In this document: positions 1 through 64,000 of the stretch, piece by piece
Layout: each line of letters starts with the position of its first letter
How positions within the stretch are numbered: the stretch's first letter is position 1
Origin: Clostridia bacterium
GTDB lineage: Bacteria > Bacillota > Clostridia > Oscillospirales > CAG-382
NCBI GenBank assembly: GCA_017560085.1
Contig: JAFYPA010000046.1
Location: forward strand, 1-64,000
Direction of reading: 5' to 3'
Length of the DNA stretch: 64,000 bases
Notes under the pieces: generated by a model
Seen by the model: only the letters and a program-made list of their open reading frames with translations
Told to the model about the DNA's origin: nothing
The model's database searches: none
Translations under genes and position numbers: made by a program

Positions 1-4
1 GGTA

Positions 5-33
5 TTTACTTTCATACTCGTTTATGATATAAT
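5..33 (+). promoter_or_regulatory. sigma-A-type promoter of the radical SAM gene
   Basis: TTTACT at 5-10 and TATAAT at 28-33 are separated by 17 bases, with TG one base before the -10 (extended -10). The likely transcription start lies about 20 bases before the start codon at 60. Confidence 0.6.
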
Positions 34-59
34 TTTTCAAAACTTATTTTAGGTATAAT

Positions 60-1787
60 ATGATGAAAAATGTAATTATATGTATGCTCAATTCCCAGTA
101 CATACACTCCTCACTTACTCCGTGGTGTCTTTTAGCGGGCATTCGGGAATACGGCGGGAATGAGCTTTCCGCAAGCGTTGTTGAAAGCAATATAAATGCG
201 GATATGGAAGGGCTTCTTTGTGAGCTTTCCGAAAAATCTCCCGATATTGTGGGCTTTTGCTGTTATATATGGAATATTGACAAGGTTCTGCCTCTCTGCA
301 GAGCTTTAAAGGAACGGCTTCCCGAATGCACGGTTGTGCTCGGAGGTCCTGAGGTCAGCTATAATGCAAGGGATGTGCTTGCGGAAAATTCATTTGTTGA
401 TTTTGTGATTTCGGGCGAGGGTGAAAAGCCGTTTGCGACTCTTTGCAGAGCTTTGGCTGAGGATGATTCGGCGCTGCTTAAAAGCACCTCGGGGCTTTGC
501 TTCCGTGACGGTGACGAGGTAATTGTATCCGAGCCGAATGTTGAATGCGATGAGCCTGCTTCGCCTTATACCGAGGAATACTTTGCCTCGCTCGGAGGTA
601 AAATTTCCTATATGGAATCAAGCAGAGGCTGTCCCTTCTCCTGTGCGTTCTGCCTTTCGGGAAGGTGTGGGTCGGTAAGATTTTTCGATATGGAGAGGAC
701 TAAAGAAAATCTTCTGCTTCTCGCAAATTCGGGTACGAAAACAGTCAAATTCGTTGACCGCACATTTAATGCGAATCCGAAAAGAGCAATTGAGATATGG
801 CAATTTATAAAGGAAAATTACGGCAAGACAATCCCGTGTGAGGTCTGCGTTCACTTTGAAATTGCGGCGGATATTCTGACGGAGGAATGCCTTTCGGTGC
901 TGTCGGAAATGCCCTGCGGAAGCATTCAGCTTGAAATCGGAATTCAGAGCTTCAACGAAAAAACGCTTGACGCCATTCACAGAAAAACCAACCTTGCAAG
1001 GGTCTGCGACAATGTAAAAAGGCTTGCTTCCTTCGGGAATATGCATCTTCATACCGACCTTATTGCGGGGCTTCCGTATGAGGATTTCGGCTCCTTCCGT
1101 GACAGCTTCAACCGTGCGTTTTCGCTTGGGGCGGATATGCTTCAGCTCGGATTTTTAAAGATTCTGCACGGCTCTCCGATGGGAGAAGGCAGAGACGAAT
1201 ATCCTTGCGAGTATTCGGAAAATGCTCCCTATGAGGTGATTTCGACTCCGTGGCTGACAGCGGAGGATATTACAAAATTAAAGCTTGTTGACACCGTGAA
1301 CGACAGAATTTCAAACAGCGGGCGTTTTTCTTATTCGCTGTGTTATGCTCTCGAAAGGTGCGGAATGACGTCCTTTGATGCCTTTCTGAGGCTTGGGGAA
1401 TTTATAGGCGAAGGGCTGTTTTCGTCTATGGCTCTTTTTGATTTTGCAAAGCTTTATTTTGACTTCTTTTCCGATTTTGACGGTATAGACAAGGTCGCAC
1501 TTGCGGACAAAATGATATGTGACTTTTTCTCCCATTCAAGATACGGAAAGCTTCCTCCCTTTCTGAAGCGTCAGAATCCGAAAATTAAGCGGGTGCTTGA
1601 ATATCTTGCCAAAAATCCCGAAACGGAAAAGCCGAAAAATGCTGTCCGTGCGGCGGCGATACTTGAAAGCGAGGGCGTTGCCGTTTTCTGCGACAGCGGA
1701 GAAAGCAAGAAGGATGATGTGCACCTTACGGAGTCGGGTCGTTACAGACTTCGTTTTGTGGAATTGTCGGATATTTTTGATATGTAA
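60..1787 (+). CDS. B12-binding-domain radical SAM protein (DUF4080 type)
   Basis: The 575-residue protein has an N-terminal cobalamin-binding-like Rossmann region (about 1-140, with a GGPEVSY segment) followed by a radical SAM core. The iron-sulfur motif is visible as C191-x3-C195-x2-C198 in SSRGCPFSCAFC. The C-terminal third fits the DUF4080 family that accompanies this class. Family members bind SAM and a 4Fe-4S cluster, and many also bind B12, for methylation or rearrangement reactions. The substrate cannot be told from sequence. Two adjacent ATG codons (60 and 63) are possible starts and the ribosome site is weak (AGG at 51-53). The gene stands alone behind its own promoter and converges on dapA. 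Confidence 0.85.
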   Translation: MMKNVIICMLNSQYIHSSLTPWCLLAGIREYGGNELSASVVESNINADMEGLLCELSEKSPDIVGFCCYIWNIDKVLPLCRALKERLPECTVVLGGPEVSYNARDVLAENSFVDFVISGEGEKPFATLCRALAEDDSALLKSTSGLCFRDGDEVIVSEPNVECDEPASPYTEEYFASLGGKISYMESSRGCPFSCAFCLSGRCGSVRFFDMERTKENLLLLANSGTKTVKFVDRTFNANPKRAIEIWQFIKENYGKTIPCEVCVHFEIAADILTEECLSVLSEMPCGSIQLEIGIQSFNEKTLDAIHRKTNLARVCDNVKRLASFGNMHLHTDLIAGLPYEDFGSFRDSFNRAFSLGADMLQLGFLKILHGSPMGEGRDEYPCEYSENAPYEVISTPWLTAEDITKLKLVDTVNDRISNSGRFSYSLCYALERCGMTSFDAFLRLGEFIGEGLFSSMALFDFAKLYFDFFSDFDGIDKVALADKMICDFFSHSRYGKLPPFLKRQNPKIKRVLEYLAKNPETEKPKNAVRAAAILESEGVAVFCDSGESKKDDVHLTESGRYRLRFVELSDIFDM

Positions 1788-1790
1788 AAA

Positions 1791-1819
1791 ACGGACGGCC
1801 GTGATTTGCGGTCGTCCGT
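1791..1819. terminator. bidirectional intrinsic terminator between radical SAM gene and dapA
   Basis: An inverted repeat with arms around ACGGACG and CGTCCGT lies between two converging genes. A-rich sequence precedes it and T-rich sequence follows, so it can act on both strands. Confidence 0.7.
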
Positions 1820-1825
1820 GTGCTT

Positions 1826-2707
1826 TTATATAAGTCCGAGCTCGGAAAGTGCCTTGTCTATGAGCTTTTCCGTTTCCCTTGTGCAGGGTGTAAGAGGCAG
1901 ACGGAGCTCGTTTTCGCAGAAGCCCATTTTTGACATTGCGTACTTTATCGGTACGGGGTTTACCTCGTGAAAAAGAACATCGAAAAGGTCTGCACATTCA
2001 AGGAATGTCGAAAGTGCTTTGCCCTCCTCGCCCGTCAGCCTTTGATGGCACATATCGGAAATTCGTTTCGGGATTATGTTGGAGGCAACGGATATAACGC
2101 CCTTCGCTCCCAGGGACATCATTTGCAGGGTTTCCGAATCGTTGCCGGAGTAGAGTGTCATTGCGTCACCGCATTTTCTGACGGTGGAAAGCCAGGAGGA
2201 CGCGTTTCCGCCCGCTTCCTTTATTGCGCATATATTGGGTACTTCCGAAAGCTCACGATACATTTCGGGCGTCAGATTCACTCCCGTTCTTGAGGGGACG
2301 TTGTAGACGATAACCGGAAGTCCGCACGCCTCGGCTATTTTTCTGTAGTGGGTTATTATGCCGCTTCTTGTTCCCTTGTTGTAGTAGGGAGCAACGGACA
2401 GTATACCGTCCGCACCCGCGTTTTTGGCAATAACGGACATTTCCGCCGCCTTTTCCGTGTTATTTCCGCCCGTGCCCGCAATTACGGGGATTCTGCCGTT
2501 GCATTTTCTGACGGTGAACCTTATAAGCTCCTCACGCTCGGACCCGGTAAGGGTGGAAACCTCCCCCGTCGTTCCGCACACCACAAGGGCATCGGTGCCT
2601 TCGTTTATCTGATATTCTATTATTTTTTCCATTGAGCCGTAGTCGGTTGCTCCGTTTTTAAAGGGAGTTACAAGGGCTGTCGCAGAGCCCTCAAAGAGAT
2701 TTTTCAT
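1826..2707 (-). CDS. dapA: 4-hydroxy-tetrahydrodipicolinate synthase
   Basis: The 293-residue protein matches the usual DapA length and fold (TIM barrel). It condenses pyruvate with aspartate semialdehyde, the first committed step of lysine and diaminopimelate synthesis in the cytoplasm. Visible signatures are GTTGE near residue 45, YNVPSRTG with the catalytic Tyr at 135, and the Schiff-base lysine K163 in CAIKEAGG. An AGAGGAG ribosome site sits about 13 bases before the ATG. No other lysine genes are adjacent, and I see no lysine riboswitch fold in the upstream gap. Related aldolases such as N-acetylneuraminate lyase share the fold, but the residues favour DapA. Confidence 0.93.
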   Translation of the reverse strand: MKNLFEGSATALVTPFKNGATDYGSMEKIIEYQINEGTDALVVCGTTGEVSTLTGSEREELIRFTVRKCNGRIPVIAGTGGNNTEKAAEMSVIAKNAGADGILSVAPYYNKGTRSGIITHYRKIAEACGLPVIVYNVPSRTGVNLTPEMYRELSEVPNICAIKEAGGNASSWLSTVRKCGDAMTLYSGNDSETLQMMSLGAKGVISVASNIIPKRISDMCHQRLTGEEGKALSTFLECADLFDVLFHEVNPVPIKYAMSKMGFCENELRLPLTPCTRETEKLIDKALSELGLI

Positions 2708-3073
2708 TTTGTGTTATGCTCCTCTCACAGAAAATTCGGTTTTTCAAAGCCTTTCCGAATCATTATATTAAAGTTACGGATTTTTTGATACCGCAAAATT
2801 CCTTCCGTTACCTATGTTTTGGATAAGAAATAAACAAAATGTATATGTGCAATTTGCCCTTGTGCATTTTGCTATTTAAAATTGGCTTTTTTACTAAAGT
2901 AAAGCAAAAAAATATAGGTATTTTACATAAATATTTTCAAAAAGGTCTTGACAAATGACGAAAAAAATTGTAAAATAAGATAGTTACTATGGTTTATTGT
3001 GTGAGTCTGATTGTATATTATGACTTTTTACACAAAAACACAAAATCCAATATGAAAGGTCGGTCATCAATTT
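2708..3073. other. 366-bp divergent intergenic region (dapA / prmA)
   Basis: This AT-rich gap holds control signals for two divergent genes. On the minus strand a TATAAT lies at 2762-2767, followed in the dapA leader by a small hairpin (ATTCGG at 2734-2739 pairing with CCGAAT at 2755-2760). On the plus strand the prmA promoter lies at 2948-2976. No coding region is supported. Confidence 0.5.
2948..2976 (+). promoter_or_regulatory. promoter of the prmA-rsmE run
   Basis: A perfect TTGACA (2948-2953) and TAAAAT (2971-2976) are spaced by 17 bases. The untranslated leader to the prmA start is about 90 bases. Confidence 0.75.
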
Positions 3074-4057
3074 ATGTTCTGGACCGAAGCCACGGTTTAT
3101 ACGACTACGGAAGGCATTGAGCCCGTTTCGGGTATCCTTCTTATGAACGACATCACGGGATATTCCGTAGTTGACGCAAAGGACTTCAACGAATTTCTCG
3201 AAAGACGCGAGATTTACTGGGACTACATCGAGGACGAGCTCTTCGCTCTCAAGGAGTGCGAAACTCAGGTAACCTTCTACCTCCCCGACAACGCTCAGGG
3301 CAGAGAAAGACTCGCCGCAATCCGCAAGGACCTTGAAAGACTCAAGAGCGAGGACAGCGAAAACCTCTTCGGACGTCTGACGGTAGAAATCGGCAGCATC
3401 GCCGATGAGGACTGGGAAAACAACTGGAAGCAGTACTTCAAGCCCTTCTCCATCGGAAAAAATATTGTTATTAAGCCCACATGGGAGAATTACGATAAAA
3501 AGGACGGGCAGACTATTATAGAAATAGACCCCGCATCATCCTTCGGCTCGGGCTCTCATATGACGACAAGACTCTGTCTTGAATCCATCGAAAAGCTTAT
3601 TCTTGACGGCAAGAAGGCTGACAAGCTTCTTGATATGGGCTGCGGAAGCGGTATTCTCGGTATCGGTGCTTATCTTCTTGCAGGCTCTGAGGTTGTTGCT
3701 GTTGACATTGAGGAGAACTCAATCAGAATCGCAAAGGAAAACGCGGAAATCAACAGGCTTCCCGATGAAAAATTCCACCCTTATGTGGGTAATGTAATCA
3801 CGGACAAGGAGCTTTACGACACGGTCTGCTCCGAATCCTACGACATTATTGCGGCTAACATTGTTTCGGATATAATCATTATGATGGCGCCTATGTTCAA
3901 AAAGGTGCTTGCAAAGGACGGAAGACTTATCGTTTCCGGTATTATTTCCGAGAGAGCCGACGAGGTTGAGGGTGTTCTTAAAAAGTACAACTTCGTAAGA
4001 GAGGACTTCTTCGACAAGGAAGGCTGGGCGGCGATAGTGCTTCGCCACGGTGAATGA
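3074..4057 (+). CDS. prmA: ribosomal protein L11 methyltransferase
   Basis: The 327-residue protein is a class I SAM-dependent methyltransferase that trimethylates ribosomal protein L11. The N-terminal substrate-recognition part starts with the family-like FWTEATVYTT. The linker carries IEIDPASSFGSGSHMTTRLC, typical of PrmA, and the SAM site is LLDMGCGSGILGIGA with the acidic VDIEENS. The IAANIV segment matches the family catalytic loop. The ATG at 3074 is favoured by this N-terminal match, although its GAAAGG ribosome site is rather distant. rsmE follows after one base, a common pairing in Firmicutes. Confidence 0.93.
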   Translation: MFWTEATVYTTTEGIEPVSGILLMNDITGYSVVDAKDFNEFLERREIYWDYIEDELFALKECETQVTFYLPDNAQGRERLAAIRKDLERLKSEDSENLFGRLTVEIGSIADEDWENNWKQYFKPFSIGKNIVIKPTWENYDKKDGQTIIEIDPASSFGSGSHMTTRLCLESIEKLILDGKKADKLLDMGCGSGILGIGAYLLAGSEVVAVDIEENSIRIAKENAEINRLPDEKFHPYVGNVITDKELYDTVCSESYDIIAANIVSDIIIMMAPMFKKVLAKDGRLIVSGIISERADEVEGVLKKYNFVREDFFDKEGWAAIVLRHGE

Positions 4058-4058
4058 T

Positions 4059-4817
4059 ATGCCGAGATTCTTTGTAGACGGCTCGGACGGTGCGGTAAGG
4101 GATGACAGAATTACCATAACCGGCGAGGATGCAAGGCATATTTCAAGGTCGCTCCGTATGAAGGTCGGCGAAAGGCTTGACGTTTCGGACTTTTCGGGAA
4201 TGATTTATTCCTGCGAGATTTCCTCCTTTACAGAGGATTCGGTGGAGCTTTCGGTAATCGAAAGGAAGCTTTGCGAGAGTGAGCCGAGTGTGAAGGTCAG
4301 AATCTTTCAGGCACTTCCGAAGGGTGACAAGCTTGACACGGTAATTCAGAAATGTACCGAACTCGGTGCATTCGACTTCACTCCCGTTCTGACATCAAGA
4401 TGCATTTCCCGTCCCGACGATAAAAGCGCAAAAAAGAAATGCGAGCGCTGGCAGAAAATTTCAGCTGAGGCGGCAAAGCAATGCGGTAGAGGGATTATCC
4501 CCGCCGTCAACGAGGTTTGCTCCTTTGATAAGGCACTTGCGCAAATGTCACAGTGTACTCTTGCACTTGTGTGCTATGAGTGTGAGGACGGAAACTCCGT
4601 AAGACGGCATATCGAAAGTAATCTCTCAAGGCTGACAAGCGGAAGCACGGTTGCGATTTTCATAGGTCCCGAGGGCGGCATTGCTCCCGAGGAGGCGGAA
4701 AAGGCACAGAGTGCGGGAATTGTCACGGTAAGCCTCGGAAAGAGAATACTGAGGACGGAAACCGCTCCGCTGTTTGCATTGTCCGCGGTTATGCTTCTTA
4801 CGGGCAACTGCGAATAA
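4059..4817 (+). CDS. rsmE: 16S rRNA (uracil(1498)-N3)-methyltransferase
   Basis: The 252-residue SPOUT-family methyltransferase modifies U1498 of 16S rRNA. The start at ATG 4059 gives MPRFFVDG, the usual family N-terminus. A GTG nine bases upstream overlaps prmA and is less likely. Family motifs include QALPKGDK, the SAM-knot GPEGGIAPEEAE and the closing LGKRILRTETAPL. The gene starts one base after the prmA stop, which suggests translational coupling. The length is normal. Confidence 0.93.
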   Translation: MPRFFVDGSDGAVRDDRITITGEDARHISRSLRMKVGERLDVSDFSGMIYSCEISSFTEDSVELSVIERKLCESEPSVKVRIFQALPKGDKLDTVIQKCTELGAFDFTPVLTSRCISRPDDKSAKKKCERWQKISAEAAKQCGRGIIPAVNEVCSFDKALAQMSQCTLALVCYECEDGNSVRRHIESNLSRLTSGSTVAIFIGPEGGIAPEEAEKAQSAGIVTVSLGKRILRTETAPLFALSAVMLLTGNCE

Positions 4818-4878
4818 GCAGTGGCAGATAAATTCAAAATTCAAGAAAATCAAAATAAAAGAAAGGCTTGTGTGTAAC

Positions 4879-5697
4879 ATGGCAAAGAACAAAGTAAAGG
4901 CAAATGATCCGAAGCTGCAGGCGGACATTGCTTCATTCAAGGCGTCATTGGCGTTTATCATTTTCTGCTTCATCATCTTCCTTACCGCATCAAATCTCGA
5001 AAACAACAGAGAGCTGTATCGCTTCAGATACGATCTCGACACAAAGCTCTGGTGGCTTCTTCTTATCCCCGTGGCACTGCTTGCGGTGAGTGCAGTTCTT
5101 AAGATCCGTGCAATCAGAAGCAACAAGGACGAATCCTTCAGCTATTTCTCAACCTCCGATTTTCTCGGTCTTGCGTCGCTCCTTACGGTTTACTCGCTGA
5201 CCTTCGCTTCCACAAACAACATTGTTATGTACAGCATCGTTGTTGTGGGCTTCGCAATCGGATACTATGTTAAGCGCTTCTTCGGTCCGGATTTCTATGC
5301 GGTTTCTCTTATGAATCTTGCAATCGCATTCGGTCTCTGGCTGAAGTTCGGTAACAAGGGCTGGCAGTCAACTCTTTCCGACACCGCTACTCTTATTCTC
5401 TTTATTGCCTGCGCAATCACGGGCATTCTCGCACTTCTCTTTGTAATTTCGGCATATCTTCCCAAGTGTGCACTTCTTTCCAAGGCTCTTTGTGCTTACG
5501 GTATTTGTGACAAGGATGCGACAATCGCAAAGTCCACTCTCGTTCCCGCAATCATCAGCATTGTATTCGGTGTGGCTCTTGCAGGCATTCTTCTTTTCGC
5601 ACCCGCTCTTATGACGCTTCTCGTTGCGGAAATAATTCTTCTCATTCAGTATCTCGCACTCGGAATTTATTACACGGTAAGACTTATAAATCAATAA
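4879..5697 (+). CDS. polytopic membrane protein of unknown function
   Basis: I do not recognise this family. The 272-residue protein has a short charged cytoplasmic N-terminus (MAKNKVKANDPK) and about eight hydrophobic segments, so it is an integral membrane protein. The ATG at 4879 is chosen because a GAAAGG site lies upstream and the residues before it, back to 4774, overlap rsmE. It follows rsmE by 61 bases and precedes the CdaR-type regulator by 21, so it is probably co-transcribed from the prmA promoter. No catalytic motif is visible, and a transport or sensory role would be a guess. Confidence 0.7.
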   Translation: MAKNKVKANDPKLQADIASFKASLAFIIFCFIIFLTASNLENNRELYRFRYDLDTKLWWLLLIPVALLAVSAVLKIRAIRSNKDESFSYFSTSDFLGLASLLTVYSLTFASTNNIVMYSIVVVGFAIGYYVKRFFGPDFYAVSLMNLAIAFGLWLKFGNKGWQSTLSDTATLILFIACAITGILALLFVISAYLPKCALLSKALCAYGICDKDATIAKSTLVPAIISIVFGVALAGILLFAPALMTLLVAEIILLIQYLALGIYYTVRLINQ

Positions 5698-5718
5698 TTA
5701 TACAGGAGGGTAAGCAAA

Positions 5719-6804
5719 ATGTCAAACAGATTATTTCAGGGTATCATTCATCAGATGAAGGACAACATCGACAGAACAATCGGTGTTATCGACGAAAACG
5801 GCATCATCGTTGCATGCAGCGAGCTTGTTAAAATCGGCGAGGAAAAGAGAGACATTCTCGAGGGCGTAAGCTTCAGCGCTGACAACTACATTGCAGGCGG
5901 CTACACCTACAAGATTCTCGGTCCGCACACAAAGATTGAATATGTAATTATGGTTGAAGGCGACGACAAGACCGCCTCTGACATCGCGGGTATTCTTTCC
6001 GTTTCGCTCGGAAACATCAAGACTCTTTACGATGAAAAGTATGACAAGTCAAGCTTTATCAAGAACATCATTCTTGACAATATCCTCCCCAGCGATATTT
6101 ACATCAAGGCGAAGGAGCTTCACTTCACAAACGACGTTTCAAGAGCAGTATTCTTTGTAAGATTCTCCGATAAGACAGAGATTATGCCTTACGATATTCT
6201 TCAGAATATGTTCCCCGAAAAGAACAAGGACTTCGTTATCAACGTCGGTGAAACAGACATCGTTGTTGTTAAGGAAGTAAAGGCTAACTGCGACTCCAAG
6301 GAGCTTGAAAAGATTGCAAACTCCATCGTTGACACAATCAGCTCCGACTTCTATATCAAGGTTACAATCGGTATCGGCTCCGTTGCGGAAAACATCAGAG
6401 ACCTTGCGAGAAGCTTCAAGGAGGCTCAGGTTGCAATTGAGGTAGGTAAGGTATTCGACACCGAAAAGAACATCATCAACTACGAAAACCTCGGTATCGG
6501 CAGACTTATTTATCAGCTTCCCACAACCCTTTGCGAGATGTTCCTTCAGGAGGTATTCAAGAAGGGCTCTCTCGAAAGCCTTGACAGAGAAACACTTATG
6601 ACAATTCAGTGCTTCTTCGAAAACAACCTCAATGTTTCCGAAACATCAAGAAAGCTCTTTGTTCACAGAAACACTCTCGTTTACAGACTTGAAAAGATCA
6701 AGAAGCTCACAGGTCTTGACCTTCGTGAATTCGAGCACGCAATCACCTTCAAAGTTGCTCTTATGGTTAAGAAGTACCTTGTTTCCAAGCCCGTTAAGTA
6801 TTGA
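5719..6804 (+). CDS. CdaR/PucR-family transcriptional regulator
   Basis: The 361-residue protein has an N-terminal segment like the sugar-diacid-recognition region (about 1-130), a middle GGDEF-like CdaR domain (about 140-270), and a C-terminal PucR-type helix-turn-helix. The helix-turn-helix reads NVSETSRKLFVHRNTLVYRL, with the family core HRNTLVYRLEKI. Such proteins activate or repress metabolic genes in response to small molecules such as glycerate or purines. A strong AGGAGGG site precedes the ATG. No obvious sugar-acid target is adjacent, so the ligand is unknown. Confidence 0.82.
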   Translation: MSNRLFQGIIHQMKDNIDRTIGVIDENGIIVACSELVKIGEEKRDILEGVSFSADNYIAGGYTYKILGPHTKIEYVIMVEGDDKTASDIAGILSVSLGNIKTLYDEKYDKSSFIKNIILDNILPSDIYIKAKELHFTNDVSRAVFFVRFSDKTEIMPYDILQNMFPEKNKDFVINVGETDIVVVKEVKANCDSKELEKIANSIVDTISSDFYIKVTIGIGSVAENIRDLARSFKEAQVAIEVGKVFDTEKNIINYENLGIGRLIYQLPTTLCEMFLQEVFKKGSLESLDRETLMTIQCFFENNLNVSETSRKLFVHRNTLVYRLEKIKKLTGLDLREFEHAITFKVALMVKKYLVSKPVKY

Positions 6805-6894
6805 TTGATTTCATCTTCACACAAAAAACACACGAATTAATCAAAATTCTACATATATTTAATATATATTAACTATCAAATAAAGACTCCGATG

Positions 6895-6903
6895 TGGTAT
6901 AAT
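6895..6903 (+). promoter_or_regulatory. extended -10 promoter of the ftsE operon
   Basis: TGG-TATAAT (TATAAT at 6898-6903) forms an extended -10. No good -35 lies at the proper distance. The leader to the ftsE TTG start is about 85 bases and includes a small GGGG/CCCC inverted repeat near 6918-6945. Confidence 0.55.
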
Positions 6904-6995
6904 ACTTATGTATGCTGTCGGGGTCTTTCCTTTTGCCCCAAAAAGGTTTCTTAATTTCGTGCGGCATAAGCAAAAAAGATAAAGGAGATGAGAAC

Positions 6996-7907
6996 TTGAT
7001 TAAATTTGAAAACGTATGCAAAACCTACGACAAGAAAAAATACGTACTTAACAATCTTAATCTTACAATAGATGACGGCGAATTAGTTTTCGTTATGGGT
7101 CCCTCGGGTGCGGGCAAGACCACGCTTACAAAGCTTCTTCTTCGCGAGGAAATGCTGACAAGCGGAAGACTTTACGTTGACAACTACAGACTTGATAAAA
7201 TCCCCGCGAGAAAGGTTCCTTACCTTCGCAGAAATATGGGCTTTGTTTTCCAGGACTTCAGACTTTTCGAAAACAAGACCGTTTACGAAAATGTTGCCTT
7301 TGCAATGGAGGTTCTCGGTGAGCCCAAGTCGGAAATCAGAAAGAAGGTTCCGATTGCGCTTGAAATCGTAGAGCTCAAGGGCAAGGAAAACGTAATGCCC
7401 GTAAAGCTTTCAGGCGGTGAAAAGCAGAGACTCTGCGTTGCCCGTGCGATTGTAAACAATCCCGGCGTTATAGTTGCGGACGAACCGACGGGTAACCTTG
7501 ACGAAAAGCTTGCAAAGGGTATTATGGATCTTCTCGTAAAGATTTCCACCTTCGGTAAGACGGTTATCGTTGTTACTCACGCAAACGACCTTGTAAAGCA
7601 ATACAACGAGCGAATCATCACCATTATGGGTGGCGAGCTTGTTTCCGATACAAAATATCCGGAGCTCACAAAGCACGATCTTGCCGTGCCCGAAAGTGAC
7701 AAGGACGGCGAGCCTACGGTGCAGAATGCCGACTTTATTTCCTTCGGTGGCGAGGGCGATGCTCAGTCGGACACTCCCGATATGACATACACCGACTTCC
7801 TTGACGAAATCATCCCCAAGGACGATGACGACAACGTTACCGATGAAAATGCTTCCGCATCAGACGGTGACTATACAGCTAAAAACGGGGAGGCTTCGGA
7901 CAGATGA
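6996..7907 (+). CDS. ftsE: cell-division ABC transporter ATP-binding protein FtsE, with acidic tail
   Basis: The start is taken as TTG 6996, because AAGGAGATG lies just upstream and the protein then begins MIKFENVCKTYDKK as in other FtsE proteins. It has 303 residues. Walker A is GPSGAGKTT, the signature is LSGGEKQRL, and Walker B is VIVADEPTGNLD. FtsE with FtsX gates peptidoglycan hydrolases at the septum, and the next genes encode FtsX and a matching hydrolase. About 75 residues beyond the normal FtsE end are acidic and Ser/Asp-rich (SFGGEGDAQSDTPD and similar). This is unusual for a family of about 228 residues. The stop overlaps the ftsX start by four bases. Confidence 0.92.
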   Translation: MIKFENVCKTYDKKKYVLNNLNLTIDDGELVFVMGPSGAGKTTLTKLLLREEMLTSGRLYVDNYRLDKIPARKVPYLRRNMGFVFQDFRLFENKTVYENVAFAMEVLGEPKSEIRKKVPIALEIVELKGKENVMPVKLSGGEKQRLCVARAIVNNPGVIVADEPTGNLDEKLAKGIMDLLVKISTFGKTVIVVTHANDLVKQYNERIITIMGGELVSDTKYPELTKHDLAVPESDKDGEPTVQNADFISFGGEGDAQSDTPDMTYTDFLDEIIPKDDDDNVTDENASASDGDYTAKNGEASDR

Positions 7908-8842
7908 GAAGATACAAGATGAGCACCTTCCTCGGTGAAGCGATGAAGGGCATTTACAGAAATCCGCTATCAAGCATAGTTTCGGTTATAAGCCTTGTGC
8001 TTGCACTGCTTGTTATGGGTACGTTCTGGATGCTCAAGGTAAACCTTGACCGCAATTTCGAATCCCTTGAGGATTACAGAAAGATTGTTTTTTATCTTAA
8101 GACAAGTGCAACAGACGATGACATTGAGGTTGTCAGAAAGCAGATAGCAGACGCCTTTGAGGTTGATGAGAATTCCATTGAGTTCACCTCCAAACAGGAG
8201 GCTCTCGAGCAGGAAAAGGAAACCTACGGTGAGGAATACGCCTACATTTTCGATTCCTACAAGGGTGACGCCAATCCCCTGCCCGACTCCTTCACGGTGT
8301 CCTATTCGGAAAGCTTTACAGATACAACACTTCAACAGAGAATCAACATCATCACAAATCTCGACAGCGTTGACGTTGCAAAGAACAGACGCGACATTGT
8401 TGACAAGATTACAAATCTCAAAAGCATTGTAAATGCTGTTTCCTCGGCTCTTCTGGTTATGCTTTTCTTTGTTTCGGTATTCGTTATCGGAAACACGGTA
8501 AAGCTTACTCACGAGGCGAGAAAGATGGAAATCAAGATAATGCGTTACATAGGTGCCACAAACTTCTTTATCGAATTTCCGTTTGTGCTCGAGGGTATTA
8601 TTCTCGGTATAATAGCGGCGCTTTCGTCATATGCTGTTATTGTTTACTCTTACAGAATGGTTGTGGATCTGTTCTACAAGAATTACGGCAACTTCATTAA
8701 GTTTGTAAATCTCGGCGAGGCGGCCTTTGAGGTTACTCCCGGAATGAACTACTATGTATTCCTGCTTGCGGCTTTTGTGGTAGTGGGACTTCTTACGGGT
8801 GTTCTCGGTACGCTTTCGACAAAGAAGCACCTGAAGGTGTAA
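7904..8842 (+). CDS. ftsX: cell-division protein FtsX (permease-like)
   Basis: The 312-residue protein has a short cytoplasmic N-terminus, a first membrane helix near residues 22-44, a large extracellular domain (about 45-180), and three more helices in the C-terminal FtsX/MacB domain. This is the standard FtsX topology. Its extracellular loop would recruit and activate the coiled-coil hydrolase encoded next. The start is in an ATGA overlap with the ftsE stop, so the two are translationally coupled. Confidence 0.92.
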   Translation: MRRYKMSTFLGEAMKGIYRNPLSSIVSVISLVLALLVMGTFWMLKVNLDRNFESLEDYRKIVFYLKTSATDDDIEVVRKQIADAFEVDENSIEFTSKQEALEQEKETYGEEYAYIFDSYKGDANPLPDSFTVSYSESFTDTTLQQRINIITNLDSVDVAKNRRDIVDKITNLKSIVNAVSSALLVMLFFVSVFVIGNTVKLTHEARKMEIKIMRYIGATNFFIEFPFVLEGIILGIIAALSSYAVIVYSYRMVVDLFYKNYGNFIKFVNLGEAAFEVTPGMNYYVFLLAAFVVVGLLTGVLGTLSTKKHLKV

Positions 8843-8908
8843 GCATCGGTATCTCTCATATTTCACAGGCTCAAACAACACATAGAAAACAAAGGACATA
8901 TAACAAAA

Positions 8909-10231
8909 ATGAAAAAATTAAGTTTACAGCTTATTCTTCCTTTGCTTATTGCTTTTATAGCGGTGTCCTCCATTACCCTTACCTCAACAACGGATATTCC
9001 CGCAGAGGCGGCGACTCTTTCCGAGCAGAAGAATCAGCTTGCCGTACTCAAGGGTAAATACTCCGAGGCCAGCAAAAAGGCTAAGAGCGTTAAGGCAAAT
9101 CTTGACAAGACACGAAACGAAATCAAGTCCAACCTTGAAAAGAAGGACGAGCTTGATGCGGAAATCGTTGCTCTTACAGAGCAGATAAAGGCAGCCGAAT
9201 TCCTTATTGCGGAATACGAATCGGCAATTGCAGAAAAGCAGGCTGAAAAGGAATCACTTCAGAAAAAGAAGGACGAGCAGTACAACACGCTCGGAGATAT
9301 GATGAAGACCTCCTATATGTACGGCGAGGACTCCTACATCGACCTTATACTGGGCTCCAAGGACATAGGCGATTTTCTTCGCAGGCTTGACTTTATTTCC
9401 TATCATATGAAATACAGCAAGACTGTTATTGATGAAATGGAAGTAACAACGCAGAAAATTTCCGAGGTTTCATCCACTCTTGAGGAAACTCTTGATGCAA
9501 TGACAACACTCCACGCAGAGCTTGAAGCGGCAAGACTTGAGCTTGAGCCCAAGCTTCTGGAGGTTGAAGCCATTATAGCAGAGCTCAATGCGGACGAAAG
9601 CTATATGGCAAGTCAGCTTGAAATCGAGGAGCGCGACACTCTTGCTCTCGAGGCGGATATCAAGGGACTTGAAAAGAAGATTTTCGAGGAAGAGGAAAAG
9701 ATAAGAAAGGCAGAAGAGGAAAAGAGAAAGAAGGAAGAGGCGGAAAGAAAGCGCCGTGAAGAGGAGCTTGGAATAACGTCTCCCTCAAAGAGCCCCGCAT
9801 CACTTCCCTCCGACGGCAAAAATGTTCCCGGTGACGGCAGAATTATCTGGCCGATAAACGGCTACAGACCGCTTACCTCAAGCTACGGCTACAGAACAGA
9901 CCCCATCACGGGCAAGCGAGCATTCCACAACGGTCTTGACATTGCGGCTCCTCACGGTACTAATATTTATGCCGCAGAAAGCGGTACTGTTATCCGTGCT
10001 TCAAGATACGATACATACGGCGAATGCGTTATGATTGACCACGGCGGCGGACTTATCACGCTTTATGCTCACTGCAGCGGTTACAACGTAAAGCTCGGTC
10101 AGAAGGTAACTCAGGGCGACGTTATTGCCTTTGTAGGCTCGACGGGACGCTCCACGGGTAACCATCTCCACTTCGTCGTAAGAATCAACGGTCAGTATAT
10201 GGACCCCAACGATTATCTTCCCAAGAAGTAA
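8909..10231 (+). CDS. EnvC/PcsB-like murein hydrolase with M23 (LytM) domain
   Basis: The 440-residue secreted protein has a signal peptide (about 1-32), a long coiled coil (about 35-290) ending in a Glu/Lys/Arg-rich stretch, a Pro/Ser linker, and a C-terminal M23 peptidase-like domain (about 310-440). Zinc-ligand motifs FHNGLDIAAP and HLHFVV are intact, so it may be an active endopeptidase rather than only an activator. Position after ftsEX and the coiled-coil architecture indicate that it is the hydrolase partner controlled by FtsEX during septum splitting. It lies 66 bases after ftsX in the same direction. Confidence 0.9.
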   Translation: MKKLSLQLILPLLIAFIAVSSITLTSTTDIPAEAATLSEQKNQLAVLKGKYSEASKKAKSVKANLDKTRNEIKSNLEKKDELDAEIVALTEQIKAAEFLIAEYESAIAEKQAEKESLQKKKDEQYNTLGDMMKTSYMYGEDSYIDLILGSKDIGDFLRRLDFISYHMKYSKTVIDEMEVTTQKISEVSSTLEETLDAMTTLHAELEAARLELEPKLLEVEAIIAELNADESYMASQLEIEERDTLALEADIKGLEKKIFEEEEKIRKAEEEKRKKEEAERKRREEELGITSPSKSPASLPSDGKNVPGDGRIIWPINGYRPLTSSYGYRTDPITGKRAFHNGLDIAAPHGTNIYAAESGTVIRASRYDTYGECVMIDHGGGLITLYAHCSGYNVKLGQKVTQGDVIAFVGSTGRSTGNHLHFVVRINGQYMDPNDYLPKK

Positions 10232-10329
10232 TCCGCAGAATTTATAACGGCATTTTAAGGGAGGGCTGAAACATTGTCCTCCCGCAGAAATTATATATGC
10301 CCCTATTTACCAAGGAAAGGATGAAAAGA

Positions 10330-11553
10330 ATGAAGCTGTCACTCAGCACCGCAATTCTCCTTGTTGCCGTTGCGGTTTTCATAACCTATCAGGCAACCTA
10401 TACGGCTCTGGAAAAGAGACATTCGGAAACAGTTTACACTCTTACCGACACAAAAAGCTCCTATACAAAGCTCAACTCGGTGGACGAAATAGTAAGAAAC
10501 ACCTATATCAACGAAATTGACGAGGAGGCTCTTGAGAACGGCCTTATTCACGGTTATCTTTACGGCCTCGGAGACAAATATGCGTCCTACCTCACGGAGG
10601 AGGAATACGAAAACTACGCAAATCAGCACGGAAAGTCGAGAGTGGGTCTCGGTATTTCCGTAACATACGACGCCTCGCTTGACGGCTTGTATGTCAACAC
10701 GGTTTATCCCGATACTCCCGCAATGACCTCGGGTCTCTGTGAGGGCGATATCATTTACGCCGTTGACGGCAAGACAATTGAGGACAGAGGCTACTACGAA
10801 ACCATAAACCATATTACCGGCGGAAAGCCCGGTGACACGGTATCCGTTCTTGTAAAGAGGGCTCCCGACTACAACGAATACACGGAGATTGTACTTTACA
10901 GAGATATCATAAAAAACTCAACTCTTGAGTACAGTATGTATGGTGAGGATACGGGCTATGTCAAGATTTCCGCATTCAACACCACAACCTTCGATGAGTT
11001 CAAAACGGCAATGGACGACCTTCAGGCTCAGGGTGCCGTGAGATATGTTTTCGATGTGAGATCCAATCTCGGCGGCGAGCTCGGCTCAATCAGCAAGGTG
11101 CTTGACTATCTGCTTCCCGAGGGTCCCATTATCAGAATCTTCAGCAAGACCGACGGAGAAACGGTGATTTCCTCCGATGCCGAATGCCTTGATGCACCGA
11201 TGGCTGTCCTTATAAACGGAAGCACGGCAAGTGCGGCAGAGCTTTTCGCAAGTGCTCTTCGTGACTACAACAAGGCTATGCTTGTCGGAAAGACCACCTT
11301 CGGCAAGGGCACTGTACAGACAATGCACAGACTCTCCGGCGAAATCGGCGGCGGTGCGATTTCAATCTCCACGGGAATGTATAATCCTCCCATATCCGAC
11401 AACTACGAGGGCAAGGGAATAGCTCCCGACATTGAGGTGGATATTCCCGAGGAAATAAGGGCAACTCTTTACAGGCTTCCCCTCGAAAGCGACCCGCAGT
11501 TCGTTGCGGCACTCAGGACTCTCGGTGTTGAGGTTGTGCAGACGCAGGAATAA
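10330..11553 (+). CDS. S41-family C-terminal processing protease (CtpA/CtpB-like)
   Basis: The start at ATG 10330 lies nine bases after AAGGAAAGG and gives a signal-anchor MKLSLSTAILLVAVAVFITY. ATG 10321 is the alternative. The 407-residue protein has an N-terminal anchor, a PDZ domain (about residues 95-180) and the S41 protease domain. The catalytic pair is Ser301 in GSTASAAEL and Lys326 in TTFGKGTVQ, 25 residues apart as in plant D1 protease. Such exported proteases trim cell-envelope proteins, and the place after the EnvC-like hydrolase suggests that hydrolase or FtsX as a substrate, which is inference. A terminator follows at 11563. Confidence 0.9.
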   Translation: MKLSLSTAILLVAVAVFITYQATYTALEKRHSETVYTLTDTKSSYTKLNSVDEIVRNTYINEIDEEALENGLIHGYLYGLGDKYASYLTEEEYENYANQHGKSRVGLGISVTYDASLDGLYVNTVYPDTPAMTSGLCEGDIIYAVDGKTIEDRGYYETINHITGGKPGDTVSVLVKRAPDYNEYTEIVLYRDIIKNSTLEYSMYGEDTGYVKISAFNTTTFDEFKTAMDDLQAQGAVRYVFDVRSNLGGELGSISKVLDYLLPEGPIIRIFSKTDGETVISSDAECLDAPMAVLINGSTASAAELFASALRDYNKAMLVGKTTFGKGTVQTMHRLSGEIGGGAISISTGMYNPPISDNYEGKGIAPDIEVDIPEEIRATLYRLPLESDPQFVAALRTLGVEVVQTQE

Positions 11554-11562
11554 TATTTTATC

Positions 11563-11595
11563 GGGCGATACTCGGCAAGGAGTCGGGTGTCGCCC
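11563..11595 (+). terminator. intrinsic terminator after the ctp gene
   Basis: Arms GGGCGATAC and GTGTCGCCC (one G-T pair) enclose a 15-base loop and are followed by ATTTT. The T tract is short. Confidence 0.6.
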
Positions 11596-11659
11596 ATTTT
11601 ACCGATGAGACGCATTTTTCTGCCGAACAGACAGAAATCAACATTTTCTTCTTTTTATC

Positions 11660-11668
11660 TGTTATAAT
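11660..11668 (+). promoter_or_regulatory. extended -10 promoter of the LytTR/DUF3021 pair
   Basis: TGT-TATAAT (TATAAT at 11663-11668) forms an extended -10. No clear -35 is present, which would fit a promoter needing an activator such as the LytTR protein itself (inference). Confidence 0.55.
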
Positions 11669-11690
11669 ACGGTCGAAGGGAGAGAGAAAA

Positions 11691-11735
11691 ATGCAGGCTA
11701 TAATAACAGCAGGGCTTTCAAGACTGCCACCGTAG
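11691..11735 (+). CDS. possible 14-codon leader peptide ahead of the LytTR gene
   Basis: An ATG at 11691 follows a good AAGGGAGAG ribosome site by six bases and opens a reading frame MQAIITAGLSRLPP ending in TAG. It lies in the leader between the promoter and the LytTR start at 11805. It could be a regulatory upstream peptide or a remnant of an older start. No homology can be judged at this size. Confidence 0.3.
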   Translation: MQAIITAGLSRLPP

Positions 11736-11804
11736 GCGTTGCAATACGTAAAGCTTATGGTGTATTATTCAAAGGATAAACGAAAAACGTTAAGGATTCA
11801 AAAA

Positions 11805-12254
11805 ATGAAATACAAGCTTATTATTGACAAAAATGCGCAGGACGAAATAACCGTAATCGCAAATGCTCCGTCCGAGCTTACAAAGCGGATAGAAAATCTC
11901 GTCCGAAGCTTTTCGGGAAGCGCAAGCGACAGCGTTATGGGTTACCGAGATGACGAAATGCGAAGGCTGAGCTTCCGGAATATTGAATGTATTACGGTCA
12001 TTGACAGAAGGGTAACTGCCATTGACGGGGACGGCAATCACTATCATATCCGTGAAAGGCTTCGTGAGCTTGAGGACACGCTCCCCACTTACTTTATCCG
12101 CATAAACAAGTCGTCAATTGCCAACGAGCATTGCATTGCACGGTTTGATACAGTGTTCGGCGGAGGCATAGATGCGGTATTCAGCTGCGGCTACAGAGAA
12201 TACGTTTCAAGACGATGCTTTGCACAGATAAGAAGGAGGTATGAGGATAAATGA
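11805..12254 (+). CDS. LytTR-family DNA-binding protein
   Basis: The ATG at 11805, eight bases after AAGGA, gives a 149-residue protein. An N-terminal region (about 1-50) is followed by a LytTR DNA-binding domain (about 55-149). Family features include the LRELEDTLPTYFIRINKSSIAN stretch (quoted in part: FIRINKSSIAN) and the closing GYREYVSRRCF. These regulators bind paired direct repeats near promoters. There is no receiver domain. It overlaps the next gene by four bases (ATGA), the usual LytTR-DUF3021 two-gene arrangement, in which the membrane partner is thought to control the regulator. Confidence 0.85.
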   Translation: MKYKLIIDKNAQDEITVIANAPSELTKRIENLVRSFSGSASDSVMGYRDDEMRRLSFRNIECITVIDRRVTAIDGDGNHYHIRERLRELEDTLPTYFIRINKSSIANEHCIARFDTVFGGGIDAVFSCGYREYVSRRCFAQIRRRYEDK

Positions 12255-12694
12255 AAAAAATCATAAAGGAATTTATACATAAGGGCTGCTGTGCCTGCGG
12301 ACTGGGTCCGCTGGTGCTTGCGGTTGTTTATCTTATATTGCAGAAAATCGGTGTTGCCGATATGCTTTCGGTAAATGAGGTCTGCACGGGAATTATTTCT
12401 CTTTTGGTGCTTGCCTTTATTGCGGGCGGTATGAATGCGGTTTACAGAATCGAGAGGCTTCCGCTTATGGTTGCGATTCTCATTCACGGCTCGGTGCTGT
12501 ACTTCGGTTACCTTGCGACTTACATTATCAACGGCTGGCTGGAAGCGGGGACGGCTCCGATTCTTGTGTTTTCTGCGATTTTCGTTATCGGATATCTTAT
12601 AATATGGGCGTTTATTTATCTGACAATGAAAAAAAGAACGGCGCAGGTTAACGAAATGCTGAAGAAAAATCAGTGCACCGCAAAAGAAGATTAA
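12251..12694 (+). CDS. DUF3021 family membrane protein
   Basis: The 147-residue protein has a basic N-terminus with a CCACG motif near residue 11, four hydrophobic segments and a charged C-terminal tail. This layout fits DUF3021, small membrane proteins encoded right after LytTR regulators in Firmicutes. By analogy with other LytTR membrane-inhibitor pairs it may hold the regulator inactive at the membrane, which is inference. The start overlaps the LytTR stop, and a strong terminator follows at 12702. Confidence 0.75.
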   Translation: MKKIIKEFIHKGCCACGLGPLVLAVVYLILQKIGVADMLSVNEVCTGIISLLVLAFIAGGMNAVYRIERLPLMVAILIHGSVLYFGYLATYIINGWLEAGTAPILVFSAIFVIGYLIIWAFIYLTMKKRTAQVNEMLKKNQCTAKED

Positions 12695-12701
12695 ACGAAG
12701 G

Positions 12702-12728
12702 AAGGATACCATATTCCGTGGTATCCTT
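12702..12728 (+). terminator. intrinsic terminator after the DUF3021 gene
   Basis: Perfect nine-base arms AAGGATACC and GGTATCCTT enclose a nine-base loop and are followed by a T-rich run to 12738. Confidence 0.85.
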
Positions 12729-12795
12729 TTATTTTTGTTAAAAAAAGACGCAAGCCGAAGCCTGCGACTTTTACGGTATACAATTCATTTTTGAG

Positions 12796-12919
12796 GAGGA
12801 TATATTCCGTGAATATATCTTCAAAAATCAAAATCTCCGATTAATCAGTAATCTGAATTGTGAGGAAGAATTACGCCCTGCGTAATTCTTCAAAAATCAA
12901 AATCTCCGATTTTGATTTT
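12796..12919. repeat. cluster of short hairpins and a duplicated 22-base segment
   Basis: Three perfect short hairpins stand in a row: GATATATTC/GAATATATC (12799-12819), GAAGAATTACGC/GCGTAATTCTTC (12865-12891) and AAAATCAAAATC/GATTTTGATTTT (12893-12919). The segment TTCAAAAATCAAAATCTCC occurs twice, right after the first two hairpins. The third hairpin overlaps the stop of the response-regulator gene and probably serves as its minus-strand terminator. Confidence 0.7.
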
Positions 12920-13607
12920 ACTGCTGAAGAAGCTCAAACTTATAGCCTACGCCCCAAACAGTCTTGAGTGTCCACTTGTCGGACTTGCCTTCAAGCTTTT
13001 CACGGAGTCTCTTTACGTGAACGTCAACGGTTCTGGAGTCGCCGAGATAATCGAAGCCCCAAACCTTGTCGAGAAGCTGGTCACGGGTGAATACTCTGTT
13101 GTAGTTGGAGGTGAGGAAGTAGAGAAGCTCGAGTTCCTTGGGGGGAATATCAACTACCTTGCCCGCAAGCTTAAGCTCATACTTCTGAAGGCTGATTTCG
13201 AGGTTGTCGAATCTTATAACCTCGCTGTCGTCGTTGTCGTGACCTGAGTATCTTCTGAGAACAGCCTTAACACGAGCGGCAACCTCCTTGGTATCGAAGG
13301 GCTTTGTGATAAAGTCGTCCGCACCGAGCTCAAGACCGAGCACCTTGTCGAATACTTCGCCTCTTGCTGTTACCATAATGATAGGCTTGGAGGAGATTTC
13401 GCGGATTTCACGGCAAACCTGCCAGCCATCCTTTCTGGGCATCATAATGTCAAGGAGAATGAGGTCGGGTTCGTAAATTTTGAAAGAGGAAATAGCCTTT
13501 ACACCGTCGTTGGCGGTAACTACTTCATAGCCTTCGTTTTCGAGATAGATTTTAAGAAGCTCGCAGATATTGTTATCGTCATCTGCTACGAGAATTTTGC
13601 ATCCCAT
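12918..13607 (-). CDS. OmpR/PhoB-family response regulator (orphan)
   Basis: The 229-residue protein has a receiver domain (about 1-120) with acidic D9/D10, phosphorylated D53 in LILLDIMMP and the switch lysine in FITKPFD. A winged-helix DNA-binding domain (about 130-229) ends in GVGYKFEL. It resembles WalR/PhoB-type regulators of envelope or phosphate stress. A GGAGG site precedes the ATG. No histidine kinase gene lies next to it on either side, so its partner must be elsewhere or it acts alone. Confidence 0.9.
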   Translation of the reverse strand: MGCKILVADDDNNICELLKIYLENEGYEVVTANDGVKAISSFKIYEPDLILLDIMMPRKDGWQVCREIREISSKPIIMVTARGEVFDKVLGLELGADDFITKPFDTKEVAARVKAVLRRYSGHDNDDSEVIRFDNLEISLQKYELKLAGKVVDIPPKELELLYFLTSNYNRVFTRDQLLDKVWGFDYLGDSRTVDVHVKRLREKLEGKSDKWTLKTVWGVGYKFELLQQ

Positions 13608-13947
13608 GTTTTTTACCTCCGTTTTATATATAGATATTTTTTAACAAAATAAATACTCACCAACAGCACCCCACGCCCTTTTTGCCGCAAATTGGAAGAG
13701 CCGAGGTGTCAGTTGTAAATAAAATGTTAGTGTGTTCATTTTTCGTATAATATTGTAATACACTTTCCCTTGATAGTGTTGAACAAATTGTAAATATTCC
13801 TTCGATTTATTTTGATTTCAGCTGAAATTTGGTACAAATTATTATGAAAAATAGCAAAAAATATTATTCCTTGCTTTTTTACTTGCAAAATTGTGTATGT
13901 TATGTTATAATAAATGAGTATAAATTTATCCCGAAAGGATATAACAG
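13608..13947. other. 340-bp divergent intergenic region (response regulator / dnaX)
   Basis: On the minus strand TTCAAC (13778-13783) and TATTAC (13755-13760), 17 bases apart, can drive the response regulator with a leader of about 140 bases. That leader contains a GC-richer stretch at roughly 13663-13712 that stands out in AT-rich surroundings and may be structured. On the plus strand the dnaX promoter lies at 13883-13911. I see no coding region, and no SRP RNA or tRNA, both of which are often found near dnaX. Confidence 0.45.
13883..13911 (+). promoter_or_regulatory. promoter of dnaX
   Basis: TTGCAA (13883-13888) and TATAAT (13906-13911) are spaced by 17 bases. Confidence 0.7.
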
Positions 13948-15714
13948 ATGTCATCATATATTGCACTTTACAGAAAATGGCGTCCCCAGGTCTTTGAAGA
14001 CGTTGTGGGGCAGGAGCATATTACGGACGTACTCCGAGGCGAGATTATAAGAGGCAGTGTTTCCCACGCCTATTTGTTCTGCGGATCGCGTGGTACGGGT
14101 AAGACCACCTGTGCGAAGATTCTCGCAAGGGCTGTCAGCTGTGAGAATCCCAAGGACGGCGACCCCTGCGGTGAATGCGAAAACTGCAAAAAGGCTCTTG
14201 AGAGCTTTGACATTGCGGAAATTGATGCGGCTTCAAACAACGGTGTAGACAACATCCGTGAGCTTCGTGAGGAGGTACTCTATCCCCCGTCGGAGCTCAA
14301 GAGAAGAGTTTACATCATTGACGAGGTTCATATGCTCTCCACCGGTGCGTTCAATGCGCTTCTCAAAACTCTCGAAGAGCCGCCGGAGCACGCTATGTTC
14401 ATTCTTGCCACAACCGAGCTTAACAAGATTCCCGCCACAATTCTTTCAAGATGTAAGAGATTTGACTTTCACAGAATCACTCCCGACAATATTGCAAAAC
14501 GCTTAAAGACTATCTGCGAGGCGGAGAACATCCCTATGTCGGACGGTGCCGTAATGCTTATAGCAAGGCTTGCGGGCGGTGCTATGCGTGATGCCCTTTC
14601 AATGCTTGAGCTTTTTGTCGGCAAGACGGAAACCGTTACCGAGGAAATGTGCGCAAAGGCTATGGGCGTTGTCGGCAGAGGTCCTGTTATGAAGCTTTTG
14701 TCCTGCGTTGCGGATAATGACTGTGCGGGTGCTCTTTCGGTTATTTCAGAGGCGTTTGACGGAAGTAAGGATATGGGCGTACTGCTTTCCGAATGTGCGG
14801 ATGCGGTGCGTGATATGCTTATGATTAAATATACGAGCAACCCCGAAAAATTCGTTGAGGGCTCGGCGGATGTGCTTGCATCTCTTACGGAATGCGCAAA
14901 GAAGTTCACCCGTGAAAGACTTATATACAGCACGGAAATTCTGGACGATGCTCAGGGCAGAATCACAAAGACGGGATTTTCCGGCAGAGCTGTTCTTGAA
15001 ACCTGCGTAATCAGACTTTGCGATGTGAAGCTCTGGACACTTCCCGAATCACTCAACACGAGAATTGCACAGCTTGAGGATAAGATTGCAAGCGGAAATA
15101 TTGTTGTATCCGCAGGTGCTCCTTCGGCACAGCCCGTAAAGGAAGCTCCCGCTCCAAAGCCCGCGGCAGAGCCTTCAAAAGCACCTGCTCCCACATATGC
15201 GGTTGATAATGAGCACACGGATATTCCTCCCGAAATACCGGACGATATTCCGCCCTTTGATTTTGATATGGAAAATGCCGTTCCCGTAAAGGAGGCAAAA
15301 GCAAATCCCGACGACGGACTTATTCCCGACCTTCCCGAAAACAAGGCTGTTCCCGAGGAAGCATCTTCCGATATTACAGCGGATTCTGCCGTGGAAAACG
15401 CACCGCCTGCTCCCGCACCCAAGCCTTCTTCAGACGGCGGAGCAGGTCGTGAGGCTCTTTCGGCATATCCCGATATTCTTGAGGATATCAAGGAAAAGAA
15501 CAAGCTTTTAAGCTCCCTTCTTACCGAGTCCCGTGCGTACCGTATCGGCAACGACACCGTAGTGGTAGCACTTCCGTCCTTCGCCTCGGTAATGGTAAAA
15601 AACGATGCCAGAAAAATGGAATCTCTTGAAAGCTGTATAAAGAAATATGTTGGCGATGTTAACGTCAAGCTTGAGATTCTCGGAACGAAAAAGGATGAGG
15701 AATGGTCGCTTTGA
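13948..15714 (+). CDS. dnaX: DNA polymerase III subunit gamma/tau
   Basis: The 588-residue clamp-loader ATPase has Walker A in GSRGTGKTT, a zinc module with four cysteines (CENPKDGDPCGECENC), Walker B VYIIDEVHML and sensor ILSRCKRFDF. AAA+ and lid domains cover about 1-370. A Pro/Ala/Glu-rich linker (about 385-500) leads to a short C-terminal tau-like domain. I see no A-rich slippery run for the programmed frameshift known from E. coli, so probably one product is made. The usual downstream partners ybaB and recR are absent here, since mgtE follows convergently. Confidence 0.95.
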   Translation: MSSYIALYRKWRPQVFEDVVGQEHITDVLRGEIIRGSVSHAYLFCGSRGTGKTTCAKILARAVSCENPKDGDPCGECENCKKALESFDIAEIDAASNNGVDNIRELREEVLYPPSELKRRVYIIDEVHMLSTGAFNALLKTLEEPPEHAMFILATTELNKIPATILSRCKRFDFHRITPDNIAKRLKTICEAENIPMSDGAVMLIARLAGGAMRDALSMLELFVGKTETVTEEMCAKAMGVVGRGPVMKLLSCVADNDCAGALSVISEAFDGSKDMGVLLSECADAVRDMLMIKYTSNPEKFVEGSADVLASLTECAKKFTRERLIYSTEILDDAQGRITKTGFSGRAVLETCVIRLCDVKLWTLPESLNTRIAQLEDKIASGNIVVSAGAPSAQPVKEAPAPKPAAEPSKAPAPTYAVDNEHTDIPPEIPDDIPPFDFDMENAVPVKEAKANPDDGLIPDLPENKAVPEEASSDITADSAVENAPPAPAPKPSSDGGAGREALSAYPDILEDIKEKNKLLSSLLTESRAYRIGNDTVVVALPSFASVMVKNDARKMESLESCIKKYVGDVNVKLEILGTKKDEEWSL

Positions 15715-15744
15715 TGAATTCCGAGGCTTAATAAAGTAAAAAGC

Positions 15745-15779
15745 AAGAACCGAACTGTGATTACCACATTTCGGTTCTT
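15745..15779. terminator. bidirectional terminator between dnaX and mgtE
   Basis: Arms AAGAACCGAA and TTCGGTTCTT are perfect over ten bases, with a T-rich run on the plus side and an A-rich run upstream. The genes converge on it. Confidence 0.75.
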
Positions 15780-15794
15780 TTCTTTGTTTTGAAT

Positions 15795-17156
15795 TTACAT
15801 CATACCCTCAATAATCCGCACGGAAATATTGAAGTACGCCACAAGCGCAAGGGCATCCACAATAGTTGTAATAAAGGGACTCGCCATAACCGCAGGGTCA
15901 AGTCCGAGCTTCTTTGCGCCTATCGGCAGACTGCATCCGACTATCTTTGCGATGATTACCGTTATCGCAAGCGTCATACACACTGCGGTGGCAACGGAGA
16001 GTGTTATGCTTTCGTTTCCGAGGAGCATTTTGTCTATAAGAAGCATTTTTGCAAAGTTGGCTATTGAAAGTATTATTCCGCAGATAATGGAAACTCTTGC
16101 TTCCTTCCAGACAATCCGCAGAATGTCTCTTCCCGCGATTTCACCCAGTGCAAGGCCTCGCACAATTGTTGCAGATGCCTGACCACCCGCATTTCCGCCC
16201 GTGTCCATAAGCATGGGGATATATGCGGTAAGTATGGGCATTGCTCCGAGGGATGCTTCGAAGGAGGTTATGATTCCGCCGGTGAGAGCAGAGGAAATCA
16301 TCAACAGAAGCAACCACGGCACTCGTACAAGCACAAGCTCGAATACACCTGTGCGGAGATATGTCCTGCCCTTGGTAGGTGTTACCGCCGCCATTACCGA
16401 GATGTCGTCACTTGCGGCATTTCGCATAACGTCAATGGCGTCGTCGACGGTTACTATACCGACAAGTCTGTTTTCATCGTCAACTGCGGGTATTGCGAGA
16501 AAGTCGTATTTATCGAATACTCTTGCGGTTTCAAGGGCGGTATCGTATACGGATACGGAAATTACGTTGGTTTCCATAATCTCCGCCATAGTTGCGCTCT
16601 TTGATGCAACAAGCATATCACGGACCGTTACTACGCCGATGAGCTTTGTTTTTCTTGTAACGTAGCAGGTATAAATGGTTTCCTTGTCAACACCGCAGCT
16701 TCGGAGATATTCGAGCGCCTCTTCTGTGGTCATCTCCTCGCCCAGCGTGACAAACTCCGTTGTCATTATGCTTCCCGTGCTGTCGGAGGGGTATTTGAGA
16801 AGTCTGTTGATTTCGCTTCTGGTTTCGGGATCGGTATTTGCGAGGATTCGCTTTACAACGCTTGCGGGCATTTCCTCCACAAGGTCAACGGTATCGTCAA
16901 TGTAAAGCTCGGAGAGCACTGCGGAAAGCTCGCTGTTGGTAAAGGCGTCTATCAGCTGAGATTTTGCATCGGGGCTCATATAGGAAAATGCTTCTGCGGC
17001 ATATTCCTTTGACAAAAGCCTGAATACCACCGTCATTTCCGACTCGGAAAGCTCCTCCAGAAGCGTTGCGATATCCGCGCTGTTTTCGTCTGCGAGAAGT
17101 TTTTTAATTTCGGTGTAATTTTTATCGTTAAGAAGCTCTTTTATTCTTTCCGTCAT
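15795..17156 (-). CDS. mgtE: magnesium transporter MgtE
   Basis: The 453-residue protein has the full MgtE layout: an N-terminal helical magnesium-sensing domain (about 1-130), a CBS-domain pair (about 135-255) and a five-helix membrane domain (about 280-453). Pore-region motifs include PMLMDTGGNAGGQASAT. It is a magnesium channel closed by magnesium binding to the cytosolic domains. An AGGAAAG site precedes the ATG. The leader is only about 110 bases and I could not recognise an M-box riboswitch in it. Confidence 0.94.
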   Translation of the reverse strand: MTERIKELLNDKNYTEIKKLLADENSADIATLLEELSESEMTVVFRLLSKEYAAEAFSYMSPDAKSQLIDAFTNSELSAVLSELYIDDTVDLVEEMPASVVKRILANTDPETRSEINRLLKYPSDSTGSIMTTEFVTLGEEMTTEEALEYLRSCGVDKETIYTCYVTRKTKLIGVVTVRDMLVASKSATMAEIMETNVISVSVYDTALETARVFDKYDFLAIPAVDDENRLVGIVTVDDAIDVMRNAASDDISVMAAVTPTKGRTYLRTGVFELVLVRVPWLLLLMISSALTGGIITSFEASLGAMPILTAYIPMLMDTGGNAGGQASATIVRGLALGEIAGRDILRIVWKEARVSIICGIILSIANFAKMLLIDKMLLGNESITLSVATAVCMTLAITVIIAKIVGCSLPIGAKKLGLDPAVMASPFITTIVDALALVAYFNISVRIIEGMM

Positions 17157-17465
17157 GCTTTCCTCCGTTTTGAAATTTTATATTTTCCGTGCGATTTTGT
17201 CCTCCGTGTAAACGAGCGCTGTCATCATTCGGGTATTCCGTCGCGCAGTTTTCCCTCGGAATTCAATTGTTGTTATTATATCACAGTTAAAGCTTGATTT
17301 TATGCATCTATTATTACTTTTTTTTGATTTAAATATTAATTTTTATACTTTCTGTTGACATATCATATAAATATATGATATAATTTATTATGTATGAGTT
17401 TAACTGTAAAATGTGTTATTATACTCATTCGAAAGTTCAACAATCTTTTATCAGGAGGTTTCTTT
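17157..17465. other. 309-bp divergent intergenic region (mgtE / SLH protein)
   Basis: It holds an extended -10 for mgtE on the minus strand (TATAAT at 17275-17280 with TG before it), and the palindrome-containing promoter of the SLH gene at 17355-17384 on the plus strand. Nothing else is seen. Confidence 0.5.
17355..17384 (+). promoter_or_regulatory. promoter of the cohesin/dockerin/SLH gene with a perfect palindrome in its spacer
   Basis: TTGACA (17355-17360) and TATAAT (17379-17384) are 18 bases apart. The spacer is filled by a 22-base perfect inverted repeat, ATATCATATA-AA-TATATGATAT (17360-17381), that touches both hexamers. A repressor bound there would block RNA polymerase. Confidence 0.75.
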
Positions 17466-20048
17466 ATGAGATTGAAAACAAGAATTTTTTCTGCGATTCT
17501 CGCACTTATGACTATGCTTTCCGCAATCAGTGTTTGTGCCGCGGAAAAGGCAGAGCTTTCCGCAGACAGCATCGAAATTATCTTTACCGATGTTACGGAC
17601 AAGAGAACCGATGTACTTGAGGGCGAAGCAAAAATTATGGTCAGCGTCAAGGGTGCCGAGGGCAGCGCTTCCATTGTGCAGACCTCACTTAAGTTCAGCG
17701 GTGACCTTAAGTATAAATCCATCACCTTCCTTCAGGGTGAGAACAATCCCCCCAAGTGCTTCCTTTATACTCCCAACGCGGCACTTGTAAACTCCAGAAA
17801 GACACTTATGCCCAGTATTATCAGCACCGATGACTCCATTGAGTTCTCCGGTACTACAGACCTTTTCGTCCTCACCTTTGAGGGTGAGCCCGGTGATTCG
17901 GTAACGCTTTCCACAAACGACCTTGACAACACCTACTGTGTTATCGACGGCGAGGACATCTATGCGGAGGATTCCGCTTCCGAAACGGCAGAGGCAAGCG
18001 ACAAGGCTGTAAAGGGCAAGACCGCTACAATTCAGCTTACAATGGATGTTGTAACCGACTTCGCAGGCCCCGCATCCAGCGGATACAAGAGCAGCGGCAT
18101 TGAGGTTCGCATCACGTCAAGAGACAACGAGGGCTACACCATTTACACCGTTCTCAACAATGCGAACATTTCCAAGGGCGGTCACAGAGTAGGCTCATCC
18201 GACAGCTCGGTTCCTACGTTTATAATTGAAAATACCGTTCTTGCGGACGACAAGTATGACATTGAAATTTCCGGTATCGGCTATGTTCCCGTTGTACTCA
18301 AGAAGGTTGACTTTGACGATCCCATCGAAATCACAAACGAGGACTTTATCCCCGGTGATGTTGACGGTGACGGCGAGGTTACCGAGGACGACAAGGAATT
18401 CTGCAACGAGGTTATGGCCGAGGGTGATTACAGCGAGGCATGTGACTTCAACCGTGACAACAAGGTTAACAAGTACGACCTTGCGGTATTTGACGAGGTA
18501 CTCGGTGGCGGTGACGACGATGACGAGGAAGAAGAGGAAGAAATCACCGTTCCCGCAAAGGTTAAGAATGTTGTGGCTGTCGGCGGTGAAAAGTCCGTTA
18601 CTCTTACATGGACCGCTCCCGACAATGGCGGTGCTGAAATTACCGAATACACAATAAAGTACGGCAAGAGCAAGACTTCCCTTACAAAAGAAGCTACATC
18701 AAACGAGACTGAAGCCGAAATCGACGAGCTCGATGATGATACAACATACTACTTCTCAGTTATCGCAACAAACGAAATCGGTGACTCCGTAGCCTCCGAT
18801 GTTGTAAGCGCAAAAACAAATGAGGCTAAGGAAGAAGAGAACGACGAAGAAATCACAGTTCCCGGTGTTGTTACCGAAATTTCCTCCACAGCCACAAACA
18901 GCTCCATCACTCTTAAGTGGGATGCTCCCGAGGATGACGGCGGCAGCGCAATCACTCAGTACAAGATAAAGTACGGTACAACAAAGACAAAGCTTTCCTC
19001 AAGTAAGACATTCAAGGATGTTGACGAGGATCTTGAGCTTAAGATAAGCAGCCTTTCCTCCGGTAAGACATATTACTTCCAGATTGCGGCTGTTAACGCA
19101 AAGGGTACCGGTGAATACTCCGAAATTTACACAGCATCCACAACAGGCAGCTCCGGCGGTGGCGGCGGAGGCGGCGGTGGAGGCGGCGGAGGCGGTGGCG
19201 GAGGCGCAACTCCTCCTCCTGTTTCGGCTCCCACATACTACGCAGTAACATTTGACATCGGTGCAGGTACAATTGCTTCAGGCTCTGCGGTAATAAACGT
19301 TGAAAAGAACGCAAAGCCCGGCTCTGTTCCCACGGTTACAGCTCCCGCAGGCAAGGAATTCGCAGGCTGGTCAAGAGACAATGGTGCTTCCTTCATCGAC
19401 CCCACAAACGTAATCGTTACGGCTAACATCACATTCACGGCTATCTACAAGGATGCTCAGCCCGCTCAGGGTAACGAGGGTACTGTTACTCCCGCTCCCA
19501 CAGAGGAATTCACAGACCTCGGAAATCACGCATGGGCTAAGGATTCCATTTACGAGCTCAAGAGCAAGGGCATCATCAACGGTACAACCGCTACAACCTT
19601 CGCTCCCGCAAACAACATCAAGAGAGGTGACTTCATCCTCATTCTTGTGAGAATGCTCGGAATCACGGCGGAAGTGGCAGAGAACTTCGATGACGTTCCC
19701 GCAGATTCCTACTACGCAAGTGCAATTGCGGTTGCTAAGTCTATGGGCATCGCAACAGGCTACGAAAACAAGTTCAGACCCGAGGACACAATCACACGTC
19801 AGGATCTTATCACACTCGCATACCGTGCATTCCTCGCTAAGGGCTTTATTACCGAATCTGCAGATACAACATCCCTTGACGAATTCGCAGACAAGGGCGA
19901 CATTACCGAATATGCTGTTCCCGCAATGAGCTCTATGGTTGGCGCAGGCATCATCAAGGGTGCAGAGGGTAAGGTTAACCCCAAGAACAACGCTACAAGA
20001 GCAGAGGTTGCGGTTATGTGCGCAAGACTTCTTGCACTTATGAAGTAA
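17466..20048 (+). CDS. secreted SLH-domain protein with cohesin-like, dockerin and Fn3 modules
   Basis: The start at ATG 17466 follows AGGAGG and gives a signal peptide MRLKTRIFSAILALMTMLSA. The protein has 860 residues. In order: a cohesin-like beta domain (about 35-190); a type I dockerin-like repeat (about 297-350) with GDVDGDGEVTEDD and a second CDFNRDNKVNKYD loop; an acidic stretch; two fibronectin type III domains (about 361-450 and 464-555); 17 consecutive glycines; an InlB/Flg_new-like repeat (about 590-660); and three SLH modules (about 683-860). SLH modules would bind it to the cell wall. A dockerin in the middle of an SLH protein is unusual. Function is likely structural or adhesive. 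The cohesin-like call is the least certain part. Confidence 0.85.
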   Translation: MRLKTRIFSAILALMTMLSAISVCAAEKAELSADSIEIIFTDVTDKRTDVLEGEAKIMVSVKGAEGSASIVQTSLKFSGDLKYKSITFLQGENNPPKCFLYTPNAALVNSRKTLMPSIISTDDSIEFSGTTDLFVLTFEGEPGDSVTLSTNDLDNTYCVIDGEDIYAEDSASETAEASDKAVKGKTATIQLTMDVVTDFAGPASSGYKSSGIEVRITSRDNEGYTIYTVLNNANISKGGHRVGSSDSSVPTFIIENTVLADDKYDIEISGIGYVPVVLKKVDFDDPIEITNEDFIPGDVDGDGEVTEDDKEFCNEVMAEGDYSEACDFNRDNKVNKYDLAVFDEVLGGGDDDDEEEEEEITVPAKVKNVVAVGGEKSVTLTWTAPDNGGAEITEYTIKYGKSKTSLTKEATSNETEAEIDELDDDTTYYFSVIATNEIGDSVASDVVSAKTNEAKEEENDEEITVPGVVTEISSTATNSSITLKWDAPEDDGGSAITQYKIKYGTTKTKLSSSKTFKDVDEDLELKISSLSSGKTYYFQIAAVNAKGTGEYSEIYTASTTGSSGGGGGGGGGGGGGGGGGATPPPVSAPTYYAVTFDIGAGTIASGSAVINVEKNAKPGSVPTVTAPAGKEFAGWSRDNGASFIDPTNVIVTANITFTAIYKDAQPAQGNEGTVTPAPTEEFTDLGNHAWAKDSIYELKSKGIINGTTATTFAPANNIKRGDFILILVRMLGITAEVAENFDDVPADSYYASAIAVAKSMGIATGYENKFRPEDTITRQDLITLAYRAFLAKGFITESADTTSLDEFADKGDITEYAVPAMSSMVGAGIIKGAEGKVNPKNNATRAEVAVMCARLLALMK
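19155..19205 (+). repeat. 51-base GGN tract encoding 17 glycines
   Basis: Seventeen glycine codons in a row use a mixture of GGC, GGT and GGA but never GGG. The tract is a flexible linker between Fn3 and the InlB-like repeat and is a candidate for length change by slippage. Confidence 0.85.
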
Positions 20049-20067
20049 GAAAATTTAAGGCTATATG

Positions 20068-20133
20068 AGAGATGAGGAGACACTCTCCTCTCTCTTTCAA
20101 AGCACCCGATGTTAAAATCACGGATGCTTTGAA
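20068..20133 (+). terminator. two hairpins between the SLH genes
   Basis: GAGGAGA/TCTCCTC (20074-20090, extendable with a bulge to 20068-20095, then TTTC) is followed by TTCAAAGCA/TGCTTTGAA (20096-20133). The first could terminate transcription weakly, and readthrough into the next SLH gene is possible. Confidence 0.45.
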
Positions 20134-20192
20134 GGGGATTATTCCTCTGTAGGCATAAAAACAATAGCAAGCAAACACAAAGGAGATTGAAA

Positions 20193-23100
20193 ATGAGAAA
20201 AAGAAGAATCCTGTCATTCCTGATGAGCGCGGTAATGCTGTCGTCGGTATTTACCTTCTCGGGCTTTGCACACGGTCACAACAACGATGCAGACCTGTTT
20301 TCCGAGATGTACGCGACTCAGGACCCGGAAAAGAGTCTGAGAACCGTTTACCTTCACGCGCAGGGTGACAATCCCACGGTTACTCCAAACCTCAGTACTG
20401 TTTATATGGGCGACACCGCTGAAATCTATTTCGCTGTAGACAAGCCCAACAAGGGTGACTACAATGCGGACGGTACGACGGATGCGGAAAAGCACCTTGA
20501 GCCTCATTATGACCTTAACGGCTATACGGTAAAAATATACTTCGATCCTGCATTCTTTGCATTCGTTAACGACTCATCCTCCCCCATTGACTACACCGTT
20601 CCCGACAAGAACATTGACGAGAGCGGAAGCGGTAAGGAAGAGGTCGGAAGCGGCAGCGAAAAGGAAGAGGTTGAAAACACTCCCACAAAGCCCGGCTACT
20701 TCCCCTACAAGCACGGAAGCACAGGTATTGTGGAGATAGGCGGCAAGGACTACAGAGCGGCATTTGCGACAATCTTCTTCTCAGGCTCATGGCTCCCGCA
20801 GGAGGAGGAAGAGCTTGACGACGAGGGCAATCCCATTCCCGCGTGGTACAACCTTGCAAAGCTTCCTCTTACACCTCTTAAGACGGGTAACACAGAGGTA
20901 TTCATTGACGTTGACGGTGCGGACGAGTTCACTCTTGAGCTTTTCGCAAAGAACACCACCGACGAATATTCTCAGACCTTCCTCTTTGATACCGTAAACG
21001 GCGGTTATCATCAGATTATAATCAAGGACAAATTGAAGCCCGATCCGCCCGTACCCACACCTATTGCGGGTAAGTACACGGAAACACAGTACGTTACCCT
21101 CAAGGCTGAGGACGGCTGTGACATCTACTATTCAATTGACGGCGGTAAGACGGTTAACAAGTATACAGACGGCGAAATCATCGAAATCGAGAAGACCACC
21201 GAGATAGTAGCCTACGCAAAGAGACTTTCCGACGGCAGAGACAGTAACACGGTTACGTACACATACCAGATTGTTCCCAAGGCACCTCTTCTTTATGACG
21301 ACGACGATACTTCAATTCTCCTTCCCAATATATATAACGAATATTCCGAATACAGCGTTCTTGTTTCCAACAAGACTCCCTACGGCAGTGTAGAAGACTT
21401 CCACGAAATCTTCTATACCTTCTCCGATATCGCGGTTGACGAAGCACTTGATATCGGCGGTGAGAATCCCTCCACCGAGTGGGTTACACTCCAGAAGGCA
21501 ACACAGAGCATTGAAATCACCAAGTCCGAAGCCGTAAGACTTTATACAAGAAATATGATAACCGGCGAAATAAGTGATGTTGCCGTTTACCATCTTTCCA
21601 TAAAGCCCGATGTTGTAGTTTCCGACCACGACTCCGGTGAGTACACGGAAAAGATTGACGTAAAGCTTTCCACAGCCACAAAGGGCGCTGAAATCTACTA
21701 CACAACAAACCAGACAGACCCCGTAACAAACGGTATTCTTTACGATCCCGATATTCCTCTTACACTTTACAGAGACACAACTCTCAGAGCTGTTGCAAAG
21801 TATGACGGTGTTTACGGAGATATTTCCTCCTATTATTATATCTTTAATATCGAGGACGACTACGGCGTTGATGCCTTCTATCCCTCCGGTGTATATGAGG
21901 GAAGCGTAAACGTAACTCTTACTCCCTACAACCCCGAAAACACGGTTCAGTACAGTGTTGACGGCGGTAAGAAGTGGCAGACATACAAGGATGTTCTTGT
22001 TATTGATGCCGACACGGAAATTCTCGCAAGAGCGGTTGACCCCAAGGGCAACAAGGGTGAGGCTTATGTATTCACATACAAAATAAAGCCTCTCGCACCC
22101 GAGTTCGCGCCCGAGTCCACACAGTTTACAAACTCCGACAAGGTTACAATCTTCTCTCCCGAGAGCACAAAGGAAACCACGGAAAGATACGACCTTTACT
22201 ATACTCTTGACGGCTCAGACCCCATAACAAGTAAGACAAGAATCAAGGCGAGTGACGACAGTGACTCCGCTACAATCCTTATCAGCAAGTACACCACGGT
22301 TTCCGCAGTTGTACTCAAGGACGGCACTAGCTACTCCAATGTTGTTACTCACTCCTACGACATTGTAACAAAGAAGCCCATAAAGCCCATCACAACTCTT
22401 ACTCCCGGCTCTTACACCCACGAAATCGGTGAGGACGGCTACACAACAAAGTTCCTTCCCATTCCCGAGGGTACACAGATTTACTACACAATCAGCACAG
22501 ACGGTACATTCACAAAGGACCCCGTTCCCGGTGAAGAGGGCACATATCCCTACGACGGCGCTCCCATCGACATAAAGGGTCACACAATTATAAAGGCGGT
22601 TGCCGTAAACGTATTCGGCGTTAAGAGTGACATCGGTATCTTTGAATATGTTGTTACTCCCGAGTCCCCCGTTGCGGCTCCCAGCGGTACTACAAGCGGA
22701 GACAGACTTCCCATAGTTCTTGTTTCTGCGGTTGAGGGCAGCACGGTCAAGTACGAAATCGGTGACGGTGACGAGAAGTTCGAAAACGAATTCGTTGCAG
22801 AAACGGAAAACTTCTACATTGATACAAACACAGGTAATGCTTATCTTGATCCCGACTGCACAATGGGTCTTGGTGACAAGAACGACGGTGAGATTTCCTC
22901 CCCCGCAATTCTTCACCTTTATGCAGAGCTTGACGGAATCACAAGCCAGCCCAACACCTATGTTTACTCTCTCTCCGACAAGGAAGGTCAGCTTGCTCCT
23001 CCCTACCCCGACAAGGATACGGGCGTTTACGAGGAAATAAGAGTTATTGAGGGCGACGAGGACACTGTTCTCGAAATCAAGCTTTACTCAATAAACTACG

Positions 23101-24893
23101 GCGACACAATCTACTATAAGCTGGACACCGACGAGGAATGGACAGAGTACGATCCCACAGAAAGCATCAAGCTTACAGAGGATGCGGTGCTTCTTATGCG
23201 TTCCGAAAAGGACGGCAGCTACAGTGCGGTTGTAAGCTATGTTTACAATTTCGTTCCGCTTGCTCCCATTATTACACTTCCTTCAGGTACATACTCCACA
23301 ACACTCGGAGTTCCCTCAACAATGATTGAGCTCGACCCGAGAGCACCTAAGAACAAGGACTACACTATCTTCTACAGAAGAAACGGTGACTCCTCCGACT
23401 ACCGTTACACAGACATAGAGCTTGAAATCGACCACACGATGTCCTTCAAGGCTTATGTTATCAACGAGGACACAGAGAGAAAGAGCTCTAATACAATCCA
23501 CTACTACATCATTGAAACCGCAAGCCAGATTGACGGCAGTGTTTACATTGCAAATCCCTACGATGTTGACAGAATCAGCGCACACGTTCTCAACACTGGC
23601 GCCTATGCCGAGGGTATCAAGCTTCTCACCCTTACAAAGGATGCGAAGATTCAGTACTACTACACCTACAAGACTGTTGACGGCAAGACGGCTACAACAA
23701 ACAACTATATCTTTGACAATGCCGCTCCCATTTTCGTCAACAACACAATGGAGGAAATCACAATCTACGCAAAGCTCCTTGACAAGGACGGCAACGAGAT
23801 TGAGATGTCGGAAAAGACCTTCCACATTGATTTCGTTCATCTTGGAATTCCTCCCACATCGCTCTATCTTGCAAATCCCACAAAGATTGAGCACACAAAG
23901 AACACAAAGTATACTCTCATTAACGAGCACGAGGATGACGAGTCCATAGTTCTTTACTACACACTTAACGGCAGTGATCCCTCTGACCCCGACAATCCTT
24001 CAAGAATGATTTACAAGGGTGAGGAATTGAAGCTTACAAAGCAGGTAACTGTAAAGACGGTTTACTTCAGCCCCTGCGACGGTAACGGAACTCCCACCTG
24101 TATTTCCTGCCGTGACGACAGACCTCTTGACTGTCACAACGCGGTTTACGGTGAGGTAGGTACATACAACTACAATGTGCCCACTCAGGTAGGTGGCGGC
24201 GGTGAGCTTACGCCTTCCAGAAAGTACACCAAGGACTACTTCGGCTACGAGCATCCCACTCACATTTCCTACATCAACGGTTACCCCGACGGCTCGGTTC
24301 AGGCTGACGGACACATCACCCGTGAGGAAATGGCGGCAATTCTCTACAGAGTAAAGAACAAGCAGTATGACGAGCCCTTCACGACAACAGGTAAGGTATT
24401 CCCCGATGTTGAAAAGGATCGCTGGTCTGTAACGGAAATCGAATATATGGCTAAGGAAAAGGTAATTCTCGGCTATCCCGAGGGAGACTTCAGACCTACC
24501 AACAACCTTACAAGAGCTGAGTTTGCGGCACTTATCCGCAGATTTACAAGCCTTCCCGATTCCAAGGCGAAGAATATATTCCCCGACCTTGAAGAGGGAC
24601 ACTGGGCATTCGATGACATTATGGCGCTTTACTCCGCAGGCTTCCTTAACGGCTACGAGGACGGCACAATGAGACCTGAAAATCAGATTACCCGTGCCGA
24701 GGTTATGAAGGTAATGAACATCATCCTCGGTAGAAAGCCGGTTGAGTCCTACGTTAAGTCCCTCAAGGTTAACCCCTTCAACGACCTCGAAGGCGACAAG
24801 TGGTACTATGTTGACGTGCTTGAGGCTACCATTACTCATAACTACTACCTCGACAGTAAGGGTTATGAAAACAAATGGGAAGACATAAAGTAA
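20193..24893 (+). CDS. giant secreted protein with chitobiase-C-like repeats and SLH domains
   Basis: The start at ATG 20193, seven bases after AGGAGA, gives a signal peptide and 1566 residues. An N-terminal cohesin-like beta domain (about 45-280) leads to many copies of a roughly 80-residue module related to the C-terminal domain of chitobiase. Its hallmark is YYTLDGSDP, seen also as YYTTNQTDP, QYSVDGGK and YYTLNGSDP, each followed by a TTVSAV-like strand. Near residue 1300 one copy carries a four-cysteine insert (CDGNGTPTC, CRDDRPLDC). Three SLH modules (about 1348-1566) close the protein. It is probably wall-attached and may bind glycans or span the S-layer. No catalytic domain is seen. 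Confidence 0.85.
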   Translation: MRKRRILSFLMSAVMLSSVFTFSGFAHGHNNDADLFSEMYATQDPEKSLRTVYLHAQGDNPTVTPNLSTVYMGDTAEIYFAVDKPNKGDYNADGTTDAEKHLEPHYDLNGYTVKIYFDPAFFAFVNDSSSPIDYTVPDKNIDESGSGKEEVGSGSEKEEVENTPTKPGYFPYKHGSTGIVEIGGKDYRAAFATIFFSGSWLPQEEEELDDEGNPIPAWYNLAKLPLTPLKTGNTEVFIDVDGADEFTLELFAKNTTDEYSQTFLFDTVNGGYHQIIIKDKLKPDPPVPTPIAGKYTETQYVTLKAEDGCDIYYSIDGGKTVNKYTDGEIIEIEKTTEIVAYAKRLSDGRDSNTVTYTYQIVPKAPLLYDDDDTSILLPNIYNEYSEYSVLVSNKTPYGSVEDFHEIFYTFSDIAVDEALDIGGENPSTEWVTLQKATQSIEITKSEAVRLYTRNMITGEISDVAVYHLSIKPDVVVSDHDSGEYTEKIDVKLSTATKGAEIYYTTNQTDPVTNGILYDPDIPLTLYRDTTLRAVAKYDGVYGDISSYYYIFNIEDDYGVDAFYPSGVYEGSVNVTLTPYNPENTVQYSVDGGKKWQTYKDVLVIDADTEILARAVDPKGNKGEAYVFTYKIKPLAPEFAPESTQFTNSDKVTIFSPESTKETTERYDLYYTLDGSDPITSKTRIKASDDSDSATILISKYTTVSAVVLKDGTSYSNVVTHSYDIVTKKPIKPITTLTPGSYTHEIGEDGYTTKFLPIPEGTQIYYTISTDGTFTKDPVPGEEGTYPYDGAPIDIKGHTIIKAVAVNVFGVKSDIGIFEYVVTPESPVAAPSGTTSGDRLPIVLVSAVEGSTVKYEIGDGDEKFENEFVAETENFYIDTNTGNAYLDPDCTMGLGDKNDGEISSPAILHLYAELDGITSQPNTYVYSLSDKEGQLAPPYPDKDTGVYEEIRVIEGDEDTVLEIKLYSINYGDTIYYKLDTDEEWTEYDPTESIKLTEDAVLLMRSEKDGSYSAVVSYVYNFVPLAPIITLPSGTYSTTLGVPSTMIELDPRAPKNKDYTIFYRRNGDSSDYRYTDIELEIDHTMSFKAYVINEDTERKSSNTIHYYIIETASQIDGSVYIANPYDVDRISAHVLNTGAYAEGIKLLTLTKDAKIQYYYTYKTVDGKTATTNNYIFDNAAPIFVNNTMEEITIYAKLLDKDGNEIEMSEKTFHIDFVHLGIPPTSLYLANPTKIEHTKNTKYTLINEHEDDESIVLYYTLNGSDPSDPDNPSRMIYKGEELKLTKQVTVKTVYFSPCDGNGTPTCISCRDDRPLDCHNAVYGEVGTYNYNVPTQVGGGGELTPSRKYTKDYFGYEHPTHISYINGYPDGSVQADGHITREEMAAILYRVKNKQYDEPFTTTGKVFPDVEKDRWSVTEIEYMAKEKVILGYPEGDFRPTNNLTRAEFAALIRRFTSLPDSKAKNIFPDLEEGHWAFDDIMALYSAGFLNGYEDGTMRPENQITRAEVMKVMNIILGRKPVESYVKSLKVNPFNDLEGDKWYYVDVLEATITHNYYLDSKGYENKWEDIK

Positions 24894-24924
24894 AATTCAC
24901 AATGCACAATTCACAATGCACAAT
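24894..24924. repeat. heptamer repeat cluster 1 (AATTCAC/AATGCAC)
   Basis: Four heptamers AATTCAC, AATGCAC, AATTCAC, AATGCAC start directly after the stop codon of the giant SLH gene. The same heptamers recur at 27821 and 43019. Confidence 0.85.
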
Positions 24925-24968
24925 CAAGAGTGCTTTGAGCGAGTTGTGAGATAAAGACAAATGAAAAG

Positions 24969-24995
24969 CTCGGTCACTCCTTTTAGGGTGACCGA
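24969..24995 (+). terminator. intrinsic terminator after the giant SLH gene
   Basis: Arms CTCGGTCAC and GTGACCGAG are perfect and followed by six T. Confidence 0.88.
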
Positions 24996-25141
24996 GTTTT
25001 TTGTATAAAAATTCGTTTTGGGGGTAAAATAATTATGTTTTAACAAATAAGTAAATTTTAGTGCTTTATTTTTTTGAAGAATGTGGTAGAATTTGGATAT
25101 CAAAGTTAAATTTAACATTACTTGTGTAAAGGAGAATTATT

Positions 25142-25792
25142 ATGAAAAAGTACAAGTGCAAGGTTTGCGGAGAAATTTTTGAGGTTCAGGATGGCGAGGT
25201 TGCTGTTTGCCCCAAGTGCAAGGTAACAGGCGACAAGCTTGAGGAAATCGCATCTACCAACAAGTATGCGGGCACACAGACAGAAAAGAACCTCGAGGCT
25301 GCATTCGCAGGCGAATCCATGGCAAGAAACAAGTACACATACTTCGCTTCCAAGGCAAAGAAGGAAGGCTTCGAGCAGATTTCCGCTATTTTCCAGAAGA
25401 CAGCAGACAACGAAAAGGAACACGCAAAGATGTGGTTCAAGGAGCTCGGCGGTCTCGGTGACACAGCTGAAAACCTTCTCCACGCCGCTGAGGGCGAAAA
25501 CTACGAATGGACAGATATGTACAAGGGCTTTGCCGATGTTGCCGAAAAGGAAGGCTTCACAGAGCTTGCAAAGAAGTTCAGAATGGTTGCCGAAATCGAA
25601 AAGACACACGAGGAAAGATACAGAAAGCTTCTCACAAATGTTGAAACAGCAAAGGTATTCGAAAAGAGCGAAATCAAGGTATGGGAATGCCGTAACTGCG
25701 GTCACATCGTTGTTGGCACAAAGGCTCCCGAGCTCTGCCCCGTTTGCGCACATCCTCAGAGCTACTTCGAGCTTCGTGAAGAAAACTATTGA
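25142..25792 (+). CDS. rubrerythrin with rubredoxin-like sites at both ends
   Basis: The 216-residue protein has an N-terminal CKVCG...CPKC metal site (about 1-35), a ferritin-like di-iron domain (about 40-170) with EKEHAKMW and EKTHEERY ligands, and a C-terminal rubredoxin domain with CRNCG and CPVC. Rubrerythrins reduce hydrogen peroxide to water in anaerobes, taking electrons through the rubredoxin site. Usual forms carry one rubredoxin, at the C-terminus, so the extra N-terminal site is notable. It has a strong AAAGGAG site and its own terminator. CcdA and a thioredoxin follow, which fits an oxidative-stress theme. Confidence 0.93.
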
Positions 25793-25812
25793 TTCAATTA
25801 AAGCTATTAAAG

Positions 25813-25833
25813 AGGTGAGATTAAGTCTCACCT
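25813..25833 (+). terminator. intrinsic terminator after rubrerythrin
   Basis: Arms AGGTGAGA and TCTCACCT with a five-base loop are followed by six T. Confidence 0.88.
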
Positions 25834-25847
25834 TTTTTATTTTGCTA

Positions 25848-25876
25848 TTGCAAATTCTTACAAAAAATGCTATAAT
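25848..25876 (+). promoter_or_regulatory. promoter of the ccdA-tlpA-transporter run
   Basis: TTGCAA (25848-25853) and TATAAT (25871-25876) are spaced by 17 bases. Confidence 0.7.
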
Positions 25877-25948
25877 TGTGACTGTGTTACGGATTTTACC
25901 GCCGTAATCTGGTATTATATGATAAAGAGCTTTGCAAAGGAGCGAAAA

Positions 25949-26602
25949 ATGGACTACCTTCTCACCTTTCTCGAAGGAATAATCTCCTTCATTTCACCGT
26001 GTATGCTGCCTATGCTTCCGATATACGTTTCATACTTTGCGGGCGGAGACGGAAAAAGAGCAAAAACCTTCTCCCGTGCGCTCGCCTTTGTTTTCGGATT
26101 CACCGTTGTGTTCTGCCTTCTCGGGCTTGCATTCGGCTCAATCGGAGCGGCAGTTGGCAGAAGCGGAATACTGAATATCATCTGCGGTCTTATCGTTATT
26201 ATTTTCGGGCTTTCATACCTTGACATAATAAAATTGCCTTTTCTCAAGGGGAGCACAAAAACGGTCAGTGTTACCGGTATCGCTTCGGCGTTTCTATTCG
26301 GTATGGTGTTCTCCGTCAGCCTTACTCCTTGCGTAGGTGTGTTTCTCGGAAGTGCACTTGCTCTTGCCTCAAGCTCGGGAACGGTGCTCAGGGGTGTGCT
26401 TTTGCTTCTGATGTATTCCCTCGGAATCGGAATTCCTTTCCTTGTTTCGGCGATGCTTATTGACAAGCTCAAGGGGACATTCAATATCATTAAAAGACAT
26501 TACACGATTATCAACAGAGTCTGCGGAATTTTCCTTATAATCGTTGGAATTTCCATGATTTTCGGATTGCTTCAGAGGCTTCTTTCGGTGTTCTCTGTTT
26601 AA
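25949..26602 (+). CDS. ccdA: CcdA/DsbD-like thiol-disulfide transmembrane transporter
   Basis: The start at ATG 25949 follows AAAGGAGCG and gives 217 residues with six hydrophobic segments. The paired cysteines of the family are present in FISPCMLPMLP and SLTPCVGVFLG, each preceded by a Pro-containing motif. CcdA passes reducing equivalents from cytosolic thioredoxin across the membrane to an extracellular thioredoxin-like partner. That partner is very likely the TlpA-type protein encoded 24 bases downstream. No cytochrome c genes are seen, so the role is probably repair of surface thiols or peroxides rather than cytochrome maturation. Confidence 0.9.
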   Translation: MDYLLTFLEGIISFISPCMLPMLPIYVSYFAGGDGKRAKTFSRALAFVFGFTVVFCLLGLAFGSIGAAVGRSGILNIICGLIVIIFGLSYLDIIKLPFLKGSTKTVSVTGIASAFLFGMVFSVSLTPCVGVFLGSALALASSSGTVLRGVLLLLMYSLGIGIPFLVSAMLIDKLKGTFNIIKRHYTIINRVCGIFLIIVGISMIFGLLQRLLSVFSV

Positions 26603-26626
26603 TTAAAATTCTATAAGGAGATATAT

Positions 26627-27328
26627 ATGGATAACAACGGTAACAAAAGCTCAGGCAAAGGCTTCCGGGCACTGATTCTCGGATTTACGGTGCTTGTTCT
26701 TATAGTCTTTGCGGCAAATACTCTTTACGGAAAGCTTTCGGACGGAAGAAAAAGCGAAGCGGCGGAAAAGCTTGTTGAGGACATTGCTCAGAACAAGGAC
26801 AAGGTAAGCGGTACCGCATCCGAGGCTACATCGGAAAGTCCATCGGAAAGTCCATCGGAAAGCAACGAGCCTTCAGAGTCCGAGCCTTCTGAGAATACGC
26901 AAATGCCCCGTGCACCCGAGTTTGTGGTATATGACAACGACGGAAACGAAGTGAAATTCACAGATAAAATCGGCAAGCCCATAATCATAAACTTCTGGGC
27001 AACCTGGTGCGGACCCTGTAAAAAGGAAATGCCTCATTTCGAAAAGGCGTACAGGGAGTACGGCGACAGAATAGAATTCATGATGATTAACCCCACCGAC
27101 GGAATAAACGACACTCACGAAAGCGTTGACAAATTCATAGAGGATTACGGCTATACCTTCCCCGTTTACCGCGACACAGAGGTTTATGCGGCATCCGTTT
27201 ACGGCATAAATTCATTCCCGAACACATTCTTTATTGATTCCGACGGCTATGTTCTCGGATATATGCCCGGGAGCATGGACGAGGAAACTCTTTACGCCTG
27301 CATTGACATTCTTTTGGGCGGGGAATAA
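26627..27328 (+). CDS. membrane-anchored TlpA-family thioredoxin-like protein
   Basis: The 233-residue protein has an N-terminal membrane anchor (about 13-32), a Ser/Glu/Pro-rich linker (about 62-92) and a thioredoxin fold with the active site WATWCGPCKKE and cis-Pro region NSFPNTFFID. It should face outside and be kept reduced by CcdA. The linker is coded by an in-frame 12-base tandem repeat at 26831-26863. A strong AAGGAG site precedes the ATG. The substrate is unknown. Confidence 0.9.
   Translation: MDNNGNKSSGKGFRALILGFTVLVLIVFAANTLYGKLSDGRKSEAAEKLVEDIAQNKDKVSGTASEATSESPSESPSESNEPSESEPSENTQMPRAPEFVVYDNDGNEVKFTDKIGKPIIINFWATWCGPCKKEMPHFEKAYREYGDRIEFMMINPTDGINDTHESVDKFIEDYGYTFPVYRDTEVYAASVYGINSFPNTFFIDSDGYVLGYMPGSMDEETLYACIDILLGGE
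26831..26863 (+). repeat. 12-base in-frame tandem repeat in the thioredoxin linker
   Basis: TCGGAAAGTCCA is present twice and then partly a third time, coding Ser-Glu-Ser-Pro. Because the unit is a multiple of three, copy-number change would alter linker length without a frameshift. Confidence 0.8.
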
Positions 27329-27357
27329 TAATAAAAATATTCAGAGGGTAAAAAATT

Positions 27358-27771
27358 ATGTGGCTTATACTTGCAATTCTTTCATCCGTTTTTGCGGCTC
27401 TTACGTCAATACTTGCGAAAATCGGTATATCCGACGTAAACTCAACGCTTGCTACGGCGATACGAACCGTAGTGGTGCTTATAATGGCGTGGGGAATGGT
27501 TTTCATCAGCGGAGCGCACAACGGCATTTCATCAATAAGCACAAAAAGCTGGATTTTCCTGATTCTTTCGGGACTTGCGACGGGAGCCTCGTGGCTATGC
27601 TACTACCGTGCGATTCAGCTCGGTGAGGTATCGAAGGTTGTACCGATAGACAAGATGAGCATTGTCCTCACTTTGATTCTTGCGGCGGTTTTCCTTCACG
27701 AGGCATTTACGTGGAAGACGGCAATCGGAGCGGCTTTGATTACGGCGGGAACTGTTTTTATGGTTGTCTGA
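27358..27771 (+). CDS. small EamA/DMT-family transporter (one domain)
   Basis: The 137-residue protein contains a single EamA unit of about five hydrophobic segments, half the size of common ten-helix drug/metabolite transporters. Such small forms usually work as dimers. The sequence ends in ALITAGTVFMVV, a typical EamA end. It is 29 bases after the thioredoxin gene and before a strong terminator, so it is likely the last gene of that operon. The substrate is unknown. Confidence 0.8.
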   Translation: MWLILAILSSVFAALTSILAKIGISDVNSTLATAIRTVVVLIMAWGMVFISGAHNGISSISTKSWIFLILSGLATGASWLCYYRAIQLGEVSKVVPIDKMSIVLTLILAAVFLHEAFTWKTAIGAALITAGTVFMVV

Positions 27772-27793
27772 CTGCAAAAATATACATAACATT

Positions 27794-27813
27794 GAGGGAG
27801 CGAGGGCTTCCTC
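27794..27813 (+). terminator. intrinsic terminator after the small EamA gene
   Basis: GAGGGAGC and GCTTCCTC (one G-T pair) enclose GAGG and are followed by seven T. Confidence 0.85.
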
Positions 27814-27820
27814 TTTTTTT

Positions 27821-27885
27821 AATGCGCAATGCACAATTCACAATGCACAATTTAATTCATAATTCATAATGCATAATGCATAATT
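27821..27885. repeat. heptamer repeat cluster 2
   Basis: About nine heptamers of the series AATGCRC, AATTCAC, AATTCAT and AATGCAT follow the terminator almost without a break. It is the longest of three such clusters here and shows a C-to-T drift at the last base between its two halves. Confidence 0.85.
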
Positions 27886-27951
27886 GATGTTGATTGCTTT
27901 GCAACCTCATTTAATTAAATTTGGGGTTGTCGGGGAGACGCACCGCAACAA

Positions 27952-28179
27952 TGTAGGGCGTGACGACAAAGATTGCTTGCAATCTTTAAAGAATTCTCCG
28001 AATTCTTCAACCTCGGCACGCCGTGGCAGGAATTGCAATGGTAGCAATTTGCACGATTGCTTGAGGGTGCACAAATCCAATTATATGTTGAAATGTATTT
28101 CGTTAAGCCGAGGTGTGCGAAAACGACAAGGTAACGGCGCGCAAAAGACCGCAAGCGGTCTTCGTCGTCGCGCCCTACA
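27952..28179. mobile_element. MITE-like element with about 30-base inverted ends
   Basis: The left end (from TGTAGGGCGTGACGAC at 27952) and the reverse complement of the right end (TGTAGGGCGCGACGAC, ending at 28179) agree at 25 of 30 positions, and all five differences are transitions. A second nested pair, CCTCGGC near 28010 and GCCGAGG near 28107, lies inside. No transposase is encoded and I see no clear target duplication. Confidence 0.55.
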
Positions 28180-28313
28180 ATCCGTACCCGCAACCACACC
28201 GACAAATTCCAATTTTGCATTTCGGTGCAACGCACCGATACCCCCAAAAAATTTGTTGCATCATCTCACAAAGAAGAATCCGCAGGATTCTTCAAAAGAC
28301 TGCGAAGCAGTCT
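27968..28313. repeat. five short hairpins with constant AAGA/TCTT ends and variable cores
   Basis: Within the island are AAGATTGC/GCAATCTT (27969-27986), AAGAATTC/GAATTCTT (27989-28007), AAGACCGC/GCGGTCTT (28145-28162), AAGAATCC/GGATTCTT (about 28274-28292) and AAGACTGC/GCAGTCTT (about 28296-28313). The outer AAGA and TCTT are fixed, and the four inner pairs differ but always match. None is followed by a T tract. Confidence 0.75.
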
Positions 28314-28351
28314 TGATTGTGCATTATACATTTTTCATTTCCATTTCCCTC

Positions 28352-28380
28352 TTGACATTTCCCAAAATTTATGTTATAAT
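28352..28380 (+). promoter_or_regulatory. consensus promoter of the LacI-DMT-MBL-GH36 operon
   Basis: A perfect TTGACA (28352-28357) and a perfect TATAAT (28375-28380) are 17 bases apart, with TG one base before the -10. Transcription would start near 28387. Confidence 0.85.
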
Positions 28381-28420
28381 GCTCCACAGCGCATTGCAAC
28401 CGATTGCAGTTTCAATTTCA

Positions 28421-29479
28421 ATGCAAAGGAGGTCTCCCGTCATAAAGGAAAAAGTAACGATATATACCATCGCCAAGGAGCTTTCGCTGTCCCCGTCTAT
28501 GGTCAGCCGTGCCTTTAATCCCAATGCGAATGTCGCCGAGGAAAAGAGACGGCTTATTCTTGAAACGGCACAGAAACGGGGATTCAGTCCGAACAAGCTT
28601 GCTTCAAGGCTTTCCATGAAAACCATACGAATCGGCATTCTTGTGGTTTATAAGGCGGCTCACGTTCGGGACGGACTTCTGAAGGGCATTGAGCTTGGCT
28701 TTGACAGATTGAAGGATTACAAGATAGAATACACCGTCAGAACGGTTAACGCCAAGGAAAAGAGCGCAAAGGACTGCCGTGAGGAGCTTTTTGAATTCAA
28801 GGACTTTGACGGCGTGATTCTCTCCGGCTTCGGAAGCAGCTCCTGCCGTGAGCTTATAAATGAGTTTTCTGCGGTAAATCCCAATGTTGTATTTATGCAG
28901 AATGTCTGCGAGGACACGGAGCATCTGTTTTCCTCAAAGCACGATGAGGCTCTTGCGGGAAATCTTGCGGCACAGCTTCTTTACGAGAGGCTGCATTACA
29001 GTAAAAGGAAGAATGTGTTTGTCTTTACGGGCGACAGAACAAGCTCCGTTCACAGCCGTACCCTTTCTGCCTTCTGCGATTGTGCAAAAAAGCTTGGGCT
29101 TCATATAATCGGCGACCTTGATATGAAGGACAGCGACGACATTCTTTCCTCGGAAATTGATGATATTCTTGAAAAATACGGCAAAGACACGGACGGAATG
29201 TACATCTCCAGCGGTAACAGCTCTGTTTTATGCGAGGCTCTTGAAAGGTCGGGGCTTGATATTTCGCTTGTGTGCTCGGACGTTAACGATTCGGTTTCGC
29301 GGTATATCGAAAAGGGTGTTGTGTTTGCGACGCTTTGTCAGAGCTTTGAGAATCAGTCAAGGCTTGCCTTTGAGGAGCTTGTGATGTATCTTCTCGGAAA
29401 GAGCACTCCGAAAAAGGTGATTTACACGGATGTTTTGCCCGTATTTTTCGCAAATCTTTCGCTTTACAAAAACAAATAA
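28421..29479 (+). CDS. LacI-family transcriptional regulator
   Basis: The protein (352 residues from ATG 28421) has an N-terminal LacI helix-turn-helix (IYTIAKELSLSPSMVSRAFN) followed by a periplasmic-binding-protein-like effector domain. The start is uncertain. The only strong ribosome site, AAAGGAGG at 28425-28432, lies after ATG 28421, and nine bases downstream of it the in-frame codon is ATA (28442). A start at ATA would give 345 residues beginning at the usual distance before the helix-turn-helix. Earlier in-frame starts lie upstream of or inside the promoter. It probably controls the sugar genes that follow after 18 bases. Confidence 0.85.
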   Translation: MQRRSPVIKEKVTIYTIAKELSLSPSMVSRAFNPNANVAEEKRRLILETAQKRGFSPNKLASRLSMKTIRIGILVVYKAAHVRDGLLKGIELGFDRLKDYKIEYTVRTVNAKEKSAKDCREELFEFKDFDGVILSGFGSSSCRELINEFSAVNPNVVFMQNVCEDTEHLFSSKHDEALAGNLAAQLLYERLHYSKRKNVFVFTGDRTSSVHSRTLSAFCDCAKKLGLHIIGDLDMKDSDDILSSEIDDILEKYGKDTDGMYISSGNSSVLCEALERSGLDISLVCSDVNDSVSRYIEKGVVFATLCQSFENQSRLAFEELVMYLLGKSTPKKVIYTDVLPVFFANLSLYKNK

Positions 29480-29497
29480 ATTCGCTACGGAGAAAAA

Positions 29498-30349
29498 ATG
29501 AACTACTTACTTCTTGTGACGTCAATCACGTCAATGGTGCTTAACAACAGCCTTATGTCCAGAGTCAGCAAGACTATGCTTTCGGGCAGGACTGATGTAT
29601 ACAGGTACAATGCGCTGAGCTACATTATCTGCATTGCTCTTTTCGGTGCAATGACGCTCGGCGGAAGCATTTCGCTTTACACGGTGATTCTGGGTGTGCT
29701 TTTCGGGACGGTTACGCTTCTTTCAAATTTCTACAGAACACTCGCTCTCGCAAAGGGGCCTACTCACATTACGATACTTATCACCACATCCTCAATGATT
29801 ATCCCTACCCTCTCGGGTGTTGTTATGGGGCTTGAGGAGTTCAGACCGTTAAAGCTTGTTGCTATGGCGGTGCTGATATTCTTTATTTATCTTTCCGCAA
29901 AAAAGGATGAAGGCACATCAATCGGCAAGGGATGGCTTCTTCTTTGTATGCTTGCCTTTCTGTTTCAGGGAATTATCGGTGTTATTCAGAAGATACACCA
30001 GAGCTCGGAGCATAAGGCTGAGCTGTTTCCCTTCCTTTTTGTGTCCTTTACGGTTTCGTTTCTGTTTGCAACCGTTATGGGGTATACAAAGAAAACCGAA
30101 ACGAAATTCGGGGCGAAGCATTTTATCCTTTCCGCAATCAGCGGTATTTGCATTTTCACAATGAATGTGCTGAATCTCAAGCTTTCGGGTTTGCTTCCGA
30201 GCCAGCTTTTCTTCCCTGCGGTAAATGGAACGGCGATTATATTTACAAGCCTTGTTGCGGTACTGCTGTTTAAGGAGAAGCTTTCAAAAAGGCAGTTTAT
30301 CGGTATTGCGGGCGGTCTTTTGTCGCTTGTGGCAATATGCGTATTATAA
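29498..30349 (+). CDS. EamA/DMT-family transporter
   Basis: The 283-residue protein has about ten hydrophobic segments in two EamA-like halves. The second half ends in LFKEKLSKRQFIGIAGGLLS, the usual DMT closing motif. It is 18 bases after the LacI-type gene and 24 before the MBL gene, with an ACGGAGAA ribosome site. The operon suggests export or import of a sugar-related metabolite, but nothing in the sequence fixes the substrate. Confidence 0.82.
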   Translation: MNYLLLVTSITSMVLNNSLMSRVSKTMLSGRTDVYRYNALSYIICIALFGAMTLGGSISLYTVILGVLFGTVTLLSNFYRTLALAKGPTHITILITTSSMIIPTLSGVVMGLEEFRPLKLVAMAVLIFFIYLSAKKDEGTSIGKGWLLLCMLAFLFQGIIGVIQKIHQSSEHKAELFPFLFVSFTVSFLFATVMGYTKKTETKFGAKHFILSAISGICIFTMNVLNLKLSGLLPSQLFFPAVNGTAIIFTSLVAVLLFKEKLSKRQFIGIAGGLLSLVAICVL

Positions 30350-30373
30350 TTTTTATACACGGAGGAATTTATT

Positions 30374-31180
30374 ATGGGAATCGATATGACACCCTGTCAG
30401 GGCTATCTTGAGCCTTGCAGAGTTTTCGGAAATCTTTACTTTGTGGGAACACTTCCCGCATCCACGCACATAATCGACACGGGCGACGGTCTTATTATGC
30501 TTGATTCGGGCTATCAGCATTCGCTGTTTATTGTGCTTCACAATATGCACCTTATGGGACTTGACCCGAGAAACGTAAAATACGTTCTTCACACTCACGG
30601 ACACATTGACCATATGGGTGCGGGCAAGGCTATGAAGGAAATGTTCGGATGCACAACGTTTATCGGTGAGCCCGACAAGGACTACATAAACGGTGTTCTT
30701 CCCCTCTCCTGGTCAAAGGAGCTTGACATTCCGCTTATTCCCTTCGAGGCTGACGTAAAGCTGAAGGACGGCGACAAAATAAAGCTCGGCAACACGGAAA
30801 TCACGGCTGTTCTCACGCCCGGTCACACTCCCGGTGCCATGACATATTTCTTTGATGTAACCGACGGCAAGGAAACCTACAGAGCCGCACTTCACGGAGG
30901 TATGGGTATCAACACAATGAACAAGGCTTTTATTGATGAGTATAATCTCCCCTACTCCTACAGGGACGAATTCCTTACGGTGCAGGAAAGGCTTTCCGAA
31001 ATGCCCGTTGACATTTATCTCGGAAATCACGCGGCACACAACAACACTCCCGAAAAAATCAAGCGTGTTCTTGCGGGTGACGACAAGGCGTTTGTAAATT
31101 CCGACGAGTGGAAAAAGGCGATGCTTGAGGCTCGGGACAGAGTTATCGCCATTATGGAAAAAGAAAAGAACGGACAATAA
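30374..31180 (+). CDS. MBL-fold metallo-hydrolase
   Basis: The 268-residue protein has the metallo-beta-lactamase-fold zinc motif HTHGHIDHMG near residue 75 and further ligand regions LTPGHTPGAM and YLGNHAAHNN. It has no evident signal peptide, so it is cytosolic. The fold covers glyoxalase II, lactonases and many other hydrolases. In this operon a sugar-lactone or phosphoester hydrolase would make sense, but that is inference. GGAGGAA precedes the ATG. Confidence 0.85.
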   Translation: MGIDMTPCQGYLEPCRVFGNLYFVGTLPASTHIIDTGDGLIMLDSGYQHSLFIVLHNMHLMGLDPRNVKYVLHTHGHIDHMGAGKAMKEMFGCTTFIGEPDKDYINGVLPLSWSKELDIPLIPFEADVKLKDGDKIKLGNTEITAVLTPGHTPGAMTYFFDVTDGKETYRAALHGGMGINTMNKAFIDEYNLPYSYRDEFLTVQERLSEMPVDIYLGNHAAHNNTPEKIKRVLAGDDKAFVNSDEWKKAMLEARDRVIAIMEKEKNGQ

Positions 31181-31191
31181 GGGTGACGGAT

Positions 31192-33105
31192 ATGATTAAG
31201 ACAGGCTTCAGCTTTACATATGACGGTGAGAGAAGGGTATTCACCGCTGACGGCGTTCACAAGGTTGATGAAAATCTTACGGTAAACTGCATCCGCCGTG
31301 AATATTCCGAATACGGTGCCGCAGAGTGGGTTGTTTATTTTGAAAACACGGGCACGGAAAACACAAGGGTTATTTCCGATATTCTCGATTGTGATGTTGT
31401 GTTTGACATCGGCTACCCGAAGGAAAAATTCAAGGTGGGACATCTTGCCGAAAAGGATTCGCCCTGCGTTATCTGGCAAAAGGGTATGATTCCGGGACAT
31501 CTTTACAACTTCACGGACGATCAGAGTGCGGAGGAATTAAAGCTTCATAAGAATTACTTCTCCTATTGGGACAGCCTTACTCACAGCTTCAATAACACGA
31601 CGGGCCGTTCAAGTGACGGCACTATGCCCTTTTTCACCTTTGACTGTCAGAATTGCGGCTATGTTTTCGCAATAGGCTGGACGGGCGGATGGAAGGCGGA
31701 TTTCACCTATGCAAAAAATGAAGCCACTCTTTCCGTAAAGACGGGACTTCAGAATAAGACGAATTTCTATCTTGTTCCCGGCGAAAGGGTGCGTACATCC
31801 TCAATTCTCATTATGGAATACGACACGGAATCTGACGGCATAGACAGCGGAAACAAGTTCAGACGGCTTATAAAGAAGCATTTCTCCCACAGAAGCGGCG
31901 GCAAGAGCAACAGAGACGGTCTTTTCGCCTTTGAGCTCTGGGGCGGTCTTACCTCGGACAGAATGGTAAAAAGAATAGGTGACCTTAAGGCTCACGACAT
32001 AAAGCTTGAGGACTTGTGGATTGATGCAGGCTGGTACGGCAAATGCAAAAACTGTGATACCCCTTACGACGGCGACTGGTTTAAGTATACGGGAGAATGG
32101 GTTGTAAACAAGAATATACACCCCGATAATCTCGAGGAAGTAAGAAAAGCGGCAAACCAAGCGGGGCTTAATATGATGCTCTGGTTTGAGCCGGAAAGAG
32201 TTACAATCAACGCCCCCATTGTAAAGGAGCATCCCGAATATTTCTTCAAAAAATCGGAAAGCGATTTTATTATAAACTATGGTATGGACGAGGCGAGAAA
32301 TTATATTTTTGATATTCTTTCAGACTACATCAAAGACTACGGTATGTCCTGCTACAGACAGGATTTCAACACCGACCTCAACATTCTTTTTGCAAACACC
32401 GATGCCGAGGACAGAAAGGGCATTTCCGAAATCAAGCACATTTGCGGTATGTATAAGTTATGGGACGACCTTCGCGAGAAGTATCCTCATCTGCTTATAG
32501 ACAACTGCTCCAGTGGTGGCAGAAGATTCGATATCGAAACACTACGCCGCTCGGTGGCGTTTTTCAGAAGTGACTATCAGTGCGCGTTCAATTCCAACGG
32601 TGAGGTTTATCAGGCGCACAACTGCGGTGCTTCCCACTATCTGCCGTATACGGGCTGTACAACAAAGGTCAAGTGCGACGACTACAACTTCAGAGCGGCA
32701 TATTCGGCAAGCTTCGGTGTTGCCTGCTACAACGCCATCTTCCAGGAGATGAGCGAGGACGACCTAAAGTGGCTCAAGAAGCGCACGGACGAGTATTTGC
32801 GTATAAGGAAATATTACTCCTGCGACTTCTACAATCACGGCTGCTCCGCTTACGACAGTGCGGGATGGTCGATATTCCAGTACCACGACAGTGAGTGCGG
32901 AAACGGCATTGTGCTTGCGTTCAGACGAGAGGAATCTCCCTTTGAAAGCGTAAAAATAGAGCTTGGCGGTGTTGCAAAGAGTGCTGTTCTTGATGTTGAA
33001 AACCTCAACAGCGGTGAGAAATTCAGCCTTTGTGCAGCCTCAAGGCTTGAGATTGAGCTTCCCGAAAAGAGGAGCTGTGTGATTTTTGAATACAAGACGA
33101 AATAA
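31192..33105 (+). CDS. alpha-galactosidase, glycoside hydrolase family 36
   Basis: The start at ATG 31192, eight bases after AAGGG, gives 637 residues. A GTG at 31183 is an alternative. An N-terminal beta-supersandwich leads to the TIM barrel. GH36 signatures are LEDLWIDAGWYG, MMLWFEPERV, the nucleophile Asp in CYRQDFNTD, and the acid/base Asp in LLIDNCSSGGRRFD. It removes terminal alpha-galactose from raffinose-type or galactomannan sugars. No signal peptide is seen, so it acts on imported sugars. It is the last gene of the LacI-led operon and ends at a terminator shared with the AraC gene. Confidence 0.92.
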   Translation: MIKTGFSFTYDGERRVFTADGVHKVDENLTVNCIRREYSEYGAAEWVVYFENTGTENTRVISDILDCDVVFDIGYPKEKFKVGHLAEKDSPCVIWQKGMIPGHLYNFTDDQSAEELKLHKNYFSYWDSLTHSFNNTTGRSSDGTMPFFTFDCQNCGYVFAIGWTGGWKADFTYAKNEATLSVKTGLQNKTNFYLVPGERVRTSSILIMEYDTESDGIDSGNKFRRLIKKHFSHRSGGKSNRDGLFAFELWGGLTSDRMVKRIGDLKAHDIKLEDLWIDAGWYGKCKNCDTPYDGDWFKYTGEWVVNKNIHPDNLEEVRKAANQAGLNMMLWFEPERVTINAPIVKEHPEYFFKKSESDFIINYGMDEARNYIFDILSDYIKDYGMSCYRQDFNTDLNILFANTDAEDRKGISEIKHICGMYKLWDDLREKYPHLLIDNCSSGGRRFDIETLRRSVAFFRSDYQCAFNSNGEVYQAHNCGASHYLPYTGCTTKVKCDDYNFRAAYSASFGVACYNAIFQEMSEDDLKWLKKRTDEYLRIRKYYSCDFYNHGCSAYDSAGWSIFQYHDSECGNGIVLAFRREESPFESVKIELGGVAKSAVLDVENLNSGEKFSLCAASRLEIELPEKRSCVIFEYKTK

Positions 33106-33111
33106 AGCAAA

Positions 33112-33143
33112 ACGGAGTCTGACCTCAATCTGTCGGACTCCGT
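33112..33143. terminator. bidirectional terminator between GH36 and AraC genes
   Basis: ACGGAGTC and GACTCCGT pair perfectly, extendable inward with a mismatch. T-rich sequence follows on the plus strand. Confidence 0.75.
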
Positions 33144-33155
33144 AAATTTTTGATT

Positions 33156-33968
33156 CTATTTTTTATTCCTTTTCATATACTCCGTGGGGGACATTCCCGT
33201 TTTGGTCTTGAACACCTTCGAGAAATAAAGAGGATCGGAAAATCCGCACTGTGCGGAAATACCCGAAACATCCGCTCTTGCACCGTCCTCCATAAGACTT
33301 GCCGCTTTTTTGATGCGAAGATTGTTGACATATTCGCAAAAGCCCGTCCCCGTCCGCTTTTTGAAAATATCCGAGATGTATTTGCCCGTGTAGTTGAATA
33401 TGCCTGCAACATAGCGAAGGCACAGGTCTGCATTGTCGTAATGGCAGTTAACGTATTCCACTATGCTGTCGACTACGCTTTCGGGCTTTGTGCCTTCTCC
33501 CCCGTCGCTTGTGCGAATGTAGGAAAGAGTCTGGAAAAGCACTCCGAGAGTAACTGTTTCTGCGTTGTGGGCTTCCATTCTGCGAAGGGATTCAAGCCAT
33601 ATATTTATAAGGTGACCGAAATCACCGTAGACGTATTTTCCCTTTTCAACGCCCGACTGTGTGAGAATTGCTTCCGCGCTGTCTCCCGTGAAGCTGATGT
33701 AGACATATTCAAGGTCGTCGCTTCCGCAAAGCTCGAAGAATTTCCCGGGGAAGGCTATAAAGAGGCTTCCCTTCTTTATTTCGGTGCATTCGCCCTCGCA
33801 CTTGAAAAAGCCGCTTCCTCTTGTCACTATGTGCATTGCGTAAATGGGTCTGAAAAAGGGCTGCTTCAGCTTTTTAAGCTCTGTTTCGAGAACAAAGTTC
33901 ACCGCCTTTATCCCGAGTCCCGAGTCCTTGGAGGACATAAATCTGCATATACTTGCGCTCACGGTCAT
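33156..33968 (-). CDS. AraC-family transcriptional regulator
   Basis: The protein (270 residues from ATG 33968) has an N-terminal cupin-like sensing domain (about 25-150) and a C-terminal double helix-turn-helix with YISDIFKKRTGTGFCEY and the family end FSKVFKTKTGMSPTEYM. The promoter at 33981-34009 places the transcript start near 33974, so GAGGTG sits at the very 5' end. Translation may start at ATG 33968 almost leaderless, or at GTG 33962 using GAGGTGA as ribosome site. An upstream extension of the frame overlaps the divergent oxidoreductase and is rejected. It likely controls the neighbouring galactoside genes. Confidence 0.88.
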   Translation of the reverse strand: MTVSASICRFMSSKDSGLGIKAVNFVLETELKKLKQPFFRPIYAMHIVTRGSGFFKCEGECTEIKKGSLFIAFPGKFFELCGSDDLEYVYISFTGDSAEAILTQSGVEKGKYVYGDFGHLINIWLESLRRMEAHNAETVTLGVLFQTLSYIRTSDGGEGTKPESVVDSIVEYVNCHYDNADLCLRYVAGIFNYTGKYISDIFKKRTGTGFCEYVNNLRIKKAASLMEDGARADVSGISAQCGFSDPLYFSKVFKTKTGMSPTEYMKRNKK

Positions 33969-33980
33969 CACCTCGGAATT

Positions 33981-34009
33981 ATTATTGCACAAAATATGCA
34001 AAATGTCAA
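33981..34009 (-). promoter_or_regulatory. promoter of the AraC-family gene
   Basis: On the minus strand TTGACA (34009-34004) and AATAAT (33986-33981) are 17 bases apart. The resulting leader is only about five bases before ATG 33968. Confidence 0.7.
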
Positions 34010-34050
34010 TATAAAAGGGATATTTTACGGCAAAATACGGAATTTTTCCA

Positions 34051-34079
34051 TTCCAATATGCGTTCCTCTGTGTTATTAT
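34051..34079 (+). promoter_or_regulatory. promoter of the Gfo/Idh/MocA oxidoreductase
   Basis: TTCCAA (34051-34056) and TATTAT (34074-34079) are 17 bases apart with TG one base before the -10. It lies close to the divergent AraC promoter, so one regulator could control both. Confidence 0.5.
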
Positions 34080-34106
34080 AAATAAAAAACGAAAGCGAGA
34101 TTCGAT

Positions 34107-35189
34107 ATGGATATTATAAAATTCGGTGCCGTCGGCGTCAACAGCCGTGGCAGAGGCGTTATGAAGGAGGCTCTCGGCAATCCCCATTTCAAGCTTTGTG
34201 CCGTTTGCGATATAAAGCCCGGGGAGCTTAAAAAGGCAGAGGAGCTTTTCAGGGGTGAAAAGGGTATTTCCGACCTTGAATGCTACGCTGACTACGACGA
34301 AATGCTGAAGAATGCCGACATTGATGCGGTATTCGTTGCAACTGATGCAATATGCCACGTTCCCTTTGTCGTAAAGGCTCTGGAGGCGGGAAAGCACGTT
34401 CTTTCGGAAATTCCTGCGGTAAACTCCGTAGAAGAGGCTAAAATCCTCAAGGAAGCCGTTCTGGCACATCCCGAGGTCAAGTATATGGTTGCGGAGAACT
34501 GCTGCTATTGGGGCTTTATAGAGGCCTGGAAGGCTATGGCTGACGAGGGCAAATTCGGCGAGGCTATTTATGCTGAATCCGAATATCTTCACTCCGTGGA
34601 CTACAGAGACTTAAAGCCGGAAAATTATCCGCCCGAGCATTGGAGAAGCTTCAATCCTTCAATAAAGTATCTTACACACAACTTAGGTCCGCTTCTTTAC
34701 ATTCTCGATGACGAATGTGTAAGCGTGTCCGCAATCAAGTCGGATGTAGTCTATAACCCGTATGTTACGAGAGATGATAATGCGGTTGCTCTTTTCAAAA
34801 CAAAAAAGGGTGCGATGATAAGAATTCTCATAAGCTTCGGCTCATTTACCGGCTTTGACCACAACTTCAGAATTCTCGGTACAAGAGGCTCAATTATGAC
34901 AGACCCGACAAAGAGCCTTAACGATGCCCACTCCCACGCAAGCTTCTCGGATATTCCCGGAAGCATGGACTGCAAGGTGGACATTCCCGTAACCATGTCA
35001 AGCTTCAGCGGTGGCGGCGGTCACGGCGGTGCGGACTTCAAGGTGATTTCAGACTTTATAAGCTGTATTATCGAGGACAAGAAGCCAAAGCTTGATGTTG
35101 ACTTTGCCATTAAGATTTCCCTTCCCGGTGTTATTGCGGCACAGTCCATTGAAGAAGGCAGTGCAAATCTTGAAATTCCCAAAATTTAA
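34107..35189 (+). CDS. Gfo/Idh/MocA-family oxidoreductase
   Basis: The 360-residue NAD(P)-dependent dehydrogenase has an N-terminal Rossmann fold starting IIKFGAVGVNSRGRG, the VFVATDAICH segment, and the family motif LEAGKHVLSEIPA, where many members have the catalytic lysine as EKP. Here the position reads SEIPA, so the lysine of the EKP motif is missing. The C-terminal substrate domain follows. It probably acts on a sugar or sugar derivative linked to the alpha-galactosidase island. It is transcribed divergently from the AraC gene and ends at a strong terminator. Confidence 0.88.
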   Translation: MDIIKFGAVGVNSRGRGVMKEALGNPHFKLCAVCDIKPGELKKAEELFRGEKGISDLECYADYDEMLKNADIDAVFVATDAICHVPFVVKALEAGKHVLSEIPAVNSVEEAKILKEAVLAHPEVKYMVAENCCYWGFIEAWKAMADEGKFGEAIYAESEYLHSVDYRDLKPENYPPEHWRSFNPSIKYLTHNLGPLLYILDDECVSVSAIKSDVVYNPYVTRDDNAVALFKTKKGAMIRILISFGSFTGFDHNFRILGTRGSIMTDPTKSLNDAHSHASFSDIPGSMDCKVDIPVTMSSFSGGGGHGGADFKVISDFISCIIEDKKPKLDVDFAIKISLPGVIAAQSIEEGSANLEIPKI

Positions 35190-35203
35190 CAGCCTGTTAA
35201 ATG

Positions 35204-35228
35204 CCCGACTCATTTTTTGTGAGTCGGG
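35204..35228 (+). terminator. intrinsic terminator after the oxidoreductase gene
   Basis: CCCGACTCA and TGAGTCGGG are perfect nine-base arms with a seven-base loop, followed by GAAACTTTTG. Confidence 0.75.
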
Positions 35229-35342
35229 GAAACTTTTGTTGAAATACGGCTAAAATATATTCCGTTTAAGTTTAACAAGACCTCTTTTCGGTGTTCTTAA
35301 AATAAGGTATAATAAATATACATACAAAAAGGGGGGATTTCT

Positions 35343-36185
35343 TTGACGAAAAGCACACGCAGACGAAAGGGCATTGTGCATTCGGTGCTTTCATTTATTG
35401 TGACGGTAATAATGATTATACGCTTTATAAGAGCGGACTACTATTCGGTATTCCTCTGTGCTCTGACGCTTGCTCTTTTCTATATTCCCGCCTTTATTGA
35501 CAGAACATTCCGTGTAAAGCTTACACCGGAGCTTCAGGTTATAATTCTTCTTTTTATATTCTCGGCGGAAATACTCGGCGAAATCGGAAGCTTTTACACC
35601 TTTATCCCCTGGTGGGACACGATGCTTCACACCATAAACGGATTTCTTATGGCGGCAATCGGCTTTGCTATGATTGATATACTCAACAATTCCCCACGGT
35701 TTCACATCAGCCTTTCACCGCTGTTCGTTGCGTTTGTGGCGTTCTGCTTTTCCATGACTGTAGGCGTACTGTGGGAATTCTTTGAATTCGGTATGGACTT
35801 TTTCACGCTTTCCGATATGCAGAAGGACAAAATCGTCACCGCAATTTCCTCTGTAAAGCTTCATCCCGAGGGAATCAACGATCCCGTTGTTATGCGTGGC
35901 ATCGACAAAACCGTGCTTTATTTTTCCGACGGGACTCTTCCCTACACGATAAACGGCGGCTATCTTGATATCGGTATTTACGATACCATGAAGGATTTGC
36001 TTGTAAATCTTATCGGTGCGGTTGTGTTTTCCGTTATCGGGTATTTTTACATTATAGGGCGTGACAGAGGTATGTTTGCCACGAAGTTTATCCCTCAGAT
36101 GAAAACGCGGGAGGAAATCGAGCAGACCAAGGCACAGATTCGTGCCGAGCGCGAATGCAAAAGAAGGAAAAGGGCGAACAAATAA
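35343..36185 (+). CDS. integral membrane protein, DUF2238/YjdF-like
   Basis: The 280-residue protein starts at a TTG (35343) six bases after a GGGGGG site. It has about six hydrophobic segments, then a soluble insert (about 165-205) and a Lys/Arg-rich cytoplasmic tail. The segment PWWDTMLHTINGFL and the later VGVLWEFFEFGMD resemble the conserved WDT-H-GF and WE-EF motifs of the DUF2238 (YjdF) family. Function is not known. It is a single gene with TATAAT at 35308-35313 and a bidirectional terminator behind it. Confidence 0.65.
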   Translation: MTKSTRRRKGIVHSVLSFIVTVIMIIRFIRADYYSVFLCALTLALFYIPAFIDRTFRVKLTPELQVIILLFIFSAEILGEIGSFYTFIPWWDTMLHTINGFLMAAIGFAMIDILNNSPRFHISLSPLFVAFVAFCFSMTVGVLWEFFEFGMDFFTLSDMQKDKIVTAISSVKLHPEGINDPVVMRGIDKTVLYFSDGTLPYTINGGYLDIGIYDTMKDLLVNLIGAVVFSVIGYFYIIGRDRGMFATKFIPQMKTREEIEQTKAQIRAERECKRRKRANK

Positions 36186-36236
36186 AAGGCGGTAAAGTCA
36201 TCCTTCTCTCTCGTCTTTGCTTGCCGATGAATGCAA

Positions 36237-36261
36237 AAAGCCGTTCCGATGGAACGGCTTT
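36237..36261. terminator. bidirectional terminator between the DUF2238-like gene and kdgK
   Basis: AAAGCCGTTCC and GGAACGGCTTT are perfect 11-base arms around a three-base loop, with T-rich runs on both strands. Confidence 0.85.
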
Positions 36262-36323
36262 GACTTTTATTTCGTGGGAAATCTGTACGGATATTCGATT
36301 TTCAGCGGAGGGTCATATAAGAT

Positions 36324-37328
36324 TTACCGTCTGACATCATTTACAGCCTGATTCATAATGTCCTGTATTTCTTCAACGGAAGCAAAATTTATATCCTTCG
36401 TGACGGTATGCTTAAGGGCACCCGATGCCGAAGCAAAACGAATTGCTTTGTCGATACAGTATCCGTTGACGGTCGCATATATCAATCCCGCGGAAAAGGC
36501 ATCACCGCTACCGACACGGTCTACAACGCCTGTTCTGATCTGCGGGCTGATTGCGAAATCCTTTCCCGAAGAGAAGGCGGCATACACAAGAGCCTCGCTT
36601 GCGGAAATTGTCCTTCTTACGGTTACCGCAATATGTTCGATTTCTGTTTTTTCTCTTACTTTTGCAATAATATCGGAAAGTCGCCTTTCGGGCTCGTTTT
36701 CACCGTACTCGGAGGAAATGCCGAAAATCATTTTCAAATGCTCTTCGTTTCCTATGAGATACGAGATATACGGCAACAATTCCTTGATTATATCATAATA
36801 TTCAATCGGAGTTGCAAGCTTGGGACGGTAATTTATATCAAAAAATACCCTTATGCTTCTGCTTTTTGCTTCTGCCATTGCCCTTTTTACCGTTTCGAAA
36901 AGGCTTTCAGAAAGCGCGGGAGTGATTCCGCTTACATAAAAAACATCGGCGTCATTAAATATGGCATCCCAGTCATAATCATCGTAGCCCGAGGCTGTGA
37001 ATACGCTTCCGTCACGGTCGTATATTACAGAGGAGGACCTTAAAAATCTTCCGTTTTCAAGATAATATACGCCCATTCTTCCGTCACCGTAAGATATATT
37101 TTCCGTATCAATTCCGAAGCTTCTTAAAAAGCTGACGCCTTTTTTGGCAAGGGCGTGCTCGGGAAGCCTTGTAACAAATTTTGTCTGCTCACCCCAGTAA
37201 GAAAGCGCCGCACAGACATTTGCCTCAGCACCGGTAAAGCTCATTTGCATATACTCAGACTGAGCAAAGCGCTCGTCACCTATCGGGCTGAAATGTATAA
37301 GAAAATCACCAAAGCCTACTGTTTTCAT
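36324..37328 (-). CDS. kdgK: PfkB-family sugar kinase, probable 2-keto-3-deoxygluconate kinase
   Basis: The start at ATG 37328 follows AAAGGA and gives 334 residues. A GTG at 37346 overlaps eda and is less likely. PfkB signatures are the N-terminal SFTGAEANVCAALSYWG and the C-terminal DRVGSGDAFSAGLIY, where the Asp is the catalytic base. KDG kinase makes KDPG from 2-keto-3-deoxygluconate, and the next upstream gene is KDPG aldolase, so together they complete the uronate/Entner-Doudoroff branch. A fructokinase or other PfkB sugar kinase cannot be excluded by sequence alone, but context is strong. Confidence 0.87.
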   Translation of the reverse strand: MKTVGFGDFLIHFSPIGDERFAQSEYMQMSFTGAEANVCAALSYWGEQTKFVTRLPEHALAKKGVSFLRSFGIDTENISYGDGRMGVYYLENGRFLRSSSVIYDRDGSVFTASGYDDYDWDAIFNDADVFYVSGITPALSESLFETVKRAMAEAKSRSIRVFFDINYRPKLATPIEYYDIIKELLPYISYLIGNEEHLKMIFGISSEYGENEPERRLSDIIAKVREKTEIEHIAVTVRRTISASEALVYAAFSSGKDFAISPQIRTGVVDRVGSGDAFSAGLIYATVNGYCIDKAIRFASASGALKHTVTKDINFASVEEIQDIMNQAVNDVRR

Positions 37329-37332
37329 AATT

Positions 37333-37950
37333 TCATTTCCTTTCACACTGCTTTATAATTTCCTTTATGCCCTCTGCATCTCCGCTTTTCAGCATATCCT
37401 TCGGGAGCATAAAGCTGCCGCCGCACGCAAGGACATTATCCAATTTTAAATAGCTCTCAACATTTTCAAGCGTAATTCCTCCCGTAGGAACAAATGACAC
37501 GCCCGAAAAGGCTCCTTTATATAAGCTTAATGCCTTTGTTCCGCCCGAGCATTCAGCGGGGAAGAATTTCAGAATTTTATATCCCATCGAGGACATTTTC
37601 AGAATCTCGCCCGGAGTTGAAGCGCCGGGCAAAAAGGGGATATTTGCTTTTTTGGCTTCCTCGTGCAATTCGTCAAGAAAACCGGGCGAAACAAGGAAAT
37701 CCGCACCTGTTTCAATTGCTCTTTTTAAGGTATCTGCCGAATTTACCGTTCCTGCACCGACCGTTAATTCGGGACAGCTTTTCTTGATATAAGAAATGGA
37801 TTCAAATGCGAATGAATTTCTCAAGGTAATTTCCAGAACCTCGGTTTCCGACAAAAACAAGGCTTTGATGATAGTGTCCAGCTCGTCCTTGCTTTCGGGG
37901 CAAACCACGGGGATGATTCCTTTTTTCAACAGTTTACCGTATTTTTCCAT
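37333..37950 (-). CDS. eda: KDPG/KHG aldolase (bifunctional 4-hydroxy-2-oxoglutarate aldolase)
   Basis: The 205-residue class I aldolase splits 2-keto-3-deoxy-6-phosphogluconate into pyruvate and glyceraldehyde 3-phosphate. Conserved parts are VLEITLRNSFAFESI with the catalytic Glu, VGAGTVNSADT, the Schiff-base lysine in KILKFFPAE, and the phosphate-binding PTGGI. Length is normal. kdgK starts four bases after its stop. No uronate isomerase or dehydratase genes are next to the pair, and the sequence just upstream looks like the end of a lost gene. Confidence 0.93.
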   Translation of the reverse strand: MEKYGKLLKKGIIPVVCPESKDELDTIIKALFLSETEVLEITLRNSFAFESISYIKKSCPELTVGAGTVNSADTLKRAIETGADFLVSPGFLDELHEEAKKANIPFLPGASTPGEILKMSSMGYKILKFFPAECSGGTKALSLYKGAFSGVSFVPTGGITLENVESYLKLDNVLACGGSFMLPKDMLKSGDAEGIKEIIKQCERK

Positions 37951-38093
37951 AATTCATATACCACCTTTTTATACATTCGTATTTTCTCAGGGTCAACAAC
38001 GGAAGGAATGCTTCCGTTTTCCGTCGTACCGAGGATAATTTTATCGACTTCGCTTGTGTTTTTAAGTACCTTATTTGTTTCGGTGCCTTCCAC
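37926..38093 (-). pseudogene. possible 3' remnant of a lost gene upstream of eda
   Basis: The 150 bases between the GrpB gene and eda stay open in one frame and end in a TGA at 37926, overlapping the eda start. The encoded text (for example DKIILGTTENGSIPSVVDPE and RMYKKVVYELW) reads like real protein, but only a GTG without ribosome site could start it. I do not recognise the family. It may be the C-terminal end of a gene removed by deletion, or non-coding chance. Confidence 0.3.
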
Positions 38094-38099
38094 GGGATT

Positions 38100-38618
38100 T
38101 TATTCTACAAGTCCGCAGGCACGGTAAAGCTCGTTTATGCACGGGGATTTGTGCTGTATGTATTTATCTATATCATCGGGGTAAAGCCGTGCCGCCTCGG
38201 TTTTCACTTCGCCGTATTTTTTCATTGCCTCGGGGTTGCTTCTGAGAAAGTCTCTGAAGGCGATATGGCGGTGAAGCTCACGGGAGCTTTTCGGGCACAC
38301 ATAAAGATGATGCTTAAAAAGGTGTGGCTTGTCGGAATAATCGAAGGCTTCCCTGCCCTCTATACCGAGATTTCCCTCGTGGATATAGCCTGCTTTTGCA
38401 AGGGCTTCCTTGACATTTTCAAGCACGGAATAATCCTCAATTACCACGTCTATATCAATGCACGGCTTTGCGCAGAGTCCCTCGACGGATGTGCTTCCGA
38501 CGTGCTCGATTGCAATACAAAGCTCGCCCAGTGCCGAGGATATTTCCTTTTTTATATCTTCAAATGCGGTTTGCCATTGCTTGCTGTACGGCAGAACCGT
38601 AACCCTTCTTGTTTTCAT
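38100..38618 (-). CDS. GrpB family protein (UPF0157, nucleotidyltransferase-like)
   Basis: The 172-residue protein has the family features VLPYSKQWQTAFEDIKKEI at the N-terminus, then IEHVGSTSVEGLCAKPCIDI with the nucleotidyltransferase-like Gly-Ser and D-x-D, and later HHLYVCPKSSRELHRHIAFR. GrpB-type proteins are related to nucleotidyltransferases and sometimes fused to CoaE, but their biochemical role is unclear. It is 16 bases after the methyltransferase gene and likely co-transcribed. Confidence 0.88.
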   Translation of the reverse strand: MKTRRVTVLPYSKQWQTAFEDIKKEISSALGELCIAIEHVGSTSVEGLCAKPCIDIDVVIEDYSVLENVKEALAKAGYIHEGNLGIEGREAFDYSDKPHLFKHHLYVCPKSSRELHRHIAFRDFLRSNPEAMKKYGEVKTEAARLYPDDIDKYIQHKSPCINELYRACGLVE

Positions 38619-38634
38619 TTTGATTCTCCTTGCT

Positions 38635-39231
38635 TTACGGCAGACAAAAAATCAGAATCCGCTCTCTTGTGTCCTTTGCGGGAAAGAGGTCGTTACAGGA
38701 AATTTCCTCTACGAATTCCGGTGCGTCCGAGGTCATAAGATATGAAACATATTCATCTGATGGGTAATAAAAGAACAGGTAAATCCGTCTCGGTGCTTCG
38801 TAGTAGGACTGCGTTATTTTTGCCATTACTCCGTGAAGTATCTCTGCGGAAAATGGGTTAAAGAAATAACATCCCGTTATATTATGCGGCACCTCATACT
38901 CCTCTGCACGCGCAAGAATAAATTCGGTATTTGCTCCGTCCCTTGCGGTGGACTTGTTCAGAAGTGCGCTTTTATATATCCGCTCGTCGTACTCTATTCC
39001 GACAGTCTCCGCTCCCGCTGTGTGGGCGAGAAAGAAGTCGACTCTGCCCTTTCCGCAGCCGTAGTCCAGCACTCTGTCCCCTTTTCGGATATAGCCGCTG
39101 TCTGCCAGTCTTTCAAGGACACTGTAGGGCGTGGGCTCGTAGGGATAGTGATATTCGTCAGCAATTGTGTCGTCTCTGCCGTCGGTTTTTATCTGCAGGA
39201 GCTTTTCCCACTTTTCTTCGGTTGTTGTCAT
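38635..39231 (-). CDS. class I SAM-dependent methyltransferase
   Basis: The 198-residue protein has the SAM-binding motif RVLDYGCGKGRVDFFLAH, the acidic GIEYDERIY and a catalytic-loop-like GCYFFNPFSAEI. It is a cytosolic class I methyltransferase of unknown substrate. The NPF motif resembles the NPPF/DPPY catalytic loop of base-modifying enzymes, but the surrounding sequence does not settle this. AGAGGAAT precedes the ATG. An extended -10 (TGA-TAAAAT) at 39274-39282 probably drives it and the following minus-strand genes. Confidence 0.85.
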   Translation of the reverse strand: MTTTEEKWEKLLQIKTDGRDDTIADEYHYPYEPTPYSVLERLADSGYIRKGDRVLDYGCGKGRVDFFLAHTAGAETVGIEYDERIYKSALLNKSTARDGANTEFILARAEEYEVPHNITGCYFFNPFSAEILHGVMAKITQSYYEAPRRIYLFFYYPSDEYVSYLMTSDAPEFVEEISCNDLFPAKDTRERILIFCLP

Positions 39232-39273
39232 TGAATTCCTCTGTGTTTGTATTGTTTTACCGTTTTCAAGGGT

Positions 39274-39282
39274 ATTTTATCA
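39274..39282 (-). promoter_or_regulatory. extended -10 promoter of the methyltransferase-GrpB run
   Basis: On the minus strand TGA-TAAAAT forms an extended -10 about 45 bases before the ATG at 39231. No -35 is clear. Confidence 0.4.
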
Positions 39283-39341
39283 CAAAAGAGAGCGGAAATA
39301 AATAGGTTATGTAGAAAATTTACAAGTTTTCATCCTTTGTA

Positions 39342-39370
39342 TTGACATATTTGCAGATTTATGGTAAACT
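39342..39370 (+). promoter_or_regulatory. promoter of the SLH/beta-helix gene
   Basis: TTGACA (39342-39347) and TAAACT (39365-39370) are 17 bases apart. The leader is about 75 bases and ends with AAGGAGG. Confidence 0.72.
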
Positions 39371-39450
39371 TGTTTCATCCAATTTGTGCGTTTTGTGGCA
39401 AAGAACAGCGCACGGATAAAATTCAATTCCAATCATAAGGAGGAAAAGGA

Positions 39451-42400
39451 ATGAAGAAAATTTTGACAGCGGTACTCGCAGTAATGCTTGTTTTCAGCAG
39501 CTTCTGCTTCTGCACGGGCGCGAGTGCGGCAAACGACAAGGCGGAGGGATTGTTATTCTCCTTCAGCTATCAGGACAAAAACAACGGTATCGTTGACAGA
39601 AAGGGAACAGCGACCGTGGAAAAGATGTCGCTCGACGGCAAAAATGTTCTCAAGGTTGTTCCCGATAAGGAAAACGCAAAGGGCACGAACATTGCGCTCG
39701 ACTGCTACTGCCTTACATATTCCGTAAATGATATCAAGGATGCGCGTTATATGACGGTGGAATACAAGTATGAATGCCCCGCAGATTACGAAAATCTCGG
39801 CAAGATGTCAATCACTATGTTCCCCAACGGCGGTGCGCTTAAAACATCGGTTGCGGCTGATTCCATTGGTGACATCAAGAACGGCGAATGGGCTACGGCT
39901 ATATTCAACATTTCAAAGATTTCTTCCGCTCTCAATGAAGATGGTACATTCAAGCAGTTCCATCTTTATCCCTTCAGCAAGGGTGCTAATCCCGTGAATA
40001 TGGTTAAGGAGCAGGTAATGTACATCGGTGATGTTTCCTTCTACAGCGTAAACCCCGACCCCAATGTTACCTACACTGTTTCCTTCCGCAAGGGTAACCC
40101 CAATGCAGAGGGTGCGGATCCCTCACCCCGCACGGTAAAGAGAGGCGAATATTACACACTTCCTCAGCACAACTACACACTTCCCAAGGGTGAGTTCCTC
40201 GGTTGGAGATACTCCGTTGACGAAAAACTTTACCCCGCGGGAACAGAGTTTACCGCTATTGACAACGATGTAAGCTTCACAGCGGAATTTGACGTAACTG
40301 AGGCTCAGGCAGACTACAAGACACTTCAGTTCACAGCATATCAGAACGGAAGCGTTGACAAGAAGGACAACCTCTCGGTTACAAACGACTCCTTCCAGGG
40401 CAAGGAGGTAGTAAAGATTGTCCCCACTCCCGGCGGAACGGCGGATGCAAAGACAATGACTGTTGACGGCTGGAGCTATGCCAAGGCGGGAATAGACCTT
40501 GACGTATACAAGTATGTTGTTATCTCCTACTACTTTGACGGCACACTTCCCAAGGAGGCGGGCTTCCGCTTCAATATTCTCCCCAGCGGAGGCATTCTCA
40601 CAAAGGCATTCGGTGCGGTAACAGAGCCTATCAAGAGCGGCAGATGGGAATTCGCCGTTGTTGACCTTACGGGTATCGAGGCGAACCTTACTCCCGATAT
40701 GACATCTCATGTTGCAAGACAGATTCACCTTTATGTATTCAACGGTCTTACGGGCGCTGATATGACAGGTGACGAAACACTTTACATAAACAGCCTTATT
40801 TTCTTCAAGGAAAAGCCCGTGCTTAATGTTCACGAGTCCTATATGAAGGGCTATGACGGCGGTCTCTTCAAGCCTCAGGGCAATATGACAAGAGCAGAGG
40901 CTTGTACAATAGTTGCAAGACTTTCTGCAGGTTCCGACGAGCTTGTTCCCGCGGACAAGACCACGGCATTTACGGATGTTCCCGCAGATCAGTGGTATCA
41001 CAAGTATATTTCCTATGTTGAATCTCTCGGTTATCTTAAGAGCTACAGCGGTGCTTTCCTTCCCAACCAGCCTATCACAAGAGCTGAGTTCGTAGAGCTT
41101 GTTTACAATATGGGACTTCTCAAGGATGCGGGCAAGAACGGTACCTTCACAGACGTTGCGGCAGACCATCCCAAGGCTGAGGTTATCGCAGCTGCCGGCA
41201 AGGCAGGACTTGTCAACGGCTACGACAACGGCAACGGTACATTCAGTTTCAAGCCCGATGCTACAATTACAAGAGCAGAGGTCGTAACGGTTATAAACAA
41301 TGCATACGGCAGAACTATTACCGCAGACAAGCTTTCCGAGGATATGAAGTACACCTTCTCCGATGTTGCCAAGGATTTCTGGGCATATGCGGGCATTATG
41401 GAGGCAACAGTTCCTCACGTTGAAAACGCCGAGGGCTGGATAAGTGCTGTGGTATCTCCCCTTTCCATCTTCGGCGCGGGCGAGGCTGCAATCGACTATG
41501 CGGCGGGCGAGGCTTACGTTAAGGAGCTTGATGCCATATCCGAAAAGATGAAGGCTGAAATTCTTGCGACAAAGACAACTGTTGAAATCAAGGGTACAAA
41601 GTACTATGTTTCCAACAACGGTAACGACTCCAACGACGGTAAGAGTCCCGAAACCGCATGGAAGACAATCAAGAAGGTTAACGAATCCAAGTCCAAGCTC
41701 AAGGCAGGCGATGCTATTCTCTTTGAAAGAGGCGGTCTCTGGCGTGAAAGACTTACGGGTGTTACGGGTATTACCTACTCCGCATACGGCGAAGGCGACA
41801 AGCCCAAGCTTTACGGCTCACCCGAAAACGGCGCAGACCCCACAAAGTGGTCACTCCTTGCGGGTACAAGCAACATCTGGGTATATGCTAACGAGCTTAT
41901 CGATGTCGGCGGTATTATCTGTGACGGCGGTAAGGTTGTAGGTCTTAAGGAGGTTCCCGACCTTTACGACGGCGAATTCTTCGTAAGAGGCACAAAGAAG
42001 GCAAAGCCCTTTGACATTATCACCGAGCTTAACGAAAACTACGAATTCTTCAGTGATGTACGCAATGCAAGTGCACTTGCAACAACAAAGGGTAAGCTTT
42101 ACTTCAAGTGTGACGAGGGCAACCCCGGTGAGCTGTTCAGCCAGATTGAATTCAACATCAAGGGCAATGTTATTTCCAATGGTAACGCAACCGATACTCA
42201 CTACGACAATCTCTGCATTATGTACACCGGTACACACGGTATCGGCTCCGGCACAACAAAGAATCTTACCGTTACAAACTGTGAAATCGGCTGGATCGGC
42301 GGTACAATTCAGACCTACAGCAACAACGCGGTAACAAGACTCGGTAACGGTGTTGAAATCTACGGCGGATGCGACGGCTACATTGTAGACAACAACTACA

Positions 42401-42957
42401 TCTATCAGTGCTACGATGCGGGCGCAACACACCAGTACAAGGGCGGTACAAACGATATCTCCATGTACAACATCGTATACAGCAACAACCTTATTGAGGA
42501 CTGTATCTACTCCATCGAGTACTTCAACAGCGACCCCGCAAGCGGTAAGGCACTCCGTGACGGTAAGAACTTTGTAATCAAGGACAACGTTATGAGACGT
42601 GCGGGCTACGGCTGGGGTAATCAGAGACCCGACAGCAACGTATCCTCTCATGTTAAGGGCTGGTCAAGCAGAAACGAGTACGAAAAGGGTACATACATCA
42701 TCTCCGACAACATCTTTGACAGATGCTCCTGGAAGATGTTCCAGACTACCGCAACATATGCGGCTTGGTGTCCTATCTACAGAGACAACACCTACGTTCA
42801 GTATATCGGCGGCGGATTTGCAGAGCACAAGGATCTCAGCATCACCTTCGACAGCTTCGCAGATGCCGTTATAAAGAACGATCTCGGCGATGCGGGAGCA
42901 AAGGTTTACTTCCTTCCCGAAAGCTACAAGCACGACGGATTCCTTACAAGAGGCTAA
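39451..42957 (+). CDS. secreted SLH-domain protein with C-terminal right-handed beta-helix
   Basis: The 1168-residue protein has a signal peptide (about 1-27), two related beta-sandwich domains (about 30-200 and 290-450) separated by an InlB/Flg_new-like repeat (about 207-285), three SLH modules (about 460-650), and a parallel beta-helix (about 710-1168). The helix opens with KYYVSNNGNDSNDGKSPETA and carries many NN-turn repeats such as VTNCEIGW and VDNNYIYQC. SLH modules in the middle, with the putative sugar-acting helix at the end, are unusual. Such helices often bind or cleave polysaccharides. The C-terminal half is paralogous to the minus-strand protein at 57589-61764. Confidence 0.87.
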   Translation: MKKILTAVLAVMLVFSSFCFCTGASAANDKAEGLLFSFSYQDKNNGIVDRKGTATVEKMSLDGKNVLKVVPDKENAKGTNIALDCYCLTYSVNDIKDARYMTVEYKYECPADYENLGKMSITMFPNGGALKTSVAADSIGDIKNGEWATAIFNISKISSALNEDGTFKQFHLYPFSKGANPVNMVKEQVMYIGDVSFYSVNPDPNVTYTVSFRKGNPNAEGADPSPRTVKRGEYYTLPQHNYTLPKGEFLGWRYSVDEKLYPAGTEFTAIDNDVSFTAEFDVTEAQADYKTLQFTAYQNGSVDKKDNLSVTNDSFQGKEVVKIVPTPGGTADAKTMTVDGWSYAKAGIDLDVYKYVVISYYFDGTLPKEAGFRFNILPSGGILTKAFGAVTEPIKSGRWEFAVVDLTGIEANLTPDMTSHVARQIHLYVFNGLTGADMTGDETLYINSLIFFKEKPVLNVHESYMKGYDGGLFKPQGNMTRAEACTIVARLSAGSDELVPADKTTAFTDVPADQWYHKYISYVESLGYLKSYSGAFLPNQPITRAEFVELVYNMGLLKDAGKNGTFTDVAADHPKAEVIAAAGKAGLVNGYDNGNGTFSFKPDATITRAEVVTVINNAYGRTITADKLSEDMKYTFSDVAKDFWAYAGIMEATVPHVENAEGWISAVVSPLSIFGAGEAAIDYAAGEAYVKELDAISEKMKAEILATKTTVEIKGTKYYVSNNGNDSNDGKSPETAWKTIKKVNESKSKLKAGDAILFERGGLWRERLTGVTGITYSAYGEGDKPKLYGSPENGADPTKWSLLAGTSNIWVYANELIDVGGIICDGGKVVGLKEVPDLYDGEFFVRGTKKAKPFDIITELNENYEFFSDVRNASALATTKGKLYFKCDEGNPGELFSQIEFNIKGNVISNGNATDTHYDNLCIMYTGTHGIGSGTTKNLTVTNCEIGWIGGTIQTYSNNAVTRLGNGVEIYGGCDGYIVDNNYIYQCYDAGATHQYKGGTNDISMYNIVYSNNLIEDCIYSIEYFNSDPASGKALRDGKNFVIKDNVMRRAGYGWGNQRPDSNVSSHVKGWSSRNEYEKGTYIISDNIFDRCSWKMFQTTATYAAWCPIYRDNTYVQYIGGGFAEHKDLSITFDSFADAVIKNDLGDAGAKVYFLPESYKHDGFLTRG

Positions 42958-42976
42958 AGCACAGGCATAGAGATTT

Positions 42977-43007
42977 CCCCCACGGGTGAAGGCTTCATCT
43001 GTGGGGG
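42977..43007 (+). terminator. hairpin after the SLH/beta-helix gene
   Basis: CCCCCAC and GTGGGGG pair, with an inner TGAAG/CTTCA stem. ATTTTAG follows, so termination may be partial. Confidence 0.6.
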
Positions 43008-43018
43008 GGATTTTAGGG

Positions 43019-43042
43019 AATTCACAATTCACAATGCACAAT
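43019..43042. repeat. heptamer repeat cluster 3
   Basis: AATTCAC, AATTCAC and AATGCAC followed by AATT stand between the hairpin and the acetyltransferase gene, the same units as at 24894 and 27821. Confidence 0.82.
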
Positions 43043-43058
43043 TAGAGGAGTAGAGGCT

Positions 43059-43460
43059 ATGAAATTTACTACAGATGAAAAGGATACGGAATTTGTTCGG
43101 GATGCACTTTATGCGTTCAACCGTGAGATTGTTGGGAATGATGGGCATACACCGCTTAACATTGTTGAAGAGGATTCTGACGGTAATATAATAGGCGGTA
43201 TACTCGGTGGCACTTACTGGGGCTGGATGTATATTGATATTCTTTGGGTGCAGGAAAATCACAGGAGATGCGGGCTTGGCTCAAGGCTTGTTTCCATGGC
43301 GGAGGATGAGGCACGGAAGAGGGGCTGTCATCACGTTCACGTGGATACGATGAGCTGGCAGGCACCCGGATTTTACAAAAAGCTTGGGTACGAGCTTATC
43401 GGAATGTTGCCGGATATTCCCAAGGGTAATGAGAAGTATTTGTTTATCAAGGCGTTATAA
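43059..43460 (+). CDS. GNAT-family N-acetyltransferase
   Basis: The 133-residue protein has the GNAT acetyl-CoA loop HRRCGLGSRLVSMAEDEA and the closing FYKKLGYELIGML, a full-size single GNAT domain. It transfers an acetyl group from acetyl-CoA to an amine, and the substrate is unknown. Ribosome site AGAGGAGTAG lies upstream. It stands alone between the heptamer cluster and a bidirectional terminator. Confidence 0.88.
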   Translation: MKFTTDEKDTEFVRDALYAFNREIVGNDGHTPLNIVEEDSDGNIIGGILGGTYWGWMYIDILWVQENHRRCGLGSRLVSMAEDEARKRGCHHVHVDTMSWQAPGFYKKLGYELIGMLPDIPKGNEKYLFIKAL

Positions 43461-43513
43461 TCCGATTGAATTTCAAGGAAAGCTTTTTCTCCGACACACT
43501 AAACAGCAAAAGC

Positions 43514-43546
43514 AAGAAGACTACACCGCTTCGGTATAGTCTTCTT
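43514..43546. terminator. bidirectional terminator between the acetyltransferase and the giant phosphoesterase gene
   Basis: A 15-base stem (AAGAAGACTACACCG with CGGTATAGTCTTCTT, one mismatch) around a three-base loop lies between converging genes, with T-rich flanks on the plus side. Confidence 0.82.
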
Positions 43547-43565
43547 TTAGTTTTACTTATTCAGC

Positions 43566-46500
43566 TTATTCGGCAAGCTTTTGCTTTGCTTCGCCTCTGC
43601 CGGAAAGGGGTACAATGTCTTCTCTGTAGATTTTGTTGTTTGAGGAGTAGTAGATTGTTACCTTTGCACGGAGGGAGGTGATTTCCACAACTGCGTGCTT
43701 CTGGGATGTCATGGAAACGTCGTAGTCGTAGATTTCGTTGTAGCGGCGGAGTGAGTAAGGAGCATCGTGCTCGTGGCCGTTGAAGTAGAGCTTGATGTCG
43801 TACTTTTCACATACCGAGGCTATCTTTCCGAGACCGGTTTCGGGGAGCATCGGCGAGCCTACCTGCTGTGACATTCCCCAGTGGTTGTAGAGGATGATGT
43901 GCTTTGCGCCCTCGGCGTTTGCTTCTATTATGGAGTCCTCAACGAATTTAACCATCGCATCGTCTACCTTACCGTAGGAGAAGTAGCTTGCATATGTTCC
44001 CGAATATGCGTAATCGTGGAGAGGATATCCGCCGTAGTTTGTGAAGAATGCTATGTGCGCTACCTTTTCGCCCTTTTCGTTTTCCGTGTACCACAGACCG
44101 TTCTTGATGAATCTTATCTTAAGGTCGCCGTTTGCATCAAGCTGACCTGCTATCGGGTCGTGGTTACCGCAGATTTCGTAGTGAGGAATCTTGCCCTCTG
44201 CCCTGCCCTCTATCGGGTTTACGGGGTCACAGATATCAAGGTTCTTCATTTCCTCGAGGTATACGGCATAGTCTGCGGCGTAGGTGTTTGCGTATCCGTC
44301 GTCTATGTTGTCACCGAGAGAAACTATAAAGTCAAGAGGATTTTCTTCGTGGATTCTTTCGAAGTTGTCAAAGGTGTTGTGCAGCCAGTCGTAGTTTGCC
44401 CAGTTGTATCTTTCACCGATGTGGCTGTCGGACATTACGCCGAATCGTGCGAGCACTGACCATTCACCCTCGAAGGATGCTCCGCTCTTTACCTCTACGC
44501 TCGCCGCACCGTCAAAGCCCTCACTGCTCTTTCCGAGAATCTTTTCACAAAGGTCGAGGCACGCCATTTCGGCACTCTGCTCGTCACCGTAGAATACATA
44601 GAACTTGCCGTTCTCCTCATATACCTTGTACTTTTCAGCCTCAGTTACGGGGCTTTCTCTTCTGTTGGTGGAGCCTACGAGAATTTCATAATCGAACTTT
44701 TCTTCGGCATCTGTTACTATTTCGAGACCGTAGCCTGAAATTTCCGCTATATAGTCGTAGATGTACTGTGCATACTCGGAGGCGATTTCGTCGTTTTCCG
44801 CTGTGACTATTCTGTAATTTCCTATGGATACTCCGCCCACCGTGATTGAGGCAAGGTCGTAGTCTCTTGTGTGGTTTGTTCTTGAGGGAAGGCGGTATTT
44901 GCCGTCCTTTGCGTATTCGTTTTCAATAAAGGAGGTCGCGTTTGCAAGTGCCTTTTCGCTTCCGCCGGTAACGGTAACCGTGCTTCCGGATACGGAAATG
45001 CTCCAGTCGTCTACCTTGTAGTTTTCTCTGTCAACTACGGCTTCAAGAGTTACTCCGGATACCGTTGCTCTTACTCCCGACTTTACAATCGCAAGGTCGG
45101 ATACATTTATTACGCCGTCCTCGTTAAGGTCAATGGCGTTTATGTATTCGGAAAGCGGGAAATCCTTTGAGAAGCCCTTGAGGACTCTTGTGAAGTCATC
45201 AATATCCACAATGCCGTCTCCGACTCCGCTTGCGTCAAGTGTGTCGCCTGCGTACATTACGATTTCGGGAATCTCACCGCCGTCCGTCACCGTAAGAGGA
45301 ACAAGTCTTGTAAGATAGCCGTTCTTCATTACCTTGACTGTGTAATTGCCGGGGATAATATCCGAGGTAAAGGAGAATGTTCTTCTTTCGGAACCGTCAC
45401 TCTCAAGCACCTTGAATTCAACGGCATCTCCCGCTTCATCAAGAATATAAAGCTTGAGATAATCGTATTTCGCGCCTGTTCCGCTTTCTCTGCCCTCAAG
45501 GGTTACCTTGCCCGAGATTTTAACCTCGTCGCTCTTTACGCCCTTGTAGAAGCTTGCGCTGACATATGCACTCTCTCCGTCCGCAAGAGCCGTGTAGCCC
45601 TCGAAGGGAGAAACGATTTCATCGGTTGTGCGCATTTCAATCTGATTGTAGCCCATTCCCCAGGAGCTGAAGTACATCATTATTCTTGCAACTCTGATTC
45701 TGCCGTTTGTGGCATTAACGGGAGCTTCGCTTGTCCACTTGTATTCAATGTAGGGTGTGGTGAAGTACTGAAGTCCGGGCGTGCCCGAATTTCCGCTGAC
45801 AACGGGAGCGTCCACGGTCGAGTTGATTCCGTCCTGCGGAACATTTCCAAGGTAGTAAAGGAACTTGTTGTCCGTGTTAAGCTTGAAGGAGCCCGAGCTT
45901 GCAACCGCATTTTCAAGGTATACGTCGATAACATATCTTCTGAAGCTGTTTCTTGTGCCCGTGTAGTTTTCGGGGTCGCCTCTGTAGTAGGTGTCAACAA
46001 TATATGCGGGACCGCTTGTTGCTATGGCGTAAAGGGTTGTGTCCTTTTCGGCTGTGTGGTTGAGCTTGCCTGTTACGGCATCGGGATTTTCGCTCCAGCC
46101 GATGAAGGTTGAAGAGCCGAGTGTGAGCTTTTCAAGGATTATGTTTTCACCGTTGTATTCTTCAATTGCTTCGGGAACGGTTATGTCGTTTCCGTTGGCG
46201 TCAAAGGTGATTGTGTATTTGGGTGCTTCCGTCCAGATGGCGGTGAGCGTTATGTTCTTATCGGGCATTGTTATTGTACCTTCCGTGTATGTATCTGTTC
46301 CGTCTGTCCATCCTCCGAAGATATATCCGTAGCGGTATATATCCGTGGGAATTTCCACTTCCGTGCCGTTTTCGTACCATGCTGTGGAGTCTTCGTCCGT
46401 GCCTGTTACGAGAGTGAGACTTCTCATTGCGGTATTGGTAAATTCCACAGTGTACTCACCGTAGGATTCGGGGGTGAAGTATGCCTTGCCGTCTGTAACG

Positions 46501-49175
46501 GCAATGACATCGAGAATTGCTTCGTCACCGTCTGTTACCGTTGCGTAGGAATATTCCTTGCCGTCGGCGGATTCTGCCGTGTAGCTTCCGTTTTCACCGT
46601 GGGCAAGCTTTACGCCCTCTCCCGCGGTAACAATGTATGCGCCGCAGCCCTCTTCCTGTCTGATGTTGCTTACAATCGCTGTCGTGCCGTATGCGCAGGC
46701 AACATAGATGTTACCCTTTACGGGATTTGTCATTCCGTTAAAGCCGAAGGAATTCTTCATCTTGCCGTTGATTGTAATTTTTATATCGCCGTCAACGGTT
46801 GAAACACCGCCGAGCGAATCATTCGCAACGGTGATATTTCCGCTGAAGTCGGAGTCTACCGTAATGTCAATACCGGGAATTGTGTTGGATGCCTTACCTA
46901 TAGCAAAGACTCTGAGCATTCCCGCCTCAAGGTCGTTTACGGTAAATACGATTCCCTCGGGATTTGTCTTTGTGGAGTCCGCCTCACCGAGCGCTCTTAT
47001 GTTGAGGTTTGTTGTTGTAATGCTGTCCCCTGCCGTTTTCTGCTGATAGGAGTAAACGCCCTTGCCTATTTCGAAGGGATGTCCGTGGAAGCAGAGGAAT
47101 TCGTTGTTTGTTGTATTGAGGAAGACAACATTGTTTATTGTAATCTTACCCGTGATTACGGAAGAGCCGAAGGGGGTATATGCATATGTGATATATGCAC
47201 CGTCCGTGAAGCTCTTGCCGTTGTCGGATATCTTTGCTCTGTAGTCTATTCCCGAAACGGGGTCGAGAGAGGTAAGAGTGATGTCACCGCCGTTATTCCA
47301 GTTCTTTGAAAGGGTGTTGCTTCCGCCCGTTACTATGATATAACCGCCCGAGGTCTTAAGGCGTGTAACTGCGGATTCTATTGTCTTTAGTGCTGTGTCG
47401 GGGCTGATACCTTCGTTACTGTCGTTACCGCTGTTGCCGTTAACGTAGATTCTTGTTTCTCCCGCGGGAATATCACCCCATACGGGAAGTGCAGTTCTGT
47501 TTTCTGCGGTAAATGTGGCATCTGCCGTGATTATTTCGCTTGTGCCTTCATATGCGTAGCCGAGAAGCTTCTTTCCGTACTTGTAGGGATTGTTCTCGGG
47601 GAACTTCATAGGTGCGCCCTCGTAGCCCGTATGCTGATAGAGGACATTGCCGTTATCGTCCTTGAAGGTTACGGTATATGTGGGGATTTCCTTCCATACC
47701 GCATAGAGAGTGAGAACAGCTGAAAGCGTGATTTCCTCGCCGCCGTCGTAGTCTGCGACAGTACCGTTTTCTGTCGTTGTCCAGCCGTCAAAGCTGTGTG
47801 CGCTCTGGGTTGCGAGAATCGGGAGTATTACCTTGTGCTTATCCGTTTCCTCACTTGTAACTCTGAAGGAATCGGGGCAGGTCTCGTCATAGGGAGAAGT
47901 CACATAGTCTATACCATAGAGAGTCTTATTGGAGGCTCTTACCGTATATTCTCCGTAGCCCGAAGCGGTAAGCGTTGTGCCGTCGCCTATTATGGACTTG
48001 TCAACAGTCTTGCCGTCCGCATCAAGAAGCTCTGCGTAGTTGAATTCGTCGGATTCTACGGTGTAGACGCCCTTCTTGTCTGCGTGGGTTACCCTTACGC
48101 CCTCGGAAGCCTTGACCGTGTATACTCTGCCGTTAAGTCCGTCTGAATCTGTCTTGAGCTGATTTATTATTGTTACATCATCATTGAGAATAATCGAAGC
48201 ATAGGCCTTATCACCGAATGCATAGGAGGCTCTGCTGTGGTAAAGCTTACTGCCTTCACTTCCCGCAAAGAAGGTGAATCTGAGTGCGCCGGTGAGAGTT
48301 ACGACATCTGCGCTGTCGTGAGCGATATTTGTTACCGCCTTTGCGTAATATGTATAGTCAACATTGTCTATCTCATATGTTCCGCCACCTCTTGCGAGCC
48401 AGTTGTGTCCCTCGAAGGTGCTCTTGATAACCGCCTTGACCTCGTGAGGCTTTGCGGCGTTGTTGGAGCTTGTACCGCCCACAAACCAGGTGATTTCATT
48501 ACCTGTTTCGGGAGAGAGGTGTCTTACATTTTCACCGATTACGAATTCGTGGCCGTCAAAGGTAAGGTGACCTATGCCGTACTGACCGTTTACATTGAGA
48601 ATATCAATATTTTCAAATATGATTGCGCCCGTCTTGTAGGTTGCACCGCCCCAGTACACGCCCTGAGGCATATAGAGGTGACCGCCGTTATAGGTTACCG
48701 TGCTGTCAAATTCACCACCGAAGTCGTGTCCCGTAAGGGGGTCGAGGGCTGTGAAGGTTACATCATATACGCTCTTGAGTGTAGGCTGATAAATGATATC
48801 GCATCTGCCCGTAACGACAACCGTACCGCCCGTTTCGTTGAGCTTCTTTACAAGAGTTGCAAGGAGCTTGTAGGGCTTTGCGTAAGTACCGTCACCGTCG
48901 GATGCCGCCTCTCCGTTCCAGTAGTAGATTGCTCCCACCTCGGAGGCTGTCTTGAAGGTTGCGTTTAATGTTATATCCTCTTCACCGAGCTTTTCGGGAT
49001 TTTCGTCCCAGCCCGTGAAGTAGTAGCCGTCCTTTATCGGGTATGTATCGGGATAGATGATTGTAGCGCCCTTTACGCCCACGAAGGAAGCAAATTCCGT
49101 ATCGCCGTTCTTGAAGGTTACCTTGTAGGTTTCAGCCTCTGTCCATACGGCGTAGAGGGTTATATTCTCATTCAC
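43566..49175 (-). pseudogene. 5'-truncated giant gene: InlB repeats, beta-helix-like regions, dockerin and metallophosphoesterase
   Basis: The open frame codes 1869 residues from a GTG at 49175. It begins inside an InlB/Flg_new repeat (NITLYAVWTEAETYKV) with no signal peptide. Upstream, the same frame continues only to 49196 before a TAA. In order: InlB repeats, beta-helix-like regions from about 86 and 573 (VNGNSGNDSNEGISPDTA), further InlB repeats to about 1040, a cohesin-like part (about 1053-1200), a beta-sandwich, a dockerin (about 1316-1375, GVGDGIVDIDDF), a hydrolase-accessory-like domain, and a calcineurin-type phosphoesterase (about 1573-1869) with SDSHIG, GDN, GNHD and GHEH intact. 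The 3' end is complete, and the 5' end is lost or misassembled. Confidence 0.8.
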
Positions 49176-49224
49176 GGTAAAGGATGCACCGCCCTGTTAA
49201 CAGATAGTATAATATCCAAAACCG

Positions 49225-49253
49225 ATTATACAGCAAACAGCACAAAAAATCAA
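49225..49253 (-). promoter_or_regulatory. promoter directly upstream of the truncated giant gene
   Basis: On the minus strand TTGATT (49253-49248) and TATAAT (49230-49225) are 17 bases apart. The start of transcription would be near 49218, about 20 bases before the open frame begins, so no room is left for a normal leader and signal peptide. Confidence 0.7.
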
Positions 49254-49355
49254 GGGGTTTCAGTTGGTTTTTGAAACAAAAAGCAAAAAACACAAGTCTT
49301 TTTATCCGTTGTGAAATAAAGTTTGCAAAATGATGTTTCTTTTGGTATTCAGCCG

Positions 49356-49364
49356 TGGTATAAT
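49356..49364 (+). promoter_or_regulatory. extended -10 promoter of the phosphotransferase gene
   Basis: TGG-TATAAT, with TATAAT at 49359-49364, lies 32 bases before the ATG. The -35 is weak. Confidence 0.55.
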
Positions 49365-49395
49365 GGTGTACATTCAATCAAAAAAGGAGAATAAT

Positions 49396-50034
49396 ATGTT
49401 CCCTCTGAAAATAAAGGAAATTGTAAAAGACCTCCCCTTCACAAAGGACGACATCGGCAGAAGCAGAGACGAGGTCTACATATTTGATAAAAGATTCGTT
49501 CTGAAGATATCGACGGACAGCGAAAGGCTTTTTCGTGAGAAGGAAAGAGTAGACTTTCTTAATAATGCGGGCTTCCCGGGCAGTAAAAGTGTCTTATACC
49601 TCGAGCAGGACGATAAATTCTACTATCTTCGCACCTGTCTTGACGGCGACAGTCTTATCGACAAGAGATTCATTGAAAATCCGAGCCTTCTTATTTCCGT
49701 GATTTCCGAGGTGTTTTCCGCACTTCGCAGCCTTGACGGCGTCGGATGTCCCTTTAAATCCACCGACAATGAGGGAGACGATTTTATTCACGGGGATTTG
49801 TGTCTTCCCAATATTTATGTTGACAAGGACAACAGATTTATCGGCTTTATCGACCTTGATAATTCGGGGCTGGGCGACAGATGGTATGACATTGCATGGA
49901 TTCTCTGGAGTCTTGAGTATAATCTTTCAACAGACAAATACAACGAGGCTCTGCTTTCCGAAATCGGTGTTGTGTTCGACAGAGATAAATTCGAGGAGTA
50001 TATCCCCGAGAAGCTCAGAGGTATGAGGCTGTAA
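49396..50034 (+). CDS. aminoglycoside phosphotransferase (APH(3')-like) family protein
   Basis: The start at ATG 49396 after AAAGGAG gives 212 residues. The kinase-like catalytic loop FIHGDLCLPNIYVD and the metal-binding region GFIDLDNSGLGDRWYDIAW fit the APH family, closest in form to APH(3')-type enzymes (HGD-x-CLPN). A VLKIS lysine sits in the N-lobe. It is shorter than typical APH(3') proteins (about 260-270), mainly through a compact N-lobe and C-terminus. It may phosphorylate an antibiotic or a native small molecule, and resistance cannot be claimed from sequence. Confidence 0.8.
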   Translation: MFPLKIKEIVKDLPFTKDDIGRSRDEVYIFDKRFVLKISTDSERLFREKERVDFLNNAGFPGSKSVLYLEQDDKFYYLRTCLDGDSLIDKRFIENPSLLISVISEVFSALRSLDGVGCPFKSTDNEGDDFIHGDLCLPNIYVDKDNRFIGFIDLDNSGLGDRWYDIAWILWSLEYNLSTDKYNEALLSEIGVVFDRDKFEEYIPEKLRGMRL

Positions 50035-50129
50035 GCGGTCTTTGGCACATCTCACAAAAAGCACGGTCTCGGTCTGTTGGCTTTTTACAATATTTTTTGT
50101 TATTTTAACGGCATTTTAACACCCGCTTG

Positions 50130-50138
50130 TGGTATAAT
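50130..50138 (+). promoter_or_regulatory. extended -10 promoter of the Na/Pi cotransporter gene
   Basis: TGG-TATAAT, with TATAAT at 50133-50138, lies about 50 bases before the ATG. No clear -35 is seen. Confidence 0.55.
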
Positions 50139-50186
50139 ATATTCGGCAAAAATCGGATTTACAAAACACAAAGTGAGGTAAAGCAA

Positions 50187-51935
50187 ATGACAATTTTTGA
50201 CGCACTGACACTCATCGGCGGACTCTGTCTCTTCCTTTTCGGTATGAGTGTTATGGGTGACTCCCTTGAACGCCGTGCAGGGGGAAGTCTTAAAAACATT
50301 CTCGCAAAGCTTACAAAGAACAAGCTTACGGGATTTATTACGGGTCTTGCCGTTACCGCGGTTATTCAGAGCTCCTCCGCAACGACAGTTATGGTGGTCG
50401 GCTTTGTAAACTCGGGAATTCTGACGCTTCGTCAGTCCATAAGCGTTATTATGGGTGCGAATATCGGCACGACCGTTACCGCCTGGATTCTGTCGCTCGG
50501 CGGTATTTCAAGCGGAAACCTTTTTGTTCAGCTTTTAAAGCCCACATCCTTTACGCCTGTGCTTGCGCTTATCGGAACATATCTGTTTATGAGCGCAAGG
50601 ACAAGCTCCCGCAAGGACACGGGCACCATTCTTCTCGGCTTTGCGACTCTTATGTTCGGTATGGACACTATGTCGGGGGCTGTTGCTGGGCTTAAAAATG
50701 TTCCCGCCTTTCAGGAAATGTTTATAATGTTTGAGAATCCGATTCTCGGTGTGCTTGTAGGTGCGGTTCTTACGGCAATCATTCAGTCCAGCTCCGCCTC
50801 GGTCGGTATTCTTCAGGCGCTTTCCACCACGGGACAGATTACCTACGGTGCGGCTGTTCCGATTATTATGGGTCAGAACATCGGTACATGTATCACGGCG
50901 ATTCTTTCCTCCTTCGGAACAAACAAGAATGCAAGGCGTGCGGCGGTTGTGCATCTTTCCTTTAATGTAGTCGGTACGGTTATATGGCTTACGGTGTTCA
51001 GTATTATTTCCGCAACGATAAAGCCCGCACTTCTCTCGCAGGGAGCTACACACTTCGGAATTGCGGTTGCGCACTCCATATTCAATGTTGCGTGTACAAT
51101 TGTGCTCCTTCCTATGTCGGGACTTCTCGAAAAGCTTGCAATAAAGCTTGTTCCCGATACGCAGGCAAGCACATCCGTCAAGACAACAGAGCTTGATGAA
51201 AGACTTCTCGCAACTCCCCACATAGCTCTTGCACGATGCGAGGAGCTTGTCCGTGAGATGGCTGAGATTTCCGTAAGCTCCTTTGTTGACAGCCTTGATA
51301 TACTTGAAAGCTACGACGAGGAAAAGGCTAAGAAAATATTCGAGGCAGAGGAAAAGGCAGACCATTACGAGGATATTCTCGGAACATATCTTGTAAAGCT
51401 TTCAAGATGTAAGCTCAGTGACAAGGACAGCAGTCTTGTTTCAAAGCTTTTAAAGCTTATCGGTGACTACGAGCGAATTTCAGACCACAGCGAAAATGTT
51501 GTGGAGCTTGCCGAGGAGCTTCGTGACAAGCAGATTGTGTTCACCCCCAATGCAAAGCACGAGCTCGGAACACTTTGCAATGCGGTGCGCGAAATTCTTG
51601 AGCTTTCCCACGAGGCTTATCTTACAGACAACTTTGATAAGGCAATGCTTGTTGAGCCTCTTGAGGAGGTTGTTGACGACCTCAAGGCGGATATGCGTAA
51701 CAACCACATTCTCCGTCTCAAGAACGGCGAGTGTACCATTGAAGCGGGCTTTGTCTGGGCTGACCTTCTCACAGACCTTGAGAGAACAGCCGACCACTGC
51801 TCCAACATCGCTGTCTGCGTAATCGATGCGGCACAGTACAATATGAACATCCACGAATCCGCAAGAAGCATCAAGAGTGACAAGAGCTTCTTTGATGAAA
51901 AGTTTGCGTTCTTCAAGGAAAAGTACAGTATATAA
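50187..51935 (+). CDS. Na+/phosphate cotransporter family protein with PhoU-like domain
   Basis: The start at ATG 50187 follows GTGAGGTAAA and gives 582 residues. Two inverted Na/Pi-II-type repeats each carry the QSSSA motif (AVIQSSSATTVMV and AIIQSSSASVGIL). About eight membrane segments fill residues 1-310. A cytoplasmic helical PhoU-like domain follows (about 340-582). The protein imports phosphate with sodium, and the PhoU part likely regulates it. This is the common YjbB/NptA-like architecture. Confidence 0.92.
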   Translation: MTIFDALTLIGGLCLFLFGMSVMGDSLERRAGGSLKNILAKLTKNKLTGFITGLAVTAVIQSSSATTVMVVGFVNSGILTLRQSISVIMGANIGTTVTAWILSLGGISSGNLFVQLLKPTSFTPVLALIGTYLFMSARTSSRKDTGTILLGFATLMFGMDTMSGAVAGLKNVPAFQEMFIMFENPILGVLVGAVLTAIIQSSSASVGILQALSTTGQITYGAAVPIIMGQNIGTCITAILSSFGTNKNARRAAVVHLSFNVVGTVIWLTVFSIISATIKPALLSQGATHFGIAVAHSIFNVACTIVLLPMSGLLEKLAIKLVPDTQASTSVKTTELDERLLATPHIALARCEELVREMAEISVSSFVDSLDILESYDEEKAKKIFEAEEKADHYEDILGTYLVKLSRCKLSDKDSSLVSKLLKLIGDYERISDHSENVVELAEELRDKQIVFTPNAKHELGTLCNAVREILELSHEAYLTDNFDKAMLVEPLEEVVDDLKADMRNNHILRLKNGECTIEAGFVWADLLTDLERTADHCSNIAVCVIDAAQYNMNIHESARSIKSDKSFFDEKFAFFKEKYSI

Positions 51936-51940
51936 AAATC

Positions 51941-51970
51941 GGCTCCCGCGGGAATAAGTCCCGGGGAGTC
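51941..51970 (+). terminator. hairpin after the Na/Pi cotransporter gene
   Basis: GGCTCC...GGGA and TCCC...GGAGTC pair imperfectly, followed by TTGCTTTATTTG. Confidence 0.5.
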
Positions 51971-52022
51971 TTGCTTTATTTGTAAACATTTGCTCTGCCC
52001 TCTTTATTTTTCCTTTCCTGCG

Positions 52023-52031
52023 TGATATAAT
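52023..52031 (+). promoter_or_regulatory. extended -10 promoter of the dehydrogenase gene
   Basis: TGA-TATAAT, with TATAAT at 52026-52031, lies 30 bases before the ATG at 52061. Confidence 0.5.
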
Positions 52032-52060
52032 GATAAAAAAACAGGCTTGGAGAACACAGA

Positions 52061-53152
52061 ATGGCAATCAAAGAGGAATCCTTCCGTATAGGCTGCGGAA
52101 GATATCTGCAAGGGAAAAATTATACCGAAAGAGTAGCGGACGAGGTTATAAGGCTCGGTACGTCTCCCCTTTTTATAGGCGGAATGACCGCTCTTTCGCT
52201 TACAAAGGGCACAATCGAAAAATCCCTTGAGGGCAAAATATCAAAATATGAATTCATAACTCACACGGGTACCTGCAACGACGATTACGCAAGGAAATAT
52301 GCGGACTACGCCAAGGAAAAGGGCTACGATGTGATTGTGGGAATCGGCGGCGGTGTCATTATGGACCTTGCAAAGCTTTGCGGTCATTTTGCGCCTCTTC
52401 CCGTTATCAACGTGCCGACATCCAGTGCGACCTGTGCGTCGTATACTCCACTCAGTGTAAGATACACAGACGAGGGCAAGAGCCTCGGCACGATGCATTT
52501 CGACCACGAGATAAGCTGTGTTATTGCTGACACTGCAATCATTTCGGGACAGCCTGCAAGACTTCTTCTTTCGGGTATGTTTGATGCAATCGCAAAGCTT
52601 GTGGAGATAAAGCACAGATACAAAAAGGAGCTTGAGGTATTCCCTCTCGGGCTTGATTATGCCTATGCTATGTCCGAGCGCTCCTTTGATTTCCTTTACC
52701 GAAAGACGGAAAAGTGCATTTCCGACTGTGCAATGGGCGAAATCACCTTTGATGTTGAGAATTTCATATACACCACAATTGCCGCAACAGGTGTTATAAG
52801 CGGTATTGCCAGAGGCTCAAACCAGACCGCCCTCGGTCACAAGCTTTACGACAATGCAAGGCTTCTTTTCCCACGGGAGACAAAGCCGTATCTTCACGGT
52901 GAGATTGTCGGTGTTGGACTTCTTATGCAGAATCATTTTAACGGAGAAGCGGAAAACAACGACCTTCTCATTTCGCTTATGGACAAGTACGGTATGCCGA
53001 AGTCCCTTTCCGATATCGGCATTGCAAAAACCGAGGAAAATTACCATCTTCTGCTTGAAAAGATGTGCGGATGCTCGGCTATGCAGGATCTGGACGGAGA
53101 TGAGGCTAAAATAAAGCTTCACAAGAGCTTTGATTATCTTTGGAATATATGA
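52061..53152 (+). CDS. iron-containing alcohol dehydrogenase family protein (glycerol dehydrogenase-like)
   Basis: The 363-residue protein has the NAD-binding VIVGIGGGVIMDLAKL, the NVPTSSATCASYTPLS stretch and metal-ligand positions in GMFDAIAKL, QTALGHKL and YLHGEIVGVG. These match GldA-type glycerol or glycerol-1-phosphate dehydrogenases, which use a divalent metal. The activity could also be on another polyol. It is a single gene with its own promoter and strong terminator. Confidence 0.87.
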   Translation: MAIKEESFRIGCGRYLQGKNYTERVADEVIRLGTSPLFIGGMTALSLTKGTIEKSLEGKISKYEFITHTGTCNDDYARKYADYAKEKGYDVIVGIGGGVIMDLAKLCGHFAPLPVINVPTSSATCASYTPLSVRYTDEGKSLGTMHFDHEISCVIADTAIISGQPARLLLSGMFDAIAKLVEIKHRYKKELEVFPLGLDYAYAMSERSFDFLYRKTEKCISDCAMGEITFDVENFIYTTIAATGVISGIARGSNQTALGHKLYDNARLLFPRETKPYLHGEIVGVGLLMQNHFNGEAENNDLLISLMDKYGMPKSLSDIGIAKTEENYHLLLEKMCGCSAMQDLDGDEAKIKLHKSFDYLWNI

Positions 53153-53159
53153 CAAACAA

Positions 53160-53189
53160 AACCGAGGTCAATTTTACTCGACCTCGGTT
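53160..53189. terminator. bidirectional terminator between the dehydrogenase and the aldo/keto reductase
   Basis: AACCGAGGTC and GACCTCGGTT are perfect ten-base arms. The plus side is followed by ATATTTTTT and the minus side by TTTTG, so it serves both converging genes. Confidence 0.87.
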
Positions 53190-53210
53190 ATATTTTTTCC
53201 TTGTTGAAAA

Positions 53211-54215
53211 TCAGAGAAAGGTTTTATAGTCCTCAAGATTTCTGCGCAGAAGATTCGGTGTATCAAGTCCGTAGGGACATTTTTTCATACATTGTCCGCA
53301 GTTTATACAGTCCTCGATTTTCATCATCATGGCACGGTTCTTTTCGGAAAGCTGTGCCTTTTCGGGGGCTCGTCTTATCATAAGCGTCATTCTTGCGGCG
53401 CTGTTGATTTCGATTCCGACAGGACAAGGCATACAGTATCCGCAGCCACGGCAGAATTCGCCTGCAAGCTCTTTACGCTCCGACTCAATAAACTCTTTTA
53501 TTTCCTCTGTCATTGACGGGGGATTTTCGTTGTATGAGAGGAATTCGTCAAGCTCGGACTCCTTCTGCACGCCCCAGATGGGTGCTACGGGATAATCCGC
53601 AAGGAACGCATACGCCACATCCGAGCGGGTTATAAGTCCGCCCGCGAGAGCCTTCATACAGATAAAGCCCACGTTATGCTCCTCGCACAGCCTTACGAGT
53701 GCCTCCTCCTTTTTGCCCGCAAGGTAGGAGAAGGGAAACTGAAGCGTTTCATAAAGTCCCGATTTCACCGCCTCCTCGGCAACCTTCAGCTTATGGCTTG
53801 TGATTCCGATATGACGGATTTTCCCCTGCGCTTTTGCCTCCAGCATTGCCTCATAAAGACCGCTTCCGTCGTCGGGCTTCGGGCAGAAGGGCGGATTGTG
53901 GAACTGGTATATGTCTATGTAGTCTGTTTTGAGAAGCGAAAGGCTTGTCTGCAAATCCTTCCAAAAGGCTTCTGACGTAAGTCCCATTGTTTTTGAGGCG
54001 ATGATTATATTCTCACGGACATCCGAGAGAGCAAGACCTATTTTTTCCTCGCTGTCGGTGTAAAATCTTGCGGTGTCAAAGAAATTTATGCCGCCGTCGT
54101 ATGCCTTGCGGAGAATTTTTATTGCGGTATCGTAGTCGTCACGTTGGATTGGAAGTGCTCCGAAGCCGTTTTTGGTGACGGTGAGGTTTGTTCTGCCGAG
54201 CTTTACCTTCTGCAT
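53211..54215 (-). CDS. aldo/keto reductase with C-terminal 4Fe-4S ferredoxin-like domain
   Basis: The 334-residue protein has an aldo/keto reductase TIM barrel (about 1-250) with the catalytic Asp/Tyr region NFFDTARFYTDSEEKIG and an IGITSHKLKVAEEA strand. The tail (about 255-334) holds cysteines as CRGCGYCMPCPVGI and CINCGQCMKKCPYGL, enough for two clusters, though the first set is atypical. Such fusions occur in anaerobes and probably link carbonyl reduction to ferredoxin. It lies 12 bases after the nicotinamidase gene and is likely the last gene of the NAD operon. Confidence 0.9.
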   Translation of the reverse strand: MQKVKLGRTNLTVTKNGFGALPIQRDDYDTAIKILRKAYDGGINFFDTARFYTDSEEKIGLALSDVRENIIIASKTMGLTSEAFWKDLQTSLSLLKTDYIDIYQFHNPPFCPKPDDGSGLYEAMLEAKAQGKIRHIGITSHKLKVAEEAVKSGLYETLQFPFSYLAGKKEEALVRLCEEHNVGFICMKALAGGLITRSDVAYAFLADYPVAPIWGVQKESELDEFLSYNENPPSMTEEIKEFIESERKELAGEFCRGCGYCMPCPVGIEINSAARMTLMIRRAPEKAQLSEKNRAMMMKIEDCINCGQCMKKCPYGLDTPNLLRRNLEDYKTFL

Positions 54216-54227
54216 CTTTTCTCCCCT

Positions 54228-54731
54228 TTATTCTGTAATATTTATCTGACACATTGCCATAGTCTTAAGTGCTGCATCGTGTGTTTCGGGAGTTACACCC
54301 GCACAGCAATCTGCAATAACGGTTATATTTGCTTCGGGAAACTGTGTCTTTATTATAAGTGCGTTTGTCACAACACAGATATCCGTGCAAAGTCCGACTA
54401 TTTCCACATTCCGGAGCTTTTCCTCATTCCAATGCATCCAGCCGAAGGTGGGCTTATCTATGATTTTACAGCCGTCCCTGTAGAGTCCGTCGGCGATTTC
54501 CCAGCCCCTTGTACCCTTTATGCAATGGGGTACGGGAAGCTTTTTTCCCTCGGGAGTTTCAAGATAGTTTTCCGCGTGGGTGTCTCTTGTGTAGATGATT
54601 TCGTTGCCTGCTTTTATGTACTCATCGATTTTTGCCTTGACCTTCGGCACAATTGCCACTGCCTCGGGTGTACCGAGTGCCATATCTATAAAGTCGTTCT
54701 GCATATCTATTACTATGAGAGTTTTTTTCAT
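54228..54731 (-). CDS. pncA: isochorismatase-family cysteine hydrolase, probable nicotinamidase
   Basis: The 167-residue protein begins TLIVIDMQNDFIDMALG, with the catalytic Asp, and carries DKPTFGWMHW and the nucleophile Cys in VEIVGLCTDICVVTNAL. The fold matches nicotinamidases, which turn nicotinamide into nicotinic acid. Isochorismatase-like enzymes for other amides share it, but NadR, PnuC and the Nudix regulator upstream strongly favour a role in NAD salvage. GGAAGGAG precedes the ATG, and the gap to nadR is 29 bases. Confidence 0.87.
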   Translation of the reverse strand: MKKTLIVIDMQNDFIDMALGTPEAVAIVPKVKAKIDEYIKAGNEIIYTRDTHAENYLETPEGKKLPVPHCIKGTRGWEIADGLYRDGCKIIDKPTFGWMHWNEEKLRNVEIVGLCTDICVVTNALIIKTQFPEANITVIADCCAGVTPETHDAALKTMAMCQINITE

Positions 54732-54760
54732 ATGCTTCTCCTTCCCTTTTGCGGCTCCGC

Positions 54761-55786
54761 CTACAGACCGAGGTTCTCGTTTATGAGTGCGGTAGCCTTT
54801 TCAAATCTTTCAAGGTAGTTGCCGTTTATTGTGTGATATTTTATGCCGTATTTATCGAAAAGTGCCTTTATCATACCGCTGTATTTTTCGCGGTCCTGCT
54901 CGATTTTTTCGTTTCGTGTGCCGTCCTGAACAAAGCCGACATCCGGCTCAAGGAACAGAACAAGATCCCATTTTATGGTTTCGTTTATGCCCTCAGCGAG
55001 CTTTCGGCTTGTTTCGGCATCTGCTGTGTTTTCTCCGAGAAGGAATCCGCAGTAGAACAGCGTTGTAAGAGAATCGGTATCGGCAAAGAGAATTCTGTTG
55101 CTCCTTTTTGCCGCATCCATCACCGCCACCCTCTGACGGAGAAAGTTTTCGTACATATCCTCGGCAATCATATAGTCCTCGCCGCCCGCGAATTCGCAGG
55201 TTTCTCTGCCGATTTCGGGTACGTAATTCGTGTTGTAAAAAAGAGCCAGATTCTGTACAAGGACGGATTTTCCCGTGCTCTCTCCGCCTACCACAAGCAC
55301 CTTCCTTACGAAGTAGTCCTTTGCGATATCCGGTATCATATCCCAGTACCTCAGAGGATTGCCTCTGATTTTGGTGGAGCTTATACCGTCCTGCGCTCTG
55401 TCGAAATAGTAGATTTCGCTCTGAGGGTAAAGCTCTTCGAATATGCCCTTGCCCTTGTAGTCGCTTCCGCAGAAGACAACGTCAATCGGCTTGCCTATTG
55501 CATTTTTTATATCCCGTGCGCCCTTTTCCCAGTAGTCGCCGCTGTTGTATTCGTCCTTGGTAAGTGCCGTATCGGGCACTGCGATTACCTTCACCCACGG
55601 CATATGCTTTACGCTGTTGAGAATCCATCTGTATCGGTATTCAAGCGGTGCGTAGTCCCTTTCGCGGCAATAGCTTATGACAACGTACAGCTCGCGACAA
55701 AGGGATGCTGCCTTTACTATCACGCCCAGGTGACCTGTATGCAAGGGGTCAAAGCTTCCGCCGTACATTCCTACGTTATATTTCAT
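54761..55786 (-). CDS. nadR: NadR-type bifunctional NMN adenylyltransferase / nicotinamide riboside kinase
   Basis: The start at ATG 55786 follows GGAGG and overlaps pnuC by 11 bases. The 341-residue protein has an N-terminal nucleotidyltransferase domain with GMYGGSFDPLHTGHLG and ISSTKIRGNP, and a C-terminal kinase domain with Walker A VVGGESTGKSVL. It lacks the N-terminal DNA-binding helix-turn-helix of enterobacterial NadR, so it is enzymatic only. It phosphorylates nicotinamide riboside taken up by PnuC and adenylates the product to NAD. Confidence 0.93.
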   Translation of the reverse strand: MKYNVGMYGGSFDPLHTGHLGVIVKAASLCRELYVVISYCRERDYAPLEYRYRWILNSVKHMPWVKVIAVPDTALTKDEYNSGDYWEKGARDIKNAIGKPIDVVFCGSDYKGKGIFEELYPQSEIYYFDRAQDGISSTKIRGNPLRYWDMIPDIAKDYFVRKVLVVGGESTGKSVLVQNLALFYNTNYVPEIGRETCEFAGGEDYMIAEDMYENFLRQRVAVMDAAKRSNRILFADTDSLTTLFYCGFLLGENTADAETSRKLAEGINETIKWDLVLFLEPDVGFVQDGTRNEKIEQDREKYSGMIKALFDKYGIKYHTINGNYLERFEKATALINENLGL

Positions 55787-56501
55787 ATTCAGCCGCCTCC
55801 TTTTCCGCACGGATTGCATCTCTTTCCCACTTGACAAGCATAATCACAGAGTTACCGAGATACACAATCCACATAAGAAGTGTTGCGATATTTTCCGCAC
55901 CGATTGCAAAATTTGTCCACCAGAGATATACGCTGAAGACATTCACCGCAACCCATATCCACCACTGCTCCGCAAACATTCCGACAGATACCACCATCGC
56001 AACAACAGAGCAAACCGTTGTGAAGCTGTCCACGAAGGGCATTGCATCACCCAGTGCCGCAAGAACAAGTCCGTATGCGTAGGTTGCAGCAGCGATTGTT
56101 GCCGTCATAAGGATTCTCGCTCTGCCGCTCATATGCTTTTTGTTGACCTCACCTGTTTCGGGGTTCATATTTTTTGCCCATACGAAGAAGCCCACAAACT
56201 GCATCGGAACATAGTAGAACAGGTTCAGCATTGTTTCGCCGTAGTAGGTTGCCTTGTAGGCTATTATCGCATAAAGAACGCAGTTCACAAGTCCGAAAAG
56301 GTAGGCAGAGAGCTTACCCTTACCCGTACACACCACGCACGCCACGCCCGTTACGGAAGAGATAATTCCCATCACCGTATCGTTCCAGTAGAGCGACAAG
56401 CCTATAATCACGGCAATCGCCACGGTCATCCATAAAATTTCCCAGGCTCTCCAGCCCTCAAGCTCGCCCCTGACAAGGGCTTTGATTTTTTCCTTTACCA
56501 T
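55776..56501 (-). CDS. pnuC: nicotinamide riboside transporter PnuC
   Basis: The 241-residue membrane protein has about seven hydrophobic segments and the PnuC-type sequences YYVPMQFVGFFVWAKN and WWIWVAVNVFSVYLWW, where Trp and Asn contact the substrate in the family. PnuC moves nicotinamide riboside by facilitated diffusion, trapped by the NadR kinase that is encoded overlapping downstream. AAGGAGG precedes the ATG. Confidence 0.93.
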   Translation of the reverse strand: MVKEKIKALVRGELEGWRAWEILWMTVAIAVIIGLSLYWNDTVMGIISSVTGVACVVCTGKGKLSAYLFGLVNCVLYAIIAYKATYYGETMLNLFYYVPMQFVGFFVWAKNMNPETGEVNKKHMSGRARILMTATIAAATYAYGLVLAALGDAMPFVDSFTTVCSVVAMVVSVGMFAEQWWIWVAVNVFSVYLWWTNFAIGAENIATLLMWIVYLGNSVIMLVKWERDAIRAEKEAAEYEI

Positions 56502-56514
56502 AGTTGCATCCTCC

Positions 56515-56580
56515 TTATAAACTTAAAAAGCCGTCAAAAGAAAGGATATCAGCGGGTATGCCGGAGACTTCGGGAACCAT
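56515..56580 (-). CDS. possible 21-residue peptide between the Nudix regulator and pnuC
   Basis: An ATG two bases after the regulator stop opens a 21-codon frame (MVPEVSGIPADILSFDGF and three more residues) that fills the 81-base gap and ends just before the pnuC ribosome site. There is no good ribosome site for it, apart from AAGGAG about 15 bases upstream, but coupling to the preceding stop is possible. It may be only a spacer. Confidence 0.25.
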   Translation of the reverse strand: MVPEVSGIPADILSFDGFLSL

Positions 56581-56582
56581 AT

Positions 56583-57458
56583 TTACCCGAGCTCTCTCCT
56601 TCTGAACAGCCTTGCCGGTCTGTGCCCCACTCCTTCGGTATATTCATCTGTTTCTGTAACGAGGTCTGCGATTTTTCTTCGGAAGTTCGCCGAGAGAAGA
56701 GCCTTTCCGAGAAGCGTTTCCTGCACCTTCTGAAGCTCTGCAAGAGTGAATCTTTCGGGAAGAAAATCAAATACGACGTCCATTTTGTCCGCTTCGAATT
56801 TCAGTACCGCAAGTGCTGTTGCGATTATCTTTGCGTGGTCAAAAGCAATACCCGTGTTGCTCACCGTTTCAAACTCGGGCTTGCCGAAGCTGCAAGCGGT
56901 TCTGCGAAGCACGCATTCTATCGTGTCCTCGTTGCTTGAAAGAACAAGTCTGAATATTCCCTTTTCCTCTTCGGAAAAACGTACCTCAAACCACCTTGCA
57001 TCCGAGGCGTCGTCACCGCCTGCGACCTTTACCTTTTCCTCTGTAAGCACAGAGGCGAATGCACAGGATACTATCCAGCCTCTCGGGTCTCTGCCGGGCT
57101 CGCTGAAGGTGCCTATCGGCATTATTGACGAGGGATGTGCTCCCGTTTCCTCGCATATTTCACGGAAGGCGCATTGCTCTACCGTTTCTCCCCTCTCAAG
57201 AAAGCCTCCCGGGAGTGCCCAGTGGTCCTTGAACGGATGATTGCCTCGCTTTATGAGAAGCACCGAGAGCTTGACCTCGGGGTTTCTTCTGTAGCATTGT
57301 GCATCCTCGGAAAGAATGGTAAAGGCTGCGATGTCAGTTGCTACCGACGGCTTGTCGTATTCCTTTTTTCTGTAGTCTGAAAGGTAGATTTCCTCATCGG
57401 ACATCGGCACATTATTTACTGCTGAGTCTGAGTGGGACTTATCTTTTGTATCTGACAT
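56583..57458 (-). CDS. Nudix-domain transcriptional regulator of NAD metabolism (NrtR-like)
   Basis: The start at ATG 57458 lies eight bases after AGGAGG and gives 291 residues. A Nudix domain (about 35-185) carries an intact Nudix box, from GGFLERGE to REICEETGA. It is followed by a winged-helix-like C-terminal domain (about 200-291, with FLPERFTLAELQKVQETLLG) typical of NrtR proteins. NrtR represses NAD-synthesis genes and is released by ADP-ribose. Many NrtR proteins have a decayed Nudix box, but here all key residues remain, so hydrolase activity is possible. It heads the salvage operon and probably regulates its own promoter. Confidence 0.88.
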   Translation of the reverse strand: MSDTKDKSHSDSAVNNVPMSDEEIYLSDYRKKEYDKPSVATDIAAFTILSEDAQCYRRNPEVKLSVLLIKRGNHPFKDHWALPGGFLERGETVEQCAFREICEETGAHPSSIMPIGTFSEPGRDPRGWIVSCAFASVLTEEKVKVAGGDDASDARWFEVRFSEEEKGIFRLVLSSNEDTIECVLRRTACSFGKPEFETVSNTGIAFDHAKIIATALAVLKFEADKMDVVFDFLPERFTLAELQKVQETLLGKALLSANFRRKIADLVTETDEYTEGVGHRPARLFRRRELG

Positions 57459-57479
57459 TTTCTGCACCTCCTCTTAGGT

Positions 57480-57516
57480 TCATAATGATTATATCATAAT
57501 GATAATAAGTTGTCAA
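57480..57516 (-). promoter_or_regulatory. consensus promoter of the NAD-salvage operon with tandem TCATTATGA sites
   Basis: On the minus strand a perfect TTGACA (57516-57511) and a perfect TATAAT (57493-57488) are 17 bases apart. The near-palindrome TCATTATGA occurs twice, 14 bases apart (57502-57494 and 57488-57480), on both sides of the -10. It is a good candidate operator for the Nudix regulator. Confidence 0.8.
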
Positions 57517-57552
57517 GGGGTTTTTGAATATTTTTTCATTTTTGGCAAAAAA

Positions 57553-57578
57553 ATCCGCAGAGACTACTCTCTGCGGAT
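57553..57578 (-). terminator. intrinsic terminator after the SLH/beta-helix gene
   Basis: ATCCGCAGAGA and TCTCTGCGGAT are perfect 11-base arms with a four-base loop, followed on the minus strand by seven T. Confidence 0.88.
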
Positions 57579-57588
57579 AAATTTTGTT

Positions 57589-60500
57589 TTATTTTACGAA
57601 ATAAACCTCTGTATCCTCAATACCATACTTCTTGAACACCTCAAGAATATCATCGGTATAAGCCAGCCTTACAACCGACATCTCATACTCACCGAAGGTT
57701 GCGGTGTTGTCGTCCGTGGAGAGATGCTGAATCCATGTGTTGTTCTTCATAATGGGCTTTGAAGTAGGTGCTGTAAGTGCGGGAAGTCCTATGTGAATCA
57801 TCATATAGGTGCTTCTGTCAAAGATGTTGCCGGAGATAACATAGGAGTTATCCTTTACTGCATTGTACTTTGTCCACGCTTTGATGTGCGCCGCGCTTGT
57901 CTTGTCGGGACGGAGGGAGGAAATACCTATGCCCGCTTCACGCATAATGTTATTATTGATTGTGAAGTCGTAGATGTGGTACTTGGTTACATCCTTGTCG
58001 GCGGGGTCAACCCAGTATTCTACGGAGTACTGACACTTTTCAATGACATTGTTGTCAAAGTGAGTGTCATAAATCTGTACATTGGCACCCGTGCTCTGGA
58101 AGGTTATACCGCAGTCGTAGCACTGATAGATATAGTTGTTGTAAACATAATATCCGTTCGCATAGCCGGTTTCAATCGCGTTACCGTATCTTACGCCCCT
58201 ACCCTTAAGGCTGCCCACGCTTGTTGTGGAGCTGAAGGACTGATGTCCGCCTCCGATAAAGCCGAATATACAATCCTTGACCGTGAAGTTTGTAGAGGAG
58301 GTTGCGTGAATTGCGTGTGCTCCGCCGTACATTACGCAGATGTTTTCGATAACGGTATTCTCAAAGTGATAGTCTGAATTCTGTGCCTTTATAAGATGTC
58401 TTGAGGGCATAAACTCAATGGAGTCGAACACCTCACCGGGGTTACCTGCGTCGCATCTCAAATAGAGATATCCCAATGTTCTTGAGGGAATCGGAACACC
58501 GCTTTCGGGGATTGTTTCGCAGAACATTGAAAGGTCAGTCTTGAGGAAGGTCTTTACATCAATGGGTGTACCGTCGACATACTCGAATCTGTCGTTCTTA
58601 TAATAAACCTGAGATGTTGTTGCCCAACTTTCTCCGCCGTTGAAGATGAGAGTACCCTGGTCAATCATTCTTCTTTCGTACTTCCAGATGTTGGTTGTGC
58701 CCTCAAAAAGCGACCATTTGGATGCGTCTGCACCGTCCTCGGGAGAGCCGTAGATTCTCGGCTTTTCGCCCTCTCCGTATGCGGAGTAGCTTACGCCCTT
58801 GGTGATGTGAAGGGCATCAAGGTCATCGGGGATTCTGAATATATCGCCTCTTCTGAAGTATACGACATCGCCCTTTTTGTATGCTGCTTCGGATACCTTT
58901 CGGAGTGTCTTCCATGCTGTTTCGGGAGATTTACCGTCGTTTGCGTCGTTACCCTCTGCGGAAACATAGTATGCGGTACAGCCCTCTGCGGGAACAACGG
59001 TTGTGGGTGTGTTTTTGATTTCCTCTATTCTCTTTGCGGTAAGGGCATCAACCTCGGCAATTTTTGCCGTGCCCTTTTCGAAGTCCGCGGTTGAAGTAAC
59101 AGCCATAATTATACCATAAGCCCAATGGGAACTGTCAAGGTCGGAGTAGTATTGAGCCTTGTCCTTTCTTTCGGAAATGTCAAGAATTCTTGTGAGTATG
59201 GTTGTGATTTCCGCTCTTGTAAGAGTCTTGGAAGGACCGAATGTACCGTCACTGTAGCCGTTGATAAAGCCTATTTCTGCGGCGGCAATTATTTCCGTGG
59301 CAAACCTTGTTTCACTTGTCACATCCGAGAAGGACTTTGTAGGATTCTTGACGGAAGCGGGGTCAAATGCACCTGCGTTTGCGCAGAGCTTTACGAATTC
59401 CGCTCTTGTTATAGGCTCGGAAGCCTTGAACTCGCCCGAGAAGATGCCGTCGAATATGCCGTATCTTTCAAGGTATGATACATAGTCGTAGTACCAGTCG
59501 GATTTTGAAATTTCGGTAAAGGCGGTTTCTCTTTCCCGGGCGATAACGGATTCTCTGTCCATAAGTCTTGCAAGGACGGTTGCCGCCTCGGCTCTTGTCA
59601 TTCCCTGATTGGGTCTGAAGGTGCCGTCACTGTAGCCCGTCATAATGGATATGTAGGCTCTTGACTTTGCGCTCATAATTGTGCGGAGCTCCTCTGCGGA
59701 GAATTCCTGTGCGCTTTCTACCTTCGCAAGACCGCTGAAGGCTTTTGCGTTTTCTGTGCTGTCGAACATCATAATGTAGTCGAACATTATATAGTCGGTG
59801 TCGTTCTTTCCGGGTAAAAGCATTGCGTGACCGCCGTAGAGCTTGTTGATTTCCTTGCAGAAGGGAGTCTGGTTTACAAGGTGATATTCCTTATTTGCAT
59901 CACGCTTTGTCCAGCCGTTGGGGTCGGAAAGGTCGAGAATTACCTTCTGCCATTCGCCCGTGAAGGACACGGGGAAGAATTTCTGATAGTTTGAGTCAAG
60001 GGTCTTAAAGCCGATTTCACCATCGAATGCTCTTGAGGTCTTTGCGACCATTGTAAAATAGGGCTTGTCATAGCTCATATAGTAGCTTTCGGGAGATGTA
60101 TCAAACGTTATTCTCATTTGTGAGGGATCTGTCGGAGCGAACTTCACATAGTCGCCCTCAACCGTAATGCTTCCGCTTCCCCAGGTGTACATTTCGGGTC
60201 TTTCCATATCTCCGCCCTTGCCGAGAGGATAGTAGCACTTTGTGGGTGCATATTTCGAATCACCGTAGGGGATTTCCTTGCCGTACTGAGGACGGAGCTC
60301 GTAGAGGAATGCCTCTCCCTTGTTTTCCTTGTAGAATGTAACAGATTCCATAACTTCACCTTCGGCCTCACCAAACAAATCCGATGCGAAGGATTCGCCC
60401 GCCGTTGCCATTACACTGTAATTTTCAGCCTTTTCCTTATCCTTGAAGAAGCCGAAGTAGTCAAAATAATAATGCTTCACATATGTGCTTCCCGAGATAT

Positions 60501-61764
60501 AGAACTTGAATCCGCCGAAAAAGCTTTTTATTTCCTCACTGTAGGGAGCTACCTTCGAGGGCACGGTATATTCGCCGTTTTCGTCCTTTTCGAACCAGCC
60601 GTCCGCTCCGCTTATGTCAATGGTGACTCTCTGCCATTTGCCCGTAAAGTCCACATTGAATATTTTCTGACGCTTACCCGCAAGGTCAACAAGCTTTACC
60701 TTGCCCGAAAATGCCTTTTCAGAGCAAACCATAAAGGAAAGATAATTATGCTCATAGTCGTCCGTATAAAGATTCTTGGGGACGGTATCGAAAACAACCG
60801 TAGCCCAGTCACCTGATTTTGTTGTCAGCTTGGTAAAGCCAAGCTCCTGAGTAAGCTCGCAGGTGCCGAAGGGATAGATTTCGGGTGTGTTGTATTTTCC
60901 GCTTTTGTCGGGATCGGGGAAATAGCACTTGTTTACTCTGCCCTGACCGTAGGGAATCTGCTCTCCCAGCGGAACTCGCATATTGTAGAGAACAGCGGTA
61001 TTTTCCTCGTCTCTGCCCTCTTTGATGACAAAGCCCTCTTCCACCTTTTCCTCGTTTATTTTCGCAAAGGGTGTACCCTCTGCAGCGAGACCGCTGTAGT
61101 TATCAGCAAGGGATTTTTCCGTGAAGAATCCGAAGTAATCGAAATGATAATGCTTTACATATGCACTGCCCGAGATATAGAACTTAAAGCCACCGAAGAA
61201 ACTCTCTACGTCCGCACTGTAGGGAGCAACCGTCGAGGGAACGGTATATTCACCTTTTTCGTCCTTTTCGAACCAGCCGTCCGCTCCGCTCATATCAAGG
61301 GTTACCTTCTGCCACTTGCCGGTAAAGTCCACATTGAATATCTTCTGACGCTTACCCGCAAGGTCAATAAGCTTTACCTTGCCCGCAAACGCCTTTTCGG
61401 CACACACCATAAAGGAAAGGTAGTTATGTGTATAGTCGTTGATATAAAGATTTGTCGGAACTGTATCAAAAACAATTGAAGCATAGTCCTCGGACTTCGG
61501 TGTCATTTTCACAAAGCCGCCGTCCATTGAAAGCTCGCAGGTACCGAAGGGATACATTTCCGGTGTGCCGTATACTCCGCTTTTGTCTGGGTCGGGGAAA
61601 TAGCACTTGTTCACTCTGCCCTGACCGTAGGGAATTGTCGTGCCGTCGGGAGCGCGGAGATTGTACATTACAATCGGGTCCTCGGCACCGCTTACATTGA
61701 GAGTTACCGTACACATTGCCGCAAGCATTATAATTGCAAGTATGCCGGATAATAGCTTTTTCAT
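57589..61764 (-). CDS. secreted SLH-domain protein with tandem N-terminal domains and C-terminal beta-helix
   Basis: The start is ATG 61764, six bases after GGAGGTAA. An ATG at 61779 overlaps the AraC gene. The 1391-residue protein has a signal peptide (about 1-26), two nearly identical beta-sandwich units (32-257 and 258-485, 226 residues apart, each with IPYGQGRVNKCYFPDPDKSG), a diverged third unit (486-670), three SLH modules (about 700-900) and a beta-helix (about 930-1391) opening with AYYVSAEGNDANDGKSPETA. It is a paralogue of the protein at 39451-42957. The AraC-type gene five bases upstream is surely in the same transcript. Likely a wall-bound glycan-binding or glycan-acting protein. 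Confidence 0.88.
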   Translation of the reverse strand: MKKLLSGILAIIMLAAMCTVTLNVSGAEDPIVMYNLRAPDGTTIPYGQGRVNKCYFPDPDKSGVYGTPEMYPFGTCELSMDGGFVKMTPKSEDYASIVFDTVPTNLYINDYTHNYLSFMVCAEKAFAGKVKLIDLAGKRQKIFNVDFTGKWQKVTLDMSGADGWFEKDEKGEYTVPSTVAPYSADVESFFGGFKFYISGSAYVKHYHFDYFGFFTEKSLADNYSGLAAEGTPFAKINEEKVEEGFVIKEGRDEENTAVLYNMRVPLGEQIPYGQGRVNKCYFPDPDKSGKYNTPEIYPFGTCELTQELGFTKLTTKSGDWATVVFDTVPKNLYTDDYEHNYLSFMVCSEKAFSGKVKLVDLAGKRQKIFNVDFTGKWQRVTIDISGADGWFEKDENGEYTVPSKVAPYSEEIKSFFGGFKFYISGSTYVKHYYFDYFGFFKDKEKAENYSVMATAGESFASDLFGEAEGEVMESVTFYKENKGEAFLYELRPQYGKEIPYGDSKYAPTKCYYPLGKGGDMERPEMYTWGSGSITVEGDYVKFAPTDPSQMRITFDTSPESYYMSYDKPYFTMVAKTSRAFDGEIGFKTLDSNYQKFFPVSFTGEWQKVILDLSDPNGWTKRDANKEYHLVNQTPFCKEINKLYGGHAMLLPGKNDTDYIMFDYIMMFDSTENAKAFSGLAKVESAQEFSAEELRTIMSAKSRAYISIMTGYSDGTFRPNQGMTRAEAATVLARLMDRESVIARERETAFTEISKSDWYYDYVSYLERYGIFDGIFSGEFKASEPITRAEFVKLCANAGAFDPASVKNPTKSFSDVTSETRFATEIIAAAEIGFINGYSDGTFGPSKTLTRAEITTILTRILDISERKDKAQYYSDLDSSHWAYGIIMAVTSTADFEKGTAKIAEVDALTAKRIEEIKNTPTTVVPAEGCTAYYVSAEGNDANDGKSPETAWKTLRKVSEAAYKKGDVVYFRRGDIFRIPDDLDALHITKGVSYSAYGEGEKPRIYGSPEDGADASKWSLFEGTTNIWKYERRMIDQGTLIFNGGESWATTSQVYYKNDRFEYVDGTPIDVKTFLKTDLSMFCETIPESGVPIPSRTLGYLYLRCDAGNPGEVFDSIEFMPSRHLIKAQNSDYHFENTVIENICVMYGGAHAIHATSSTNFTVKDCIFGFIGGGHQSFSSTTSVGSLKGRGVRYGNAIETGYANGYYVYNNYIYQCYDCGITFQSTGANVQIYDTHFDNNVIEKCQYSVEYWVDPADKDVTKYHIYDFTINNNIMREAGIGISSLRPDKTSAAHIKAWTKYNAVKDNSYVISGNIFDRSTYMMIHIGLPALTAPTSKPIMKNNTWIQHLSTDDNTATFGEYEMSVVRLAYTDDILEVFKKYGIEDTEVYFVK
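60300..61675 (-). repeat. 678-base tandem duplication inside the SLH/beta-helix gene
   Basis: The first two N-terminal units are a direct repeat with a period of 678 bases (for instance CTGACCGTAG at 61621 and again at 60943), with strong similarity over most of the unit. A third, older copy lies further toward the SLH part. Confidence 0.8.
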
Positions 61765-61769
61765 TTCTG

Positions 61770-62708
61770 TTACCTCCATATAACCTTTCCGTTTTCGTCA
61801 TATTTCAAGGGGATAATACCGCCCTTTTTTGCATAATCCTCTGTGTTTTCCCTTCTCGACCGCTTTGTGACCTCACCCGGAGTTATACCGAAGCGCTTTT
61901 TGAAGGCATAATAAAAATTCGGGTAGGAGGAATATCCGACCTCCATACATATTTCCTGAATGGTTTTGTCCTTTTCCATAAGAAGATGATAGGCATTTTC
62001 CAGCCGAAGGGTGATAAGATAGGAGGAAAAGGTCATTCTTGTGGTCTTTTTTATAAGATTTCCGAGATAGTCGGGGCTGTAGCCGACGTGCTTTGCGACA
62101 TCTCCGATTTTTATCGGCTTGTTGTAATTTTTCATAATATAGATTATCGCCATAAGCACCTTTGAGTCTATGCTCTCTTCTCTTTTAGCGATATTGCTTT
62201 TCATATATGCGTCCGAAACCACGGCAAGAAGCTTCTGTACAACACCAGAAACGAACATTTTCTTTTTTTCCTCGGAGATTTTGGATTCTATAACTCCGTA
62301 AAGCTCGGAGCATACAAACTCAAAGTCCTCCTCGGAAAGCTTCAGAATAAAGCTTTCAAGAGTGTCAAAGGCTTCAACGACAGTCTTTTCGAATTTGCCC
62401 TTGAAGGCAATATTGGCAAGGGTAAACGGCTCGCCCTCCACGGGAAAAATACAGTGAATCGAGGCGGGTGTTCCGAAAATTATATCGCCTGCCGTCACCA
62501 CGGCCTCGCCGTCCCTTGAGCGGTTTATCCCCGTGCCTGCGAGAACAAGGTCGAATTCAAAAAAGGTATGAGTATGAAAAAACTGACCGTGATCCCTGAA
62601 GGCTATGTCCTTTACCGTAACATAAAAATTCTCATCCGCATAGGAGAACGACGGATTCATATGATTGGAGTTGCTGAGAAAGGAACACATAAAAAGCTTG
62701 TTGTCCAT
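61770..62708 (-). CDS. AraC-family transcriptional regulator
   Basis: The 312-residue protein has an N-terminal cupin domain (about 20-160, with FFHTHTFFEFDLVLAGTG), a helical linker and a C-terminal AraC DNA-binding domain with KIGDVAKHVGYSPDYLGNLI and the family end YAFKKRFGITPGEVT. GGAGGTG precedes the ATG. Its stop codon sits inside the ribosome site of the SLH/beta-helix gene, so the two are translationally coupled and it probably regulates this unit in response to a sugar. Confidence 0.92.
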   Translation of the reverse strand: MDNKLFMCSFLSNSNHMNPSFSYADENFYVTVKDIAFRDHGQFFHTHTFFEFDLVLAGTGINRSRDGEAVVTAGDIIFGTPASIHCIFPVEGEPFTLANIAFKGKFEKTVVEAFDTLESFILKLSEEDFEFVCSELYGVIESKISEEKKKMFVSGVVQKLLAVVSDAYMKSNIAKREESIDSKVLMAIIYIMKNYNKPIKIGDVAKHVGYSPDYLGNLIKKTTRMTFSSYLITLRLENAYHLLMEKDKTIQEICMEVGYSSYPNFYYAFKKRFGITPGEVTKRSRRENTEDYAKKGGIIPLKYDENGKVIWR

Positions 62709-62969
62709 TTTTACACCTCCGAGTACCTATATTTTAATACAAAACACATACAAAGTATATACTAAATTCCGATATTTGCATAATAAATTCCTATATCGGT
62801 ATTGTACCGCATTCGGCAGTGTTTGTCAACAAAAATAAATCGTACTTTAAAAATATTTATTTTACAATTAAATTTTAGACACGCATTTGACAATCTTCAC
62901 AGAAAAAACACACTAGCGGTATATAATGGCATACGAAAAGAAAATTACGGCAAACGGAGGTGATAAAAT
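62709..62969. other. 261-bp divergent intergenic region (AraC / VTC gene)
   Basis: AT-rich. On the plus strand TATAAT lies at 62922-62927, but the only good -35-like hexamer (TTGACA at 62887-62892) is 29 bases away, too far for a normal promoter. No clear promoter for the AraC gene is visible. No coding region is seen. Confidence 0.4.
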
Positions 62970-63635
62970 ATGAAATTCCGTCACGAATACAAGCACCGCA
63001 TAAATCTGTCGGATATGATGGCACTTGACAGAAAGCTTTCCGCAATATGCAGATACGACCCCCATTCGGAGTCGGACGGTACTTATCTTGTAAAAAGTCT
63101 GTACCTTGACAACTACGCCGACAAGGCACTTCGCGAAAAGATTGACGGTGTAGACAGGCGCGAAAAATTCAGAATCCGATACTACGGAAACGATACGGGC
63201 TTTATCCGTCTTGAGAAAAAGTCCAAGATAAACGGGATGTGCTCCAAGGAGAGCATACAGATAACTGCAGATCAATGTCAGAGCATCATAGACGGCAAAA
63301 CCGATTTCCTTCTTGAGAGCGAGAGCAATCTTATGCGTGAGCTTTACGCCAAAATGAAGTATCAGCTTCTTCGTCCGAGGTGCATTGTGGCATACAGACG
63401 AAAAACCTTTGTTCATCCTATGGGCAACGTCAGGGTAACCCTTGACTACGGCATCGGCGGAAGCAACAATGTAAGCGAGTTTTTGAATCCCGAGCTTTCA
63501 TTCCTTCACACATTCAGAGATTCAATTCTCGAGGTCAAGTGGGATACTTTTATTCCGTCGGTGGTATCCGATGCGGTGCAGACGCATTGCAGGCACTCTG
63601 CGGCTTTTTCGAAATATGCCGCGGTACGAATCTGA
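62970..63635 (+). CDS. VTC-domain polyphosphate polymerase family protein
   Basis: The 221-residue protein opens with FRHEYKHRINLSD, has basic tunnel residues in SLYLDNYADKALREKIDG and KFRIRYYG, and ends the core with RRKTFVHP and LEVKWDTFIPSVV. These match the bacterial VTC domain, an open tunnel of the triphosphate-tunnel fold that makes polyphosphate from ATP in eukaryotes. A GGAGGTG site precedes the ATG. A DUF4956 gene follows after 26 bases, a pairing known from other bacteria, often with a CotH kinase. The product is probably surface polyphosphate or a related polymer (inference). Confidence 0.88.
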   Translation: MKFRHEYKHRINLSDMMALDRKLSAICRYDPHSESDGTYLVKSLYLDNYADKALREKIDGVDRREKFRIRYYGNDTGFIRLEKKSKINGMCSKESIQITADQCQSIIDGKTDFLLESESNLMRELYAKMKYQLLRPRCIVAYRRKTFVHPMGNVRVTLDYGIGGSNNVSEFLNPELSFLHTFRDSILEVKWDTFIPSVVSDAVQTHCRHSAAFSKYAAVRI

Positions 63636-63661
63636 TTTTTTAATACGAAAGGAACACAGTT

Positions 63662-64000
63662 ATGAATTTCAGCGACGTTTTCAAGTCAGGCTTTTTATCC
63701 AACATCAACACTTTTTCTACCCTTGACGTGCTTCTGGCACTGGGGCTTTCATTCGTTCTCGGGCTTTTTATTTTCATTATATACAAGAAGACCTATCAGG
63801 GAGTTATGTACTCCGATTCCTTCGGTGTTTCGCTTGTCGCTATGGCGATGATAACAAGCCTTGTAATTATTGCGGTTACAAGTAATGTTGTGCTGTCCCT
63901 CGGTATGGTCGGTGCGCTCTCAATCGTACGATTCAGAACGGCTATCAAGGAGCCGATGGACATTGCTTACCTCTTCTGGGCTATCGCTGTGGGTATTGTA
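63662..64000 (+). CDS. DUF4956 domain-containing membrane protein (N-terminal part, cut by window end)
   Basis: The ATG at 63662 follows GAAAGGAA. The visible 113 residues have a short N-terminus, two or three hydrophobic segments and the DUF4956 signature GMVGALSIVRFRTAIKEPMD. The frame is open to the window edge. The family is membrane-bound and found beside VTC polymerases, where it may form the membrane part of the polymer-making system. Confidence 0.85.
   Translation, partial: MNFSDVFKSGFLSNINTFSTLDVLLALGLSFVLGLFIFIIYKKTYQGVMYSDSFGVSLVAMAMITSLVIIAVTSNVVLSLGMVGALSIVRFRTAIKEPMDIAYLFWAIAVGIV

Follow-up and report, generated by a model that had tools for sequence, protein, structure and literature searches.

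In Streptococcus equi 4047, the B-repeat (PF09479) gene SEQ1307a has lost its 5′ part, and only the last 112 residues remain (PMC2654543). By contrast, the B-repeat surface protein SZO08560 of S. zooepidemicus H70 has a whole coding region preceded by a promoter that is flanked by 10-bp inverted repeats and has a recombinase adjacent to it (PMC2654543). We compared these systems with a locus in a 64,000-nucleotide stretch of Clostridia bacterium DNA (the window), in which a promoter-like sequence also lies upstream of a gene for a B-repeat surface protein. In common with SEQ1307a, this gene is devoid of its 5′ part while its relatives are whole. It differs from SEQ1307a in that 1,876 codons are kept and the locus has no known recombinase, whereas the streptococcal gene carries an LPXTG anchor and lost an adjacent recombinase gene as well. 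From SZO08560 it differs more deeply, as neither a whole coding region nor inverted repeats nor an adjacent recombinase is found here. The plain 5′ loss in S. equi is the nearer parallel than the switch of S. zooepidemicus, and the truncation is most likely ordinary in kind.

The window belongs to a 3.1-Mb draft genome (G000; 128 contigs, 91% complete) and the locus lies on contig C33, whose length of 83,096 bases places the junction described below well inside the contig. The open frame (43566-49196, minus strand) encodes B-repeats, further repeat modules, a type I dockerin and a metallophosphoesterase, with Pfam matches to Flg_new (three Listeria-Bacteroides repeats), Dockerin_1 and Metallophos (calcineurin-like phosphoesterase). 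Its first residues, QGGASFTVNENITLYAVWTE, are the tail of a Listeria-Bacteroides (InlB B) repeat, and an in-frame TAA stop (49197-49199, minus strand), which marks the junction, stands immediately upstream of the coding homology. The first-pass annotation had described a 5.6-kb minus-strand frame that begins in the middle of an InlB repeat and reaches upstream only to 49196, where a stop follows; both points were borne out. The 5′ end retains neither an ATG nor a signal peptide, and no start codon lies in frame further upstream; the earliest in-frame start codon is a GTG at 49175. The remaining 5.6 kb contains neither stops nor frameshifts. A strong terminator-like hairpin with a 15-pair stem (43514-43546, minus strand) follows the gene, whose 3′ end is intact.

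What has been lost becomes apparent from full-length relatives. A paralog in the same genome (C82; locus L036, C82:22000-32261) is complete with 2,592 amino acids, an ATG and a signal peptide, and so is a copy on contig C120 (L037) of the sister species (G001), the metagenome-assembled genome Oscillospiraceae bacterium SIG622; the two proteins are about 2,575-2,590 residues long. Both share the domain order of the truncated gene over 1,860 aligned residues at 56-57% identity (57% for C82) and end, as it does, in a dockerin and a metallophosphoesterase at the C-terminus. In contrast to it, they possess an ATG, a signal peptide and about 700 extra N-terminal residues: 708 residues precede the point where the truncated gene starts in C82, and 698 do so in C120, a loss of ~2.1 kb. 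The nearest copy, C83 of the sister species, is 68% identical and reaches beyond this point by 456 residues or more, up to the end of its contig. In a codon-level comparison with the three relatives, homology reaches 49196 and nothing beyond. The lost part is absent from the assembly, as a search of the 91%-complete genome for the missing N-terminal part recovered it only as C82's own N-terminus. The comparison with full-length relatives thus supports the description of a decapitated gene behind a promoter. SIG622 was the only relative obtained from the named-genome collection, and no further genome of the genus was available for comparison. No intact allele of the locus was seen in the one genome that represents the species of the window, which counts against the deletion proposed below. 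At E <= 1e-50 the giant gene was restricted to this genus among the 63 family genomes searched, and IMG/VR contained no matches to either the giant gene or the promoter string. The proteins encoded at L036 and L037, each of about 2,600 residues, combine B-repeats with the dockerin and the metallophosphoesterase. In the truncated gene itself, a segment of 31 bp (49124-49154; TACGCCGTATGGACAGAGGCTGAAACCTACA) is identical to C82 while the rest of the gene is near 70% identical at the DNA level, perhaps reflecting gene conversion between B-repeats or mere codon bias in a conserved motif.

To see how common 5′ loss is among related surface genes, we took 20 stretches of the genome that carry them. 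They contain 25 related open reading frames, four of which are cut by the end of a stretch or contig. A start with a signal peptide was found in 20 of the 21 frames with a visible 5′ end, and the truncated gene is the sole exception. With 20 of 21 intact, the truncation is a single event. Routine swapping or stripping of 5′ ends in this genome is disfavoured, as more headless genes would then be expected. About two dozen large secreted proteins, spread over about 20 contigs, share the dockerin-side region of the gene; judged from sequence, this set of dockerin proteins suggests a cellulosome-like or similar assembly.

Next, we considered the sequences that could drive expression. A sigma-70-like promoter, TTGATT-17-TATAAT (49225-49253, minus strand), matches 10 of 12 positions and ends 28 nt upstream of the junction. 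When the 196-bp intergenic stretch was dinucleotide-shuffled, a site as good arose on one strand with a probability of 0.082; shuffling the 70 bp that adjoin the junction gave 0.012. The first-pass annotation had called this an intact promoter. The site is indeed present in the correct orientation and at a short distance, and it is likely to be an intact promoter as predicted from its sequence, but the match itself is only suggestive. That it is not far above chance counts against an in-place deletion. It had further been claimed that no leader, ribosome site or signal peptide is left. While a start and a signal peptide are absent, the claim is too strong in respect of the ribosome site, as a ribosome-site-like AGGGCGGTG (49187-49195, minus strand) lies ahead of GTG 49175 within B-repeat coding sequence. 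Its pairing with the anti-SD (-10.1 kcal/mol) is equalled by just 1.0% of 305 internal start codons and matches that of regions upstream of real starts, although the spacing to the GTG is long (11-13 nt). A signal-less cytoplasmic product is possible by virtue of this site. Scans of the window with Rfam and for tRNAs gave no matches.

We consider it probable (about 0.6), on sequence grounds, that the gene is a recent 5′-truncated pseudogene produced by a single in-place deletion. The ancestor would have been a full-length secreted dockerin-metallophosphoesterase surface protein of about 2,600 amino acids. One illegitimate deletion of roughly 2.1-2.2 kb would have removed the leader, the start codon, the signal peptide and the first ~700 residues, and would have brought untranslated leader sequence, from immediately below the promoter, up against the old frame at about codon 700. 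Transcription from the promoter may persist, but an exported protein would be impossible; translation from GTG 49175 could at best yield a cytoplasmic fragment with no signal peptide. The deletion is favoured by the same-strand promoter 28 nt away together with the intact terminator, as well as by the unbroken remainder of the frame and the signal-peptide starts of the 20 other comparable genes. We infer the promoter to be native to the gene, the loss to be an in-place deletion and the product to lack function. Of the three explanations offered by the first-pass annotation (a deletion, a cassette switch and an assembly collapse in repeats), the deletion fits best, given full-length relatives and a lost part that occurs nowhere else.

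The alternative of greatest weight, though an unlikely one, is that the contig wrongly joins a promoter region to the middle of a gene, or picks one strain variant, and that the cells carry a full-length gene. The draft state of the assembly (128 contigs, 91% complete), the many related repeats in the genome and the fact that a contig end cuts the sister's closest copy within the corresponding N-terminal region are consistent with this, and a chimeric join or a strain mixture behind the junction is possible. However, a false join normally requires a shared repeat, and none crosses 49196/49197: exact matches close to the junction did not exceed 14 bp in the 631 kb of other DNA compared, genome-wide matches stop at 49165 or earlier, and the promoter-side sequence is single-copy in the genome. 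Collapse of repeats fits badly for the same reasons, and also because a collapse would retain the native 5′ end and fuse one repeat with another, whereas here unique non-repeat sequence meets the middle of a repeat. A less probable event is the insertion of a 3′ fragment of the gene, by partial duplication or horizontal transfer, beside an unrelated promoter. Its appeal comes from the neighbours. The convergent gene on the 3′ side (43059-43460, plus strand), presumably for a GNAT-like acetyltransferase, and the divergent gene (49396-50034, plus strand), which has its own start and ribosome site and whose product is presumably phosphotransferase-like, judged by its motifs, both are without a homologue in the sister species, and only partial homologues of the latter's protein were found among the 63 family genomes. 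C83 is flanked there by 3′ neighbours unlike those of the truncated gene, which weighs against a deletion in place and makes an inserted partial copy an alternative, if a rather improbable one. The junction region is not comparable in the sister species, as the copy of the transporter gene on the right side ends there at a contig end. Against an insertion, a search for a flanking repeat at the junction found none, the gene is framed by a same-strand promoter and its own terminator, and the genome holds no donor nearer than 57%.

A phase-variable switch, in which DNA inversion or exchange of 5′ cassettes sets different N-termini, or none, behind the promoter, has a precedent in the invertible promoter of SZO08560 (PMC2654543), and a 10-bp palindrome, CTGTTAACAG, sits on the junction. 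We nevertheless regard such a switch as very improbable. Direct and inverted repeats at the junction amount to chance-level pairs only; the promoter has no flanking inverted repeats beyond chance (two imperfect pairs of 10-11 nt in 401 bp, for which the chance expectation is our own estimate), and the best inverted pair within about 12 kb is 12 nt with a mismatch. Serine and tyrosine recombinases (PF00239, PF00589) were found on other contigs only. A search elsewhere in the genome recovered neither alternative 5′ cassettes sharing a crossover sequence nor any alternative N-terminal piece, and all 20 related genes that are comparable at the 5′ end are intact. We set aside CTGTTAACAG as a switch site, as it is one of 50 equally long palindromes in the 64-kb window, a number near chance, and also occurs in other loci that were compared. 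The on/off surface switch of the first-pass annotation therefore finds no support, with no junction repeats, no 5′ cassettes and no recombinase on the contig. Even less credible is a population that mixes full-length and decapitated forms, in which a reversible rearrangement without recognisable repeats toggles secretion of the dockerin-phosphoesterase; the locus would gain importance if conspecific strains showed both forms, since the surface switch would then operate without inverted repeats of the usual sort. As improbable as a phase-variable switch is the idea that the shortened gene still works, with a cytoplasmic protein translated from GTG 49175. The strong pairing of AGGGCGGTG and the intact frame speak for it, but the bases of AGGGCGGTG are ordinary B-repeat codons at a long spacing, and dockerin and B-repeat proteins act extracellularly; no partner would be expected for a form that lacks the signal peptide.

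Finally, we asked how the remaining part of the gene has evolved. Compared with C83 (NG86), dN was 0.24 and dS 1.8, the latter near saturation, and the remainder of the gene evolved under purifying selection. Unique changes numbered 176 in the truncated copy against 140 in C83 (chi2 4.1), or 166 against 133 (chi2 3.6), a slight acceleration. As the excess is only slight, relaxed selection, if any, is recent; as the frame is otherwise unbroken, the 5′ loss is probably recent too. As one broken surface gene, the locus has little importance other than for annotation, as gene callers will report a protein of 1,869 aa starting at GTG 49175 that is probably not made in secreted form. Elsewhere in the window, another surface-protein frame (57592-61797, minus strand) contains direct repeats at 60437-60957 and 61115-61635, lying 678 bp apart; their identity is 83% across 521 bp and 86% across the initial 300 nt.
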